Positions 1-64,000 of a stretch of DNA of 64,000 bases are shown here, in pieces (position 1 is the first letter of the stretch; the number at the start of each line of letters is the position of its first letter). The position numbers and the translations under genes were made by a program. The stretch comes from Shimia gijangensis. Lineage in GTDB: Bacteria; Pseudomonadota; Alphaproteobacteria; Rhodobacterales; Rhodobacteraceae. The stretch lies in NCBI RefSeq assembly GCF_900142085.1, contig NZ_FQZQ01000007.1, positions 62,001 through 126,000 of the forward strand, read 5' to 3'. A model generated the notes under the pieces. The model saw only the letters and a program-made list of their open reading frames with translations, was not told the origin of the DNA and searched no databases.

Positions 1-2
1 TG

Positions 3-614
3 GGGGGCGTGGCGCGCCGTACACGCGAGGCTGTGGCACTGTGCGAGGCAGCTGGCTTTGACGTGGTGTTGATCGAAACGGTGGGGGTCGGACAATCCGA
101 GACCGTTGTCGCCGAAATGTCCGATCTGTTCTTGTTGTTGCTGGCCCCGGCGGGTGGCGACGAATTGCAAGGAGTGAAGCGCGGCATCATGGAAATGGCC
201 GATATCATACTGGTGAACAAGGCGGACGGCGATCTGAAAACCACAGCCATGCGCACCTGCGCCGACTATGCGGGTGCCTTGCGCCTGTTGCGAAAACGCC
301 CACAGGACCCACAAGGCTTTCCCAAAGCCATGACGGTTTCAGCTGTCGAGAAGGCCGGGCTTGAGACAGCCTGGGAAGAAATGACAACCCTGATCAATTG
401 GCGGCGCGAAACAGGGCACTGGGATCAGAGGCGTGCGCAGCAGGCAAGTTTCTGGTTCCACGAAGAGGTGAAACAAGGATTGCTCGCCCGACTGCAGCAA
501 GGCGAGGCCAAAGAGGCGATTGCCGCATTGGAAACGCGTGTGGCCACCGGAGACGTTACGCCTTCGGCCGCCGCAGATAGCGTATTGAGAATTCTCAATA
601 TCTCGGCCAGATAA
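3..614 (+). CDS. meaB: Methylmalonyl-CoA mutase-associated GTPase MeaB, 5' truncated by window edge
   Basis: C-terminal about 200 residues of a MeaB/ArgK-type P-loop GTPase, which protects and reloads adenosylcobalamin-dependent methylmalonyl-CoA mutase in the cytoplasm. The reading frame is open to the first bases of the window, so the true start and the Walker A loop lie upstream. Visible are the switch II region (ETVGVGQSE), the guanine-specificity motif NKAD, the SA motif (TVSAVEK) and the C-terminal helical dimerisation arm ([12 protein letters not shown]). Stop is TAA at 612-614. No partner mutase gene is inside the window; in Rhodobacterales the mutase serves the ethylmalonyl-CoA or propionate route. 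The family call is secure from these motifs; only the N-terminus is unseen. Confidence 0.93.
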
Positions 615-729
615 TGCCGCCATTTTGGAAAATACCCCGAAATGTGTGCGGTTTGGCGCAAGCCGTCGCGGCGCTTGTGGCATTTGTGGAAAACAGCGGG
701 CTTCTGCCAAAAAGCTTTGCCTGAATCAC

Positions 730-758
730 TTGACGCCCCCCGGTTTTCGGCCTAATGA
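730..758 (+). promoter_or_regulatory. Putative sigma-70 promoter of rpmB
   Basis: TTGACG at 730-735 and TAATGA at 753-758 are separated by exactly 17 bases, close to the housekeeping consensus. It lies about 90 bases upstream of rpmB in the 235-base gap after meaB. No transcript data; assigned by pattern only. Confidence 0.5.
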
Positions 759-774
759 CCGCGAACGAATTTAC

Positions 775-795
775 GGGCGCTGTTCGTCGGCGCCC
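775..795 (+). promoter_or_regulatory. Stem-loop in the rpmB leader
   Basis: GGGCGC at 775-780 pairs perfectly with GCGCCC at 790-795 around a 9-base loop. It would sit at the start of the rpmB mRNA leader if the promoter at 730-758 is right. Ribosomal protein leaders often carry regulatory structures, but no role is demonstrated here. Confidence 0.35.
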
Positions 796-849
796 CTTTG
801 CATTGACGGGGGCCGATCTCCCGTGACCAAGTAAAACGAGGATGAAGCC

Positions 850-1140
850 ATGTCGCGTCGTTGCGAATTGACCGGAAAAGGCCCTATGTCTGGCAACAAT
901 GTCAGCCACGCCAAAAACCGTACCCGCCGCCGTTTTCTGCCGAACCTGAATGACGTGACACTGCAGTCCGAAATTCTGGGTCGTGGCGTAAAACTGCGCA
1001 TCTCGGCAGCTGCCCTGCGCACTGTTGACCACCGCGGTGGTTTGGACGCCTTCATGGCGAAGTCCAAAGATGAAGAACTGTCAGCCAACGCGCTGAAAGT
1101 TAAAAAAGAGATTGCGAAAGCTCAAGCGGCAACCGCTTAA
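850..1140 (+). CDS. rpmB: 50S ribosomal protein L28
   Basis: 96-residue L28 (bL28), a component of the large ribosomal subunit near the exit-site region. The start [12 protein letters not shown] and the following [15 protein letters not shown] block are the family signature; the basic N-terminus contacts 23S rRNA. A lone Cys5 remains, so the zinc-binding four-cysteine form is absent. Length is typical for alphaproteobacteria, which carry a longer C-terminus than E. coli L28. An AT-rich purine stretch (ACGAGGATGAAGCC) precedes the ATG. The gene stands alone, with its own promoter candidate upstream and a strong terminator immediately downstream. Assignment is certain. Confidence 0.98.
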
Positions 1141-1167
1141 GTTTTTGACGATCGGACAGTGAAGACG

Positions 1168-1203
1168 GCCCTGCCTGAAATTCAGGCGGGGCTGTTTCCT
1201 TTT
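1168..1203 (+). terminator. Rho-independent terminator after rpmB
   Basis: GCCCTGCCTGAA (1168-1179) pairs with TTCAGGCGGGGC (1181-1192) with one G-T wobble; a T-rich tract follows at 1195-1203. It closes the rpmB transcript. Confidence 0.85.
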
Positions 1204-1244
1204 GTCGCTTCACCTTCCGGCGCAGGAAGGTCTATATCAACCTC

Positions 1245-1592
1245 ATGACTTGGCTGCGCAATCAGATCGTGATTCTGCTGGTGGCTGTGCTGGTGTTGAC
1301 CGGGCACAGCATGGCAATTGCACGCGTCATGCCCACGGCCTCGGGTTTCATGGAGTTGTGCACGGGCACAGGCCCGGTGATGACGCCGATGGACGCCGAA
1401 GGCAATCCGACCGGTCCGTCCCATATCTGCCCCGAGTTTAGTCTGTCGCTGATGGATGCGGTTGCACCTGTCCCTGTCCTGGCGGTGCCTCTGCAGGTGC
1501 GTGGACGCAAGGCAGAGCCAACTTATGAGGCGTCGTTTCAGCTGATTCGAGTGGTCGAAGCGTCGGCCCGCGCACCCCCTGCGTTGGTCTGA
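1245..1592 (+). CDS. Small membrane/exported DUF2946-like protein next to a copper chaperone
   Basis: 115-residue protein with an N-terminal hydrophobic segment (about residues 7-24) that serves as signal or membrane anchor. It carries two cysteines in a spacing seen in DUF2946-type proteins (ELCTGTG ... HICPEF) and the short tail RAPPAL typical of that family. The function of the family is unknown, but members recur beside copper-handling genes, and here the PCu(A)C chaperone follows 65 bases downstream in the same direction. I infer a periplasmic or membrane role in copper or cytochrome-oxidase metal supply. The family assignment rests on my recognition of the cysteine pattern and neighbours rather than on a search. 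Confidence 0.65.
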   Translation: MTWLRNQIVILLVAVLVLTGHSMAIARVMPTASGFMELCTGTGPVMTPMDAEGNPTGPSHICPEFSLSLMDAVAPVPVLAVPLQVRGRKAEPTYEASFQLIRVVEASARAPPALV

Positions 1593-1657
1593 ACCGCTTT
1601 GGTTCATTCCAATACCTAACACCCATAATCCAATACCCAATTTTCAGGAGAGACGAG

Positions 1658-2137
1658 ATGTCCTTCAAAACTATTGCTGCTGCAACTGCGGCCGCTATCC
1701 TCCTTGCCGTTCCAGCATTCGCCGACAGCATGATCATGGTCGACGACCCTTATGCACGTGTGTCGGCTAAGTCGTCCAAATCCGGCGCGGCCTTTATGGC
1801 GATTATGAACCACGGTGACGAAGACGATCAGCTGATTGATGTTCGCTCGGATGTGGCCAAAAAGGTCGAACTGCACACTCATATGGAAAACGCTGATGGC
1901 GTCATGAAAATGATGCATGTGCCCGAAGGCTTTGCGATTCCTGCCGGTGAAACCCACATGCTGATGCGTGGTGGTGATCACGTGATGTTTATGGGGCTGA
2001 CCCAATCCCTGGAGCATGGAGATATGGTCAGCGTCACTCTTGTGTTTGAAAAAGCCGGTGAAAAGACCATCGAAGTGCCTGTTGATCTGGAACGCAAAGC
2101 CATGCATGGCCAGATGAATCACAACATGGACAACTAA
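1658..2137 (+). CDS. Periplasmic copper chaperone PCu(A)C
   Basis: 159-residue exported protein. A classical Sec signal peptide ends at PAFA-D (about residue 22). The mature part is a cupredoxin-like PCu(A)C domain: it binds Cu(I) through conserved His and Met residues, visible as the HTHM cluster (residues 73-76), the MKMM cluster (83-86) and the HMLM cluster (100-103), plus a His/Met-rich tail (HGQMNHNM). Known members deliver copper to the CuA centre of cytochrome c oxidase, with Sco proteins. A good Shine-Dalgarno (CAGGAGAG) precedes the ATG. It probably forms a transcription unit with the DUF2946-like gene upstream and ends at the bidirectional hairpin at 2183-2205. Confidence 0.93.
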   Translation: MSFKTIAAATAAAILLAVPAFADSMIMVDDPYARVSAKSSKSGAAFMAIMNHGDEDDQLIDVRSDVAKKVELHTHMENADGVMKMMHVPEGFAIPAGETHMLMRGGDHVMFMGLTQSLEHGDMVSVTLVFEKAGEKTIEVPVDLERKAMHGQMNHNMDN

Positions 2138-2182
2138 GGCGCGTTCCGCCTTGGGCTCCTGTTGGGAGCCTTCGTTGAAACG

Positions 2183-2210
2183 CAGGCCGGGTTATGCCCG
2201 GCCTGTTTGC
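2183..2210. terminator. Bidirectional terminator between the copper chaperone and the sirtuin
   Basis: CAGGCCGGG (2183-2191) pairs perfectly with CCCGGCCTG (2197-2205), 5-base loop, followed by TTTGC on the plus strand. It sits between two convergent genes and can serve both. Confidence 0.8.
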
Positions 2211-2220
2211 GTTGTGGCGG

Positions 2221-2919
2221 CTATCGGGCGCGTTCGCGAGCGACCCAGTCTGGCACGATACGGGTGGCAGGGCCAAAATGAGTTTCGGCAAAGTCTGAAA
2301 CGCGCGATGAGGGCGCAAGATTCAATTCGACAGTATGGGCGCCCGCCTGCCTGGCTTCTTGTCCAAAGGCCGCCGCCGGGTAGACCTCCCCTGAAGTACC
2401 AATGGCAACAAAGAGATCAGCTTTGGACAGTGCGGCGTAGATCTGGTCCATGCCATAGGGGATTTCTCCGAACCAGACCACGTCGGGCCGGGTTGCTGGC
2501 GCGCCGCAACCGGGGCAGGGGTCTGATTTTGCCATATTGTCCGGGGCTGTCCAGCGATGATCGCAGGTGTGACAGAGGGCGCCCGCCAAAAGCCCATGCA
2601 TGTGCAGAACATTCCTGGAGCCTGCCTTTTCATGCAGAGAGTCCACATTCTGGGTGACAATCAGAACCTCACCGGGGTGATCGCGTTCCAGTCGGGCAAG
2701 GGCGTCATGGGCGGCATTTGGAGTGGCTTGTGCGGCCTGAACGCGGCGCGCGTTGTAAAAATTGTGCACCAGATCGGGATCGCGCGAAAACCCCTCGGGG
2801 GTGGCGACATCTTCGATCCGGTGCTGCGCCCACAGACCACCTTCGTCGCGAAAGGTACCCAGCCCGCTTTCGGCAGAAATTCCGGCACCAGTGAGGATAA
2901 CGATCGTATCATGTGCCAT
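2221..2919 (-). CDS. cobB: NAD-dependent protein deacylase, sirtuin CobB type
   Basis: 232-residue sirtuin that removes acyl groups from lysine using NAD+, releasing nicotinamide and O-acyl-ADP-ribose. Visible: GAGIS (11-15) and TFRD in the NAD pocket, TQNVD, catalytic His108 in HMHG, and a structural zinc site of C116-x2-C119 and C135-x2-C138. Tyr55 and Arg58 in FYNARR form the Y-x-x-R acyl-pocket pair of class III (SIRT5/CobB) sirtuins, which favours succinyl or malonyl substrates as well as acetyl. An open frame continues upstream, but the ATG at 2919 is preceded by AAAGGA and gives the canonical N-terminus; longer starts would overlap the divergent gene at 3038. It is divergent from the DgoK-like gene. 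Confidence 0.93.
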   Translation of the reverse strand: MAHDTIVILTGAGISAESGLGTFRDEGGLWAQHRIEDVATPEGFSRDPDLVHNFYNARRVQAAQATPNAAHDALARLERDHPGEVLIVTQNVDSLHEKAGSRNVLHMHGLLAGALCHTCDHRWTAPDNMAKSDPCPGCGAPATRPDVVWFGEIPYGMDQIYAALSKADLFVAIGTSGEVYPAAAFGQEARQAGAHTVELNLAPSSRVSDFAETHFGPATRIVPDWVARERAR

Positions 2920-3037
2920 TGGCGGGGTCCTTTGGAGTTTTCCTGTGTTGCGGGCATTGTTGCAAGGGCCAATGCCAACCACAAGCGCCTTGACCTCTGG
3001 CACTGGCATGAGAAAACGGACCCAAAGGAGACTCCAC

Positions 3038-3634
3038 ATGAGTGAACTGCCAACAGCGAAACTGGGTGAGCTGACGCGCAAAGTGCCCTGCAAGGTGATT
3101 GTACCTGTGGCGGGCTTGGTCGCGGGGTTGGTGCAGGAAAGCCCGGCGGACAGGGCCACAGGTGCGCAGGTGGTTCTTTTGGCGGGTGTTGTTGCCGCAA
3201 GGCCCAATTGGGACGGCGTTGTATGCTTGGTCGGCGCGCGAACGCTTTGGGCGCACGTAAGTGCGGGCGAGGTGGTGAGTTTTTCCAGCTTTGTCACGGT
3301 GCAGTTGGCGGAAAGCCTGTCGGTGATTTCCAAAGAAGGATTTGATAAGGGGTTGGACATCACTTTGTCCCGTCCAGAAAAACTGGCCACCGAATTGGCA
3401 CAGGCGGATGTCGCGCCGGGGCGGTCATGGGGGGCTTTGATGGGAGCGGAACTCGCTGCGACGCGTCCCTATTGGTTGGGACAAGAGGTCGTTTTAATTG
3501 GCGAAGGCACGGAGGCCGAGTTTTATGCTCAGGCCATTGCCCGTCAGGGTGCCATGTTGCAAAGGGCACGATCGTCAGATGTGGTTACAGTCGGACAGCA
3601 CGCGTTGATCGCTGCAGGAAAACAGAAATCATGA
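3038..3634 (+). CDS. Truncated 2-dehydro-3-deoxygalactonokinase (DgoK)-like protein
   Basis: 198 residues that align by eye with only the C-terminal two thirds of DgoK sugar-acid kinases: WDGVVCLVGARTLW matches the DgoK region that normally reads like LPGTHSKW, followed by SFSSFVTVQL, GALMGAEL and VVLIGEGTEA. The N-terminal phosphate-binding DWGT motif and the GMIGS region are missing, and conserved DgoK polar residues (the His and Lys of GTHSKW, the acidic DVMRGEE) are replaced. It should not be an active kinase. The start ATG at 3038 has a strong SD (AAAGGAG), and the stop overlaps the phosphatase start by 4 bases (ATGA), so translation is coupled. It is kept intact and reads as a repurposed or decaying paralogue; function unknown. 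Confidence 0.6.
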   Translation: MSELPTAKLGELTRKVPCKVIVPVAGLVAGLVQESPADRATGAQVVLLAGVVAARPNWDGVVCLVGARTLWAHVSAGEVVSFSSFVTVQLAESLSVISKEGFDKGLDITLSRPEKLATELAQADVAPGRSWGALMGAELAATRPYWLGQEVVLIGEGTEAEFYAQAIARQGAMLQRARSSDVVTVGQHALIAAGKQKS

Positions 3635-4062
3635 AAGTTTTGTTTGTCTGTCTTGGAAATATCTGCCGTTCGCCAGCCGCAGAAGGGGTGTTTCGGTTAA
3701 TGGCACCGGATGTTGCAACCGATAGCGCAGGTACTGGCAGATGGCATGTTGGAGAGCCTCCCTATGGTCCGATGCAGGCCGCAGCCCGCGCCCGCGGATA
3801 TGAATTGTCCGATCTGCGCGCGCGCCAGTTTGTGGTCGCAGATTTTGACCGTTTTGATCTGATCATTGGCATGGATGCGTCCAACCTTGCCAATATCGAA
3901 CGCCTGCGACCGGTTGGAAATGACACGCCTGTGCACCTGTTCACCGATTATACTGCCGGGAGCGACGCGAATGAAGTGCCCGATCCTTATTACACGCGTG
4001 ACTTTGACGGCGCACTTGATCTTGTCGAACACTGTGCACGGGGACTGGCGACCACGCTTTAG
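3631..4062 (+). CDS. Low-molecular-weight protein-tyrosine-phosphatase
   Basis: 143-residue cytoplasmic LMW-PTP/arsenate-reductase-fold enzyme. The signature P-loop C-x5-R-S is at residues 7-14 (CLGNICRS), and the general-acid aspartate lies in the C-terminal DPYY motif, which is diagnostic of phosphatases rather than ArsC. It would remove phosphate from tyrosine or similar phosphomonoesters. The ATG overlaps the stop of the DgoK-like gene by 4 bases, so the two are translationally coupled; no exopolysaccharide or BY-kinase genes are nearby to suggest a substrate. Family assignment secure, target unknown. Confidence 0.93.
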   Translation: MKVLFVCLGNICRSPAAEGVFRLMAPDVATDSAGTGRWHVGEPPYGPMQAAARARGYELSDLRARQFVVADFDRFDLIIGMDASNLANIERLRPVGNDTPVHLFTDYTAGSDANEVPDPYYTRDFDGALDLVEHCARGLATTL

Positions 4063-4086
4063 GCCGATCCGGGGCACCCCTCCGGC

Positions 4087-4111
4087 GGGAGTATTTTGAG
4101 CGAGCTGAAGC
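4087..4111 (+). repeat. Recurrent gene-end motif, copy 1
   Basis: GGGAGTATTTTGAGCGAGC followed by TGAAGC. The same pattern (GAGTA, T-run, G, short variable part, TGAAGC) lies at 33585-33610 and 49171-49195, each just after a plus-strand gene. This copy lies between two convergent genes. Confidence 0.45.
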
Positions 4112-6514
4112 CTAGCTGCGTACAAGATCACCGGCTGGATCATAGCGTGCGGGGGCTACAATTTCTGCGACAACGGGTTGTCCAAGAACATCCACTGTCA
4201 GAGGGGCGTCAGTTTTGTCGAGAAAGCCCATGGCGAGGTTTTCACCAACCCTGTGACCCCAGTCCGCCGAGGTGATGGTGCCGATCACCTTACCACCTGC
4301 ACGGATTGAACTTCCGGGTTGGGCCGGGGCATCTGAGGTTTGGAGCCTGAGAGTGGCGAAGGTTTTGTTTGATGGCGCCTTCAAGCGTTCCTGCAGGGCA
4401 GCTTTGCCAATGAAATCGAGCTTGTCCATTTTTACAAAGCGCCCGAGATCAGATTCAAATGGATCAAACTCGGTGATCAGATCGGCCTTCCAGTGGCGAT
4501 AACCTTTCTCGAGGCGCATGGATTCCACCGTGCGGGCTCCGAACAGGGTGAGGTTGTACGCCGCGCCCGCTGCCCGCAGGGCAGAGTAAGCCGCAAAGAG
4601 CGAGGCGTTGGGGACGTGAATTTCATAGGCCAACTCTCCTGAGAAGCTGACCGCCATGACCACGGCGGGGGCGATGCCAATAAAGGCTTCGCGGACCGAG
4701 AGCCAAGGGAAGGCAGAGGGTGACCAGTCACCACGTGACGTGGCCGAAAGAACGTCGCGGGCCTTGGGACCGGCAAGAACCAGAATGGTGATGTCGTTGG
4801 TCAGGTTGCGGATCGCGACACCTTGGGGCGCGTGGGCCGTCAGCCAATCCATGTCGTGATACTCGGATGCGGCGGCTGAGCCATACCAGATGCGCCCGTC
4901 CGGCAGATTGGCAATCGTGGCTTCAGATTTGATGCAACCGTGGTGGTTCAGCATATATCCAAGGCCAACGCGCCCCGGTTTGCGGGTGATAAATCCGCAA
5001 AACATCGTATCAAGCCAGTCAAGCGCGTCAGCGCCAGAGATTTCAAAGCGGTTGAAGCCATTGACCTCGGTCAGGCCGACGCCGTTTTGTACAGCTTTGA
5101 CTTCGGCTGCGACCACATCAAACGCCTCGTTAAAGCGATAACCATGGGTTTCGTGGAAATCCGGCGTTGGTTTGAAGTAATCTGCCCGCTCCCAGCCGTT
5201 CACAGGGGTGAATTTGGCGCCCTCGACCTGAAGAACCGGGGTCAGGGGCGTTGTTTTGGCAAAGCGCCCGGCGGGGCGGTGCTCATGCGGGAAATGAAAC
5301 CGGAATTCGTTCTGGTAGTCTTCGATTGCCTTAAGTGCAGTGAGTTCTACATTGGCGTGGCCGGTAAAGCGGCGCGGATCCAGGCACCAGGTGTCATAGA
5401 CAGCTTCTCCGTGCACAATTTGTTGCGCCAAAAGCCAGCCATGGCCGCCGCCTTCGCCAAGGCCCGCGCGCAGGCCGATGATACAAAACGCGTTGCGCTT
5501 GCCGGGGATCGGGCCCACCAAAGGCGCGCCGTCGATGGTATAGGTGATCGGGCCATTGACCACCGTGCGAATGCCAGTTTCCTGCAAGGCGGGCATGCGC
5601 GCAAAAGCCCCTTCCAGAACGTCCATCACCCGGTCGATATCATCCGGGCACAAGGCATTTACGAAATTCGGATCGATCCCGTCGAGCCCCCAAGTTTTGC
5701 AGTCCTGTTCATAAAAACCCACCAAAAGACCGTTCTTTTCTTGGCGGCAATAATAATCGCTGATCGGACAGCGCAGCAGTGGCATTCTGTGCCCGGCCTC
5801 GGCAATGGCGGGGATGTCTTCGGTCAGAAAATACTGATGCTCCATCGATGCAACCGGATGCTGCACCCCCATCATGGCCCCGACTTCGTTCACCCGGTAG
5901 CCGCCCGCATTCACCACGATTTCGCAGTCGATGTCGCCTTGCGCTGTGTGAACGGTCCAGCTGTCATCGGGATGTTGGGTGAGACCGGTCACAGGCGTAT
6001 TTCGGTAAACCTCGGCCTCGGCTTTGCGGGCGCGTCGCGCCAGTGCCTGACATAGCTGCGCGGGGTCAATATCCCCGTCATGTGGATCCCACAGCCCACC
6101 AACAAGGTTGTCCGTCGAGATCAACGGGTGGCGTCGCGCACATTCTGCCGCGTCGATCACTTCAAATTCGACTCCCATGCCATCGGCCTGAGACACAAAA
6201 TGCCGGTAACCATCCATCTGGGCTTCGGTATTGGCCAGACGAATGCCGCCGTCGCCATAGTGATAGCCAACCGGATAGTCCGGATCAGCCGCCAGTTCGC
6301 GGTAAAGGGCAATAGAATGCGATTTCAGGCCCAGCATGGTCTGGTTCATGCCAAAGTTGGTCACCTGTGCTGCAGAGTGCCATGTGGTGCCGCTGGTCAG
6401 CTCGTTACGTTCGATCAGAACCACGTCTGTCCAGCCTTCCTGGGTCAGGTGGTAAAGCGTGGAACATCCGGCGATGCCGCCGCCAATAACAACGACGCGA
6501 GTGGTGGATTTCAT
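4112..6514 (-). CDS. Dimethylglycine/sarcosine dehydrogenase-type FAD protein with GcvT domains
   Basis: 800-residue fusion of an FAD-dependent amine oxidase (DAO fold, about 5-370, dinucleotide motif VVVIGGGIAGCSTLYHL), a FAO_M linker (about 375-430), and a C-terminal GcvT/aminomethyltransferase half (about 440-795, with FSGELAYEIHVP and MRLEKGYRHW). His46 in SGTTWHSAA is at the position where FAD is covalently attached in dimethylglycine and sarcosine dehydrogenases. Such enzymes oxidatively N-demethylate methylated glycines, the GcvT half capturing formaldehyde as methylene-tetrahydrofolate. The start has SD CCGGAG. It is transcribed divergently from an MttB-family methyltransferase, consistent with a shared role in betaine or methylamine breakdown. 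Exact substrate is not determinable here. Confidence 0.88.
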   Translation of the reverse strand: MKSTTRVVVIGGGIAGCSTLYHLTQEGWTDVVLIERNELTSGTTWHSAAQVTNFGMNQTMLGLKSHSIALYRELAADPDYPVGYHYGDGGIRLANTEAQMDGYRHFVSQADGMGVEFEVIDAAECARRHPLISTDNLVGGLWDPHDGDIDPAQLCQALARRARKAEAEVYRNTPVTGLTQHPDDSWTVHTAQGDIDCEIVVNAGGYRVNEVGAMMGVQHPVASMEHQYFLTEDIPAIAEAGHRMPLLRCPISDYYCRQEKNGLLVGFYEQDCKTWGLDGIDPNFVNALCPDDIDRVMDVLEGAFARMPALQETGIRTVVNGPITYTIDGAPLVGPIPGKRNAFCIIGLRAGLGEGGGHGWLLAQQIVHGEAVYDTWCLDPRRFTGHANVELTALKAIEDYQNEFRFHFPHEHRPAGRFAKTTPLTPVLQVEGAKFTPVNGWERADYFKPTPDFHETHGYRFNEAFDVVAAEVKAVQNGVGLTEVNGFNRFEISGADALDWLDTMFCGFITRKPGRVGLGYMLNHHGCIKSEATIANLPDGRIWYGSAAASEYHDMDWLTAHAPQGVAIRNLTNDITILVLAGPKARDVLSATSRGDWSPSAFPWLSVREAFIGIAPAVVMAVSFSGELAYEIHVPNASLFAAYSALRAAGAAYNLTLFGARTVESMRLEKGYRHWKADLITEFDPFESDLGRFVKMDKLDFIGKAALQERLKAPSNKTFATLRLQTSDAPAQPGSSIRAGGKVIGTITSADWGHRVGENLAMGFLDKTDAPLTVDVLGQPVVAEIVAPARYDPAGDLVRS

Positions 6515-6698
6515 GACAGTCTCCGGAGTTGAAAATCATCAATAGTTCAAAACCATTCTGCCAACTGGGGCAAATACTCGTTTGCCAATTAAGGAAATCG
6601 AAAACTATGGATTTCTGTTCCCAAATGAAATGTCATCAGGCTTGCGCGAATGGGCAGGCGTGACATGTGCTGAACGGGTTATTTAAACCGAGTGTCTC
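6515..6698. promoter_or_regulatory. Divergent control region between the flavoprotein and MttB-family genes
   Basis: 184-base, AT-richer intergenic stretch from which both genes start. It contains an imperfect inverted repeat, GAAATC ... GATTTC, around 6595-6617, that could be an operator. No convincing -35/-10 pair can be singled out. Confidence 0.35.
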
Positions 6699-8231
6699 AT
6701 GAATTCCCAAAAACCAGTCAAAAAGCGCCGTTCGGGCCGTCGGGAGAAGTTGTTGCAGCGCGCCGCGCCTGTCGCGGTGAACCCATGTCCGCCTGGACAA
6801 GTTGGCGGGCAGTACACTCCGCTGAGCCATGCAGACTGTCAGGCGATCTATAATATGGCGCTGCGGTTGCTGGATGATCTGGGAATGGGCGAAGTCCCGA
6901 ATGGGCTTCGTGATCAACTATTGGCACAGGGTGCCCGTCTTAATGGCGCGCGCGTGCAAATTCCTCCGGCTTTGGTTGCGGCGGCGATTGATGCGGCCCC
7001 ATCCGAGTTTACATTGAACGGGCGGGACCCGGCGCGCTCGATCACTGTGGGGGGGGACCGCGTGCATTTTGGCACCGGTGGCGCAGCGGTTCAGGCCTTG
7101 GATCTCGATAGCGGCGACTACCGCCCGTCCACTGTGCAGGACCTCTATGACTTTACCCGTCTGCAAGATGGGTTGGAGAATGTCAGCTGGTTCACCCGCT
7201 GTTGTGTTGCCACGGATATGCCGGACGATTTGTTGCTGGATGTGAACACGGTTTTCGCGCTTTTGAAGGGTACGACGAAACCTGTCGCCACATCCTTCAC
7301 GGTGGCCGAGAACGTCGCGCCCATTATTGAGATGGTCGAGATCGCCGATGGCGCGGGAAGTTTTGCGCGCCATCCATGGATCAAGGCGCATATTTCGCCG
7401 GTGATTTCGCCAATGCGCTATGGAGAAGACGCGGTGGATGTCGCGCTGGAATGTATCCGCCATAACATCCCGATGAGCTGCATCACCGCCGCGCAATCCG
7501 GGGCAACAGCCCCGGCGACTCTGGCGGGGTTTCTGGCGCAATCGCTGGCGGAAACGCTGGCAAGTCTGGTGATGGTGCATGTCTATGCGCCGGGGTATCC
7601 GATGGTGTTTTCAAATTGGCCACTGGTGATTGATCTTCGTACCGGGGCATTTTGTGGCGGTGGCGGTGAAATCAGCGTACTGAATGCCGCATCGGCGCAG
7701 TTGATCAATTGGCTGGGACTGGTGTCTGGCGTGGCCTGTTCGATGACAGATGCCAAGTCTTTGGATGCACAATATGGCATGGAAAAGGGTATTTCGGCCA
7801 TGGCCGCAGGGCTGGCTGGCGGCAATCTGATTTACGAAAGCGCTGGTATGACCGCATCCCTGCTGGGTGTGTCTTTTGAAGCCTTCCTGTTGGACAATGA
7901 CATGCTTGCCCATGTCTACCGCGCGTTGCGCGGAATCGAGGTGAGTGACGACACGCTGGGTTATGATGCGATTGTCGAGGCGGTGATGGGCGAGGGGCAT
8001 TTTCTTGGCGGAGCGCAGACCATGGCTGCGATGGAACGGGATTACTTTTATCCGGAAATGGCCGACCGCGATGCACCAATCACCTGGTCGGAACAGGGGC
8101 GTAAAGATGCCTGGGCGCGGGCCAATCTACGGGCGCGCGAAATTCTGGCCAAACCTGATCCCGGCTATCTGGATTCGGCGGCAGAGACTGCCATTCGTGC
8201 ACAGTTTGATATCCGGCTGGGATCGGTTTGA
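6699..8231 (+). CDS. MttB-family (trimethylamine methyltransferase-like) protein, non-pyrrolysine
   Basis: 510 residues, the full length of the MttB superfamily. Family blocks seen include QIPPALVAAAIDAAP, FGTGGAAVQALD, the TIM-barrel stretch AHISPVISPMRYG and AGLAGGNLIYESAGM. Members transfer a methyl group from a quaternary or tertiary amine to a corrinoid protein. True trimethylamine MttB contains pyrrolysine at an in-frame amber codon; this gene has no internal TAG, so it belongs to the non-pyrrolysine branch, of which MtgB (glycine betaine) is characterised. No corrinoid-protein gene is adjacent. It is divergent from the dimethylglycine-dehydrogenase-type gene and convergent with a LysR gene. 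The N-terminus (basic, RRSGRREK) is typical; SD at the chosen ATG is weak. Confidence 0.88.
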   Translation: MNSQKPVKKRRSGRREKLLQRAAPVAVNPCPPGQVGGQYTPLSHADCQAIYNMALRLLDDLGMGEVPNGLRDQLLAQGARLNGARVQIPPALVAAAIDAAPSEFTLNGRDPARSITVGGDRVHFGTGGAAVQALDLDSGDYRPSTVQDLYDFTRLQDGLENVSWFTRCCVATDMPDDLLLDVNTVFALLKGTTKPVATSFTVAENVAPIIEMVEIADGAGSFARHPWIKAHISPVISPMRYGEDAVDVALECIRHNIPMSCITAAQSGATAPATLAGFLAQSLAETLASLVMVHVYAPGYPMVFSNWPLVIDLRTGAFCGGGGEISVLNAASAQLINWLGLVSGVACSMTDAKSLDAQYGMEKGISAMAAGLAGGNLIYESAGMTASLLGVSFEAFLLDNDMLAHVYRALRGIEVSDDTLGYDAIVEAVMGEGHFLGGAQTMAAMERDYFYPEMADRDAPITWSEQGRKDAWARANLRAREILAKPDPGYLDSAAETAIRAQFDIRLGSV

Positions 8232-8242
8232 TGACCCTGACA

Positions 8243-9208
8243 TTAGCCCTCAAGCACGCGAAGATCGCCCTCAAGCCAGGGCAGAGCGCGCACGGCCGGA
8301 TCAATCACTTGGGTTTGCACCAACCGCCGCATGGTCTGCGCCACGTCGCGCGGGACTCGGTCGGCCCAGTCGGCGCTGGCAAACAACGAAATATTGCGGC
8401 TGAACGGGTTAAAAGGCAGCGGGTGCGCTTCGACTTCGTTATGGAACCGCGCTGCCCGCATGTAGCCCAAAGGTGTGGTCACGGACCAGCCAATGCCGCG
8501 CGACACCAGCGCCATCAGCGACAGGTGACTGCCAATTTCAAACCGCTCGGGAAACGACAGTTTCTGACGCGCCAGGTGGGCTTCGATCTGTCGGCTGATC
8601 AGCTGCTCACGTTCGTAGCGCAAAAGCGGCAGAGATTTGAGTCCTTCCAAAAGCCCCGGACCGCTGGCCAGTTTGCCACGCGGAGCCACAACGATAAACG
8701 GATCGCGCACCACCGGGTATTCGGCGACCCCTTCCAGCACCTCTCCGGTCGAGGCCGACACACCAATATGCAGGCGCCGGTCTTTCATGGCCGCCGTAAT
8801 CTCGTGGCTGGGCGCTGTGATCAGCTTGAACCGGCATTTGGTCAGGCTTTCGGCCAGCACGGTCACCAGACGTGGTGTCAGGTCGTTGTCGAAATCGTCG
8901 ATGATCCCCATGCTCAGCGTGCTGAGGTGCGTCAGATCCATCACCGTCAGTTCCGATTGAGCAAGCCGCAACTCGGACAGAACGCTGGCGGTGCGGGCCA
9001 GAAAATTCCGCCCCGCAGGCGTGAGTTGCATCGGTCGTTTGCCATGGTTCAAAAGGTCAATACCAAGCGCGGTTTCCAAATTCTTGATCTGCTGGCTGAC
9101 GGCGGGTTGCGACAGGCCTGTAGTTTCGGCTGCATGCGCCACCGACCCGGACGCTGCCAGCGCTTCGAACACTTCCAATCCCCGCAGGGTGACGCCCTTC
9201 ATCAGCAT
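8243..9208 (-). CDS. LysR-family transcriptional regulator
   Basis: 321 residues. N-terminal winged helix-turn-helix (about 4-62: LEVFEALAASGSVAHAAE ... LSQPAVSQQIKNLE) and a C-terminal periplasmic-binding-like effector domain. Two possible starts lie 6 bases apart; the outer ATG at 9208 is preferred because GGAG lies 7 bases before it. It is divergent from the HisD-family dehydrogenase gene at 9301, with 92 bases between, the usual arrangement for a LysR regulator and its target; the convergent MttB-family gene may be a second target. The effector is unknown. Confidence 0.9.
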   Translation of the reverse strand: MLMKGVTLRGLEVFEALAASGSVAHAAETTGLSQPAVSQQIKNLETALGIDLLNHGKRPMQLTPAGRNFLARTASVLSELRLAQSELTVMDLTHLSTLSMGIIDDFDNDLTPRLVTVLAESLTKCRFKLITAPSHEITAAMKDRRLHIGVSASTGEVLEGVAEYPVVRDPFIVVAPRGKLASGPGLLEGLKSLPLLRYEREQLISRQIEAHLARQKLSFPERFEIGSHLSLMALVSRGIGWSVTTPLGYMRAARFHNEVEAHPLPFNPFSRNISLFASADWADRVPRDVAQTMRRLVQTQVIDPAVRALPWLEGDLRVLEG

Positions 9209-9300
9209 AATGTTTCTCCAATTAGATTTGCTTTTTGTGAAACTGTGCAGGCGATGCGTCAAGCCCTGAATTTGCCCCGTAGCCCCCATGAGGTTCCCCA

Positions 9301-10608
9301 ATGGCCGTAACATATCTTAAGAAATCTCTTGGGCTGGCGCCCGAAGGCCAGGCTGATACCGAAGATCTGGTCCGCGTCATGCTGGCGCGGATACGCACAA
9401 ATGGCGAAGATGCGGCAATAGAATACGCCCGCAGGTTTGACCAATGGAACGGCCCGGTTGTAGTCGGGCCAGACGAAATGGCCGAAGCGGCCAAAAGGGT
9501 GCCTGAAAAACTGCGCGACAATATTCGCTATGCCCACGATAACATCCGGGTATTTGCCCAAGCCCAACTGTCCAGTGTTTCAGATTTTGAAATAGAAATT
9601 CGCCCAGGATTAAAGGCCGGACAACGCCAGCTCGCTTTGGGGGCGGCGGGGTGTTACGTGCCCGGAGGCCGCTATAGCCATATTGCCAGCGCATTGATGA
9701 CGATCACCACGGCGCGGGTTGCGGGGGTGGCCGATGTCACGGCCTGCTCGCCGCCGCGCAAAGACGAAGGCATCCCGGCCTCGATCCTTTACGCCATGGG
9801 TGTTGCAGGAGCAGACCGCGCGCTTGCGCTGGGCGGGGTTCAGGGGGTCGCCGCAATGGCCCAAGGTCTTTTTGGGGCGACACCCGCGGATATTCTGGTC
9901 GGTCCGGGCAATCAGTTTGTTGCCGAAGCCAAGCGACAATTGTTCGGGGGCGTCGGGATCGACATGTTTGCGGGGCCAACGGATTCCATGGTTCTGGCAG
10001 ATGCATCGGCAGATCCCGAGATCGTCGCGTGGGATTTGGTCGGGCAGGCCGAGCATGGGTTTAATTCTCCGGTTTGGCTGGCCACGGATAGCCGGACTTT
10101 GGCCGATGCTGTCATGGCCCGAGTGCCGGAGTGCATTGCAGAACTTCCCGAACCCAACCGCACAAATGCCTATGAGGCATGGAACGTGTTGGGAGAGGTC
10201 ATGTTGTGTGATACACGCGAAGATATGGCCGATATTGCAGATACTTACGGGCCAGAACACCTGCATGTGCAAGCGGGTGATCTTGATTGGTGGCGTCTCC
10301 GGTTGCGGTCTTACGGGTCGTTGTTCTTGGGCGAATTGACGACCGTGCCATTTGGCGACAAGGCGTCTGGCCCAAACCATGTGCTGCCCACGTCAGGAGC
10401 TGCGCGCTATACCGGCGGGCTGTCCGTGCATAAGTTTCTGAAAACGGTCACGTGGCAAACTGTTGACGAAAACGCTTTGCCAGACTTGGCGCGGGTCAGC
10501 GGTGAGATTTCGCGCCAAGAGGGCATGATTGGCCATGCGCGGAGTTCAGAAATCCGATTGGAAAAGTTCGTTCATCCCCCAAAGTTGGCGGCTACCGGAG
10601 GCGGATGA
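9301..10608 (+). CDS. HisD-family NAD-dependent dehydrogenase, sulfopropanediol dehydrogenase (HpsN)-like
   Basis: 435 residues of the histidinol-dehydrogenase fold. Zinc and catalytic motifs are kept: GQAEHG (Gln and His zinc ligands), GPEHLHV (Glu-His base pair) and GPNHVLPTSGAARYTGG. However, the substrate loop reads AGPTDSMVLAD rather than the GPSE of biosynthetic HisD, and the gene lies outside any his operon. The start (AVTYLKK) and the motif set look like the HpsN branch, which oxidises (R)-2,3-dihydroxypropane-1-sulfonate to sulfolactate; other polyol or amino-alcohol substrates are possible. A divergent LysR gene suggests induction by its substrate. Confident of family; substrate tentative. 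Confidence 0.8.
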   Translation: MAVTYLKKSLGLAPEGQADTEDLVRVMLARIRTNGEDAAIEYARRFDQWNGPVVVGPDEMAEAAKRVPEKLRDNIRYAHDNIRVFAQAQLSSVSDFEIEIRPGLKAGQRQLALGAAGCYVPGGRYSHIASALMTITTARVAGVADVTACSPPRKDEGIPASILYAMGVAGADRALALGGVQGVAAMAQGLFGATPADILVGPGNQFVAEAKRQLFGGVGIDMFAGPTDSMVLADASADPEIVAWDLVGQAEHGFNSPVWLATDSRTLADAVMARVPECIAELPEPNRTNAYEAWNVLGEVMLCDTREDMADIADTYGPEHLHVQAGDLDWWRLRLRSYGSLFLGELTTVPFGDKASGPNHVLPTSGAARYTGGLSVHKFLKTVTWQTVDENALPDLARVSGEISRQEGMIGHARSSEIRLEKFVHPPKLAATGGG

Positions 10609-10616
10609 CAGCAGGC

Positions 10617-10934
10617 TCAGAGGTGGCTGCAGGAGGCTGCAAAGACGGATCCGAACTCTTTATAACGCTTCCAGAATTTTTCGTTGCTTCGGTTGTCTGA
10701 CTGGCGGATTTCTTGCGCCTTGTGCGGGTCTTTGAAAAAGGATGCGGCGAGCTTCTGATCTCGGCGTGAAAGATTCTGATTGGCGACATTTTGCAAACAG
10801 CGGCACAGCTTGCGCGACTTGGCTTTTCGATCCGATTTCATACACGCATTGGACAAGGTCCCTGCGACAGCGGGTGCCGGGGCTGCGTGTAGTAAAAGGA
10901 TCGCCACCAGCAAAGCGCTGAAAATGGTCTTCAT
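10617..10934 (-). CDS. Small exported cysteine-containing protein of unknown function
   Basis: 105 residues with a signal peptide (residues 1 to about 24, ending AVAG) and four cysteines (31, 44, 46, 102), including a CRC motif, in a strongly basic mature part. I recognise it as a type conserved in Rhodobacterales and often mislabelled as an arginine transporter; it is far too small and soluble for that. The cysteines suggest periplasmic disulfides. It ends just after the HisD-like gene on the opposite strand (convergent, 8 bases apart). The 145 bases upstream hold its promoter region. Function not known. Confidence 0.7.
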   Translation of the reverse strand: MKTIFSALLVAILLLHAAPAPAVAGTLSNACMKSDRKAKSRKLCRCLQNVANQNLSRRDQKLAASFFKDPHKAQEIRQSDNRSNEKFWKRYKEFGSVFAASCSHL

Positions 10935-11079
10935 GGGTCAGCCTCGATTTTTCGTGCGCATGGCCCCGTGTTTTCACGATGTCCCGGAACGCAAATCCTG
11001 TGCGCCAATTATGCCCCAAGCATCGAGTGATTTCAATTCACCGTTCCTTGAAAATGAAACGCTGGCGGGCGGGCGGGTG

Positions 11080-11730
11080 TCAGTATTCGCGCCAAAGACC
11101 AATCTTGAGCGCTGTTGAACGGTTTTTATAGGCGACAACACCTGTAATCAAATGGAACTCATCGCCAAACCGATAGGCCAATCCGGGTGTCACAGAGACC
11201 GAAGTGCCCTGACCCGATGGCTTTTCGACGGTGGCCTGAAGCATAAGCTTAATGCGCTGACCATGGTTTAGTCCAAGGGTCGTTTCTACCTTTGCCAGGC
11301 TGGTGTTGTCGCTTGGCTTGTAGCCGTAGGTCGCATCCACCGCGACCCATCCACCCTGATATAATCCGATGCCCCGTCCCCAGGAAAGGCCCGGCCGCAG
11401 GGCAAACGATTGTCCAGATGTACTGCCCAGCACCCCGCCCAAAGCGATCTCGGCAGCCACCCGGCCACCGCCTTGTCTTTGCCAGACGGACGTGCGTGCA
11501 AACAGCAAGGCCGAACTGTACCCAAGCATGTCTGTCCCCGCATCAAGCCCAACCGTCCACCGCTCAGACAAGCCCATTTCGTAATAGACACTGCTGTAGG
11601 GATTGGTCTGCCCCCCTTCGAAAGCCGTTTCAATGGACATGGATAAAAACTGGCCTCCCTTGGCACGAAGCCAAGGTCCCGCTGATGCAGGGGAGCAAAG
11701 CAAACAAAGGATAAACAGCAGGCGCTTCAT
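11080..11730 (-). CDS. Predicted outer-membrane beta-barrel protein of unknown function
   Basis: 216 residues with a signal peptide (MKRLLFILCLLCSPASA) and alternating polar/aromatic strands ending in an aromatic residue (GLWREY), as in small outer-membrane barrels. Strand-like stretches recur, for example RWTVGLDAGTDML, GGRVAAEIALGGVL and FHLITGVVAYKN. No enzymatic motif is visible. It is isolated between the small exported protein and an ABM-domain gene on the other strand; the upstream gap (11731-11867) is AT-rich and likely carries both promoters. Assigned from composition only. Confidence 0.65.
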   Translation of the reverse strand: MKRLLFILCLLCSPASAGPWLRAKGGQFLSMSIETAFEGGQTNPYSSVYYEMGLSERWTVGLDAGTDMLGYSSALLFARTSVWQRQGGGRVAAEIALGGVLGSTSGQSFALRPGLSWGRGIGLYQGGWVAVDATYGYKPSDNTSLAKVETTLGLNHGQRIKLMLQATVEKPSGQGTSVSVTPGLAYRFGDEFHLITGVVAYKNRSTALKIGLWREY

Positions 11731-11867
11731 GAAAACCTCTGGTTAACCAATTGGGAATGATGGTGAATTTTACGTTAACAAACGGCAGAAAAGTTCCAAA
11801 TAACGACCATACTCTCTGGTCAGTTCTACATCTTGTGGTCTAAGCTGGTCTCATGAGGAGGAACCCC

Positions 11868-12188
11868 ATGCCCAAAATTTCCAAGGATGCAACGCTTCAA
11901 ACCGTCATCACAACTTTTGAGATGACTCCCGGAACATGCCAGGACCTGATGGATGCGCTTACCGAAGCCTATGACGATTTCATTTCCAAACAGCCGGGTT
12001 TTATTGCGGCAGGCTTGCATGTGAATGATGCGCAGACCCGCATTGCAAATTATTCCCAGTGGGAGCGACGCGAAGATTTTCAGGCCATGTTGCGGACCCA
12101 GGAAATGCGTGACCGAAACCGCAATATCAACCAGCTTTGCCGCAGCTTTGAGCCGGTCATGTACGAAGTGGCTGCGGCTTTTGACTAG
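11868..12188 (+). CDS. Antibiotic-biosynthesis-monooxygenase (ABM) domain protein
   Basis: 106-residue ferredoxin-like alpha/beta dimer of the ABM superfamily, with the pattern of strand (QTVITTFEMTPG), helix (ALTEAYDDFISKQPGF), strand (AAGLHVNDAQTRIANYSQW) and helix (DFQAMLRTQEM). Such single-domain proteins include quinone- or heme-acting monooxygenases and many of unknown role. An earlier ATG at 11853 exists, but GAGGAGG at 11855-11861 is placed 7 bases before the ATG at 11868, which fixes the start. The two stress-protein genes follow in the same direction after 76 bases. Confidence 0.82.
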   Translation: MPKISKDATLQTVITTFEMTPGTCQDLMDALTEAYDDFISKQPGFIAAGLHVNDAQTRIANYSQWERREDFQAMLRTQEMRDRNRNINQLCRSFEPVMYEVAAAFD

Positions 12189-12264
12189 ATGCTTCATCTG
12201 ACTTGAATCAAGGCCTTTGGCTCCATCTTTGAATATGGTGAGGCCGTACCGAAGGAGTATCGAG

Positions 12265-12672
12265 ATGTACAAACACATCCTTTTGCCCGTGTCCTTTGAG
12301 GATCACCGAAACACCGCCGCTGCGGTGTCCATCGCTCGCAAGTTAAAGGGCGATGGCGGCAAAGTGACCATGTTGCACGTCATGGAACAAATTCCTTCTT
12401 ATGTTGTGAACTATGTTCCCGAAGGATTTCACGAAAAAGCCAAAGAGGCGATCGTGCAGTCTTTGGCCGATCTGGCCGGGGACATGGAAAATGTCGAAGG
12501 CGTTGTTGTGGACGGACACTCAGGACGCACTATCCTTGATTGGGCCGCATCCAATCAGGTTGACCTGATCGTCATCGCCTCTCATCGCCCAGGTATGGCG
12601 GATTACCTATTGGGTAGCACAGCAGCCCAAGTGGTACGCCACGCGAAATGCGCGGTTCATGTGGTGCGTTGA
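12265..12672 (+). CDS. Universal stress protein UspA family, copy 1
   Basis: 135 residues, one Usp domain. It begins MYKHILLPVSFED and has the ATP-binding loop near the C-terminus, SHRPGMADYLLGSTAAQVVRH, equivalent to G-x2-G-x9-G-S/T, so ATP binding is expected. GAAGGAG precedes the ATG. It is followed 24 bases later by a paralogue of nearly the same length; both share the block GHSGRTILDWA. The pair probably forms a heterodimer or two separately tuned stress effectors in the cytoplasm. Confidence 0.93.
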   Translation: MYKHILLPVSFEDHRNTAAAVSIARKLKGDGGKVTMLHVMEQIPSYVVNYVPEGFHEKAKEAIVQSLADLAGDMENVEGVVVDGHSGRTILDWAASNQVDLIVIASHRPGMADYLLGSTAAQVVRHAKCAVHVVR

Positions 12673-12696
12673 GCGCGCCAGAACAGGAGAAAAGCT

Positions 12697-13101
12697 ATGT
12701 ATAAGAAAATCTTGGTTCCGATTGCAAATGATCACGACCCGCATACCGCGGAAGCCCTGACCATTGCCAGATTGCTGGCGGATGAAGGTGGCAGCATCAC
12801 CGCGTTGACCGTGGTTGAGGCGATCCCAGAGTATATTGCCGTACAGCTCCCGGAAGGTCAGATCGAGAAAACCCACAATTCGGTTGTTTCGGCGCTTGAG
12901 GATGAGATGAAGGGGACTGAGGTCAATGTGGTTGTGGTGTCCGGGCATTCCGGCCGCACCATCCTTGATTGGGCAGGCGAGAACGGTGTCGACTGCATTG
13001 TGATGGCATCCCACCGTCCAGGTCTGAGCGATTACTTCCTTGGATCAACCGCCGCACGCGTGGTACGCCATGCGCAATGTGCCGTTCATGTTCTGAGGTA
13101 G
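12697..13101 (+). CDS. Universal stress protein UspA family, copy 2
   Basis: 134 residues, tandem paralogue of the gene just upstream: MYKKILVPIANDHDPHTAEA, the same GHSGRTILDWA block and the ATP loop SHRPGLSDYFLGSTAARVVRH. SD AGGAG lies before the ATG. The middle region (residues 40-85) differs most between the copies, which points to distinct partners or ligands. The small exported-protein gene follows after 4 bases, so the three are likely co-transcribed. Confidence 0.93.
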   Translation: MYKKILVPIANDHDPHTAEALTIARLLADEGGSITALTVVEAIPEYIAVQLPEGQIEKTHNSVVSALEDEMKGTEVNVVVVSGHSGRTILDWAGENGVDCIVMASHRPGLSDYFLGSTAARVVRHAQCAVHVLR

Positions 13102-13105
13102 CTAG

Positions 13106-13624
13106 GTGATTGTAAGCCGATTTAGAACGACAATTTTTGCGGTCGCACTTGCTGCGACTGCGATACCGTTTGGTGCGCTCAATGCTCAGGAAGGCGATGG
13201 GATGGGTCTGTCTGAGGCGCAGACGCACCGCGTCGTTGAGATGCTTCGGACAGGCTTTGACATCTGTGCGACGGTCGAAGTCCTGTACCGCGCAGACTGC
13301 TTTCAGCAGGTCTATGCCGGCGGTGCCAAGCTGTTGAGTAATAATGCAGGGTATTGGGAAGCCGAGGTGGCTTTGGCCCGTGTCGGACGTAATCTTTACA
13401 ATTTTATGCGCGCCAATACCGACAAGAATGCCAAAAAGCTACGCCAGGATGGGATGCGCCTGAAGGCCATCACGCCCGAGGCATTGCCCGCCGCCGTGGA
13501 CATTTATCGCACCAATGTGGAACGCGCAGAACAATTGCTGCGGGCTGGATCGACGGTCGAGCTCAAATATTTTGAACCCATTGCCGAGCTGGTTGAAAAG
13601 CATCTTGGGGATATTCCGAAATAA
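13106..13624 (+). CDS. Exported protein of unknown function downstream of stress proteins
   Basis: 172 residues beginning with GTG, a Sec signal peptide (about 1-28, ending LNAQE) and a helical mature part with two cysteines (ICATVEVLYRADCFQ) that could form a disulfide. No family recognised. Only 4 bases separate it from the second Usp gene, so it is probably translated from the same message. The helix-rich content (KNAKKLRQDGMRLKAI, YRTNVERAEQLLRAG) suggests a periplasmic helical bundle. Confidence 0.7.
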   Translation: MIVSRFRTTIFAVALAATAIPFGALNAQEGDGMGLSEAQTHRVVEMLRTGFDICATVEVLYRADCFQQVYAGGAKLLSNNAGYWEAEVALARVGRNLYNFMRANTDKNAKKLRQDGMRLKAITPEALPAAVDIYRTNVERAEQLLRAGSTVELKYFEPIAELVEKHLGDIPK

Positions 13625-13702
13625 GGCCAATTACCTGACGCGACATGCTTGACGGCTGCGGTTTTGCCGCCGACGTTGGGCCTATGTCGAAGGGAGCCTG
13701 AC

Positions 13703-14518
13703 ATGAGTGATCTACCCGTTGTTGGCGCGCAACTGAGCGTGCTTGATCTGGACCGCCACCGCGATTGGTTGTTTGAGAAAAATCGCGATCTGGAATTGCC
13801 GGAATTCTGCATGGCAGATATCTTGCGCAGCCCGGAACCCTTTATCGACATGGCAAAATCCAAGCTGGACGGCTGGACTGGACGGTTGGGCATTCACGGG
13901 CCATTTTCCGGGTTTGAACTGCATACAGCCGACCGGGATATCCGCGCCGTGGTGCAAACCCGCATGGATCAGGCGTTGTCCGTGTGCGAGGCGCTGGGGG
14001 CGGTGCAAATGGTGATCCATTCGCCTTATGACCCGTGGGATCGCGACAATCTTGATGGGGGCCGTAAGGGCCGTGAAAAGCGGATCAACGATATTCTGGC
14101 CACGCTGAAACCCGCTTTGAGCCGGGCTGAGGATTTGGGTGTAGAAATGGTGATGGAAAACATCAAGGATTGCGATCCGGCAGACCGTATGGCGGTGATT
14201 GACGCCGCGGACAGCCCCGCTTTGCGCCTGTCGGTTGATACCGGCCACGCCCATTGGGCGCATACGATTGAGGGCGCACCACCGGCGGATCGGTTTATCT
14301 CACTGGCCGGAGACAAGTTGGCCCATGTGCACCTGCAAGACACCGATGGCTATGCAGATCGTCACTGGCATCTGGGGGCCGGAAACATCCCCTGGCACGG
14401 TGTGATGCAGGCGATTGCCGCGACCAAGGCCAGCCCGCATCTGATTGTCGAGATCAACGATTTCGACCGGGTGGAGGAGAGTGTGAAGCACCTAGAGCGG
14501 TTGGGATTGGCCCAGTAG
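13703..14518 (+). CDS. Sugar phosphate isomerase/epimerase-like TIM-barrel protein
   Basis: 271 residues of the xylose-isomerase-like (AP-endonuclease 2) fold. Metal-site motifs typical of the family are present: a conserved Glu in VEMVMENIKDCDP, Asp and His in LSVDTGHAHW, His in LAHVHLQDTDGY, and a final Glu in LIVEINDFDR. The substrate is probably a sugar, inositol derivative or hydroxy acid, but nothing adjacent identifies it. ATG at 13703 is preferred over upstream codons because AGGGAGCC lies 6 bases before it. It is followed immediately by a long inverted repeat (14518-14570). Confidence 0.82.
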   Translation: MSDLPVVGAQLSVLDLDRHRDWLFEKNRDLELPEFCMADILRSPEPFIDMAKSKLDGWTGRLGIHGPFSGFELHTADRDIRAVVQTRMDQALSVCEALGAVQMVIHSPYDPWDRDNLDGGRKGREKRINDILATLKPALSRAEDLGVEMVMENIKDCDPADRMAVIDAADSPALRLSVDTGHAHWAHTIEGAPPADRFISLAGDKLAHVHLQDTDGYADRHWHLGAGNIPWHGVMQAIAATKASPHLIVEINDFDRVEESVKHLERLGLAQ

Positions 14519-14570
14519 GGCGGGGTTTCACCCCGCCGGTAGGTCGCAATGGCGGGTTGAAACCCCGCCC
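14518..14570. repeat. Long inverted repeat after the isomerase gene
   Basis: GGGCGGGGTTTCA (14518-14530) and TGAAACCCCGCCC (14558-14570) are perfect 13-base arms with a further GC-rich internal palindrome between them. It is not followed by a T-tract, so it resembles a dispersed palindromic element more than a simple terminator. Confidence 0.7.
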
Positions 14571-14810
14571 TGCGGAATGATGACGGCTGGTGCGCTAGAA
14601 GGCGCACAGCAGAGGTTTCGTGGCGAAACTTCGTTTATTAACAATTGGTTAATCGCTTTTTCGGTGAGGCGCATTCGTTGAGGATGTGGAGGTTGGACGG
14701 GCAGTATCATGTGGAAAACCCGCACCCCTCAAAATGTCACCACGCGACTGACCCGGGGTGGGTGCGGAACGCGCCCGCCGTCTCACCAGAGGCGAGCCAA
14801 ACTCAGGCAG

Positions 14811-14866
14811 CGCACCTTTGGTGCGGCGAGGCGGGTCGGTCGCCTACCCAAATCACAGATTTGGGT
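14811..14866. other. Two tight stem-loops in a 450-base gap
   Basis: The non-coding stretch 14571-14971 contains CGCACC-TTT-GGTGCG (14811-14825) and a perfect 9-base stem ACCCAAATC-ACA-GATTTGGGT (14846-14866). I see no gene here. Short loops and perfect stems suggest RNA structure (small RNA or leader) or a repeat relic. Confidence 0.4.
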
Positions 14867-14971
14867 TGGTCAAGATCAACAGATGCTGAAGCATTTCAGC
14901 AAAATTTCAGTTTTCAGGCTATGGCACGATACATCCCTTGTGATTGAATATTGGACGTGCAAAATCGCCAT

Positions 14972-15541
14972 ATGATCGAAAAATCAAAGCTGTTTGAGAA
15001 AGCACGGGGAATTCCAGTGGAAAGCACCGCCAGCTTCACCATTTCAGAGATTGATCCCTTTTTTGTTTTGGTGATTTGTGTCGCTGTGGCCGTCTTGATT
15101 ATAAGCGTAGCGGTAGTTGTGTGGCGCTTTGGATTAAGGCGGAAATGGATTGTCGTGGACGGGTCCAATGTGTTGTTTTGGGACAATCAGAGTCCTTTTC
15201 TGGAAACAGTACGCGCCGTTCTTAGCCGTCTTTCAGAGGCTGGGTATTCCCCCATTGTGTTTTTTGATGCCAATGTCGGGTATCTTGTCGGGACGTGTTA
15301 TTTTTCTCCAAGTGAATTGGAAAAGCACCTTCCGGTTTCCAAAGCTCGAATAATTGTTGCCGAGAAAGGTATTCCGGCTGATCCCTTGGTGATCTCAAAA
15401 GCCAAGAGGCTAAAAGCAAGAGTGGTTACCAATGACCGCTTTCGCGACTGGGCTGGAGACTATCCAGAGGTTCAAAACGAAACTTTTTTTGTTCGCGGTC
15501 GCATGAACCTCGGTCAGGTAGATTTTGAGATAAAAGGCTAG
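14972..15541 (+). CDS. Membrane-anchored NYN/PIN-like (Zc3h12a-type) nuclease domain protein
   Basis: 189 residues. An N-terminal transmembrane helix (about FVLVICVAVAVLIISVAVVVW) is followed by a cytoplasmic domain beginning KWIVVDGSNVLFWD, the acidic strand of NYN/PIN RNases. Further acidic residues typical of the fold follow: VFFDANVG, EKGIPADPLVI and VVTNDRFRDWAGDYPE. This pattern matches the Zc3h12a-like NYN group, which cleaves RNA. A TTG at 14951 could extend the N-terminus by 7 residues; neither start has a good SD. The gene stands alone in the plus direction, convergent with uvrB. Nuclease activity is an inference from conserved acids. Confidence 0.68.
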   Translation: MIEKSKLFEKARGIPVESTASFTISEIDPFFVLVICVAVAVLIISVAVVVWRFGLRRKWIVVDGSNVLFWDNQSPFLETVRAVLSRLSEAGYSPIVFFDANVGYLVGTCYFSPSELEKHLPVSKARIIVAEKGIPADPLVISKAKRLKARVVTNDRFRDWAGDYPEVQNETFFVRGRMNLGQVDFEIKG

Positions 15542-15556
15542 CTCGAAAGCCTCGAT

Positions 15557-17746
<2,190 letters not shown>

Positions 17747-17852
17747 CGTAGGGGATTCCTTTGGGTTCCTTAGATTTGATCTCTTTTTGTTCTTGTTCAA
17801 GCCCTGTTTGGTGATCCTGCTGACTGTGATAGTCAGGAGAGCGGAGGGGATC

Positions 17853-18131
17853 ATGACCGATTTAGATCAGATACCGTGGCAGCAGCGTGATGCGCATGGC
17901 GATCTTGTTCTGGAAATGCGTTCGACCAGGCGCGCGCCCACAGGTGATACCGAAGGATCCCTGACCGAAGAAATTCGCGTTCGCCACAATGATGGTCGGA
18001 TTTTGCTGGATCGGAAGGTAACGCTGCATTGGCAGCATTTCGGCCAGATCAACGCGGGATTTTCAGATGATGGTGCGTCGGTTGTGGTGACCACGTCGGC
18101 TGGGCGGGACCGAGTCTGGGCGTTGAGTTAA
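17853..18131 (+). CDS. Small conserved protein of unknown function, divergent from uvrB
   Basis: 92 residues, soluble and mostly beta-strand in appearance ([52 protein letters not shown]). No known motif. ATG at 17853 has GGAGGGG 4-9 bases upstream. The 106-base region shared with uvrB would contain both promoters. I cannot name a family; codon use looks like its neighbours, so it is likely a native gene. Confidence 0.65.
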
Positions 18132-18556
18132 CGAATCTGTCCGAATTTTGCAGGTCTCAAGAAGCCCAAAAACGAATCTTCTTTACCTATGGTAATGCTG
18201 CAGATGCAGAAAAGACGCCAACTAGAGTCAATTGCTGATGATTTCCCTGACGTAAGGGGATGAATTGGCATGTTTTTTGTCCGAATGGACAATTTTTGCA
18301 AAGAAAATGCGGCATGTGCGAAATAATTAAACCTAGGTGCTTGATAAATGTTTCAATTGATCGGTATCATTTGCGTGCAAGCAGCAGTTCTTGGTTGTTG
18401 ACCGGCCGCACTTACACCCCTCGCTCCCCGTGGCAAGGACGGCAACCAAGGCTGCTTGCGGCACTTTATCCCCCCCAATTCCCTTGGATTAACGCAATCG
18501 GCGCTTGCCCGCGCGAGGGGAATCCCGGATAAAGCAGGAAGACCAAGGAGATTGCC
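18132..18556. other. 425-base intergenic region with a small T-flanked hairpin
   Basis: No gene seen. A 6-base stem TTGTCC-GAAT-GGACAA (18277-18292) has T-tracts on both sides and could be a weak terminator or part of a small RNA. The remainder is of mixed composition and must contain the promoter of the complex I subunit gene. Confidence 0.35.
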
Positions 18557-18868
18557 ATGATCGCGCGCATTTATCAGCCCGCCCGCAACGCCATGACGTC
18601 TGGCCAAGCCAAGACGAAGAACTGGGTGTTGGAATTCGGACCCTCCGAGGCAAAAGAAGTGGACCCACTAATGGGCTGGACCGGATCAGGCGATACTCAG
18701 ACCCAGGTCAAAATGCGGTTCGCCTCAAAACAAGCCGCGCTGGATTATGCCAAGGAAAATGGCATCGAGGCGCAGGTCGTGGATCCCAATAAACGCAAGC
18801 CGAACATTCGCTCAGGTGGCTATGGCGAAAACTTTGCCACAAACCGCCGCGGGCCGTGGACGCACTAA
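18557..18868 (+). CDS. NADH dehydrogenase accessory subunit, NDUFS4-like (ETC complex I)
   Basis: 103 residues of the ETC_C1_NDUFS4 family: ARIYQPARNAMTSGQAKTKNWVLEF, then GWTGSGDTQTQVKMRFASKQAALDYAKENGI, and the ending GYGENFATNRRGPWTH. It is the bacterial counterpart of mitochondrial NDUFS4 (18 kDa/AQDQ subunit), which stabilises the NADH-binding module of complex I at the inner membrane. It is restricted to alphaproteobacteria and mitochondria, supporting the lineage call. It stands away from the nuo operon, with SD CAAGGAG and its own terminator. Confidence 0.95.
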   Translation: MIARIYQPARNAMTSGQAKTKNWVLEFGPSEAKEVDPLMGWTGSGDTQTQVKMRFASKQAALDYAKENGIEAQVVDPNKRKPNIRSGGYGENFATNRRGPWTH

Positions 18869-18888
18869 GACGTCCAAAGGCTTTGATG

Positions 18889-18912
18889 AACCCGCCCTTT
18901 GGCGGGTTTTTT
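18889..18912 (+). terminator. Rho-independent terminator after the NDUFS4-like gene
   Basis: AACCCGCC (18889-18896) pairs with GGCGGGTT (18901-18908), 4-base loop, followed directly by a run of T. Textbook structure. Confidence 0.9.
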
Positions 18913-19028
18913 CGTGGGCGCGGTAAATTCCAGGTTCTCTGACGTGTCATTGGCGCCAAAATGTTGACTTAAGGCGTCACAAACCCTCTGGGCAAAGCGA
19001 GCGCAGTGGATTAGGTAATTGACCACGC

Positions 19029-19105
19029 GGTCCCGTAGCTCAACTGGATAGAGCACCTGACTTCTAATCAGGGGGTTGGGGGTTCGAGTCCTCCCGGGAT
19101 CGCCA
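19029..19105 (+). tRNA. tRNA-Arg (anticodon TCT)
   Basis: 77 bases folding as a cloverleaf. Acceptor GGTCCCG pairs with CGGGATC (one G-T), D-arm GCTC/GAGC, anticodon stem CCTGA/TCAGG around loop CTTCTAA (anticodon TCT, reads AGA), T-arm GGGGG/CCTCC around TTCGAGT, discriminator G, and an encoded CCA end. No integrated element is attached to its 3' end. Confidence 0.97.
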
Positions 19106-19204
19106 ATGCTTCAACACACCGTTGCTAAGGCATTTCAATGCTTGGCTGACTATGGCTTGTCGTGCATGCTTGCCCTCGGATGCGGCGAGGGGAGAGTCGG
19201 AAAA

Positions 19205-19807
19205 ATGCTGAAAAACGTTCTATTTCGTGGGGTTTTGTTTCTGATCCCAATTGGGTTTCTGTCAGTTATCTTGGTGCATCTTTTTAGGATCACAACGTCT
19301 GTGGCCGAACTCGCGGATCAGATCATTCCGGTTGACCGGGTCGCGGGCGTCGGGTTGACCAGTATTCTGGCTGTCGTGTTTCTGGTGATACTATGCCTGT
19401 TGGCCGGATTGATTTCTTATCTGTCATTCATCAATGAAAAAGTGCTCAAACTGGACCGAATTTTGGCCGGAAACATGCCGGGTTACAGTTTTATTAGAGG
19501 CATGTTTGGCAGCGCCAGCCAGTCTGGCGACGAATTGGATGCGCTCAAACCTGTTTTGGTAACCTATGATGACACCCGAACCCTAGCCTTTGAGGTCGAA
19601 AGAGCAGACGCGTTGGTTGTGGTCTTTCACCCGGATATCCCAACAGTTCTGGCCGGTCAGATCGCAGTGGTTGATGCAAGCCGGGTGACACCGATACCGA
19701 TACCGGCGCATCAAATTCTGGCGATTTTGCGCACCCATGGGCGCGGAATGGGTAAAATTTTGCAAACCATGGCTGAGCCTAAGGCCAAGACTGACCCCAA
19801 GGCCTGA
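19205..19807 (+). CDS. DUF502-family inner-membrane protein
   Basis: 200 residues with two transmembrane helices (about 9-28, FRGVLFLIPIGFLSVILVH, and 48-72, VGLTSILAVVFLVILCLLAG), then a C-terminal soluble beta-rich part (VLVTYDDTRTLAFEVE ... VLAGQIAVVDASRVTPIPIP). This two-helix hairpin plus domain is the DUF502 layout; the function is unknown. The frame is open upstream to just after the tRNA; ATG at 19205 fits the usual N-terminus (MLKNVLFRGVLFLIP), although ATG at 19169 is possible. Convergent with xerC. Confidence 0.75.
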   Translation: MLKNVLFRGVLFLIPIGFLSVILVHLFRITTSVAELADQIIPVDRVAGVGLTSILAVVFLVILCLLAGLISYLSFINEKVLKLDRILAGNMPGYSFIRGMFGSASQSGDELDALKPVLVTYDDTRTLAFEVERADALVVVFHPDIPTVLAGQIAVVDASRVTPIPIPAHQILAILRTHGRGMGKILQTMAEPKAKTDPKA

Positions 19808-19831
19808 GGTGCAAGGCATGAATAGTAAGGC

Positions 19832-20746
19832 TCAGGCTTTCGGGTGTGTCTTGTTGTAGACATCCATCAGGCGGGCGGTATCGACGGCTGTATAGGCTTG
19901 TGTTGTCGAGAGCGAGGCATGTCCCAAAAGTTCCTGAATGGCGCGCAGATCGCCGCCAGCCTCGAGGAGATGGGTGGCAAAGCTGTGGCGCATGGCATGT
20001 GGCGTCGCTGTTGCAGGCAGGCCCAGCTGCATGCGGGTGGCCTGCATTGCACCCGACAGGACGCGGGGCGACAGCCGACCCCCTCTGGCACCGCGAAACA
20101 AAGGCGCGTCGGGTTCCAGTGGATAGGGGCATTGGGCGAGATAGCCATCGACAGCGGCGCGTGCGGCATCAATCACAGGGACGATGCGTTCTTTGCCACC
20201 TTTGCCCACAATGCGCAGGGTTTGCGGCAAGGGCGCGTCCGATCCATTTAGCCCCAAAGCCTCGGAGATGCGCAGGCCGCAGCCATACAACAGGGTGACA
20301 ACCGCCACATCGCGCGCACCGACCCATGGCTTTTGGGATTGCATCTCGATCGTGTCTATCACCGCGCGGGCCGAGTCTTCGTCCAGCGGGCGTGGCAGTT
20401 TACGCTGAAATTTGGGCGCTCGGGTGGACAATACGGCGGTGGGATCAAAGTCTTCACGTTCCGCCAGCCAGCGGAAAAAGCTTTTGACCGCAGAGAGTTT
20501 GCGGGCCAGCGATCTGGGCCCGACGCCGGTTGCCCGTGTGCGTGCCATCCAGGCCCGCATGTCCGGCACGCGAATGGACTTTAGCGCTGTGAGGCCCTGA
20601 GCCTGACCCAGGTGTTCGGTCATAAAGGCAAGGAAATCCACTACGTCAGCGCGATACGCCGTCAGTGTGTTTTCGGCCACACCACCCAGAGCGGCGCTGC
20701 TGGCCAGCCAGTTTTCAAGTGCGTCGGCTGCTGCCGGTGAAATCAC
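19832..20746 (-). CDS. xerC: Tyrosine recombinase XerC
   Basis: 304 residues. N-terminal SAM-like core-binding domain (about 8-95) and C-terminal catalytic domain with the full set of tyrosine-recombinase residues: Arg159 (GCGLRISEAL), Lys182, His250 and Arg253 (HAMRHSFATH), His276 (LLGHASLSTT) and nucleophile Tyr285. It resolves chromosome dimers at dif with XerD. It begins with GTG overlapping the stop of the DUF484 gene by 4 bases; the DUF484-xerC order is conserved in proteobacteria, which supports a housekeeping XerC rather than a phage integrase. Confidence 0.95.
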   Translation of the reverse strand: MISPAAADALENWLASSAALGGVAENTLTAYRADVVDFLAFMTEHLGQAQGLTALKSIRVPDMRAWMARTRATGVGPRSLARKLSAVKSFFRWLAEREDFDPTAVLSTRAPKFQRKLPRPLDEDSARAVIDTIEMQSQKPWVGARDVAVVTLLYGCGLRISEALGLNGSDAPLPQTLRIVGKGGKERIVPVIDAARAAVDGYLAQCPYPLEPDAPLFRGARGGRLSPRVLSGAMQATRMQLGLPATATPHAMRHSFATHLLEAGGDLRAIQELLGHASLSTTQAYTAVDTARLMDVYNKTHPKA

Positions 20747-21450
20747 GACAACCAGCGCCGCATGGCGCGTTCAAAGACGCCTGCAAAAAACGCCAAAAGG
20801 TCTGTTCCCTGTTGTGGGGTGAACTGATGTGGGTCTTCCGCCCCCATGACCAGCAGGCCGGGCAGGCGGCCTTCACCGAAATCCAGTTTCAGGCAGGCTT
20901 CAGAGCGAATCCAATCAGCAGAGTCACCATAGACATGGGCGTCACCAGACTGCATCTGGCGCAAGGTCACCTGCCGAAGCGGCACGTTGCGCCCACCCGT
21001 GATATAGGCGTCAACGAACCCGGTTTCAGCCACCGACAACACATCCCCCAACCGTTTGATGGCGGGGTCGTCTTCGGCTTGTTCGGATTCAAGAACCAGA
21101 CGCACAGAATCCACACGCAGAATTTCCGCAACTTCTCCGCCAAGGTCCTGCAAGAAGGATTCAAATTCGATCGGATCCAGCATGCGCAGGATGGCGCGAT
21201 GCACTTGATTGGTGCCTGCAAGGTTTTCGTAAGCGGCGGCAATCACGCTGCGGTGGGTGTCTTCAAGACGATCCAGACGCGCCTCAAGACGTTCCATGGC
21301 AATGCCACGCAGGTCGACAATATTGCCACCCATCGTCTTTTCATTGGCGGCAATCAATGCGCGCATCAGATCCTGATCCTCAAGGATCACATCCGGTTCC
21401 GAGATGATCTTTTCGCGCAGGGCGTCGTCGATTTGGGGCGTGCTGCTCAT
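20743..21450 (-). CDS. DUF484-family protein, xerC partner
   Basis: 235 residues. A coiled-coil-prone N-terminal helix (MERLEARLDRLEDTHRSVIAA) precedes a GAF-like DUF484 domain ending in LLAFFAGVFERAMRRWL. The family is found immediately upstream of xerC across proteobacteria; its biochemical role is unknown. ATG at 21450 has AAGAGG upstream; an open frame continues to 21588, but no other start is as well supported. The gene is translationally coupled to xerC by a 4-base overlap. Confidence 0.88.
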   Translation of the reverse strand: MSSTPQIDDALREKIISEPDVILEDQDLMRALIAANEKTMGGNIVDLRGIAMERLEARLDRLEDTHRSVIAAAYENLAGTNQVHRAILRMLDPIEFESFLQDLGGEVAEILRVDSVRLVLESEQAEDDPAIKRLGDVLSVAETGFVDAYITGGRNVPLRQVTLRQMQSGDAHVYGDSADWIRSEACLKLDFGEGRLPGLLVMGAEDPHQFTPQQGTDLLAFFAGVFERAMRRWLS

Positions 21451-21530
21451 GCGTGCCTCTTGTTTGGTTGGCGCGACTCTAGCAGAGGCGCGAAAGGATT
21501 TCCTCATCTTTTTTCGTGAGGATTGTCCGA

Positions 21531-21621
21531 ACGTGGGGTAGGGGCGTTGCCCCTCACGTCGCCCTTGCAATGCAAAGGCGACGCTCACCCCGGAGGTTTT
21601 TGGAAATCGTGAAAACGAAGC
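21531..21621. other. Stacked stem-loops and a T-run motif between transaldolase and DUF484
   Basis: AGGGGC-GTT-GCCCCT (21540-21554) lies inside outer arms ACGTG/CACGT (21531-21559); a second stem GTCGCC/GGCGAC (21558-21582) encloses a palindrome TTGCAATGCAA. A diverged version of the gene-end motif (CGGAGG, T-run, GGAAA) follows at 21591-21621. Probably the terminator zone of the minus-strand transaldolase gene. Confidence 0.4.
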
Positions 21622-21624
21622 GCA

Positions 21625-22278
21625 TCAGAGAATTTTGATGCCGGCCGCTTTGATGTCCGCCAGAAACGCGTCCAGACCTTTGTCTGTCAGTGGGTGATTG
21701 ATCATTGCTTTGATGACATTGGGCGGGGCGGTCATCACGTCAGCACCCACCAATGCACATTCGGTGACGTGGTTCACGGTGCGGATCGAAGCGGCAAGAA
21801 TCTGAGTGTCAAAACCATAGTTGTCATAGATCGAGCGGATGTCGCCGATCAAATCCATACCATCAACGTTGATGTCATCCAGTCGGCCGATAAAGGGCGA
21901 GATGAACGTGGCACCAGCCTTGGCAGCCAAAAGCGCCTGATTGGCAGAGAAGCACAAGGTGACATTGACCATATGACCATCGTCGCTCAGCGCTTTACAG
22001 GCCTTAAGGCCATCCCATGTCAGGGGCACTTTGACAGCGATGTTGTCGGCAATTTCGACCAGTTTGCGGCCTTCGGCGATCATCTCATCGGCGTCGATGG
22101 CGGTGACTTCGGCCGACACCGGCCCGTCAACGAGGTCGCAGATTTCCTTGGTGACTTCGATAATGTCACGGCCGGATTTTTTAATGAGCGAAGGGTTTGT
22201 GGTTACACCATCGACCATGCCAAGATCATTCAATTCGGCAATGGCGTCGATTTCGGCGGTATCTACAAAGAATTTCAT
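21625..22278 (-). CDS. tal: Transaldolase, small (fructose-6-phosphate aldolase-like) type
   Basis: 217 residues, the short TalB-like/MipB subfamily. It transfers a dihydroxyacetone unit in the pentose phosphate pathway. Schiff-base Lys83 is in [15 protein letters not shown]; other motifs are [18 protein letters not shown] and [13 protein letters not shown]. In this short family, sequences with this combination are generally annotated as probable transaldolase; fructose-6-phosphate aldolase activity cannot be excluded. ATG at 22278; divergent from priA, with 116 bases between. Confidence 0.93.
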
Positions 22279-22394
22279 ATGGCAGCGTCCTTTGGTGGGT
22301 TGGCCTGAGATTGGCTTGCCTTTACCGCAAGTTTTGAGATGCTGGAACCCCAAAGCGCCAGATCGGCGGGGAATGACCAAAGGCAAGGGCAGGC

Positions 22395-24590
22395 GTGGAC
22401 GAACCGGAATTCTTTGAAGAGGGCACATTGGTGGCCGTGTTGACGACACAGCCGCTGGATCGCTTTCTGGATTACAAAGCCCCGGCAGGGGGGTGTTTCC
22501 GTGGTGCCTTTGTTGAGGTGCCTCTGGGACCGCGCAAGGTTTTGGGTGTGGTCTGGGGGGCGGGAAAAGGTGGCTTTGACATCGCCAAGGCCCGCAGCGT
22601 GAACCGGGTGCTGGACGTGGCGCCGATGCGTGATGAGATGCGTGCCTTTCTGGAGCGTGCCGCAGAATACACTCTGACGCCGCTGCACGCGATGTTGCGG
22701 CTGGCCACTCGGGCGCCGGGGCTGTCGGATCCGCCTTCGATGCGCAAGGTTTACAGGCGTGGAGAAGGCGAGCCCGATCGTCAGACTGATGCGCGTCGGC
22801 GCGTGATTGAGACGTTGAACGATTATGGCGGGCTGGCCTTTACCCTCAAAGAGCTGAGTGAACTGGCGGGTGTCACGTCCAGTGTGGTCAAAGGGCTGGT
22901 AAAACAGGGTGTCGTTCTGGAAGAAGACACACCGCGCGATTTACCGTTCTTCAGGCTAGATCCTGAACACGGCGGCAAACAGCTGACCGAGGATCAGACC
23001 ATTGGGGCGGATGCGTTGCGCGCAGGGGTGATGTCCGGAAATTATGGCACCACATTGCTGCGTGGTGTCACGGGGTCGGGCAAGACCGAAGTGTACCTTG
23101 AGGCAGTGGCCGAGACGCTGCGCATGGGGCGGCAAGCGCTTGTCCTGTTGCCGGAAATTGCGCTGACGGCCGAGTTTCTGACCCGCGTTGAAGAGCGCTT
23201 TGGCACCAAACCCGCCGAGTGGCATTCGGGTGTGACGATGACTGAACGGCGGCGGATCTGGAAGATGGTCGGACAGGGTGGTGCGCAACTGGTGATCGGA
23301 GCGCGGTCGGCTTTGTTTTTACCCTATCAGAACCTCGGGTTGATCGTGGTCGATGAGGAACATGACACGTCCTACAAACAAGAAGACGGTGTGCTGTACA
23401 ATGCCCGCGATATGACGGTCCTGCGCGCCAGTATTTGCGGCGCGCGCGTTGTTCTGGCCTCGGCCACGCCTTCCTTGGAAAGCTGGGCCAATGCCGAGGC
23501 GGGCAAATACGAAAAACTCGAGCTGACCAGCCGCTATGGCGAGGCGGTGCTGCCTGAAATGCGCACCATCGACATGCGTGTTGAGGATATTCCTCGCAAT
23601 CGCTGGATTTCGCCCAGCCTGCAAAAGGCAGTTGAGGCGCGCATGGAGCGCGGCGAACAGGCGTTGTTGTTCATCAACCGGCGCGGCTATGCACCGGTGA
23701 CGATTTGCCGGGCCTGTGGCCATCAGATTGGGTGTGATCATTGTGATGCGCGCATGGTTGAGCACAGATTTCTCAAACGACTGGTCTGCCACCAATGTGG
23801 TGAGACCAAGCCGATGCCCGAAGTCTGCCCGTCGTGTCAGGTCGAAGATAAGCTGGCGCCGGTTGGTCCGGGTGTGGAGCGTCTGGCGGAAGAGGCCCAG
23901 GCGGTTTTTCCCGATGCGCGCCTTGCGGTGTTGTCGTCAGATCTGTTTGGCTCTGCCCGTGCGCTCAAGGAAGGTATCAATGCAATTGCCGAGGGCGGTG
24001 CAGATATTATCATCGGCACGCAACTGGTGGCCAAAGGGCACAATTTCCCGCTGCTTACGCTAGTCGGGGTGATCGATGCGGACCTTGGCCTGCAAGGCTC
24101 TGATCTGCGCGCGGCGGAACGCACATTCCAATTGATGCGGCAGGTGGCCGGACGTGCCGGGCGGGCCGAAAAACGGGGTGAAGCAATGTTGCAAACCTTT
24201 CAGCCCGAACATCCCGTCATCCGCGCGATTTTGGTTGGTGATGAAGTTGGGTTTTGGAATGCCGAAGCTGGCGAGCGGCGTCAGGCCGGCGTGCCACCTT
24301 ATGGCCGCATGGCCGGGATCATTCTGTCGTCACCAGACGTGCAGCAGGTGTTTGACCTTGGAAATGCCTTGGCGCGCAACGATGCGGCCCTGCGCGAAAT
24401 AGGGGCGCAGGTGTTTGGGCCTGCACCCGCGCCGATTGCCCGCGTGCGCGGCCGTCACCGGGTGCGCCTGTTGGTTAAGGCCGACAAGCGCGCGCCCATT
24501 CAGGCTGCCATTGCCAAATGGACCGGGCAATTCCGACTCAAGGGTGATATCCGCCTGAGTGTCGATATCGATCCGCAGAGTTTTTATTGA
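22395..24590 (+). CDS. priA: Primosomal protein N' (PriA), replication restart helicase
   Basis: 731 residues, beginning with GTG. An N-terminal 3'-DNA-binding domain is followed by a superfamily 2 helicase core: Walker [17 protein letters not shown] box ([12 protein letters not shown]), SATPS, then a zinc-binding insertion with paired cysteines ([16 protein letters not shown] ... CHQCGET ... CPSC), and motif [13 protein letters not shown]. It reloads DnaB at stalled forks. Length and architecture are complete. No priB or dnaT is visible. Divergent from the transaldolase gene. Confidence 0.97.
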
Positions 24591-24725
24591 ACAAGGCGGC
24601 CTTCCGGGAGGGCTGAAGCGGATACTCTGCATAAGAGATCGTAATCGTAGAGGAATGCACTTTTGCACGGTGCAACCACTCGGTAAGCTCATCAGGATTG
24701 GAAGCGGAAACTGTGGAGGCGTTTC

Positions 24726-25496
24726 ATGGGACGTGTCGAAGGCAAAGTTGCATTGGTCACTGGTGCGGCGATGGGGCTTGGCAAAGCCATCGCTATGATG
24801 CTGAGCAAAGAAGGCGCCAAGCTCATTGTGACGGACATCAATGCGGACGAAGGCCAGCGCACCGCCGATGAGATCAACGCGATGGGCAAAGAGGCACTGT
24901 TCCTGCACCACGACGTCGCCGATCCTGCGCGCTGGGTCGACGTGACCGACACTTCTGTCGACCGCTTTGGTCGGCTCGATGTGATGGTCAACAATGCCGG
25001 TATCGCACTGGCGGCTGATATCGAGACAACAACTGTAGACGACTGGCGCAAAACCATGGCGATCAACATGGACGGCGTGTTTTACGGCACGCAGCAGGCC
25101 GTGCGGGTGATGAAGGCAAACCGCAGCGGGTCAATTATCAACCTGTCTTCAATTGACGGAATTATCGGTGAGGCAGATCTTGCGGCCTACTGCGCCAGCA
25201 AGGGCGGTGTGCGCACCTTCACCAAATCTGTGGCGGTGCATTGTGGCGAAGCCGGATATGGCATTCGGGTGAATTCAATTCACCCCGGCTATATCGTGAC
25301 CGCACAGCACAAAAGCTATCTTACTGCGCTGGGCAAGTATGAGGAAGAGAACGAAAAGGCGCGGGCCCGCCATCCCATCGGTCACCTAGGGGAGCCAGAT
25401 GACATTGCCTACGGCGCCTTGTACCTGGCCTCGGATGAATCCAAGTTTGTCACCGGTTCAGAGCTGGTGATTGACGGTGGCTATCTCGCCCGCTGA
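24726..25496 (+). CDS. Short-chain dehydrogenase/reductase (SDR)
   Basis: 256-residue classical SDR. Cofactor loop TGAAMGLGKA (12-21), Asp after the second strand (TDINAD) that favours NAD over NADP, NNAG, catalytic Ser in NLSSIDGIIG and Y-x3-K in AYCASKGG, and the C-terminal GSELVIDGGY. Similar proteins are labelled cyclopentanol or glucose 1-dehydrogenase; the true substrate is not inferable, as priA upstream and the convergent YeeE gene give no clue. SD TGGAGG precedes the ATG. Confidence 0.9.
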   Translation: MGRVEGKVALVTGAAMGLGKAIAMMLSKEGAKLIVTDINADEGQRTADEINAMGKEALFLHHDVADPARWVDVTDTSVDRFGRLDVMVNNAGIALAADIETTTVDDWRKTMAINMDGVFYGTQQAVRVMKANRSGSIINLSSIDGIIGEADLAAYCASKGGVRTFTKSVAVHCGEAGYGIRVNSIHPGYIVTAQHKSYLTALGKYEEENEKARARHPIGHLGEPDDIAYGALYLASDESKFVTGSELVIDGGYLAR

Positions 25497-25505
25497 CAGG
25501 CCGCT

Positions 25506-26570
25506 TCAGGCGGCGCTGGCGAGGCGGCCACGCTGATCCAACATCAGGCTGGTCACAATCGCCCCCAACCACATTGAGAACAAAGCAACCCAGGCGGTAC
25601 CTGCAAAGATCGACCCTCCTGTCACACCAGCACCAATCGCACAGCCACCCGCCAACATCGCACCAAAGCCCATCAGAACAGCGCCCGTCATCGCGCGGCG
25701 CATGTTGCTTTCACCTTCAAAGCCCTGAAATTTGAATTCGCCGGTGACGATGGCCGCCAAAAACGACCCGATCACCACGCCGGGCACCAGACCGATGTCG
25801 AACTCCAGCACCGCGTTGCGATCCAGAAAGAACATCAGCGTGTGGGCCGAGGGACCAGAAAAGGTGGCGCTTTCGATCTGCACCGGGTCAAAGGCGACCT
25901 GCGCCAACCCGTAAGTCAGAACCCAGCCAACAGCGACCGCAAAGCCGACGCCCGAAGCAAAGATCAGACGGCTGGCCCCGATGCGGTTTTTGCGCGCGAT
26001 CAATAGGGCAAGCCCTGCCATGAGCGCACCAAACACAAGGCCGGACAGATCCGGCAGGCCGAGGGCTGCGATCAGGTCGACGTTGCGCCCGCCGCTGGTG
26101 ATCCAAAGGCTTGCCAGCGTGTCGCGCCATCCTGACAACACGCCTGACAGGCTCATTTGGGCGACCACTGCAAAAATCAAGCCAGATACCACCGAGCGCA
26201 GATTGCCATTTGCCGCCAAAACCAAAAGACGGCCCGAACAGCCGCCCGCCAGCACCATGCCAACCCCAAAGATCAAACCACCAAGGATCGCGCCGGACCA
26301 CGATCCGGGCACCGCCATCATGCGCGCATCCGCCGTATACATCAGCCCCAGCGCCTGAGCGCCCTGCACCCAGACAATTGCGGTTGAAATTGTCAGAAGC
26401 CAGACCGCCACCTTGTCGCCCAGCTGCCCGCGGGCAAATTCGACCGTCGCCGCGCGCAGGCAAAACCGCGAGCGCTGTGCCGCGACGCCAAAGATGACGC
26501 CGGTGATCAGCCCCAGAACCGCCGCTGCGGGTGCTTCTCCGATGTTTTCAACAAGCGTGAGGATGTCCAT
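25506..26570 (-). CDS. YeeE/YedE-family (TsuA-type) sulfur-compound membrane transporter
   Basis: 354 residues with about nine to ten transmembrane helices. The three cysteine motifs that relay thiosulfate in YeeE/TsuA proteins are present: RSRFCLRAA near the N-terminus, GGCSGRLL in the middle and GGCAIGAGVTGG near the C-terminus. It therefore likely imports thiosulfate or a related sulfur species across the inner membrane. No TusA/YeeD partner gene adjoins it. ATG at 26570 follows AAGGGGTTCCC. Convergent with the SDR gene. Confidence 0.9.
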   Translation of the reverse strand: MDILTLVENIGEAPAAAVLGLITGVIFGVAAQRSRFCLRAATVEFARGQLGDKVAVWLLTISTAIVWVQGAQALGLMYTADARMMAVPGSWSGAILGGLIFGVGMVLAGGCSGRLLVLAANGNLRSVVSGLIFAVVAQMSLSGVLSGWRDTLASLWITSGGRNVDLIAALGLPDLSGLVFGALMAGLALLIARKNRIGASRLIFASGVGFAVAVGWVLTYGLAQVAFDPVQIESATFSGPSAHTLMFFLDRNAVLEFDIGLVPGVVIGSFLAAIVTGEFKFQGFEGESNMRRAMTGAVLMGFGAMLAGGCAIGAGVTGGSIFAGTAWVALFSMWLGAIVTSLMLDQRGRLASAA

Positions 26571-26687
26571 GGGAACCCCTTCAAGAATATGAATGGGTCG
26601 ATATATGCGGGGCAATGTCGCAAACGACTTTGATGCAGATCACAGTTTGTCGCGTTTCGGCTCGCCAATCTGGCGAAAAAGGCCTAA

Positions 26688-27929
26688 GTGCGACGCATGT
26701 TAAGCAAAATGACGCTAGATGAGGCCAGGAGCCTGCCGAAGTGGCGGCAGCCGGTTGGGTTGCTGTTTGTCATGGCCATTGCCATGCCGATTGCGTTTTA
26801 CGTCTGGTCGGCGCTGTTGAACAACTTTGTGAAAGAAGTGGCGGGCTTTGACGGGTTTGATATCAGCGCCCTGCATTTCGTGCGTGAAATTCCGGGGTTT
26901 CTGGCCTTTCTGGTGGTTTTCCTCATCATTGTGATCCGCGAGCAGGTTCTGGGATTGGTGTCGCTGGTCATTCTGGGCATCGGCACCGCCTTTACGGCGT
27001 GGTTTCCCAGCCTTCAGGGCTTGCTGGTCCTGACCTTTATCAGCTCGCTTGGCTTTCATTACTACGAGACGGTCAATCAGTCGCTGCAGCTGCAATGGCT
27101 CAGCAAAGAGCGGGCGCCGCATGTGCTGGGCTGGCTGATGGGCGCCGGATCAGCCAGCATGCTGGTGGTTTACGTGCTGATCGTTCTGATGTGGGACAGC
27201 ATGAGCCTGAGCTATAACATTGTCTACATGGTTGGCGGTCTGGTCACGACCGCTATCGCGCTGTTTTGCTTTGTGGCTTACCCGCAATTCGAATCCCCGA
27301 CGCCGCAGGCCAAGAAGATCGTTCTGCGCAAGCGCTACTGGCTGTATTACGCCCTGCAGTTCATGTCCGGTGCACGGCGCCAGATCATCACGATTTTTGC
27401 CGGCTACATGATGGTGGCCAAGTTTGGCCTGGCGGTGCATGAGGTGACCGGTCTTTATCTGATCAACCTTGTGGTCAACACCCTTGCGGCGCCCTTTGTC
27501 GGCAAGGCGGTGGCGCGGTTTGGCGAACGGGTCACGCTGATTTTCGAATATGGCGGGCTGGTTCTGGTCTTTCTGGCCTATAGCGGTGTCTACTGGTTTG
27601 GCTGGGGGATCCTGGTGGCCTCGGCTCTTTATGTTGTCGACCATATCCTGTTCGGGCTGGCGCTGGCGTTGAAAACCTATTTCCAGAAAATTGCAGACCC
27701 TCAGGACATTGCGCCAACGGCGGCCGTGGCCTTTACCATCAACCATATTGCCGCCGTGCTCTTGCCGTTGCCCCTGGGATTGTTGTGGTTGTATTCCCCG
27801 GCGGCTGTGTTTTCCGCCGCAGCGGTGATGGCTCTGATCTCATTGGGCCTGTCACTGCTGGTGCCGCGCCACCCTGAAAAGGGCAATGAGACCCGGTTTA
27901 GCCAATACCGGACAGCCCCGGCGGAGTAG
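26688..27929 (+). CDS. Major facilitator superfamily (MFS) transporter
   Basis: 413 residues, about 12 predicted transmembrane helices in two halves separated by a charged loop near 205-222 (SPTPQAKKIVLRKRYW). Arg-rich cytoplasmic loops such as VGKAVARFGERVT match MFS topology. Substrate unknown. GTG at 26688 has AAAAAGG 5 bases upstream; ATG at 26697 is an alternative, 3 codons later. The MATE gene starts 3 bases after the stop, so the two efflux-type transporters are probably one transcript. Confidence 0.82.
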   Translation: MRRMLSKMTLDEARSLPKWRQPVGLLFVMAIAMPIAFYVWSALLNNFVKEVAGFDGFDISALHFVREIPGFLAFLVVFLIIVIREQVLGLVSLVILGIGTAFTAWFPSLQGLLVLTFISSLGFHYYETVNQSLQLQWLSKERAPHVLGWLMGAGSASMLVVYVLIVLMWDSMSLSYNIVYMVGGLVTTAIALFCFVAYPQFESPTPQAKKIVLRKRYWLYYALQFMSGARRQIITIFAGYMMVAKFGLAVHEVTGLYLINLVVNTLAAPFVGKAVARFGERVTLIFEYGGLVLVFLAYSGVYWFGWGILVASALYVVDHILFGLALALKTYFQKIADPQDIAPTAAVAFTINHIAAVLLPLPLGLLWLYSPAAVFSAAAVMALISLGLSLLVPRHPEKGNETRFSQYRTAPAE

Positions 27930-27932
27930 CAC

Positions 27933-29264
27933 ATGCAAACACGCGGGCGCTTTCTGACAGGCTCAACCATGGGCCATGTGGTGCGGATGACGCTCACTGG
28001 GGCCACTGGAATTACGTTTGTTTTCCTGATTGATCTGGCCAATCTGTTCTGGGTGTCGCGAATTGGCGATCCCAAACTGGTGGCGGCAATTGGCTATGCC
28101 TTTGCTATTCAGTTTTTCTCGGTCAGTTCAGGCGTTGGTCTGATGATTGCTTCAACCGCGCTGGTGTCGCGCCGGATTGGCATGGGGGACCGCGAATCCG
28201 CCCGACATATGGCCACCGGATCGATGTTTATCACGGCCGCCAGCCAAGCCGTGGTCGCCGCCTTGATTGTCGGTTTTCGCCTGCCTTTGCTCGATTTGGT
28301 CGGGGCCGAGGGGGAAACTAAGATGCTGGCGGCACGGTATCTGGCCATCACAGTACCTTCGCTGGTGATTATGGCGCTGGGGCTGGTGGCATCGGCAGCC
28401 TTGCGGGCCGAAGGGGATGGCAAAAGGGCGATGTATGTAACGCTTTGGTCCGGCAGCGTGTCGATGGTGATTGACCCAATCCTGATCCTGACACTGGGGC
28501 TGGGGTTAGATGGAGCTGCCTTCGCACTGGTGATTTCCCGGATCACGCTGGCGGGTATGGCGCTGAGGTTCGCGATTGGTACACATAACCTTTTGGCGCT
28601 GCCGTCGCTGTGGGGCCTGCGCCAGACGCTGCGCCCGTTCTTTTTGGTGGCGGTGCCTGCAATGATGACCCAGATGTCGACCCCGTTTGGCAACTATCTG
28701 CTGACCGGAGTGATTTCCGAATTCGGGGATGATGCCGTGGCTGGCTGGGCTGTGGTCAACCGGCTGACGGTGGTGGCCTTTGGCGGCATTTTTGCCTTGT
28801 CCGGGGCGATTGGCGGCATTTTTGGCCAGAACTATGGGGCGCATCAATACGATCGCCTGCGCAGCACCCTGCGGGACTCTTTGATTTTTTGTACAGGGTA
28901 TACGTTGGTCGCCTGGGCCTTTTTGGCATCTACCTCCGGAATCGTCATCGACGGATTTGCTTTGCGCGGTGATGGCATTGCAGTGTACCGCGCGTTCGCG
29001 CTGGTGGGGGCGGGGGGCTTTTTGCTGGTCGGGGCGATGTTCGTGGCCAATGCCGCCTTTAACAATCTTGGCAAACCGACGCGGTCAACGCTGATGAACT
29101 GGTTTCGTGATGGTGTACTGACCCTGCCTGCGGCCTTGCTGGGGGCGGCGTGGTTCGGCGCTGTCGGTGTGATTTATGCGCAGTATCTGGTCGGAGCGAT
29201 TGCCGGGGTGCTCGCGGCCTTTTGGGCACATCGCTATTTGCGAGGGCTCGGGCGCCAGTCTTGA
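27933..29264 (+). CDS. MATE-family multidrug/Na+ antiporter
   Basis: 443 residues, about 12 transmembrane helices with the internal two-fold repeat of MATE (MatE) domains: the first half carries FLIDLANLFWVSRIGD and STALVSRRIGMGD; the second carries FGNYLLTGVISEFGDDAVAGWAVVNR (split here) and GGIFGQNYGAHQYDRL. It exports cationic compounds or metabolites against Na+ or H+. It follows the MFS gene by 3 bases and is followed by prmA in the same direction. Confidence 0.9.
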   Translation: MQTRGRFLTGSTMGHVVRMTLTGATGITFVFLIDLANLFWVSRIGDPKLVAAIGYAFAIQFFSVSSGVGLMIASTALVSRRIGMGDRESARHMATGSMFITAASQAVVAALIVGFRLPLLDLVGAEGETKMLAARYLAITVPSLVIMALGLVASAALRAEGDGKRAMYVTLWSGSVSMVIDPILILTLGLGLDGAAFALVISRITLAGMALRFAIGTHNLLALPSLWGLRQTLRPFFLVAVPAMMTQMSTPFGNYLLTGVISEFGDDAVAGWAVVNRLTVVAFGGIFALSGAIGGIFGQNYGAHQYDRLRSTLRDSLIFCTGYTLVAWAFLASTSGIVIDGFALRGDGIAVYRAFALVGAGGFLLVGAMFVANAAFNNLGKPTRSTLMNWFRDGVLTLPAALLGAAWFGAVGVIYAQYLVGAIAGVLAAFWAHRYLRGLGRQS

Positions 29265-29316
29265 CCTGACAGGCCCAAAGGCATAGGGCGCTTGCACGTA
29301 GCAAGGAACCTCTGAC

Positions 29317-30189
29317 ATGCCCACTTTCACCGCCCTGACCACTCTTTTTGGCAAAGACAACGCTGAAAAACTAAGCGATGCGCTTGAACGCCTGATCCCT
29401 GAGCCCACGGGCGTTGGCGTGTTCGAGATGGAAGACGGATCAGGTCTGTGGGAAGTGGGCGCCTATTTCACCGAAGCACCTGACGAAACCGGTTTGGCGC
29501 TGTTGGTTGCGGCCTTTGGAGCAAAGCCTTTTGCGGTGTCTGAATTGCCCGAAGTGGATTGGGTTTCAAAAGTGCGCCGCGAGTTGGTGCCGGTCGAAGC
29601 TGGCCGGTTCTTTGTCTATGGCAGCCACGATGCTGACAAGGTCCCGGAAAAGTGCGAACCTTTGTTGATCGAAGCTGCGATGGCGTTTGGCACCGGGCAC
29701 CACGGCACCACCTTGGGCTGCCTCAAAGCATTGGACCGGTTGGCAAACGAAGGTTTCGTGGGGCAAAGTGTTGCCGATATCGGATGCGGCACGGCGGTGT
29801 TGGCTATGGGCGCTGCACGCATCTGGCCCAACCCGGTGATTGCCAGCGATATTGACGAAGTGGCTGTCGATGTGGCCGAGGCCAATGTGGTGGCCAATGC
29901 GCTGCAAGGTAAGGTGGTCTGTGTTGAGGCCGCCGGCTTTGGACATCCCGATCTCGCATCACGGGCGCCATTTGATTTGGTATTTGCCAATATCCTCAAA
30001 GCCCCTCTGATTGATTTATCACCTGATATGAGCGCCAATATTCAGGCAGGCGGTTATGCTATTCTGTCGGGCATTCTGAATGAACAGGCGGATGAAGTGG
30101 TCGCCGCCTATGACGCCAACGGTTTTGACGTACACACCCGTGAAGAAGTCGGTGAATGGACAACACTGACATTGACCTCACGTCACTGA
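29317..30189 (+). CDS. prmA: Ribosomal protein L11 methyltransferase
   Basis: 290 residues. PrmA trimethylates lysines and the N-terminus of L11. N-terminal substrate-recognition domain (1-90), linker, then the class I SAM domain: AFGTGHHGTTLGCL, motif I VADIGCGTAVLAMG, motif post I ASDIDEVAVDVAEAN, and the N-I-L motif FANILKAPLIDL (the NPPY equivalent). ATG at 29317 with AAGGAA upstream. Complete length. Linked in direction to MATE but 52 bases apart. Confidence 0.94.
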   Translation: MPTFTALTTLFGKDNAEKLSDALERLIPEPTGVGVFEMEDGSGLWEVGAYFTEAPDETGLALLVAAFGAKPFAVSELPEVDWVSKVRRELVPVEAGRFFVYGSHDADKVPEKCEPLLIEAAMAFGTGHHGTTLGCLKALDRLANEGFVGQSVADIGCGTAVLAMGAARIWPNPVIASDIDEVAVDVAEANVVANALQGKVVCVEAAGFGHPDLASRAPFDLVFANILKAPLIDLSPDMSANIQAGGYAILSGILNEQADEVVAAYDANGFDVHTREEVGEWTTLTLTSRH

Positions 30190-30292
30190 ATTAAGGCAAA
30201 CCCGCCGCAATTTGAGGGGTTTGCCACACTTTCGCCACAATTTGATGACATTGTGAACACGTTCGGTGGGGGCCGAGCTGAAGAAGGCTGTC

Positions 30293-30649
30293 ATGACTGA
30301 TTCGTATGACGATTTCCAAAACCGCGTTTCCCGCATCTATAAGAAGCGGGAGAAACGTTCATTTTTCCGTAAAAATACGCGCGCCGTGTATTCTGTCAAT
30401 CAGGACGGCTACACGGTCATTCGCGGTGCGAAATATCGTAAACCCATCCCATGGACCGGCCTGATCTTTGTGCTGGCAGCGTTCTTTGGTGTGAAGGGAA
30501 CGATTATTTCTCAGGTGGGCCCGGATATCTTTCAAAGCCAGATCGCGAATGGCGAGTCCGCGGGCTGGGTCGAAAAAGCCGGTGCCTGGACCATGCAACC
30601 AGATCCAATTTCGGACTGGGTTGCCAAAAAAATCAAATCTTTTAGCTGA
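30293..30649 (+). CDS. Conserved single-span membrane protein of unknown function
   Basis: 118 residues. A basic cytoplasmic N-terminus (SRIYKKREKRSFFRKN), one transmembrane helix at about 51-70 (PWTGLIFVLAAFFGVKG) and a short external C-terminus ending in a helix. No domain recognised; proteins of this size and pattern are common in Rhodobacterales. Start at 30293 has GAAGG 7 bases before. A terminator follows the stop. Confidence 0.68.
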   Translation: MTDSYDDFQNRVSRIYKKREKRSFFRKNTRAVYSVNQDGYTVIRGAKYRKPIPWTGLIFVLAAFFGVKGTIISQVGPDIFQSQIANGESAGWVEKAGAWTMQPDPISDWVAKKIKSFS

Positions 30650-30669
30650 CTCTCCAATTCAGCGTAAAG

Positions 30670-30699
30670 CGGCTCCGACGTTACTGTCGGGGCCGTTTT
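30670..30699 (+). terminator. Rho-independent terminator
   Basis: CGGCTCCGAC (30670-30679) pairs with GTCGGGGCCG (30686-30695) with one T-G wobble, then TTTTC. It ends the transcript of the preceding small membrane protein. Confidence 0.85.
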
Positions 30700-30809
30700 C
30701 ATTTGTGACCCATACAGACGAAAAATTGACGAAAAAAAACCGCAGCCGGGAGGAGGCTGCAGTTTCTTTGATCTTGCGATCCGAAAACAAGGCTAAGCGG
30801 AAATTCGGC

Positions 30810-31010
30810 TTATCCCAGAGTTTCGATGTCGTTGCGCGACAGGCCAATATCGTCCAGCTCGCGGTCGCTCAGGGAGGCCAAAGCGTTGCGTGTGACGCGG
30901 GCTTCGTTCCATGTCGAGAAACTGGCTACGATGCCTGCGAAGGAGCGGCCAATACGGCCAGCGATGCCTACAGTTTCAAACTGCACGCGGGTGGTGTCAA
31001 ATGCGGCCAT
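30810..31010 (-). CDS. DUF1127-family small protein
   Basis: 66 residues. The C-terminal arginine/acidic motif LASLSDRELDDIGLSRNDIE is the DUF1127 (YjiS-like) signature. In alphaproteobacteria such proteins have been linked to RNA turnover and to phosphate and C1 metabolism, but the role of this copy is not known. AGAAGGAA lies 5 bases before the ATG. Convergent with the preceding gene, separated by the terminator at 30670-30699. Confidence 0.9.
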   Translation of the reverse strand: MAAFDTTRVQFETVGIAGRIGRSFAGIVASFSTWNEARVTRNALASLSDRELDDIGLSRNDIETLG

Positions 31011-31343
31011 ATCAATGTTCCTTCTGTTTGGGTTGATGGTCTGCGTTTTCGATAATCGCCATTTAGGCCCGCTTTATCGGCTCCGCAAGCAGGAGAAAAA
31101 GCATACCTCCTATGCAATTTTCGCATGGGTCAAATGAGCGGTAACCCGTGGTTACAAAAGGTAAAAATGCGTGTTCAAAAGTGTCGCTTTCAGATATTTC
31201 AGGTGTCGTATTTGGACGCAGAAATGCCCCCATTGCATAGGAAGGTCTGATCTATGATCTGAGTGCAAAGCTCTTGGCGTTTGTTCTGGTTTTGTGCTAC
31301 TGCTTCAAAAAAGCAACAGATATCGGGCAGGTTGGGAAAAATA
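31011..31343. other. 333-base divergent intergenic region
   Basis: It separates the DUF1127 gene from ruvC. AT-rich, no gene seen. It must contain both promoters; I cannot single out a convincing -35/-10 pair. Confidence 0.3.
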
Positions 31344-31853
31344 ATGCGGGTTTTAGGAATCGACCCCGGTTTGCGGAACATGGGCTGGGGTGTGATTGAG
31401 GCTGAAGGCAGTCGTTTGAGCCATGTGGCCAATGGGATTTGTCACTCGGTGGGCGAAGATTTGGCAACAAGGTTGCTATCTTTGCACGAACAACTGACCG
31501 AAGTGGTGGTGCAATATCAACCGGATCAGGCGGCTGTAGAGAATACATTTGTCAACAAAGACGGCGTCGGCACGCTGAAACTGGGCCAGGCGCGCGGCAT
31601 CGCGTTGCTGGTGCCCGCTCAGGCTGGGTTGCTGGTGGGCGAATATGCGCCCAACAAGGTTAAGAAAACAGTGGTCGGCGTGGGCCATGCGGAAAAGCAT
31701 CAGGTCGAGCATATGGTGAAGCTGCAACTGCCGGGGGTGAAGATCAACGGTGCCGATGCGGCGGATGCATTGGCGATTGCGATTTGCCACGCGCATTATA
31801 CACCTCGCCCAGGCACAGGGCTGGAAGCCGCATTGCGGAGGGCCAACGCATGA
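31344..31853 (+). CDS. ruvC: Crossover junction endodeoxyribonuclease RuvC
   Basis: 169 residues. RuvC resolves Holliday junctions as a dimer within RuvABC. The four catalytic acids are seen: Asp7 in [12 protein letters not shown], Glu in [10 protein letters not shown], and the C-terminal pair in [17 protein letters not shown] at 31344 gives the canonical MRVLGIDPG start. The stop overlaps ruvA by 4 bases (ATGA), so ruvCAB is a coupled operon. Confidence 0.97.
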
Positions 31854-32539
31854 TTGGCAAGATTTCCGGACGGATTGAGTATCGAAGCATTGACCACGTG
31901 CTGATCGACGTGCGTGGCGTGGGCTATATTGTCTACTGCTCTGACAGGACCATGGCGACGTTGCCCTCCAACGGCGAGGTTGTGGCGCTGTATACTGACC
32001 TTGTGGTGCGCGAAGACCTGTTGCAGTTGTTTGGTTTCACCACGCTTTTGGAAAAAGAATGGCATCGCTTGTTGATGAGCGTGCAGGGCATCGGTGCCAA
32101 AGCGTCACTGGCCATCCTTGGCACCCTGGGGGCCGAAGGGGTTGGCCGTGCAATCACCCTGGGCGATGTGACCGCAATTAAGGCGGCTAAAGGTGTCGGT
32201 CCCAAAACCGCGCAACGCGTGGTGATTGAACTCAAAGACAAAGCGCCGGGAGTGATGGCGCTGGGCGGCACATTGGCCGCGGCCGGTGGTGCGGCGCCGG
32301 CGTCTGAGGATGCGCTGTTGGAACCGTTCGACCCGCCGGCGAAACCTACCGTTGCACCGGTGGCGAGCGGGGCTGCCGCAGCCTCGGCGCAGGCCGAAGC
32401 ACTGTCCGCACTAAGCAACCTTGGCTACGGTCCGGGTGATGCGGCGGCGGCTGTGGCACAGGCCGCAAGTGACGCACCTGGGGCTGAGACACCGGATTTG
32501 ATCCGAGCCGCGCTGAAGCTTTTGGCGCCGAAAGGGTAG
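31850..32539 (+). CDS. ruvA: Holliday junction branch migration protein RuvA
   Basis: 229 residues, slightly longer than E. coli RuvA owing to an Ala/Pro-rich flexible linker (about 143-180). Domain I OB-fold ([13 protein letters not shown]), domain II with two helix-hairpin-helix motifs ([17 protein letters not shown] and [19 protein letters not shown]), domain III ([19 protein letters not shown]) that contacts RuvB. Tetramers bind four-way junctions. Start overlaps the ruvC stop; ruvB begins directly after its stop. Confidence 0.96.
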
Positions 32540-33568
32540 ATGATGGATCAGCCAGACCCGAACCTGCGCCCTGAGCCGCGCCCCGGTGATGCAGATCGTG
32601 CCCTGCGCCCACAAGCTTTGGATGAATTTGTTGGGCAAGCCGAAGCGCGTGCCAACCTGAAAGTGTTCATCGAATCTGCGCGCCGTCGCGGTGAGGCGAT
32701 GGATCACACATTGTTCCACGGGCCTCCCGGCTTGGGCAAAACCACGCTGGCCCAGATTATGGCACGTGAGTTGGGGGTGAATTTCCGCATGACGTCTGGG
32801 CCTGTCTTGGCCAAGGCCGGTGATCTGGCCGCGATCCTGACCAACCTCGAGACGCGTGATGTGTTGTTCATCGACGAAATTCACCGTTTGAACCCGGCGG
32901 TCGAAGAGGTGCTCTATCCAGCGATGGAGGATTTTGAGCTGGATCTGGTGATTGGCGAAGGGCCTGCTGCACGCACAGTGCGGATTGAGTTGCAGCCTTT
33001 CACGCTGGTCGGCGCGACCACCCGGCTGGGCCTGCTGACCACGCCGCTGAGGGATCGGTTTGGCATTCCAACGCGGCTCCAGTTTTATACCGAAGATGAA
33101 TTGCACGACATTGTGACGCGCAATGCCCGCAAGCTTAATGTGCCTGCCGATGATGGCGGTGCGCGTGAAATTGCGCGTCGCTCACGCGGAACTCCGCGGA
33201 TTGCCGGGCGCTTGTTGCGGCGGGTGGTGGATTTCGCACTTGTCGAAGGCGACGGACGTGTCACGCAACAACTGGCGGATGGGGCGCTGACCCGGCTGGG
33301 GGTGGATCATTTGGGGTTGGATGGTGCGGACCGGCGGTATCTGGCCTTTATTGCTGAAAATTATGCCGGTGGGCCGGTAGGAATTGATACGATCAGTGCT
33401 GCGCTTAGTGAGGCGCGCGATGCGCTGGAAGAGGTGATCGAGCCGTTTTTGTTGCAGCAGGGGTTGATCCAGCGCACACCGCGGGGGCGGATGTTGGCGC
33501 AAAAAGCCTGGCAGCATCTTGGGCTGGCGGCTCCAAAACGCCCCGATCAGAACGATTTGTTCAAATAG
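32540..33568 (+). CDS. ruvB: Holliday junction branch migration ATPase RuvB
   Basis: 342 residues, hexameric AAA+ motor of branch migration. Walker [12 protein letters not shown], Walker [15 protein letters not shown], sensor [11 protein letters not shown], arginine finger region RDRFG, sensor [15 protein letters not shown], and a C-terminal winged helix ([15 protein letters not shown]). ATG at 32540 follows the ruvA stop with no gap (an alternative ATG is 3 bases later). The recurrent gene-end motif follows at 33585. Confidence 0.98.
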
Positions 33569-33584
33569 GCCCATAAGGCTCTGA

Positions 33585-33610
33585 TTGAGTATTTTTGAAA
33601 TATTGAAGCC
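33585..33610 (+). repeat. Recurrent gene-end motif, copy 3
   Basis: TTGAGTATTTTTGAAATA followed by TTGAAGCC, 17 bases after the ruvB stop. See the copies at 4087-4111 and 49171-49195. Confidence 0.45.
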
Positions 33611-33685
33611 CGGATGTCGGAGTCCGGGGCTTGCCTTTGGTGTTGTGACGTTGGAAACAGGCGCCACAAAACGACGGAGAGCACT

Positions 33686-34321
33686 ATGACGCCCGAGCAG
33701 ATCGAAGCCCTGTTCACCCGAAAGGACGGATCCTACACGTTTGCGCGCTGGGGACGACCCATTGCGCCAGTGGTGTTCGGCGTTGAAGATTCCACGGTGC
33801 CAGTTGTCAAAGGCGCGATTGAGGCGGTGGCGACCCTGGCGGGTCACAGTATGGCCGAAACGGACCCCGAGCTGGGGGCCAATCTGATGGTGTTCTTTTT
33901 CCGGGAATGGAGCGAATTGCTTGGGATCCCCAAACTGGAAGAGTTGATCCCGAACCTTGGGCCCTTGGTGGGGCGCCTGCAGGACGCCGATGCCACGCAG
34001 TACCGCGCCTTTCGCTTTGACAATGACGGGGCCATTCAGGCAGCGTTTGTTTTTGTGCGTATGACCGATGAGATGGCGGAAATTCCGGCTGAAAGCCTGG
34101 CGTTGATCCAGGCGGTGCAGGTGGCCTTGTTGTGGTCAGATAGTGCTTTTGCGCAAACGTCTCCATTGGCGGTGTTGCCAGACAATGGAGCGACCGTGTT
34201 GAAGCCAGAGATAGCGGCGATCATTGCAGCAGCCTATGACCGGATGATGCCAGTGGCGGCAAATGATGCCAGCCACGCGCTGCGCCTGTTTGCCCGGCTC
34301 AGGCTTGATCCTGAAAGCTGA
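33686..34321 (+). CDS. Conserved soluble protein of unknown function, coupled to thpR
   Basis: 211 residues, acidic, no signal peptide or membrane segment. It shows alternating helix and strand (FARWGRPIAPVVFGVED, NLMVFFFREWSELLGIPKLEEL, AFVFVRMTDEMAEIPAE) and an Ala-rich C-terminus. I do not recognise the family beyond its being typical of Rhodobacterales. SD GGAGAG before ATG at 33686. Its TGA shares one base with the thpR ATG, so it is probably co-translated with thpR; that hints at an RNA-related role but does not show one. Confidence 0.7.
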   Translation: MTPEQIEALFTRKDGSYTFARWGRPIAPVVFGVEDSTVPVVKGAIEAVATLAGHSMAETDPELGANLMVFFFREWSELLGIPKLEELIPNLGPLVGRLQDADATQYRAFRFDNDGAIQAAFVFVRMTDEMAEIPAESLALIQAVQVALLWSDSAFAQTSPLAVLPDNGATVLKPEIAAIIAAAYDRMMPVAANDASHALRLFARLRLDPES

Positions 34322-34866
34322 TGCGTTGTTTTCTGGCCATTGACCTGCCAGAAGAGGCGCGCCAGCAGGTGTCCGAACTTCAGGCGCATCTGCGTGCGGG
34401 CCGCAAAGTGCCGGAAGAGAATTTGCACCTGACATTGGCGTTTCTGGACGATCAGCCGGACTATATTCTGGAAGATTTGAACGCGGGCCTCAGCGAATTG
34501 CAGTTTGACCCCTTCGACTTGATCCTTTCGGGATTGGATATGTTTGGGGGCAAGCGCCCACGCGTTTTGTTTCTTCGGGCCCTGGCCACGCCTGCGCTGA
34601 GTGACTTGCACCGGCGGGTGAAGCAAGCTCTGAGGGAAGTTGGCATTGAAATGCCACGCGAGCGTTTTCGCCCCCATGTGACACTTGCCCGGTTCCGCCG
34701 AGACCTGATCGACGATGACACCGCGCGCATCGGTGGGTTTCTGGCGGCGCGGGGAGATGCTGTCCTGCCTCCTTTTGAGGTCACGCAGATATCGTTGTTT
34801 GGCTCAACCCTGCATCCGGAAGGCGCCGTCCATGAGGTGTTGGCGACTTATCCTGCAAGGGGATAG
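34321..34866 (+). CDS. thpR: RNA 2',3'-cyclic phosphodiesterase
   Basis: 181 residues of the 2H phosphoesterase family. The two catalytic H-x-T-x motifs are visible: HLTLAF (about 42-47) and HVTLARF (about 119-125). It hydrolyses 2',3'-cyclic phosphate ends of RNA to 2'-phosphate, and in vitro can ligate tRNA halves. The start MRCFLAIDLPEE is canonical. It overlaps the upstream gene by one base and is followed by ybgC after 84 bases. Confidence 0.94.
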   Translation: MRCFLAIDLPEEARQQVSELQAHLRAGRKVPEENLHLTLAFLDDQPDYILEDLNAGLSELQFDPFDLILSGLDMFGGKRPRVLFLRALATPALSDLHRRVKQALREVGIEMPRERFRPHVTLARFRRDLIDDDTARIGGFLAARGDAVLPPFEVTQISLFGSTLHPEGAVHEVLATYPARG

Positions 34867-34950
34867 CGGATTTGGGTGACGCATAGGGTTGCACCTGTGG
34901 CGACTTCTTGGTCTTGTGGCGCGGTAAATCAAGCCAGTTCAGGTACCCTC

Positions 34951-35337
34951 ATGACCCACAAGCTGACCATCCGCGTATATTACGAAGACACCGATATGGC
35001 GGGGATTGTCTATTACGCCAACTACCTGCGGTACATTGAGCGCGGGCGCAGTGAATGGGTGCGCGACAACGGCATGGACCAGAATGCCATGAAGGCCGAC
35101 GGCGTGGTGTTTGCGGTGCGCCGGGTTGAGGCGGATTACCTGATGCCTGCGCATCTGGATGACGAATTGGTGGTGGAAACCACGGTGCAAAGCGTCACGG
35201 CCGCGCGCATGATGATGGAACAACATGTCAAACGCGGCGAAGAAATCCTGTTTCATGCCATCGTAACAGTGGTTTGCATCGGCGAAAGCGGTCAGCCAAC
35301 ACGCCTACCGGCAAAAGTTCGCCAAATGGTCCACTAA
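34951..35337 (+). CDS. ybgC: Tol-Pal-associated acyl-CoA thioesterase YbgC
   Basis: 128-residue hot-dog-fold thioesterase. The 4-hydroxybenzoyl-CoA thioesterase-type signature VYYEDTDMAGIVYYANYLRYIERGRSE (split here) carries the catalytic Asp. It is the first gene of the tol-pal cluster, as in most proteobacteria. ATG at 34951; the in-frame stretch upstream lacks an SD and homologues start here (THKLTIRVYYEDTD). Cytoplasmic; substrate short-chain or ACP-linked acyl groups. Confidence 0.94.
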   Translation: MTHKLTIRVYYEDTDMAGIVYYANYLRYIERGRSEWVRDNGMDQNAMKADGVVFAVRRVEADYLMPAHLDDELVVETTVQSVTAARMMMEQHVKRGEEILFHAIVTVVCIGESGQPTRLPAKVRQMVH

Positions 35338-35452
35338 AAGGGGCGATTTCGCGCAGATGACGCCAAATTGATGGTGTTCCCCGTGTGTTTCCTGTAGTTT
35401 GCGTGCAAAACATGGCCTGAAAACGGGCCGAAAACAGAGCAGGCAGAATTCT

Positions 35453-36121
35453 ATGGATGGTGATTTTTCCATGTGGAGGCAGATAGCTGATGCCTCCTTT
35501 GTGGTGCAACTTGTGATGGTGATGCTGGTGGGCGCGTCCTTTTGGTCGTGGTCGGTCATCATTCAAAAGCTTCTTTCTTATCGGGCCGCACGCAGTGAGG
35601 CCGCACGCTTTGATCGGTCTTTCTGGTCGGGAGAGCCGCTCGACGGTCTGTTCGAACAGATCGGCACGACACCTTCGGGGCGCTCCGAGCGTATTTTTGC
35701 GGCGGGCATGATGGAGTGGCGGCGCAGCCACCGTCAGGATGGCGGTCTGATTGCCAATGCCACCAGCCGGATTGACCGCAGCATGGATGTGGCCATCGCC
35801 AAAGAGGCCGAAGAGCTTGAAAAAGGCATTCAGATTCTTGCCACCGTGGGATCGACGGCGCCTTTCGTGGGCCTGTTCGGGACCGTCTGGGGTATCATGA
35901 ATTCCTTTGTCGCCATTGCTGGCGAGCAAAACACCAATCTTGCCGTTGTGGCGCCGGGCATTGCCGAAGCGCTTTTGGCAACGGCTTTGGGCCTGTTGGC
36001 CGCGATACCGGCGGTGATTTTCTACAATAAGCTTAACGCCGACAGCAATCGGATCATCTCGGGCTATGAGGCCTTTGCAGATGAGTTTGCCACCATTCTC
36101 AGCCGCCAGCTGGACGCCTGA
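35453..36121 (+). CDS. tolQ: Tol-Pal system inner-membrane protein TolQ
   Basis: 222 residues, MotA/TolQ/ExbB family. Three transmembrane helices: about 17-37 (VVQLVMVMLVGASFWSWSVI), then about 130-150 and 165-190 (VGSTAPFVGLFGTVWGIMNSF region and ALLATALGLLAAIPAVIFYNK, split here). With TolR it forms the proton channel that energises TolA during envelope constriction. ATG at 35453; three bases separate its stop from tolR. Operon order tolQRAB-pal-ybgF is intact. Confidence 0.96.
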   Translation: MDGDFSMWRQIADASFVVQLVMVMLVGASFWSWSVIIQKLLSYRAARSEAARFDRSFWSGEPLDGLFEQIGTTPSGRSERIFAAGMMEWRRSHRQDGGLIANATSRIDRSMDVAIAKEAEELEKGIQILATVGSTAPFVGLFGTVWGIMNSFVAIAGEQNTNLAVVAPGIAEALLATALGLLAAIPAVIFYNKLNADSNRIISGYEAFADEFATILSRQLDA

Positions 36122-36124
36122 GCC

Positions 36125-36595
36125 ATGGGGGCAGGGGTCATGAAAAAGCAAGGTGGCGGCGGGCGCAGACGCCGTCGGGGCCGCGCACAGCCAATGGCTG
36201 AGATCAACGTCACGCCGTTTGTCGATGTGATGCTGGTGCTCTTGATTATCTTTATGGTGGCGGCACCTTTGTTGACGGTTGGGGTTCCGGTGGAATTGCC
36301 CAAAACCTCGGCCAATCCGCTGCCTGGTGAGCAAGAGGCCCCGCTGACAGTAACCATTTCAGCTGACGGCACGGTGGCGATCCAGACCACACCCACGCCG
36401 ATGGATCAGATGGTGACCAAACTGCGTGCCATCGCCGAAGAACGGTCATCGGACCGGGTGTATTTACGGGCCGATGGGGCGCTGCCTTATGAAACTGTGG
36501 TGCAGATCATGGGCGCGCTGAATGCAGGCGGATTTACTGATATCGGACTTGTGACCGATATTGGTGGACCTGCGCTTGACGGGCAAGGCAACTAG
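36125..36595 (+). CDS. tolR: Tol-Pal system protein TolR
   Basis: 156 residues, ExbD/TolR family. A very basic N-terminus (RRRRRGRAQ), one transmembrane helix (about 28-50) beginning at INVTPFVDVMLVLLIIFMV with the essential proton-path Asp, then a periplasmic domain that binds peptidoglycan. ATG at 36125; an internal ATG at 36140 is an alternative. Lies between tolQ and tolA. Confidence 0.95.
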   Translation: MGAGVMKKQGGGGRRRRRGRAQPMAEINVTPFVDVMLVLLIIFMVAAPLLTVGVPVELPKTSANPLPGEQEAPLTVTISADGTVAIQTTPTPMDQMVTKLRAIAEERSSDRVYLRADGALPYETVVQIMGALNAGGFTDIGLVTDIGGPALDGQGN

Positions 36596-36603
36596 AGGGC
36601 CTC

Positions 36604-37686
36604 ATGCATATCGGGCATTATATCTCGGGGGCGGCCCATGCCGGGGTGATTGGCTGGGCCCTTTGGGGCGGCGCGTTTCGTGACGAGCCGCCACCTTTCG
36701 AGGTGTCGGGTGTGTCGATTGTCACCACCGAGCAATTCGAAGCCGCCCTTGCGGCAGAACGAGCACCGCAGCCTGAAACAGATGTCACCGCGCCACAGGC
36801 CCCAACGCAGGCCGATGATGTGCCTTCGTTGACTTCGCAAACCGACGATGCCCCGGCGCTGGAGACTCCTGATAGCGCCGAAGCTCCAGAGCCCGACGCC
36901 ACCCCCACGCCACCCGAAGAGGTTCCCGCTCCGTCTCAGCTGACCGATGTGGCCCCGACGCTGGAGCCCCCCAGCGAAGAAATGGCCGTTCTGATCCCGC
37001 GTGATACAACCCGGCCCATGGTGCGCCCGGCAGATCGCGTGGCGCCAGAACCCGTGGCCCCGCCTGAACCAGACACGGTTGTGGATGATGTGGTTAAAGA
37101 GACCACAACCCCCGACGATAGTGTCTCGGAAACCGTTGCTGAACCCGAAGAGGCCACAGCCCCCGAGGCCGCAACAACCGAAATTGTGACCGAGGCGAAA
37201 GAGCAGGTCGCTCTGGCGCCCAAAGCGTCGATCAGGCCCGTGCTGCGCCCCGCGTCCCGCCCCAAACCGCCCGCCGAAACAACAACGGATACACCGTCGT
37301 CGTCTTCATCATCGACCGATGCCGCCGTTGCCGAGGCTCTGGCAGAGACACCTGCTGCGCCATCAGGGCCGCCGTTGTCACAAGGCGAAAAAGACAGCAT
37401 GCGGGTATCGGTGCAAAAATGCTGGGTTGTGGATGTTGGCGGTCAGTCTGCCAATGTGACGGTCACGGTCGGCTTTAGTCTGGATCGCGATGGAAAAGTC
37501 AAAGGGCCGGTGACCCTGTTGTCTTCGGATGGCGGGGACAGCAAAGCAGTGGACACGGCCTTTCAGTCGGCCCGCCGCGCCATACTGCGCTGTCAAAAAG
37601 GTGGCTATAAACTGCCGATCGAGAAATATGATCATTGGCGTGAGATCGAAATCACGTTTAATCCCGAGAAAATGAGGTTGAAATGA
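36604..37686 (+). CDS. tolA: TolA-like cell-envelope protein (TonB/TolA C-terminal domain)
   Basis: 360 residues. A short N-terminal membrane segment (about 5-24, [19 protein letters not shown]), a long Pro/Glu/Ala-rich periplasmic spacer (about 50-265, including a serine run), and a C-terminal TolA/TonB domain (about 270-360) with [20 protein letters not shown] and [20 protein letters not shown]. It spans the periplasm to reach Pal and TolB. The spacer is acidic and proline-rich, not the lysine/alanine helix of E. coli TolA, as is usual in alphaproteobacteria. Its TGA overlaps the tolB ATG. Confidence 0.92.
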
Positions 37687-38999
37687 TGCGACTGCTGGCG
37701 ACCCTCCTGATAGGATTGATGGTGCTGGGGCAAATGGCTCAGGCGCAAAACGGACCGTTGCGGATTGAAATCACCGATGGTGTGATCGAACCGCTGCCGT
37801 ATGCGGTGCCTGATTTTGTTGCTGAAACCTCAGGTGCGGCTGAGCTGGCTTCAAACCTCGCGCGGGTTGTTGCCGAAGACCTGAACGGCACCGGGTTGTT
37901 CCGGGAAATCCCTGCCAAGGCGCATATCAGCCAGATCACCAATTTTGCCTCACCGGTTCAGTTCGCGGACTGGAAGGCAATCAATGCGCAGGCTTTGGTG
38001 AGCGGCGCTGTGTCGGTTTCGGGCAACGACCTTGAGGTCAAGTTCCGGGTCTATGACGTGTTTGCAGGGCAGGAACTGGGCAATGGTCTGCGGTTCAAAG
38101 GCACAACCGAAGGCTGGCGCCGTATGGGCCATAAAGTGGCGGATGCGGTCTATAGCCGGATCACCGGCGAAGGTGGATACTTTGACAGCCGCGTGGTGTT
38201 TGTCAGCGAAAGCGGCCCCAAAAACGACCGCCGTAAACGGCTTGCGATCATGGATTATGATGGCGCAAACCTACAGTATCTGACCGACAGCAGCGCCATT
38301 GTTTTGGCACCACGATTTTCTCCAACCGGCGACAAGGTTCTGTATACCTCATACGAGACCGGCTTTCCCCGCGTGTTTGTTCTGGATGTGGGCAGTGTAG
38401 AGCGCCGGGTATTGCAAGATCAGGCTGGAACGATGAGCTTTGCGCCACGATTTTCACCCGATGGCAAAAGCGTGCTGATGTCGATCACTCAGAACGGCAA
38501 CACTGACATTCACACGATGCCGGTCAATGGTCGCCAGACCAAACGTCTGACCTCATCGCCATCAATTGACACCGCCCCCAGCATTAGTCCCGATGGACAA
38601 CAGATCGTCTTTGAAAGTGACCGTTCGGGCAATCAGCAGCTTTATGTGATGCCCGCAGGCGGAGGCGAGCCCAAGCGCATCAGCTTTGGTCAAGGGCGCT
38701 ATGGCACCCCGGTGTGGTCGCCGCGCGGCGATCTGATTGCCTTTACCAAGCAAAACAAAGGCCGGTTCCATATTGGGGTCATGCGCACCGATGGCAGCGA
38801 AGAGCGTCTGCTCACAGCATCGTTTCTGGACGAAGGCCCGTCATGGGCCCCTAATGGCCGGGTGATCATGTTCACCCGCGAAACCCAGGGGTCTGACGGC
38901 ACTGCCGCGCTCTATTCGGTGGATGTGTCGGGGCGCAATCTGAAGAAAGTCAAAGTGCAGGGCGGGGCGTCTGACCCGGCCTGGTCACCCCTGCAGTAA
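37683..38999 (+). CDS. tolB: Tol-Pal periplasmic beta-propeller protein TolB
   Basis: 438 residues. Signal peptide (about 1-21, ending MAQAQ), N-terminal alpha/beta domain (30-160), then WD40-like beta-propeller blades with repeated signatures such as [44 protein letters not shown] and [14 protein letters not shown]. TolB links Pal to TolA. ATG overlaps the tolA stop by 4 bases. Full length. Confidence 0.97.
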
Positions 39000-39074
39000 G
39001 CGGGACGGTTTGTTTATGGCGCGAGCTGTGATAAAACCTAGCAAACAAAAATACGCGAAGAGCGAGGCATTGAA

Positions 39075-39587
39075 ATGAGCAGTTTTTCCAAAGTGGCGCT
39101 ATTGCTGGCGGGCTTGGCCCTGGGCGCATGTAGCAACTCGGGCATCTTTGATCCGGATGATGCATCTGGCAGCGGGACGTCGGGGGCAAATTATGAAGCA
39201 GGCAGCGTCGATGATCCGACCTCTGTGGCCTATTTCCAGCAAAACGTTGGAGATCGGGTCCTGTTTCAGGTGGACCAGTCCGTGCTGACCGAAGAGGCCA
39301 AGCTGGTGTTGTTGAGCCAAGCCAACTGGCTTTTGGAAAACAGCGCCTATTCGGCTGTGATCGAAGGCCATGCAGATGAACAGGGCACCCGCGAATATAA
39401 CCTCGCGCTGGGCGCGCGCCGGGCCAGCGCAGCCAAGGAATTTCTTGTGTCGCGCGGGATCGCTGACAATCGTCTGCGCACCGTGAGCTATGGCAAGGAA
39501 CGTCCGCTTGAGGTGTGCTCTGCCGAAGCCTGTTACACCAAGAACCGCAGGGCTGTAACGATTTTGCAAGCCGACCTCACCGGTTGA
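39075..39587 (+). CDS. pal: Peptidoglycan-associated lipoprotein Pal
   Basis: 170 residues. Lipoprotein signal peptide with lipobox LALGAC; Cys19 is the lipidated residue. A short disordered linker precedes the OmpA-like peptidoglycan-binding domain (about 65-168), containing VIEGHADEQGTREYNLALGARRA (split here; the Asp and Arg bind diaminopimelate). Anchors the outer membrane to the cell wall and binds TolB. 75 bases after tolB. Confidence 0.97.
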   Translation: MSSFSKVALLLAGLALGACSNSGIFDPDDASGSGTSGANYEAGSVDDPTSVAYFQQNVGDRVLFQVDQSVLTEEAKLVLLSQANWLLENSAYSAVIEGHADEQGTREYNLALGARRASAAKEFLVSRGIADNRLRTVSYGKERPLEVCSAEACYTKNRRAVTILQADLTG

Positions 39588-39600
39588 TGAAAAGGAGCGG

Positions 39601-40446
39601 ATGATGCGTCTGATTGCTGTCTGTCTGATTGTTCTGGCCGGGGGGTTGCCCCGCGCTGCAGTGGCGCAAAACTCGGAAACTCTGGCGGATATTCGCCAAC
39701 AGTTGACGGTTCTTTATGTCGAAATTCAGAGCTTAAAGCGTGAGTTGTCGACCACCCAAACACCACTGGGTGTTACCACGGCGGGTTCAACGCTTGAGCG
39801 GATAGATGCGATCGAAGCAGAGCTTCAGCGCCTGACAGGGCGTACCGAGCAGTTGAGCAATCGGGTCGAACATGTGGTCGAGGATGGCACCAACCGGGTC
39901 AGCGATCTTGAGTTTCGTCTGGTGGAACTGGAAGGCGGAGACGTTAGCCAGCTGGGCGAGACCACGACGCTTGGTGGTGATGTGGTGGTGCCTGCAACGC
40001 TCGGTGGCGGCGAAACCCAAACCGCAGCGCCAGAGACCTCCGAATTGGCCGTCGGTGAATCCGCAGATTACCAGCGCGCCAAATCGGCGCTGGACGGGGG
40101 CGATTATGTCAGTGCCGCCAATCAGTTTTCGGCGTTTCTGGATACATATCCCGGCAGCCCGTTGGCGCCCGAGGCCCATCTTGGCCGCGGCATGTCGCTT
40201 GAGGGACAGGAACCGCAAACCCAGGAGGCCAAGGCCGCTGTGGCGCGGGCCTATCTTGAAAGCTATTCGATCAACCTGCGCAGCCCTGTGGCAGATCAAT
40301 CCCTGTTTCACCTCGGCAAAGCGTTGGGCGCTTTGGGCAAAACCAATGAGGCCTGCGTGACGCTTGGCGAAGTTCAGGTTCGTCATCCCGGTTCGGACAT
40401 GGTGCTGCAGGCCCAAAGCGAGATGCGAAATCTGGGATGCCCGTAA
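39601..40446 (+). CDS. ybgF: Tol-Pal system protein YbgF (CpoB)
   Basis: 281 residues. Signal peptide (ending AAVAQN), a coiled-coil trimerisation segment (about 25-105, with QQLTVLYVEIQSLKREL and RLTGRTEQLSNRVEHV), a Thr/Gly linker and C-terminal TPR repeats (about 155-280, YQRAKSALDGGDYVSAANQF). CpoB coordinates septal peptidoglycan synthesis with Tol-Pal constriction. SD AAGGAG before the ATG pair. Its last codons overlap the start of tilS by 10 bases. Confidence 0.94.
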   Translation: MMRLIAVCLIVLAGGLPRAAVAQNSETLADIRQQLTVLYVEIQSLKRELSTTQTPLGVTTAGSTLERIDAIEAELQRLTGRTEQLSNRVEHVVEDGTNRVSDLEFRLVELEGGDVSQLGETTTLGGDVVVPATLGGGETQTAAPETSELAVGESADYQRAKSALDGGDYVSAANQFSAFLDTYPGSPLAPEAHLGRGMSLEGQEPQTQEAKAAVARAYLESYSINLRSPVADQSLFHLGKALGALGKTNEACVTLGEVQVRHPGSDMVLQAQSEMRNLGCP

Positions 40447-41684
40447 CGGCAACGAACGCCGAGCTTGCGGCCTCACTCGATTTACACTTTCTACACGGCG
40501 CGCCCCGGTCTGTTGGCGTTGCTGTCTCAGGTGGCAGCGACTCCGTGGCGTTGTTGCATCTCGTTGTTGGTTGGGCCCAGTCTAACAATGTAGGGGTGCG
40601 GGCCGTCACGATCGATCATGGCCTGAGGGCCGAAGCCAGGTCCGAGATCGAGCATGTGGCCGGGATTTGCCAATCCCTTGGTGTCCCTCATGATGTTGCT
40701 CTCTGGTCAGATTGGGATGGGTCCGGAAACCTTCAGGCGATGGCGCGCGACGCGCGTTACAGACTGCTGGCTGATTGGGCGGCGGATCATGGGGTTGACC
40801 AGATTGTACTGGGCCACACCCAAAACGATCAGGCCGAAACCTTTTTGATGCGCCTGTCGCGAAAGGCGGGCGTCGACGGATTGGCGGCTATGGACAGTCA
40901 CTTTCAGCGCAATGGCCAGAATTTTGGCAGGCCGTTGCTGGATGTCTCACGCCAGACATTGCGGGCGTATTTATCCGAAATCGGTGAAACATGGTGCGAA
41001 GATGCCTCAAACTCTGATCCCAGGTTTTCGCGGGTTCGGGCGCGCGAAGTCCTGGGCCATCTGGCCTCATTGGATATTGATGCCGGGGCTCTCGCCGCAG
41101 TCAGCAACAATCTGTCCATGGCCCGGTCTGCGTTAGAGTTCTACACAGACGAGCGCGCGCGGCAGTGCTGTACGCTTGATCGTGGTGATATCGTTTTTGA
41201 TCGCGCCACTTTGATGCGCCCGCCGTTCGAGATTGAAAATCGCCTTGTGACAGCCGCGATCAAGTGGGTGTCCGGAGCGCCATACGCACCGCGAAGCGAA
41301 GCTATGATGGGGGTGGCGCAGGCCCTGATGGATCAGAAAACAACGACGTTGTCGGGGTGTCTGGTTATGGCAACCGGGCAAACCGTCCGCATCATGCGCG
41401 AATATAAGGCCGTGCAAGATCTGGTTACTGTCTCACCGCGTTGGGATCGCTGGGCGCTGACAGGCCCTTGGCACGGCGGGCTACAAGTACGGGCTTTGGG
41501 CAAAGACGGGCTGCGGACCCTTACGGACTGGCGCGCCGCTGGATTGCCGCGCGCCAGTCTGTTGGCAAGCCCGTCGGTTTGGCAGGATGACACATTGATT
41601 GCAGCGCCGCTGGCCGCTTTTGGTGAGGGCTGGACGGCGAGTTTGTTGCAAGAACGGGCAAAATTCCTGTCTTTGACGGGCTGA
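40437..41684 (+). CDS. tilS: tRNA(Ile)-lysidine synthase TilS
   Basis: 415 residues. The PP-loop ATP-binding motif SGGSDSVALLHL is at about residues 33-44, with the RDARYRLLADWA and LGHTQNDQAETFLMRLSRKAG blocks typical of TilS, and a C-terminal domain that recognises tRNA-Ile2. It adds lysine to C34 so that AUA is read as isoleucine. The ATG lies within ybgF (10-base overlap), so it is the last gene of the tol-pal transcript. A promoter candidate for ftsH follows its stop. Confidence 0.94.
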   Translation: MPVTATNAELAASLDLHFLHGAPRSVGVAVSGGSDSVALLHLVVGWAQSNNVGVRAVTIDHGLRAEARSEIEHVAGICQSLGVPHDVALWSDWDGSGNLQAMARDARYRLLADWAADHGVDQIVLGHTQNDQAETFLMRLSRKAGVDGLAAMDSHFQRNGQNFGRPLLDVSRQTLRAYLSEIGETWCEDASNSDPRFSRVRAREVLGHLASLDIDAGALAAVSNNLSMARSALEFYTDERARQCCTLDRGDIVFDRATLMRPPFEIENRLVTAAIKWVSGAPYAPRSEAMMGVAQALMDQKTTTLSGCLVMATGQTVRIMREYKAVQDLVTVSPRWDRWALTGPWHGGLQVRALGKDGLRTLTDWRAAGLPRASLLASPSVWQDDTLIAAPLAAFGEGWTASLLQERAKFLSLTG

Positions 41685-41700
41685 CCTGCCAATTATCGCA

Positions 41701-41728
41701 TTGAACATGCTGGCGTGATGTCTATTTA
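41701..41728 (+). promoter_or_regulatory. Putative promoter of ftsH
   Basis: TTGAAC (41701-41706) and TATTTA (41723-41728), spacing 16. Lies in the 100-base gap between tilS and ftsH. Pattern match only. Confidence 0.4.
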
Positions 41729-41784
41729 ACAGAGATGGCTGCTGTGTTAGGGACAGCCAAGACCGACGATTGGGAGATTTTGCC

Positions 41785-43719
41785 TTGGGCAACGCACGTA
41801 ATATCGCATTCTGGGTGGTTCTGTTTCTGCTGATCGTAGCGCTGTTTCAGCTGTTCAGCGGTGGCAACAGCAACCTGCAAAGCCGGCCGATGGGCTATTC
41901 GGATTTTGTCGCTTCGGTGGAATCAGGCAATGTGGCCTCGGTTGTGCTGGATGGCGAACAGGTTCGTTACAAGACCGCGGATGGCACCGAGTATGTTACA
42001 GTAAAGCCAGATGATGCCTCAGTCACCAATCTGCTGATCGATAAGGGCGTGCCGGTCGAGGCCAAGTCACAACAACAATCCGGGTTCCAATCCTTTATTC
42101 TGTCTCTGTTGCCCTTCCTTCTACTGATCGGTGTGTGGATTTATTTCATGAACCGCATGCAGGGTGGCGGCAAAGGTGGCGCGATGGGCTTTGGCAAATC
42201 CAAAGCCAAGATGCTGACCGAAGAAAAACATGGCCGCGTGACGTTTGATGACGTGGCGGGCATCGATGAAGCCAAAGAAGAGCTGGAAGAGATTGTTGAG
42301 TTCTTGCGCAACCCGCAGAAATTCTCGCGGCTTGGCGGCAAAATCCCCAAGGGTGCGCTTTTGGTGGGCCCTCCCGGCACGGGTAAAACTCTGCTGGCGC
42401 GTGCGATTGCAGGCGAAGCGGGCGTGCCGTTCTTCACCATCTCGGGTTCTGACTTTGTGGAAATGTTTGTCGGTGTTGGTGCATCCCGTGTGCGCGACAT
42501 GTTCGAACAGGCCAAAAAGAACGCGCCTTGTATCGTCTTTATCGACGAAATTGACGCTGTCGGTCGCCATCGTGGTGCCGGTTATGGCGGTGGCAATGAC
42601 GAACGCGAGCAAACGCTGAACCAACTCTTGGTTGAGATGGACGGATTTGAAGCCAACGAAGGCGTCATCATTCTGGCCGCAACCAACCGCAAAGACGTGC
42701 TGGACCCTGCTTTGCTGCGTCCCGGCCGTTTTGACCGTCAGGTGGTTGTGACCAACCCAGACATCAAAGGCCGCGAAAAAATTCTGGGCGTGCATGCGCG
42801 CAAAACGCCTCTGGGCCCGGATGTCGACCTGCGCATCATTGCGCGTGGTTCCCCCGGTTTCTCAGGCGCTGATCTGGCCAACCTCGTCAATGAGGCCGCT
42901 TTGACAGCGGCCCGTGTTGGACGTCGGTTTGTGACCATGGAAGACTTTGAATTTGCCAAAGACAAAATCATGATGGGGGCCGAAAGGCGCAGCATGGTGA
43001 TGACCACCGAGCAAAAAGAAATGACCGCCTATCACGAAGCAGGCCACGCGATTGTGGGCATCACATTGCCCAAATGCGATCCGGTCTACAAAGCCACGAT
43101 TATTCCGCGCGGTGGCGCTTTGGGCATGGTGATGAGCCTGCCTGAAATGGACCGCCTGAATATGTTCAAAGAAGAATGCCACCAGCGTCTTGCTATGGCG
43201 ATGGCGGGTAAGGCAGCCGAAATCATCAAATATGGTGAGGACGAAGTCTCCAACGGCCCGGCCGGTGACATTCAGCAGGCATCCGCTCTGGCGCGCGCCA
43301 TGGTCATGCAGTGGGGCATGTCGGACAAAGTTGGCAATATTGATTATCAGGAAGCTGCCGCAGGCTATCAGGCCAATGGCGGGGCAGGTGGGTTCTCGGT
43401 TTCGGCATCGACCAAGGAAATGATCGAAAACGAAGTGAAGCGCCTCATTGATGAGGGCTATGTTCGTGCCGACAAGATCCTGAAAGACAAGAACGATGAG
43501 TTCGAACGTCTGGCCCAAGGGTTGTTGGAATATGAAACGCTGACCGGCGAAGAAATTCAGCGCGTGATCCGGGGTGAATCTCCGCATGTCGAAGATGACG
43601 ACGATGATGCATCCGATGAGGGCAGCGCACCCAGCGTGACAGCGGTTCCAAAAACCAAGCCGCGCAAGAAGCCGGGCAGCGATAGCGGTCTAGAGCCCGA
43701 ACCCGAACCCTCGGCATAA
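41785..43719 (+). CDS. ftsH: ATP-dependent zinc metalloprotease FtsH
   Basis: 644 residues. Two transmembrane helices (about 7-25 and 103-122) flank a small periplasmic domain; the cytoplasmic AAA module has Walker A GPPGTGKT (195-202), Walker [16 protein letters not shown] and the second region of homology; the protease has zinc motif HEAGH (417-421). It degrades membrane and regulatory proteins. I place the start at TTG 41785: it yields the family N-terminus [10 protein letters not shown], and GGGAG lies 8 bases before it. An upstream TTG at 41770 would add five non-family residues and overlap that SD. The tail is acidic and Pro/Glu-rich. Confidence 0.96.
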
Positions 43720-43728
43720 AGTCTGCGT

Positions 43729-44511
43729 ATGACGCCTGACAAAAAAACAGATTGGAACCCCGGAGCCTATGAACGGTTTCGGGGTTTACGTTTGCAGCCT
43801 GCCTTGGATCTACTGTCCGCCGTCGGCAACGTGCCCGAGGGACCCGTGGTTGATCTGGGGTGTGGCAATGGTGCCGTGGGCGAGGCGCTGGTGGCGCGCT
43901 TTCCACAACGCGCAATTGTCGGCGTTGATAACTCGCCCGCGATGCTGGCCAAAGCGGCACGTACCCAAGCCTACAGCGACCTGCACGAGGCAGACATTGC
44001 CATCTGGCAGGCGGACACCCTTCCGGGTCTGATCTATTCAAACGCAGCCTTGCAGTGGCTTGGGGATCACAACACACTGATGCCGCGTCTGGTGCAGCAT
44101 TTGCCCGCCGAGGGGGTGCTTGCCGTTCAGATGCCGCATCAAAACCCGGCGCCGTCACACCAAGGCTGGCAAGATGCCTTTGGTGCGTTGTTTGGGGATC
44201 GCCCTGTTGGTAAAGGGCCGGACATTCTGACCCCTGACGCCTACTTTGATCTGTTGTCGCCCTTTGGCGAGGTTCGGATCTGGGAGACCGAATACCTTCA
44301 GCAACTGGACCCGTCAGATTTGGGTCATCCGGTGCGCATGTTCACGGAAAGCACTTTTGCGCGCCCGTTCCTTGAGGCGGTGAATGCCCCCGAAAAGGCC
44401 CGGTTGATTGCCGCTTACGAAGAGGTTATGGCTCGGGCATATCCCCTGCGCCCGGACGGCTCGGTTCTGTTTGCCTTCAGACGGTTGTTCTTCACCCTGC
44501 GCAAGGCCTGA
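43729..44511 (+). CDS. tam: Trans-aconitate 2-methyltransferase
   Basis: 260 residues, class I SAM methyltransferase. N-terminal DWNPGAYERFRGLRLQPALDLL is the Tam signature, followed by SAM motif I VVDLGCGNGAVGEAL and post-I VGVDNSPAMLAKA, and the YSNAALQWLGDH block. It methylates trans-aconitate, an inhibitor of the TCA cycle formed spontaneously from cis-aconitate. Nine bases after ftsH and likely on the same transcript. Confidence 0.92.
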   Translation: MTPDKKTDWNPGAYERFRGLRLQPALDLLSAVGNVPEGPVVDLGCGNGAVGEALVARFPQRAIVGVDNSPAMLAKAARTQAYSDLHEADIAIWQADTLPGLIYSNAALQWLGDHNTLMPRLVQHLPAEGVLAVQMPHQNPAPSHQGWQDAFGALFGDRPVGKGPDILTPDAYFDLLSPFGEVRIWETEYLQQLDPSDLGHPVRMFTESTFARPFLEAVNAPEKARLIAAYEEVMARAYPLRPDGSVLFAFRRLFFTLRKA

Positions 44512-44531
44512 CTGTTGAACGGAGCCGTTTC

Positions 44532-45158
44532 ATGCCCGCCCTGATGCCAACCGAATACTATGCTGAGGTTTTGTTCCTTGGTCGTGTTATAGATAGTGCC
44601 GAAGATTTGCGCGCAGAGTCTTTGGATGAAATGGATTTGGGATTTGAGGGTATTTCCGAGGATGGTCATTCCGGTCTGACCCGCGCCTCTTGCAGCCGGG
44701 TCAAAGCGCAGTATCCGCGCGGTACAGAAATAGCCAACACACGGCAGGTGTCCATTCTTTCTGCCGAAGAGCTGGAAGAGATTTCCGACACGCTTGGCAT
44801 CGACGAATTTGATCCCGCCTGGATTGGCGCGTCAATTATCCTGCGTGGCATTCCCGATTTCACCCATGTTCCGCCGTCGTCCCGTCTGCAAGCCGACAGC
44901 GGGGCCACGATTGTGGTGGATATGGAAAACCGCCCCTGCGTTTTGCCCGCCCGGGTGATTGAAAAAGAGGCCCCCGGTCATGGAAAAGGGTTCAAGGCCG
45001 CATCAACCGATAAACGCGGTGTGACGGGCTGGATCGAGCGCGAAGGCGTGATCCGTGTGGGGGATGTATTGCGACTGCACATTCCAGATCAGAGACTGTG
45101 GAGCGAGTTCGAAACAGCCCGTGCTGCAGCTGCAAAATTGGCCGCTCTGACGCAGTAA
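44532..45158 (+). CDS. MOSC-domain protein
   Basis: 208 residues. MOSC (molybdenum cofactor sulfurase C-terminal) fold: GFEGISEDGHSGLTR near the start, the NTRQVSILSAEELEEIS block, then LGIDEFDPAWIGASIILRGIP and a conserved cysteine in NRPCVLPARVIEK that may carry sulfur. MOSC proteins handle persulfide sulfur or bind molybdopterin; the substrate of stand-alone members is mostly unknown. 20 bases after tam, same strand; the fhs gene follows after 141 bases. Confidence 0.88.
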   Translation: MPALMPTEYYAEVLFLGRVIDSAEDLRAESLDEMDLGFEGISEDGHSGLTRASCSRVKAQYPRGTEIANTRQVSILSAEELEEISDTLGIDEFDPAWIGASIILRGIPDFTHVPPSSRLQADSGATIVVDMENRPCVLPARVIEKEAPGHGKGFKAASTDKRGVTGWIEREGVIRVGDVLRLHIPDQRLWSEFETARAAAAKLAALTQ

Positions 45159-45299
45159 TAAGTTTCCAAAACGAAACGTACACGCCCTTCCCGACGCAAC
45201 ACGCGTTGGAAATGTCGGAAATGCAACCCGACTCAGGGAAGGTTGGCGCTATGCCTGTGCTCAGAGTTTCTCCGCACATCTGCTGGATTAGGGATTATC

Positions 45300-46976
45300 A
45301 TGAGCTACAAATCAGACATCGAAATCGCCCGCGAGGCAAAGAAACGCCCGATTCAGGAAATCGGCGCGAAAATTGGTATTGGGACGGATGACCTGCTGCC
45401 CTATGGCCACGACAAAGCCAAGGTGAGCCAACAGTTCATCAACTCGGTTAAATCCAAGGAAGACGGCAAGCTGATCCTTGTGACAGCGATCAACCCAACG
45501 CCCGCGGGCGAAGGCAAGACCACCACAACAGTGGGTCTGGGTGACGGTCTGAACCGCATCGGCAAAAACGCCATGATCTGTATCCGCGAAGCGTCGTTGG
45601 GTCCGAACTTTGGCATGAAGGGCGGCGCCGCAGGTGGCGGTTACGCACAAGTGGTGCCGATGGAGGACATGAACCTGCACTTCACAGGTGACTTCCACGC
45701 CATCACATCCGCGCACTCGCTGTTGTCGGCGATGATCGACAACCACATCTATTGGGGCAATGAGACCGAAATCGACATCCGTCGTGTTCAGTGGAAACGC
45801 GTTGTCGACATGAACGACCGCGCCCTGCGTCAGGTCAACGTTTCGCTTGGCGGCGTGGCCAACGGCTTCCCGCGTGAAGGTGGTTTTGACATCACAGTGG
45901 CTTCCGAAGTCATGGCGATCCTGTGTCTTGCCAACGACCTCAAAGACCTCGAGCAACGTTTGGGTGACATGATCGTGGCCTATCGCCGTGACCGTTCGCC
46001 CGTATTCTGCCGCGACATCAAAGCCGAAGGCGCGATGACCGTGTTGCTGAAGGACGCGATGCAGCCGAACCTTGTGCAGACGCTGGAAAACAACCCGGCG
46101 TTTGTGCACGGTGGTCCGTTCGCCAACATCGCCCATGGCTGTAACTCGGTCATCGCCACTTCAACCGCGCTGAAAGTGGCCGACTATGTCGTCACCGAAG
46201 CGGGCTTTGGTGCTGATCTGGGTGCTGAAAAGTTCATGAACATCAAATGCCGCAAAGCTGGTCTTGCACCCGATTGTGTGGTGCTGGTTGCGACTGTGCG
46301 TGCGATGAAGATGAACGGCGGCGTGGCCAAGGCTGATCTTGGCACTGAAAACGTCGATGCTGTGAACGAAGGTTGTGCAAACCTTGGCCGCCACATCGGC
46401 AACCTCAAGTCGTTTGGTGTGCCGGTTGTTGTCGCCATCAACCACTTTGTCACCGACACAGACGCCGAAGTTCAGGCCGTCAAAGACTATGTTGAAACCC
46501 AAGGCTCTGAAGCGATTGTTTCGCAGCACTGGGAATTTGGCTCGAAAGGCTCGGAAGAGCTGGCCAAACGCGTGGCTGAGATTGCTGACAGCGGCGTCAG
46601 CCAGTTCGCACCTCTCTATGCCGACGACCTGTCGCTGTTTGAGAAAATCGAACGCGTCGCCAAAGGCATCTACCGTGCCGATGACGTGATCGCAGACAAG
46701 AAAATCCGCGATCAGCTGCGTCTGTGGGAAGAGCAAGGCTACGGCCATTTGCCAGTCTGTATGGCCAAAACACAGTACTCGTTCTCGACCGATCCGACGC
46801 TGCGCGGCGCGCCCACAGGACACTCGGTGCCCGTACGTGAAGTGCGCCTGTCAGCAGGGGCTGGATTCGTCGTGGTTGTCTGCGGTGAAATCATGACTAT
46901 GCCCGGTTTGCCCCGCACTCCAGCGGCAGAAACCATCTGCCTCAATGACGCAGGTGAGATCGAAGGCTTGTTCTAA
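45300..46976 (+). CDS. fhs: Formate-tetrahydrofolate ligase
   Basis: 558 residues, the standard length. It makes 10-formyl-THF from formate, THF and ATP, or runs in reverse to release formate during C1 oxidation. Motifs: P-loop-like [15 protein letters not shown] (66-80), [21 protein letters not shown] (split here) and [13 protein letters not shown]. It heads a group fhs - AroQ-type gene - folD - folD, all plus strand with gaps of 10-54 bases. Frame is open upstream, but ATG at 45300 gives the canonical N-terminus. In roseobacters this pathway oxidises methyl groups from DMSP and methylated amines. Confidence 0.97.
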
Positions 46977-46993
46977 GTCGAAAAATGCGCTTT

Positions 46994-47021
46994 CTGCGGC
47001 CCAAGTCACTTTGGGCCGCAG
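46994..47021 (+). promoter_or_regulatory. Perfect 11-bp hairpin abutting the SD of the AroQ-type gene
   Basis: CTGCGGCCCAA (46994-47004) pairs with TTGGGCCGCAG (47011-47021), 6-base loop. No T-tract follows. The 3' arm overlaps the first two bases of AGGAG (47020-47024), the Shine-Dalgarno of the next gene, so the hairpin may modulate its translation or mark an mRNA processing point after fhs. Confidence 0.55.
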
Positions 47022-47030
47022 GAGACTACC

Positions 47031-47336
47031 ATGACCTTTCTGAAACCTCCCCAAGATTGCCATTCGATGGAAGCGCTTCGCGCCGAAATTGATACGTTGG
47101 ACAAGTCTTTGGTGACACTACTGGCGGCCCGGGCGGGATACATCGACCGCGCCATTGACCTGAAGCAGATCAACGGTTGGCCAGCACGTATCCCGGAACG
47201 GGTTGAAGAAGTGGTTAAAAACGCAACTCAACACGCCGAACACGAAGGGTTGAATCCTGACCTGGTCGAACAGCTTTGGCGACAATTGATAGAGTGGTCG
47301 ATTGCCCGCGAGGCCGCGGTCATCGGAACCAAATAA
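47031..47336 (+). CDS. Small AroQ-fold chorismate mutase (PchB-like)
   Basis: 101 residues, all-helical AroQ fold. Active-site candidates: Arg17 (MEALRAEIDTLD), Arg34 (LLAARAGYID), Lys45 (IDLKQ) and the Arg-Val-Glu helix start (IPERVEEVV). The N-terminus PPQDCHSMEALRAEID and the loop before PERV resemble isochorismate pyruvate lyase PchB, which also has chorismate mutase activity. It would convert chorismate to prephenate for Phe/Tyr synthesis, or act on isochorismate. Its placement between fhs and folD is unexpected for either role; no siderophore or salicylate genes are nearby. Confidence 0.85.
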   Translation: MTFLKPPQDCHSMEALRAEIDTLDKSLVTLLAARAGYIDRAIDLKQINGWPARIPERVEEVVKNATQHAEHEGLNPDLVEQLWRQLIEWSIAREAAVIGTK

Positions 47337-47346
47337 AGGGGCGTCC

Positions 47347-48240
47347 ATGCGCGCTGCAGTCATTGATGGCAAAGCCATCGCCGCTGAACTTAGGTCCGAG
47401 GTGAACCTGAAAGCGCAAGACCTTGCAAGCCAAGGTTGGCAACCGATGCTGATTTCCGTCAGCGTTGGAGATGCCGCCGCTTCCGAGATTTATGTGCGAA
47501 ACCAGCAACGTCAGGCCAACAGCGCCGGCGTTGAGTTTGAGGCGCGCAACTATCCTGCCGAAACATCGCTGGAACAGCTTATCGGCATTCTGCAGGGCCT
47601 GAACGCTGATCCGCGCGTCAATGGCGTGATTATTCAACGCCCATTGCCAGATCATATCCCGGTGAAAGTGCTACAAAAGGCCGTACATCCGTTGAAAGAT
47701 GTCGAAGGCATGCACCCCGCGTCCATTGGCAACATCGTCTACAACGACCTCGCCCTCGGGCCTTGTACCGCCGTGGCCTCTGTGGAAATCCTCAAAACTC
47801 TGCCGTTGCAGATGGAGGGGTTGAACGTCACCGTGATTGGCCATTCCGAGATTGTTGGCAAACCGATTGCCTTCTTGTTGATGGGCCTCGGGGCCACAGT
47901 GACTGTGTGTCATCATATGACCCGTTCGGTCGCGATGCACAGCCGCGCGGCGGACGCGGTGTTCGTCGCGGTCGGCAAACCCGGTCTGGTCACCGGAGAC
48001 ATGCTGAAACCCGGTGCGGCGTTGATTGATATTGGGATCAACCGCATAGAGACGCCAGACGGTCCGCGCACCGTTGGCGATGCAGATTTCGACAGCTGCG
48101 CCGAAGTGGCAGGCTGGATCACCCCTGTTCCGGGAGGCGTTGGCCCGGTGACAGTAGCGACATTGATGAAAAATGCCGTTCTCGCAACGCGCCTGCAAAT
48201 GGATCACTACCGGGATGCCTATGCCCGGACCGATGTGTAA
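47347..48240 (+). CDS. folD: FolD paralogue 1 with substituted cyclohydrolase residues
   Basis: 297 residues, FolD fold throughout: N-terminal catalytic lobe and Rossmann lobe ([13 protein letters not shown], then [19 protein letters not shown]). In FolD the motif Y-V-x-x-K holds the catalytic lysine (human Lys56). Here it is YVRNQ, so Lys is Gln53 (codon CAG, 47503-47505). The active-site DVDG is DVEG (Glu120), and the Arg of the cofactor motif GRS is His166. Tyr49 and Gln97 are kept. By analogy with human Lys56 variants, dehydrogenase activity may remain while cyclohydrolase is lost; His166 could alter NADP preference. SD and ATG at 47347; 10 bases after the AroQ-type gene. Best read as a specialised methylene-THF dehydrogenase. 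Confidence 0.9.
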
Positions 48241-48253
48241 GAGGAAAGATAAA

Positions 48254-49156
48254 ATGGCAGCAACAATTATCGATGGTAAGGCCTTTGCGGCCACCGTTCG
48301 CGAAAAAGTAGCGGCGCACGTAACCCGCATCAAAGAAGAAAACGGCATCACACCCGGCCTGGCCGTGGTGTTGGTGGGCGAAGACCCCGCATCTCAGGTT
48401 TATGTCCGCTCGAAAGGCAAGCAGACCGTTGAGGTTGGCATGAATTCTTACGAGTACAAAATGGACGTGGATACGTCGGAAGAAGACCTTCTGGCAGTGA
48501 TCGACAAGCTGAACAATGATCCTGCGGTGCATGGCATTCTGGTGCAATTGCCGTTGCCTGGCCATTTGAACGAAGACCTGATCATCAACTCGATCTCACC
48601 CGCCAAAGACGTGGATGGGTTCCATATCTCAAACGTTGGCCTGTTGGGCACCGGTCAGAAATCCATGGTGCCTTGTACACCACTTGGGTGTCTGATGATG
48701 CTGCGTGACCACCACGGGTCACTGTCGGGAATGGACGCTGTCGTTGTTGGCCGATCAAACATCGTTGGTAAACCCATGGCGCAATTGCTGCTGGGCGACA
48801 GCTGTACTGTAACCATCGCGCATTCGCGCACCAAAGACCTGCCGGATGTTGTGCGTCGCGCCGATATCGTTGTGGCCGCCGTAGGGCGCCCTGAAATGGT
48901 GCCTGGTGGCTGGATCAAAGAAGGCGCCACCGTGATTGACGTGGGCATCAACCGCATCGATGCGCCGGAAAAAGGCGAAGGCAAAACCCGTCTGGTGGGC
49001 GACGTACATTATGAAAGCGCGGCTGCTGTGGCAGGGGCCATCACGCCAGTGCCCGGTGGCGTTGGTCCAATGACCATTGCGTGCCTGTTGGCCAATACAG
49101 TCACAGCCTGCTGTCGTGCCAACGGTCTGGCCGAGCCAGAAGGGCTGACTGCGTAA
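48254..49156 (+). CDS. folD: Bifunctional methylene-THF dehydrogenase/methenyl-THF cyclohydrolase FolD (paralogue 2)
   Basis: 300 residues with all usual residues: Tyr50 and Lys54 in [10 protein letters not shown], Gln in [11 protein letters not shown], the DVDGFH aspartate, and Arg in [11 protein letters not shown] for NADP. It interconverts 5,10-methylene-, 5,10-methenyl- and 10-formyl-THF. It begins 13 bases after its divergent paralogue and is the last gene of the fhs group. Having a full-function copy next to a substituted copy suggests division of labour between the oxidative and biosynthetic directions. GAGGAAAG precedes the ATG. Confidence 0.97.
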
Positions 49157-49170
49157 GCCCTGCCTGCGGC

Positions 49171-49195
49171 GCGAGTACTTTTTGCAAGATGAAGC
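49171..49195 (+). repeat. Recurrent gene-end motif, copy 4
   Basis: GCGAGTACTTTTTGCAAGA followed by TGAAGC, 14 bases after the folD stop. See 4087-4111 and 33585-33610. Confidence 0.45.
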
Positions 49196-49198
49196 TGG

Positions 49199-49218
49199 GG
49201 CGGCTCAAAGGAGCCGCC
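49199..49218. terminator. Bidirectional terminator between folD and the thioesterase
   Basis: GGCGGCTC (49199-49206) pairs perfectly with GAGCCGCC (49211-49218), 4-base loop, between two convergent genes. The plus-strand T-tract is weak (CTGTCTATTT). Confidence 0.7.
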
Positions 49219-49222
49219 CTGT

Positions 49223-49651
49223 CTATTTGGGCAGAACGGGCACCATCGTGCCGGTCAACACAGCGATATGGCGATCCCCATCTTCGGTTTCTGCATAAAC
49301 ATCTGACTGCACGATCACCAGACGTCGCCCCGGTTTGATCACCCGACCTTCGGCGCGCAATCGGTGCCCCATGGCCGGGGCCAGAAGATTGATTTTGATT
49401 TCGGCGGTCAGGACTTCGGCGTTGCCGGGCATTACGGTCAAAGCCGCATATCCGGCGGCAGTATCTCCAAGCGCAAAGGTCAGAGCCGCATGGCCAAAAC
49501 CTTGTTGCTGGGTGAAAGCTGGTAGTATGGGCGCGGCTAATGTGACAGCTCCCGAACTTATGTTCACAATTTCGGCACCTATCGAGTCCATCATGGACTG
49601 TGCAAAAAAACTCGCAGTAATCTTTTCTTTCATTTCAGGTGATAAAGTCAC
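49223..49651 (-). CDS. PaaI-family hot-dog thioesterase
   Basis: 142 residues. Hot-dog fold with the PaaI-type block QGFGHAALTFALGDTAAGYAAL (split here; the usual HGG is replaced by FGH) and LTAEIKINLLAPAMG. Acts on acyl-CoA or aryl-CoA thioesters in the cytoplasm. The start is GTG at 49651 with GGGGAAAG upstream; an ATG six codons inside (MKEKITASF) is the alternative. Convergent with folD. Substrate not inferable from neighbours. Confidence 0.85.
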   Translation of the reverse strand: MTLSPEMKEKITASFFAQSMMDSIGAEIVNISSGAVTLAAPILPAFTQQQGFGHAALTFALGDTAAGYAALTVMPGNAEVLTAEIKINLLAPAMGHRLRAEGRVIKPGRRLVIVQSDVYAETEDGDRHIAVLTGTMVPVLPK

Positions 49652-49760
49652 GTTCTTTCCCCTTATGGGTCCTGGGAGAATTTGAAAGACTCAGACCAAC
49701 CTGACTTGGTGCCTGAATGAAATGGGCTGCCGCCACGGAGGAATATGGACAGGGTGGACT

Positions 49761-50435
49761 GTGAATAACAACAAATTAATCATTCTTCGCAAGACATACG
49801 CTTCGCTATTGTCACCGATCTGTCTCACGATTTGGATTGTTGCCACTGTGGTGGCCATCGTGGCGGGGCCTTTCGGGACTTTTTCGGTGCTCGCTTTTCT
49901 TGAACGTCTGGCCTTTTGGGGCCTGATTTCAAGCACTTCCATTGTTTTGGGATATGCTGGGGTGGCGGTGGCCAATATGCTGTGGTCGGATGATCGCGCC
50001 ATCACCCGCAATCTTGTCGGCGCGGCCTTGGCAATTCTTGTCATTACGACAAATGTCTGGGCGATTTCACAAATGCCCGTATGGGGACCAGAGGAACGGC
50101 CCGGATTTGGCCTGCTGATGAGCTATATTACTTTGATTACGGGCGCGGCCAGCCTGGTCAAATATCTGGCCCAAACGGCATTGCCATGGGCTGTGGAAAC
50201 TCCGGTTGCCAAGAATATTGCGCATGCCTCGCCACGTTTGATGCGCCGGATACCTGACGCGGCTGACAAATTCGTTTTGCACCTGTCGGTTCAGGATCAT
50301 TTGGTTGAGGTAACGACCCAGGAAGAAACGCACTTAATTCGAATGCGTTTTCGAGATGCCCTTGATGAGCTGGATGGGGTCGAAGGTTACCGGGTACATC
50401 GCTCGCATTGGGTTGCCTCTTCGGCTGTGGATTAG
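49761..50435 (+). CDS. Membrane LytTR-type transcriptional regulator, ended early by an in-frame amber codon
   Basis: 224 residues. Four transmembrane helices (about 16-42, 50-72, 85-104, 118-140) are followed by a cytoplasmic LytTR DNA-binding domain starting at about 165 (RIPDAADKFVLHLSVQDHLVEV ... YRVHRSHWVA, split here). The frame stops at TAG 50433-50435, inside the domain, two strands short of its usual end. Translation in the same frame beyond the TAG restores the missing part (see next entry). The start is taken as GTG 49761 (AGGG upstream); ATG 49722 is also possible. As it stands the protein is probably unable to bind DNA normally; either a pseudogene, a sequence error or suppressed amber. 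Confidence 0.78.
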   Translation: MNNNKLIILRKTYASLLSPICLTIWIVATVVAIVAGPFGTFSVLAFLERLAFWGLISSTSIVLGYAGVAVANMLWSDDRAITRNLVGAALAILVITTNVWAISQMPVWGPEERPGFGLLMSYITLITGAASLVKYLAQTALPWAVETPVAKNIAHASPRLMRRIPDAADKFVLHLSVQDHLVEVTTQEETHLIRMRFRDALDELDGVEGYRVHRSHWVASSAVD

Positions 50436-50540
50436 ATCGAAAAAGACCAATCCCGTCTGTTTTTAAAGTTGATCAATGGCACCCGCGTTCCGGTGAGCCG
50501 TGGCTATCGCCCGGTTTTGGAAGACGCCGGTCTGATCTAG
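50433..50540 (+). other. In-frame continuation of the LytTR domain after the amber codon
   Basis: Reading through TAG gives 34 more codons (IEKDQSRLFLKLINGTRVPV, then SRGYRPVLEDAGLI) and ends at TAG 50538-50540. VPVSRGYRPVLE is the classical C-terminal LytTR strand, proving that this segment belonged to the same gene. A Lys AAG to TAG change would be one way to produce the interruption. Confidence 0.8.
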
Positions 50541-51199
50541 CGCGCCATTGCAACAAGACGCGGGGTTTGGCCAGTGACAATGGCTCGGGCTTCTGGGCGC
50601 ATCAGTTTGGTCAAAGCCTCATCGGTGCTGCGCAACCCGCCTGTATAGGTGCCAAAAGCAGGCAGGATCACCCTGTCAGAATCAAACAAAAACGCCGGAC
50701 GTGAGATCGTGCGCAATCGTGTTTGGACCTGAACCTTTGGATGATAGTGGCCTGAAATTTCACCGCTTTTCCCCGGCTTTGCAATATGGCGAAAGCTCAG
50801 AGGGGGCAAGGGAAGTTCGGCCAGATGGCTGCCACCAAGATCAATAGGGCCGGGATCATGGTTGCCTTCGATCCAGACCCAGCGTCGACCGGCCTGAAGG
50901 CGTGAGACCCACAATCGGTCCTGTTCGGGCAAGGCTTCTGCCGCCGCCCGGTCATCGAAACTGTCGCCCAGACATATGATCGTGCCTGCATTGGTCAGGC
51001 GCAGATCACTTTCCAATCTGGTCAGCGTATCGCGTGTTTCATAAGGGGGCAGGCTGGGTCCGCCGCGGCGGGCAGTGCGTTCGCTTTTCCCCAGATGCAG
51101 ATCGGAAACGCATAGAATATTGCGGTCCTCCCACCACAATGCGCCAGAACCAAGGGCGATCAGCTGGGCACCAGCAAGGGTGAAGGGAACTCCGTTCAT
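50537..51199 (-). CDS. pdeM: Ligase-associated DNA damage response endonuclease PdeM
   Basis: 220 residues, calcineurin-like metallophosphoesterase. Metal-binding motifs: VSDLHLGKSE (D-x-H), ICLGDSFDD (GD), IEGNHDP (GNHD) and GEISGHYHPK (GHxH). PdeM proteins accompany an Lhr-like helicase and often an ATP-dependent DNA ligase with an exonuclease; here the helicase lies 82 bases upstream on the same strand but no ligase is in the window. The stop codon overlaps the end of the LytTR continuation on the other strand. Confidence 0.93.
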   Translation of the reverse strand: MNGVPFTLAGAQLIALGSGALWWEDRNILCVSDLHLGKSERTARRGGPSLPPYETRDTLTRLESDLRLTNAGTIICLGDSFDDRAAAEALPEQDRLWVSRLQAGRRWVWIEGNHDPGPIDLGGSHLAELPLPPLSFRHIAKPGKSGEISGHYHPKVQVQTRLRTISRPAFLFDSDRVILPAFGTYTGGLRSTDEALTKLMRPEARAIVTGQTPRLVAMAR

Positions 51200-51281
51200 G
51201 ACGCTATTGGTGACCTAAATAGGGCGCAGGAGCAAGGGGTAGCAGGAGGTGGCCGCCCCAAGTCTTTTCGACCAAACCAGG

Positions 51282-53696
51282 TTACGGTTGCAGCCCGGCT
51301 TCTCGCATGACGTCCGCGCTTTCTTCGGCCAACAGGCGTTCCTCGGCATCGCCGTCGATTCGCACCTTGCCAACTTCAAGAAACAGTGGGGCGGCAAGCG
51401 GAGTGACATGATCCAGACCGACCAGATCAATGCGCCCGTCCACGCGCGCCAGCATTTCTTCAATACGAGCAAAATCCACCAGACCCCGCATCGCTTCTTC
51501 GCGGGTGATCTGCATCATCAGATGATCGGGATCATATTTCAGCAAGGTGTCATAAAGGATGTCGCTGGAAAATGTGGCCTCCCGCCCGTTTTTCCGGGCC
51601 GAAGGCGTGTTGCGTTCAATCAGGCCCGCGATGGTGGCGACACCGCGAAACGTGCGTTTCATCAATGCATTCCCAGCAAGCCAGCCATCCAGACCGTCGC
51701 GCAAGACGTCTGCATCAAACAGGGAGCTGGGATCGGTGACCGCATCCAGTCCCCAGATCAACGTGGCATAGTCGGTGGCCACAAATCCCATGGGTGCCAG
51801 CCCCATATCTTCCATGCGTTTGGTTAACAGCAGGCCTAGCGTTTGTTGCGCGTTACGTCCGGCAAACCCATAGATGCAAAGGTTTTCCCGCCCGTCGCGG
51901 GGAAAGCTTTCCACCAAAAGCCTGTCGGATTGCGGCAGTCGGGACAGGTCGCGTTGCAGGTTAAGCCAATCGGCCGTGTGTTGCGGCAACTCGGGCCAGT
52001 CTTGGTGTTGAAACAGGCGCAGGATGCGTTGCGACAGTTGGGTTGAGGTCGAAAATTTGGTGCCCATAAAGGTGGCGATTTTGGGCTTTTTACTGGCGTT
52101 GCGACTGACCTCAACGGTCATTTCGCGCAGCCCCTCATAGCGCACGATCTTGCCGCCGATTAGAAACGTGTCACCCGGCGACAACGAGGCCGCAAACCCT
52201 TCTTCCACTTCCCCCAGCGGTCTGCCACCCCGGGCGCGTTTCAGACGTACTTTGAGCGTATCAGTGTCCTGAATGGTGCCCGCATTCATCCGGATGCGCG
52301 CCGCAGCGCGCGGATCACGCAGCTGCCATAGACCTTCTGGTGTTTGCACCAGCCGTTGCCAGCGGTCATAGGCCCGCAGCGCATAACCGCCCGTGGCGCA
52401 GAAATCGAGGCAGGCATCGAATTGATCACGCAGAAGCGTTGCAAAGGCCCCGGCGCTGGTCATTTCCTTAAAGAGATCATCGGCCCGAAAGGGGCCCGAG
52501 GCCGCGGCCAGCAGGATATGCTGACACAGGACATCCCGGGGGCCGGGCCCATGGGTTTCCCCATCCAGATCATGGTCGCGCACGGCCTGAAGCGCGGCCA
52601 CACACTCAATGACTTCAAACCGGTTGGCCGGCACCAAAAGCGCCTTGGAGGGCGCGTTATAACGGTGATTGGCGCGCCCAATTCTCTGGACCAGCCGTTT
52701 TACGTTTTTCGGTGCACCCACTTGGATCACCAGATCCACGTCGCCCCAGTCGATGCCAAGATCCAGTGATCCCGTGCAGACAATTGCCCGCAAGTCCCCC
52801 CGCACCATCGCGGCCTCGACCCGCTCGCGTTGCTGGCGATCAAGACTGCCGTGATGGATGCCAATGGGCAGGCTGTCTTCATTGGCAAGCCACAGATTGT
52901 GAAAGAAAATCTCGGCCTGCGCGCGGGTGTTGTGGAAAATTAGCGTGGTGTTGTGTTGGCGAATTTGATCCATCACGGCAGGAATGGCATAACCCGCGCC
53001 GCCGCCTGACCAAGGCGGGGGCTCTTCGGTTTCCAACATAGAGATATCCGCATCCGGCCCCGGATCTGCGAGCAAAATATCGCAAGGGTCGGGATGGCGT
53101 GCCAGCAGGTTTGCAATCGCCTTGGGGTCGTCCACGGTTGCCGAAAGTCCGACGCGACGCAGGTCCGGGCAAAGCGTTTGCAATCGCGCCAGCGCCAACA
53201 TCAACTGATCTCCGCGTTTGCTTTCGGCCAGCGCATGAATTTCGTCGACAATCACCCGCTTCAGCCCCCGAAACATCCGCGGCGCATCCTCATAAGATGT
53301 TAATAACGCGAGGCTTTCCGGCGTGGTCAGCAGAATGTGTGGCGGATCAACACGTTGGGCCTTTTTACGGGTTTGCGAGGTGTCTCCGGTGCGATCCTCG
53401 ATGCGGATCGACAGGCCCATTTCTTCAACCGGAGTGCGCAAATTGCGTTTTATATCGGCGGCCAGCGCCTTCAATGGCGAGATATAGAGGGTGTGCAACC
53501 CGTCATGACCCTTCTCGGCCAAATCGACAAGGCTGGGTAAAAAGCCCGCCATGGTTTTGCCGCCACCGGTCGGCGCAATCAGCAACAGGCAGGGTGCATC
53601 GGCGCGCGTCAGCATGTCCAGCTGATGCGGATGTGCCTGCCAACCACGGCTGGCAAACCAGTTTTCAAAAACAGGGGGCAGGCCGCCTGGGGCCAA
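51282..53696 (-). CDS. Ligase-associated DNA damage response DEXH-box helicase (Lhr-type)
   Basis: 804 residues, superfamily 2. Walker A APTGGGKTMAGFLP, DEIH box VIVDEIHALAESKRGDQ, SAT motif VGLSATVDDP, motif VI QRIGRANHRYNAPS, then a winged-helix and Lhr-specific C-terminal region. The family acts in DNA repair with PdeM and ligase partners. Start is TTG at 53696, with GAGG 8 bases before it and only 3 bases after the arsR stop; this yields LPPVFENWFASRGW, the usual N-terminus. The arsR-helicase-pdeM order suggests one transcript. Confidence 0.93.
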   Translation of the reverse strand: MAPGGLPPVFENWFASRGWQAHPHQLDMLTRADAPCLLLIAPTGGGKTMAGFLPSLVDLAEKGHDGLHTLYISPLKALAADIKRNLRTPVEEMGLSIRIEDRTGDTSQTRKKAQRVDPPHILLTTPESLALLTSYEDAPRMFRGLKRVIVDEIHALAESKRGDQLMLALARLQTLCPDLRRVGLSATVDDPKAIANLLARHPDPCDILLADPGPDADISMLETEEPPPWSGGGAGYAIPAVMDQIRQHNTTLIFHNTRAQAEIFFHNLWLANEDSLPIGIHHGSLDRQQRERVEAAMVRGDLRAIVCTGSLDLGIDWGDVDLVIQVGAPKNVKRLVQRIGRANHRYNAPSKALLVPANRFEVIECVAALQAVRDHDLDGETHGPGPRDVLCQHILLAAASGPFRADDLFKEMTSAGAFATLLRDQFDACLDFCATGGYALRAYDRWQRLVQTPEGLWQLRDPRAAARIRMNAGTIQDTDTLKVRLKRARGGRPLGEVEEGFAASLSPGDTFLIGGKIVRYEGLREMTVEVSRNASKKPKIATFMGTKFSTSTQLSQRILRLFQHQDWPELPQHTADWLNLQRDLSRLPQSDRLLVESFPRDGRENLCIYGFAGRNAQQTLGLLLTKRMEDMGLAPMGFVATDYATLIWGLDAVTDPSSLFDADVLRDGLDGWLAGNALMKRTFRGVATIAGLIERNTPSARKNGREATFSSDILYDTLLKYDPDHLMMQITREEAMRGLVDFARIEEMLARVDGRIDLVGLDHVTPLAAPLFLEVGKVRIDGDAEERLLAEESADVMREAGLQP

Positions 53697-53699
53697 AAC

Positions 53700-54026
53700 C
53701 TAATCCTCGGTTGGGCCGCAGAACAGGCGGTACAGCATGCCGATCACTTCCGATGTGTTCTGGTCAGCGAGGCTATAGTAGATCGTTTTGCCATCCCGTC
53801 GCGTTGACACCAAACCCTCTTCACGCAAGCGCGCCAGCATCTGGCTGACCGCAGCCTGGCGGATTTCCAGCAGACTTTCCAATTCGCCCACTGACTTTTC
53901 GCCCGACCCCAGATGACACAGGATCATCAACCGGCCTTCATGGGCAAGTGTTTTCAGATAGGCTGCCGCCGCCGCAGCGCTACGCGCCATTTCAGAAGGT
54001 GGGGCAGGGGTTTTTTGCATGTTCAC
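53700..54026 (-). CDS. ArsR-family winged-helix transcriptional regulator
   Basis: 108 residues. ArsR HTH: LKTLAHEGRLMILCHLGSGE, then SVGELESLLEIRQAAVSQMLARLREEGLV (split here) and the wing RRDGKTIYYSL. Only one cysteine lies in the recognition area (LCHL), so a classic CxC arsenic site is absent; it resembles the BigR/SqrR sulfur-sensing or generic group, without the paired sensing cysteines visible. Start GTG 54026, with AGGA 8 bases upstream; in-frame ATG 54020 is an alternative. It probably controls itself and possibly the downstream helicase genes. Confidence 0.88.
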   Translation of the reverse strand: MNMQKTPAPPSEMARSAAAAAAYLKTLAHEGRLMILCHLGSGEKSVGELESLLEIRQAAVSQMLARLREEGLVSTRRDGKTIYYSLADQNTSEVIGMLYRLFCGPTED

Positions 54027-54259
54027 GGGTGCGTTCCTCAGGTCTTTGTTCTGATATAACACGGGATTTTGAACATGGCGAGATCAGGGCGTTCATTTCC
54101 TCAGAGGCGGAACGCAATGATCGTATTTTGAACAAGTTGCCCTTACTTGCAAGCGGATAAAGGACTATCCAATGAGCCAATGAAGCCCTATTATTTTGCC
54201 TTCAGCACTTGTTGTTTGGTTTTCATTAGTGAGATTTTTTGGAACTAGTTTTGGAGAAA

Positions 54260-54640
54260 ATGATAAAGAGTCTAGCCTTCTGCTTGGTGCTGTGTTTCTT
54301 GAGCTTGTCCATATCGTAACTAGTCCCATATTCCCTAAATGGCCCTGCAATGTCCTGTTTGACTGCTGCTAACGAGAATGGCGACGGTGAAGCCGTCGCT
54401 AGGTTTTACGCCAAAAGCAGTGGCAACTATGACGCGACATTAGATTACATTCTGAATAGCCATTTCCGCCTTCGAAATGAAACGGTTAGCGCCAACGGTG
54501 AAAACCGAAATCTAGTGTTTGTTACGAATTATGATAATCTCAGATGCTATTTAATGAACTCGTTTTCCAACGATGGGTCGATAATCCAAGTGGAAACCCA
54601 CCAACAAAACAGCCACACCATAATCGCAAAAATCCGGTAA
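54260..54640 (+). pseudogene. AT-rich secreted-protein gene interrupted by TAA after its signal peptide
   Basis: ATG at 54260 has a strong SD (TTGGAGAAA) and encodes a 19-residue hydrophobic signal-like peptide (MIKSLAFCLVLCFLSLSIS), then TAA (54317-54319). The same frame stays open afterwards for 10 codons and a further 96 residues from ATG 54350 to 54640 (NENGDGEAVARFYAKSSGNY ...). The inner ATG has no SD. So this looks like one secreted protein of about 125 residues broken by a single stop codon. No family recognised. The surrounding 54.06-54.75 kb is clearly more AT-rich than its neighbours, suggesting acquired DNA. Confidence 0.55.
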
Positions 54641-54743
54641 GCTGTTTCAGAGTTTCTGGGTTACTGTGACTGGCGCCGATCCGATGGTCAAAAGAACGTG
54701 AACGTTAGGCTTGATCCAGACGTATGCACATCGAAAAACTTAC

Positions 54744-55979
54744 CTACTCTCCCGTCACAGGCGGCGCACCGCCGACAAAGTTGTTGCCCCCCGCATAATC
54801 ACAAGGCGCGTCCTGCATTTCCAGATGCAGTCCTTTGCCAGTGAAAGGATGTGCGCGGGCGAGGTCTTCGTCGACCTCTATGCCCAGACCCGCCTCGGTC
54901 GGGGCCTCGATATAGCCATCCTCAACCTTAAAGCTGTGCTTGATCAGGCCATAGTGGAAATCGGTCTCGATGCTTTCGACCAGCAGGCAATTCGGGATCG
55001 ACACGCCCAGTTGGATATTGGCAGCCCACTCAATCGGTCCGGCATAAAAATGCGGTGCGATCTGGGCGTTATAGACCTCAGCAATCGCGGCGACCTTTTT
55101 CATTTCCCAGATACCACCTGCGCGCCCCAGTGCGGGTTGCAGGATCGTCGCCGCCCCCTGACGCAGCACCTCGGCAAACTCGGCCTTGGTGGTCAGGCGT
55201 TCTCCGGTGGCAATTGGCGTGGTGACCGCACGTGCGACTTTGGCCATCTCGCCGTAGTTATCCGGCGGGGTCGGCTCTTCGAACCACAACGGCGAATAGG
55301 GCTCCAGCGCCGTGCCCATGCGTATCGCGCCTGCCGTTGAGAATTGACCATGCGTGCCAAACAACAGATCGGCGCGGTCGCCCACGGCCTCACGGATGGC
55401 TTTGCAAAAGGCCACGGATTTGGTGATGTCATTCATCGACGGCATATGGCCACCGCGCATCGTATAGGGGCCAGCGGGGTCGAATTTCACTGCCGTATAA
55501 CCTTTGTCCACCGCAACCGTTGCCGCCTCGGCGGCCATTTCCGGCGAGGACCAGAATGCGTTGATGTCCTGATGCGGCAGTGGATAAAGATAGGTATAGG
55601 CGCGCAGACGGTCGTTCATCTTGCCACCGATCAGCGCATAGATCGGGCGGTCGCGATCTTTGCCAACAATATCCCAACACGCCATTTCCAAACCCGAAAA
55701 CGCGCCCATCACGGTCAGATCGGGCCGTTGTGTAAAGCCGGATGAATACGACCGGCGGAACAGCCTTTCGATGTTTTCGGGGTTTTCACCAAAGAAATAG
55801 CGCTCAAACAGATCGCGGATCACATGGGTCATGGCTTCGGGGCTGACCGAAGACGCATAGCATTCACCCCAGCCAACAATGCCGGTGTCCGAGGTGACTT
55901 TGACAAAAATCCAGTATCGCCCACCCCATCCGGGGGCCGGTGGCGCAGTGACGATGATGTCGAGGTCTTGTAGGCGCAT
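54744..55979 (-). CDS. Mandelate racemase/muconate lactonizing (enolase-superfamily) enzyme, probable sugar-acid dehydratase
   Basis: 411 residues. N-terminal capping domain (GYGECYASSV-like: VGWGECYASSVSPEAM), then the TIM barrel: TAVKFDPAGPY after the second strand, FGTHGQFSTAGAIR, metal-binding Glu in LWFEEPTPPDN, Glu in ATGERL, and His in IAPHFYAGPIEW. The GTHGQF motif and the barrel pattern are like galactonate-type dehydratases. It abstracts the proton alpha to a carboxylate, with Mg2+. ATG at 55979 has GGAGAG 5 bases upstream. No sugar transporter or kinase adjoins it, so the substrate remains open. Confidence 0.87.
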   Translation of the reverse strand: MRLQDLDIIVTAPPAPGWGGRYWIFVKVTSDTGIVGWGECYASSVSPEAMTHVIRDLFERYFFGENPENIERLFRRSYSSGFTQRPDLTVMGAFSGLEMACWDIVGKDRDRPIYALIGGKMNDRLRAYTYLYPLPHQDINAFWSSPEMAAEAATVAVDKGYTAVKFDPAGPYTMRGGHMPSMNDITKSVAFCKAIREAVGDRADLLFGTHGQFSTAGAIRMGTALEPYSPLWFEEPTPPDNYGEMAKVARAVTTPIATGERLTTKAEFAEVLRQGAATILQPALGRAGGIWEMKKVAAIAEVYNAQIAPHFYAGPIEWAANIQLGVSIPNCLLVESIETDFHYGLIKHSFKVEDGYIEAPTEAGLGIEVDEDLARAHPFTGKGLHLEMQDAPCDYAGGNNFVGGAPPVTGE

Positions 55980-56169
55980 GATCTCTCTCCGTTTGTACCT
56001 CACGGTGGCGTGGTCAGACCCCCTGCGCAAGGCTGAAAGCGGCAAAGATTTGTCGGGAACGGGTGGTGAGACCGAAATCTGACGTTAAGTCAGCCGTGAC
56101 AGATGGGTGGGTTTCTCGCCAAAGTCAGTGACAGGTTCGGTCCTAATGATCCCTTGGGAGGGCAACACG

Positions 56170-57615
56170 ATGTTTAAGCGTATTTTGGCGGCCATAGCGG
56201 TTTTGGTTTTGGGGCTGGTCGCCGTGATCGCCGTAAAGACATTCCTTTACACCCCTCCTGAGATTGCCGAAACACCCCCCTTTGAGTTGGCGGTCGACAC
56301 AGATCAAGTTGTGCAGGACATGGCCAAGGCCGTGCGATTCAAGACCGTGTCGACGGATATGACCCACCCTGATTTTCCGGCTTTTCTGGACTTTCTAAAG
56401 GCCACTTATCCCGGCGTTCATGCCACCATGGAGCGGGTTGAGCTAGATAAGATGACACCGCTTTACAAATGGCAGGGAAAAAATGCGGACCTGAAGCCGG
56501 TGTTGCTGGCGGCGCATTATGATGTTGTGCCTGTGGCGCCGTCTTCGCTCGATCAATGGGTGTACCCGCCATTTGAGGGAACGGTCTCTGATGGCTATGT
56601 CTGGGGACGCGGCACGCTGGACAATAAGGGCGCGCTGATCACGCTGATGGCCACCGCTGAGCAACTGATCGCAGATGGGTTTACCCCGGAACGCACAATC
56701 TACTTCGCCTTTGGCGGCGACGAAGAGGTGGGCGGAGAAGGGGCCATCGCCGTGGCCAAGTACCTGACCTCACAAGGTGTTCAGCTGGCCTGGGCCTTGG
56801 ACGAAGGGTCCTTTGTGCTCGACAAGATTATCCCCGGATTAGAAGTGCCTGTGGCCAGCATCAACCTGTCGGAAAAGGGCTATGTCACCATGACGCTTGT
56901 GGCGAACGGGGCGGGCGGGCATTCGTCTATGCCGCCGCGTGAAACCGCCGTTGGGCAAGTGGCCCGTGCGGTGCACCGCCTGCAGGAAAACCCCGTGCCC
57001 GGGGGGCTGACGGGTGTCTCTGCCGAGTTCTTTGATGCGCTTGGCCGTCATTTTACGCTGGATAAACGCGCGATTTTTGCCAACCGCTGGCTGTTTGATC
57101 CGGTGCTAGAGGGCATCCTGTCGGGCGCTTCGTCCACGGACGCGATGCTGCGGACAACAACGGCGCCAACCATGCTGTCGGGCTCGCCTAAGGAAAACGT
57201 TTTGGCCATGCGGGCCACAGCAACGATCAATTTCCGTCTGCACCCGCGTGACTCGGTCGATGATATTATCGAACACGTCCGCCGCACCATTGATGACGAC
57301 AAGATTGAGATCGTGGTGAACCGCGAGTTTGCCTCGCCCGCGTCGCCCGTGTCGGATTCCAGCGGCCCCGGTTATCTTGATGTCGAAGCGTCTATCCGCG
57401 AAGCCTTTGGCCCCATTGCCACCGTGCCCGGCCTGACCATCGCCGCCACGGATGCGCGCCACTATGCCAAAGCCGCCGATGCCGCCTATCGCATCAACCC
57501 ATTCAAAATCACCAACGATGATCTGGTTCGGTTTCACGGATTGAATGAGCGTTTGTCGATTGAGAACATTCAGGCCGGGATCAACTTTTACGCGGCATTG
57601 ATTGGACGGCAGTAG
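56170..57615 (+). CDS. M20-family carboxypeptidase (PM20D1/CPS-like), membrane anchored
   Basis: 481 residues. An N-terminal hydrophobic segment (about 3-24, ILAAIAVLVLGLVAVIAV) anchors or exports it. The zinc peptidase core has LLAAHYDVVPV (metal His and following Asp), GRGTLDNKGALI (bridging Asp), GGDEEVGGEGA (catalytic and metal Glu) and the C-terminal metal His in ATDARHYAK. The family hydrolyses or condenses N-acyl amino acids and peptides. ATG 56170 is chosen because GGGAGGG lies 7 bases upstream. The last 98 codons and 49 bases after the stop are duplicated almost perfectly at 60014-60358. Confidence 0.9.
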   Translation: MFKRILAAIAVLVLGLVAVIAVKTFLYTPPEIAETPPFELAVDTDQVVQDMAKAVRFKTVSTDMTHPDFPAFLDFLKATYPGVHATMERVELDKMTPLYKWQGKNADLKPVLLAAHYDVVPVAPSSLDQWVYPPFEGTVSDGYVWGRGTLDNKGALITLMATAEQLIADGFTPERTIYFAFGGDEEVGGEGAIAVAKYLTSQGVQLAWALDEGSFVLDKIIPGLEVPVASINLSEKGYVTMTLVANGAGGHSSMPPRETAVGQVARAVHRLQENPVPGGLTGVSAEFFDALGRHFTLDKRAIFANRWLFDPVLEGILSGASSTDAMLRTTTAPTMLSGSPKENVLAMRATATINFRLHPRDSVDDIIEHVRRTIDDDKIEIVVNREFASPASPVSDSSGPGYLDVEASIREAFGPIATVPGLTIAATDARHYAKAADAAYRINPFKITNDDLVRFHGLNERLSIENIQAGINFYAALIGRQ

Positions 57616-57665
57616 GGGATTATGCCGCGGCGCCGCTGAAGTGAGGAACGTCCGCTTCGAGCCCA
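57321..57665 (+). repeat. 345-bp direct repeat, parent copy (3' end of the M20 gene)
   Basis: Matches 60014-60358 at a constant offset of 2693 bases with only three mismatches seen (57546, 57626, 57642), about 99.1% identity. This copy is inside the intact M20 gene and so is the source. The left border has a 7-base shared sequence, CCGCGAG. Confidence 0.95.
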
Positions 57666-57760
57666 TTTCAGACGTCACTTTTTGTGTCAGACCAGCCCAT
57701 TCCGTCGGCAATCTCTCGCGTTCTAGACGCGCAGCCATCCTTTAAGGTAAGTTCTACGCA

Positions 57761-59638
57761 GTGGAGATATGGACTGTGGAAAATGAACATCAGGAACGCA
57801 AGCTAACAACAATCCTCTCGGCGGACGTGGTGGGGTTTTCAAAACTCATGAACGACGACGAGAGCGGCACGCTGGCAGCGCTCAAAGAGCTCCGCCGGTC
57901 AGAGATTAATCCCCGCATAGAAAGCCATCACGGACGCACCATCAAACTTATGGGAGACGGGAGTCTCGTGGAGTTTGCCAGCGTGGTTGATGCTGTCAGC
58001 TTTGCGGTGGATGTGCAGCACGCTCTTGCCCGATCACAGGATGGCAAGCCAGAGGAAGATCGTATCCGGTTTCGGATCGGCATTAACGTGGGGGACGTTA
58101 TCGTTGACGGGGACGATATTTACGGCGACGGAGTCAATGTCGCTGCCCGGATCGAAGGACTGGCAGAACCCGGTGGGATTTGTGTCTCGCACACCGTTTT
58201 CGATCACGTGGAAGGCAAGCTTGATCTGAGTTTCACGGCGATGGGGCCGCAGCATGTCAAAAACATTCCCGCTCCGTTGGATGTCTATAAGATTGATCTC
58301 GATAACCGCTCTGAAACATTGATAACCGATCCGCGGTCTACAGACGGTGGGTTGCCAACCGAGACAAAGCGGCCCGGAGTGAAGCGCTGGGTATTGGCCG
58401 CAGCACTTCTTGCAATTGGGGTTGCCTTTGCGACGCTCCAGTTCCGGCCCGCCCCGGCAGCCGCACCTGTGATTGCTGTTCTTCCGTTTGAAGATTTCAG
58501 CGCCGAACCTCATCAGGGCGTTGTGAACGACGCTGTCAGCGATGGCATCATCACGTCATTGGCGCGGTATGGAGAGTTCACCGTTATCTCGCGCCGCTCC
58601 AGCTTTAAATTCCGCGATTCTGATCTAGGCATTTCCGAAGTAGCCGACCAGCTGGGTGCAGACTTTGTTCTGGAAGGCAGCCAGCAATTTGACGGCAAGC
58701 GATTGCGGACGGCGGCTCAGTTGATTGACGCCGAGACACAGGCACATGTCTGGACGGATGAGTTCGATGTTCCCTTGGGCGAAATGCTAAAGACCAACAG
58801 CTTGATCAGCCGGAAGATTGCCAATGCCGTCGGGGCCAAGGTTGTTGACACGGCTGAGGCGCAGATGACCAAAGGCGATGTCAGCGCCTTGCTGATTGCG
58901 AATGCCGCGCAAAGCCGGATAATGCGAAACTTTTCCCAGGAAAGCCTGTTGAAGAATATAGAAGAGCAGGAACAGTCACTAAAGGATTATCCTGACTCTG
59001 CGTGGGGTTACCTTGGGCAGGCGTTGTCTCTGCGGATTGGGTTGCGCTATGGCTGGATTGAGGGAGATGAAGACGCCATTCGCAAACGGATGCACGAACT
59101 TGCGCGCCGGGGTGTAGAACTCGACCCAAACAACTTCCTTGCTTATCACGCTTTGGGGCGGGCCCTGATGATGAATCGCGATGTCGAAGCTGCAGCGGTC
59201 GCGTTTCGCCATGCGGTCGATCTGAACCCGTCGTCATTCTTTGCACGGAATGCACTGGCCCAGGCACTGTCCCGAATTGGAAAAACCGAGGAAGCCTTGG
59301 CAGAGATAGCGGAAATCGAGCGCATCGACCCGCTTTACGGGCACAACACGGCGTGGGACAAGGCCATAATCCAGTGGCAGATTGGGGAATGTGAGCAGGC
59401 GCGTGAGACATTTCTGTCGGACCCTTCGGTACCAACGGCCGCGAACAAAGCGCTTGCCGCAATTCACCATTGCCTTGGCAATCTAGACAAAGCGGCCAAA
59501 GCCATGGCGGAATACGTTACCGAAAACCCTAACTGGACTGTGTCGCGGGAGCGCGATGTGCTGACGGGCATGTGGACCGCACCGGGTGCGCTAAACCGTT
59601 GGCTTGAGGCGATGAAAGCGTCAGGGATGCCATTGTGA
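57761..59638 (+). CDS. Class III adenylate/guanylate cyclase with TolB-N-like and TPR domains
   Basis: 625 residues. Cytoplasmic cyclase domain (about 14-180): metal-binding Asp22 in SADVVGFSKLM and Asp66 in LMGDGSLVEF, and transition-state Asn126/Arg130 in GDGVNVAARIEG. A transmembrane helix at about 210-228 is followed by a periplasmic part: a FlgO/TolB-N-like domain (PVIAVLPFEDFSAEP ... VLEGSQQFDGKRLRTAAQL, split) and TPR repeats (about 420-600). This cyclase-TM-TPR layout is common in rhizobia and roseobacters. It would make cAMP (or cGMP) in response to an envelope signal. Start is GTG 57761; GTG 57776 is an alternative. It lies between the two copies of the 345-bp repeat. Confidence 0.88.
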   Translation: MEIWTVENEHQERKLTTILSADVVGFSKLMNDDESGTLAALKELRRSEINPRIESHHGRTIKLMGDGSLVEFASVVDAVSFAVDVQHALARSQDGKPEEDRIRFRIGINVGDVIVDGDDIYGDGVNVAARIEGLAEPGGICVSHTVFDHVEGKLDLSFTAMGPQHVKNIPAPLDVYKIDLDNRSETLITDPRSTDGGLPTETKRPGVKRWVLAAALLAIGVAFATLQFRPAPAAAPVIAVLPFEDFSAEPHQGVVNDAVSDGIITSLARYGEFTVISRRSSFKFRDSDLGISEVADQLGADFVLEGSQQFDGKRLRTAAQLIDAETQAHVWTDEFDVPLGEMLKTNSLISRKIANAVGAKVVDTAEAQMTKGDVSALLIANAAQSRIMRNFSQESLLKNIEEQEQSLKDYPDSAWGYLGQALSLRIGLRYGWIEGDEDAIRKRMHELARRGVELDPNNFLAYHALGRALMMNRDVEAAAVAFRHAVDLNPSSFFARNALAQALSRIGKTEEALAEIAEIERIDPLYGHNTAWDKAIIQWQIGECEQARETFLSDPSVPTAANKALAAIHHCLGNLDKAAKAMAEYVTENPNWTVSRERDVLTGMWTAPGALNRWLEAMKASGMPL

Positions 59639-59670
59639 AGCTTGAAAGGTTTTGACCGCTTTGTCCCGGC

Positions 59671-60013
59671 GGTTTCAACGGGTCGACGCAACACTTTAAT
59701 CTTTTGGGAGAGATGGAGTGTTGATCATGAAGTACCGGACGCGAACGTTTTATACGGACAAACAGAAGTCAGAGATGTGGGACCGCTGGCAACGCGGTGA
59801 ATCACTGAGTTCGATTGGGCGTCACTTCAATCGCGCGTCGTCTTCGATCTTCCCTCATTTGGCGCAATTTGGTGGGATCCGCCCACCGCAACGCAGGCGG
59901 TCGCGATGGGCTTTGAGCCTGACGGAACGCGAGGAGATTTCCCGTGGGCTTGTCGCACAGCAGTCGTTTCGATCAATCGCACAAAGCCTGAACCGGTCAC
60001 CTTCGACAATCAG
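59671..60013 (+). mobile_element. 5' fragment of an IS30-family insertion sequence
   Basis: GGTTTCAACGGGTCGACGCA at 59671 onward looks like an IS30-type terminal repeat, followed by the leader and the N-terminal helix-turn-helix part of an IS30 transposase (YRTRTFYTDKQKSEMWDRWQ and SLTEREEISRGL, RSIAQSLNRSPSTISRE). The element stops abruptly at 60013; the DDE catalytic domain and the other end are absent. I find no second copy of the terminal sequence near 57.66 or 60.36 kb. Confidence 0.75.
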
Positions 60014-60308
60014 CCGCGAGTTTGCCTCGCCCGCGTCGCCCGTGTCGGATTCCAGCGGCCCCGGTTATCTTGATGTCGAAGCGTCTATCCGCGAAGCCTT
60101 TGGCCCCATTGCCACCGTGCCCGGCCTGACCATCGCCGCCACGGATGCGCGCCACTATGCCAAAGCCGCCGATGCCGCCTATCGCATCAACCCATTCAAA
60201 ATCACCAACGATGATCTGGTTCGGTTTCACGGATTGAACGAGCGTTTGTCGATTGAGAACATTCAGGCCGGGATCAACTTTTACGCGGCATTGATTGGAC
60301 GGCAGTAG
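59727..60308 (+). CDS. Chimeric ORF: IS30 transposase N-terminus fused in frame to the M20 peptidase C-terminus
   Basis: 193 residues. Residues 1-96 are the IS30 DNA-binding region with two helix-turn-helix segments; from SPSTISRE onward the sequence becomes REFASPASPVSDSSGPGYLD and continues as the last 98 residues of the M20 peptidase, including its metal-binding DARHY. The joint is at CCGCGAG (60014-60020), a sequence present in both parents. The fusion keeps frame and stop codon. GGAG lies 9 bases before ATG 59727, inherited from the IS, so it could be translated. It cannot be a transposase (no DDE) or peptidase (one metal ligand). Probably a non-functional fusion, or a DNA-binding protein with a new tail. 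Confidence 0.75.
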   Translation: MKYRTRTFYTDKQKSEMWDRWQRGESLSSIGRHFNRASSSIFPHLAQFGGIRPPQRRRSRWALSLTEREEISRGLVAQQSFRSIAQSLNRSPSTISREFASPASPVSDSSGPGYLDVEASIREAFGPIATVPGLTIAATDARHYAKAADAAYRINPFKITNDDLVRFHGLNERLSIENIQAGINFYAALIGRQ

Positions 60309-60358
60309 GGGATTATGCAGCGGCGCCGCTGAAGAGAGGAACGTCCGCTTCGAGCCCA
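60014..60358 (+). repeat. 345-bp direct repeat, daughter copy (fused to the IS30 fragment)
   Basis: Second copy of 57321-57665. Both borders are sharp: IS30 sequence on the left, unrelated sequence before the methyltransferase gene on the right. Near-perfect identity implies a recent event or gene conversion. Confidence 0.95.
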
Positions 60359-60446
60359 AAGCGAACCATTCTGAACCCGAATAGAACCACTTCGCAGTAT
60401 GTGCTATGCTCTGGGTCTAGAACGATTTGTGGAAGGGAGACAATTG

Positions 60447-61253
60447 ATGAAAAGCGAAGCAACTCAAGAAGAACTTCAGGCAGGTCGTGGATATGAAGCT
60501 CTTTTCGTTCCAGCGGTATTTGCACCTTGGCCGGCTCACCTCGTAGACGGCGCTGCTGTCAGAGAAGGCTCAAGTGTTCTTGATATTGCCTGTGGTTCGG
60601 GAGTGCTCGCACGAGCGGCACTGGAGGCTACAGGCAAGTCTGGCCGGGTCGTCGGTCTGGATCCGGCGCCGGGGATGATTGCGGCAGCAAGGGAGGTCGA
60701 ACCCCAAATCGATTGGGTTCTGGGCAGCGCCGAAAAATTGCCTTTTGACAATGGCTCATTCGATTGTGTTGTCTCTCAGTTCGGCATGATGTTCTTCCAA
60801 GATCACCCTAAAGCCGCTTATGAAATGTACCGGGTTGCCAAGTCGGGTGGCAAACTGGCCGTGGCGGTCTGGCACTCGATCGACAAGAATCCGGCGTATA
60901 GAGATATTGTCGCGGTATTGGACGAACATGTATCACCAGAAGCGGCTGATGCCTTACGGCTGCCGTTCTGTTTGGGTGATCCGGATCAGGTCGCCGGGTT
61001 ATTTTCTCAAGCAGGATTTGACAATATTGAGATCAAAACGAAGGTTGAGCAGGCAAAGTTCCCCAGCAGTCGGACAATGGTGGAAGCTGAACTTCGAGGC
61101 TGGCTGCCTCTTTTCGATATTTTTCTTAGCGAAGAGAAAATCGGCGAAGTGCTGGAAAAATCCGATGCAAAGCTAATGAAGTACTCCTCGCCATCCGGAG
61201 AGGCCGTTTTCCCAACATCCGGCTACATCATAACAGCTCAAAAATCAGAGTAG
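60447..61253 (+). CDS. Class I SAM-dependent methyltransferase (UbiE-like)
   Basis: 268 residues. SAM motif I VLDIACGSGVLARAAL (about 49-64), post-I VGLDPAPGMIAAAREVE, motif II region LPFDNGSFDCVVSQFGMMFF and VAKSGGKLAVAVWHS. N-terminal residues GYEALFVPAVFAPWPAHLVD are typical of methyltransferases annotated as UbiE-like. Substrate unknown; quinone or small-molecule targets are possible. ATG 60447 with GGAAGGGAGA upstream. Stands alone, just after the duplicated segment. Confidence 0.86.
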   Translation: MKSEATQEELQAGRGYEALFVPAVFAPWPAHLVDGAAVREGSSVLDIACGSGVLARAALEATGKSGRVVGLDPAPGMIAAAREVEPQIDWVLGSAEKLPFDNGSFDCVVSQFGMMFFQDHPKAAYEMYRVAKSGGKLAVAVWHSIDKNPAYRDIVAVLDEHVSPEAADALRLPFCLGDPDQVAGLFSQAGFDNIEIKTKVEQAKFPSSRTMVEAELRGWLPLFDIFLSEEKIGEVLEKSDAKLMKYSSPSGEAVFPTSGYIITAQKSE

Positions 61254-61330
61254 GTTATACATTTGGGGCGTGTCCGGACTTCAACTTTGTCCTGCAAAGC
61301 AGCCTTTTCCTCAAAAAAATCGCCTAACCA

Positions 61331-63143
<1,813 letters not shown>

Positions 63144-63998
63144 ATGCAAACACCCAGCTTTGATCAGTTGCCGCTTGAATGGATTCGGGCCTTTGAAGCC
63201 GCCGCGCGGCTGGGCAGTTTTACGGCGGCTGCGGGGGAAACCGGTCTCACCCAATCGGCCATCAGTCAGCGTATTGGCCATCTTGAGGCCCGGCTTGGCA
63301 CACGGCTGTTTTTGCGTCAGGCCCGGCAGATCACCCTGACTCCCGAGGGCGAAGCATGGCTGCCGCATGTGCAGCTTTCCCTTGAAGGTTTGCGTGACAG
63401 CACTGAGGCACTGTTTGGGGTGGCCCGAAACCGCATTACGCTCTCGGCCAGTTCTTCGATCACTGAGTTGTGGCTGGTGCCGCGACTGGCGCGACTTGCG
63501 GCCGAAACCGGGGCAGACATTCGCCTGCGCACAATGGTTGTCACCAGCGGCGAAGCCAAAGACGACTCGATCCGCATCCGTTACGGGGCAGGGGATTGGA
63601 GCGAAACGCATCGCATCCCGCTTTATGATGAACGGCTAAGCCCGGTTGCCACACCACAATTGCTGAGCACTGGGAATTGGCAGGACCTGCCGCGTCTTTC
63701 GGTGTCTGGCCCGCGCCCGGATTGGCGACAATGGTCCGAGCAATTTGGCACATCCACGACCCCCGTCCCCTATTTGCGATTTGACACGTTCTCCTCGGCT
63801 CTGGCCGCGGCCCGCGCCGGGTTGGGGGTTTTGCTGGCGTCTTTGCCCTTGGTTGAAGCCGACCTGACAAGCGGGACATTAAAAGGGGCCAGCACAAACG
63901 TACTGACCCATCATGAAACCTATTGGCTTCTGGCTGCCAAAGAGCGGGTGTCACGCCGGCAATGGCAACAGCTTGTCGCTTGTCTGTCCGATACCTGA
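63144..63998 (+). CDS. LysR-family regulator (GcvA-like), likely controller of tmpAB
   Basis: 284 residues. N-terminal HTH (about 10-68: WIRAFEAAARLGSFTAAAGE ... LTQSAISQRIGHLEARLG) and the effector-binding domain; the start TPSFDQLPLEWIRAFEAAAR is typical of GcvA-like LysR proteins. It is divergent from tmpA by 98 bases, the classic arrangement, so it probably senses 2-(trimethylamino)ethylphosphonate or a product. The stop is at 63996-63998, so the gene is complete at the window edge. Confidence 0.9.
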   Translation: MQTPSFDQLPLEWIRAFEAAARLGSFTAAAGETGLTQSAISQRIGHLEARLGTRLFLRQARQITLTPEGEAWLPHVQLSLEGLRDSTEALFGVARNRITLSASSSITELWLVPRLARLAAETGADIRLRTMVVTSGEAKDDSIRIRYGAGDWSETHRIPLYDERLSPVATPQLLSTGNWQDLPRLSVSGPRPDWRQWSEQFGTSTTPVPYLRFDTFSSALAAARAGLGVLLASLPLVEADLTSGTLKGASTNVLTHHETYWLLAAKERVSRRQWQQLVACLSDT

Positions 63999-64000
63999 CC

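Follow-up and report, generated by a model that had tools for sequence, protein, structure and literature searches.

A conserved FolD lineage lacking the catalytic lysine, encoded beside an ordinary FolD in Shimia gijangensis: a candidate dehydrogenase-only methylene-THF oxidase

Why should a bacterium carry two neighboring folD genes, one of which encodes glutamine in place of the catalytic lysine? FolD is treated as a bifunctional enzyme with strictly conserved catalytic residues (PMC3338484). Its lysine is reported to take part in the cyclohydrolase step as well as assisting hydride transfer, with a loop glutamine positioning this lysine and an aspartate holding the pterin head group (PMC3338484, PMC3368264). 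The pair considered here lies on a contig of Shimia gijangensis (NZ_FQZQ01000007.1), of which a stretch of 64,000 nucleotides, hereafter the window, was analyzed. In window coordinates, the gene group comprises:

45300..46976, forward strand: fhs, formate--tetrahydrofolate ligase, the member of this group upstream of folD1 (PF01268, E 6.7e-269; NF010030 above cut-off)
47031..47336, forward strand: chorismate-mutase-like gene between fhs and folD1 (PF01817; TIGR01803 above cut-off)
47347..48240, forward strand: folD1, a FolD-family gene of a distinct clade (PF00763 and PF02882; clade support 100/100)
48254..49156, forward strand: folD2, an ordinary bifunctional FolD (PRK14188 cut-off passed; Lys, Asp, Arg, and Ser kept)

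Reading frames and Pfam domains agree with the first-pass annotation that both genes are intact and 13 bases apart (48241-48253). folD1 starts with ATG and encodes 297 aa without interruption, and folD2 runs from an ATG at 48254 to a stop at 49156 and encodes 300 aa. The two proteins are 40% identical across 285 aligned positions, and in each of them both Pfam domains of FolD score above cut-off, at 107 bits for PF00763 and 183 bits for PF02882 in FolD1. FolD2 also scores 513 bits against NCBIfam PRK14188 (cut-off 396); of the 30 NCBIfam FolD models that FolD1 matched, it stays below cut-off in each of the 25 listed, its best score among these being 287 bits against 421 required. The two are the only PF02882 matches above the family cut-off in their 4.09 Mb genome, a third match on the same contig (86717-86992) falling under it, and the genome gave no match to an Fch-type cyclohydrolase (PF04961).

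FolD1 and FolD2 differ most tellingly in the active site. Proteins were grouped according to their overall resemblance to FolD1, FolD2, or E. coli FolD, and residues were tallied at E. coli positions in 120 distinct FolD1-type proteins and 134 other FolDs. The positions that set FolD1 apart are encoded at:

47503..47505, forward strand: Gln53 codon (E. coli Lys54, human Lys56; catalytic lysine lost), Gln in 120/120 FolD1-type proteins vs Lys in 134/134 others
47638..47640, forward strand: Arg98 codon (E. coli Leu99, human Leu101; a new arginine next to the loop Gln, itself conserved), Arg in 120/120
47704..47706, forward strand: Glu120 codon (E. coli Asp121, human Asp125), Glu in 119/120 vs Asp in 134/134
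47842..47844, forward strand: His166 codon (human Arg173 position), His in 120/120 vs Arg in 133/134
47914..47916, forward strand: His190 codon (human Ser197 position), His in 118/120 vs Ser in 130/134

The motif differences described at first pass are all present in the sequence, namely Y49VRNQ53 vs YVRSK, DVE120G vs DVDG, and GH166S vs GRS, with the tyrosine and the LP-loop glutamine kept in both proteins. Two further fixed changes had escaped it: Leu99 to Arg (R98) and the replacement of the human Ser197 equivalent by His (H190). Among the 134 other FolDs, Lys54 to Gln occurs in none, and position 99 is Leu in 127 and Arg in none. Most of these FolDs are alphaproteobacterial, a few coming from elsewhere (E. 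coli, Acinetobacter, Rhodococcus, and Haloarcula), so that loss of the lysine cannot be claimed as unique to FolD1. Much of the site is left as it was: Tyr50 is found in 120/120 FolD1-type proteins and is unchanged in the other FolDs too, the loop Gln98 in 120/120 and 133/134, respectively, and His196, between the two changed 2'-phosphate residues, in 119/120; the remaining cofactor and substrate motifs are also kept. In total, 15 columns are fixed differently between the two sets at the 95% level. An earlier tally of 103 FolD1-type proteins against 122 other FolDs agrees. In one member, L015, the motif at the lysine position reads YIRNQ. FolD1 thus carries the Gln54/Arg99/Glu121/His(173)/His(197) set which, together with a single tree branch, defines its clade. 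Of the features of a bifunctional FolD it has the Pfam domains, Tyr50, and Gln98, and lacks Lys54, Asp121, and a passing NCBIfam model. Val38 to Ser, fixed in 119/120, was considered as a sign of lost activity and dropped, the bifunctional Leishmania enzyme being reported to have Ser there (PMC3368264).

In a tree built without six diagnostic columns, a single branch supported at 100/100 separated all 35 sampled FolD1 sequences from the rest; this stem measures 0.97 changes per site, and long branches are flagged in the tree. A quick mixture-model tree with three rows removed again placed FolD1 in one group (SH-aLRT 100). Together with the near-fixed residues, this gives a positive answer to the first-pass question of whether the Gln/Glu/His set marks a conserved clade. 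The first-pass description of the genes as adjacent paralogues fares less well where it implies that one gene was copied locally from the other: FolD1 represents a lineage of its own that branched off deeply, and because it forms one clade in both trees, recent tandem duplication is ruled out as the origin of the pair.

Both genes have been retained, as had been argued from their intact frames, and FolD1 is under constraint like that on FolD2. Across 225 random locus pairs (NG86, pairs with dS < 2, dS being high), dN/dS has a median of 0.123 in FolD1 and 0.128 in FolD2, and the largest pairwise values are 0.50 and 0.25, respectively. That FolD1 is a duplicate in decay is accordingly hardly tenable. 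The loss of a catalytic residue would fit such a fate, but the replacing residues are fixed across FolD1-type proteins, the frames of the FolD1 matches listed hold no internal stops, dN/dS is as low as in FolD2, and the clade is old. The random variation among close homologues that the first-pass annotation named as the mark of decay is not seen, since the Gln/Glu/His set forms a conserved clade.

The distribution of FolD1 is patchy. Among 120 genomes of the window's family, one per genus, it occurs in 15 (own included) at 57-100% identity, and a clear gap separates these from the remaining matches, which are 37-53% identical to FolD1. It was found in 10/25 genomes of the window's genus, 14/289 of the class, and 15/398 of the phylum, own genome included each time, and all 15 of the phylum sample lie in the window's class. 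Eight of these 15 (L270-L277) belong to one genus with genomes of 6-7 Mb. A scan of named genome contigs confirmed 503 loci, of which the best 80 show 60-89% identity. FolD1 loci also appear in MAG records named SAR324 (L105), Acidiferrobacteraceae (L104), and Gammaproteobacteria (L113), which are possibly misbinned. An ftsH-fhs-folD1-folD2 group (L078) stands under the record title Exiguobacterium profundum MAG, a name that looks wrong because the gene group inside is alphaproteobacterial.

Genomes with FolD1 almost always encode an ordinary FolD as well. This holds for 13/13 near-complete genomes (two full matches each, one of either kind by score, and one of these genomes measuring 1.2 Mb) and for 27/29 distinct FolD1 genomes of a second set, in which G054 and G126 are the same genome counted once and completeness is given for few. 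The two exceptions are a 1.9 Mb assembly (G128) and a genome with fragments at contig ends only (G002). The latter is again the exception among the FolD1-bearing family genomes, 14/15 of which have an ordinary FolD; five genomes are common to this set and the set of 29. In one FolD1-bearing genome (G159, locus L184), the second FolD is divergent: it carries Glu for Gln98 and Thr at the Ser197 position, and has a very long branch.

Gene order around FolD1 is most regular at the 56 loci that most resemble the window's own (L034-L087, L096, and L102), where folD2 lies directly downstream in 55/56 and fhs upstream in 52/56; the other four have no fhs in the available stretch, which in two cases begins <400 bp from FolD1. 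The expectation that the Gln/Glu/His clade always sits beside a normal folD therefore describes the window-like loci and few others, as elsewhere FolD1 is mostly separate from folD2. The same gene group also occurs without FolD1 at 20 loci of the family, 17 of them with fhs, and FolD1 has thus been gained by, or lost from, a group that exists without it. The chorismate-mutase-like gene, present at 32/56 window-like loci, was dropped as a candidate partner of FolD1, as it is also found at 9/20 of these FolD1-free loci.

Away from the window-like arrangement, FolD1 has other neighbors. At L088-L091 it accompanies N-methylglutamate-type genes (glutamate-synthase-like, GXGXG, glutamine amidotransferase, and type III glutamine synthetase) with a helix-turn-helix/cupin regulator nearby. 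Sarcosine-oxidase-type subunits are found near it at L099, L189, and L252, formate dehydrogenase alpha at L108, L191, and L248, and tdm at L144, L250, and L251. A Ponticoccus plasmid carries formate dehydrogenase, fhs, folD, FolD1, and tdm in this order, and serine-cycle-type genes follow further along.

We compared the presence of C1 markers at 43 FolD1 loci that are not of the fhs type and at 22 ordinary-FolD loci of FolD1-bearing genomes, the stretch lengths varying between rows. At least one marker is present at 20/43 vs 2/22 (Fisher p 0.0025), leaving 23/43 FolD1 loci with none; this count omits a 35% dmgdh match at the edge of L093 as well as L244, which shares its contig with L093 and was dropped, reducing 44 rows to 43. 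Leaving out the DAO family, whose name is a loose one and whose members also occur beside FolD1, lowers the figure to 15/43 (p 0.036). When the four related loci L088-L091 and their four controls were collapsed to one each, it became 17/40 with DAO (p 0.017) and, under the strictest counting, without DAO, 12/40 vs 2/19, at which the enrichment is not significant (p 0.19). The test leans positive, because the markers were chosen from FolD1 neighborhoods and several reference proteins come from the same loci.

At the genome level, the own genome gave no GmaS match, and co-occurrence of FolD1 with GmaS in the family is not significant (6/15 vs 28/105, p 0.36). It does encode 18 GCV_T-domain proteins at E <= 1e-40, many in frames of 800-1026 codons, a size typical of dimethylglycine dehydrogenase or SoxA; such a number of folate-domain proteins amounts to many potential producers of C1-folate. 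The median number of GCV_T proteins is 12 in 15 FolD1 genomes vs 7 in 15 without FolD1 (p 0.009), which is weak support for a link because the controls were hand-picked (about every seventh genome, near-complete ones preferred). One of them lies within the window, an FAD/GCV_T protein of the dimethylglycine-dehydrogenase type (4115-6514, reverse strand), next to an MttB-family methyltransferase whose frame is not interrupted (6699-8228, forward strand); these two are likely a demethylation pair feeding C1-folate.

What, then, might FolD1 do? The closest experimental guide is E. coli FolD, in which K54N is reported to retain ∼19% of dehydrogenase with cyclohydrolase undetectable, and deletion of K54-R55 likewise to leave no detectable cyclohydrolase (PMC5688156). 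As K54N behaves in this way, FolD1 has most likely kept the dehydrogenase and lost the cyclohydrolase, by analogy with the mutant. The same source weakens a dehydrogenase-only reading, since K54N loses about four fifths of its dehydrogenase (PMC5688156). The first-pass statement that the lysine is needed for the cyclohydrolase thus holds for the E. coli variants described, and its statement that the lysine is dispensable for the dehydrogenase does not. Lys56 of the human enzyme is also ascribed a role in the dehydrogenase step (PMC3368264), which older K56 data are read to place in binding and not in catalysis (PMC9173628). Arg98 may restore part of the missing charge for folate binding or hydride transfer. 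Some cyclohydrolase may also survive, because Leu99 to Arg adds a positive charge beside the site that could partly replace the lysine.

For the cofactor, replacement of two of the three 2'-phosphate residues, fixed across the clade, suggests that FolD1 prefers NAD+, and NADP should bind less tightly with the His/His pair. In the human enzyme, Arg173, His196, and Ser197 are reported to bind the NADP 2'-phosphate (PMC3368264), in line with the role given to the GRS arginine at first pass. That role does not extend to all FolDs, however, and a rule equating this arginine with NADP use was rejected, as the residue is Ala in E. coli FolD (1b0a) and in 4a5o. Since E. coli FolD uses NADP despite this Ala, preference cannot simply be read from one site, and the argument for NAD+ rests on both changed sites together.

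We therefore favor, with moderate confidence, a reading in which FolD1 oxidizes methylene-THF as a dehydrogenase only and passes its product on to FolD2, Fhs, and formate dehydrogenase; it is probably an enzyme devoted to methyl-group oxidation, not a spare copy. Demethylation of compounds such as sarcosine, dimethylglycine, methylamine, or TMAO would yield 5,10-methylene-THF, which FolD1 would oxidize to 5,10-methenyl-THF. The co-encoded FolD2, or the spontaneous hydrolysis of which methenyl-THF is reported to be capable (PMC5688156), would convert this to 10-formyl-THF. Fhs, running in reverse, would then release ATP and formate, and formate dehydrogenase would complete the oxidation. An oxidative role alongside Fhs had already been proposed at first pass; the neighbors at many loci point the same way, and we infer the direction of flux through FolD1 from them. 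In R. pomeroyi, loss of fhs is reported to make glycine betaine unusable as sole carbon source and to cause poor growth on choline, which formate helps (PMC4744692).

Alternatively, FolD1 might still be bifunctional, with Arg98 or a water replacing the lysine when the ring is opened; FolD1 and FolD2 would then differ only in cofactor or regulation. The change Leu99 to Arg is fixed as strictly as Lys54 to Gln (120/120 each) and resembles a relocated charge, and Tyr50 and Gln98 are kept throughout; arginine is, however, a poor general base, an ordinary FolD is almost always found in the same genome, and the E. coli K54N and K54-R55 variants are reported without detectable cyclohydrolase (PMC5688156), which together make this reading unlikely. 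No likelier is a FolD1 that acts on another one-carbon folate or pterin, or mainly in the reductive direction. Here the strict conservation of the re-made site (Gln53, Arg98, and Glu120), which includes the position of the Asp reported to hold the pterin head group (PMC3338484, PMC3368264), would be explained by a changed substrate; yet Asp121 to Glu retains the carboxylate, and the telling neighbors (fhs, sox, mgs/gmaS, tdm, and fdh) make or consume ordinary C1-THF.

Quite improbable, although better placed than decay, is a pseudoenzyme or regulatory partner in mixed dimers with FolD2. The 13 bp spacing and the regular position of folD2 at the window-like loci would suit such a partnership, and the Leishmania enzyme is reported to dimerize through its NAD domain (PMC3368264), but most of the other FolD1 genomes encode their ordinary folD away from FolD1, and FolD1 keeps the other cofactor and substrate motifs. 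A bolder idea, doubtful but more plausible than these alternatives, is a re-centered active site, with the charge moved from 54 to 99, Asp exchanged for Glu, and the cofactor site rebuilt with His, which would make FolD1 an NAD-linked, carolacton-insensitive C1-folate oxidase whose substrate is perhaps a polyglutamate or enzyme-bound C1-folate from demethylases.

Carolacton, a FolD inhibitor, is reported not to bind E. coli K54N (PMC5688156); as Lys54 is needed, the FolD1 clade should be insensitive. Among the open papers searched, none describes a lysine-free bacterial FolD. On sequence grounds, FolD1 is a known kind of enzyme with a different, fixed active site, and as a lysine-free version kept by evolution, its clade offers a natural experiment on what the lysine does, a matter of debate. 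A FolD1-type protein is annotated as bifunctional on each of two plasmid records, and such names, as well as metabolic models, may misplace the source of cyclohydrolase, NADPH, or NADH.

Among known systems, bacterial FolD is the closest. FolD1 shares its two Pfam domains, Tyr50, and Gln98, and its best solved relatives are 4a5o (E 3.6e-68), which we take to be P. aeruginosa FolD, and E. coli FolD (1b0a, 9.5e-65); it differs in Lys54 to Gln, Leu99 to Arg, Asp121 to Glu, and the His/His 2'-phosphate site. Human MTHFD2, an NAD-linked bifunctional enzyme, is likewise a FolD relative with a changed 2'-phosphate site, but it is reported to keep the catalytic lysine (Lys88) and to bind phosphate through Arg201/Arg233 with Mg (PMC9173628). 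With Gln for Lys and His at both cofactor places in FolD1, the analogy is imperfect. A FolD tied to methyl-oxidation genes, as FolD1 often is, is encoded in the chloromethane island (purU-folD) of plasmid pCMU01 of Methylorubrum extorquens CM4; this protein (L199) keeps Lys54, Leu99, Asp121, and the Arg, has Lys at the Ser197 site, and falls outside the FolD1 clade. Yeast Mtd1 (1edz) is a monofunctional, NAD-dependent methylene-THF dehydrogenase, and FolD1 resembles it in predicted mode only, as an NAD-linked dehydrogenase without cyclohydrolase. The two proteins are distant (E 4.1e-11, with the best stretch covering residues 21-186 only), so that their likeness, if the prediction holds, would be convergent.
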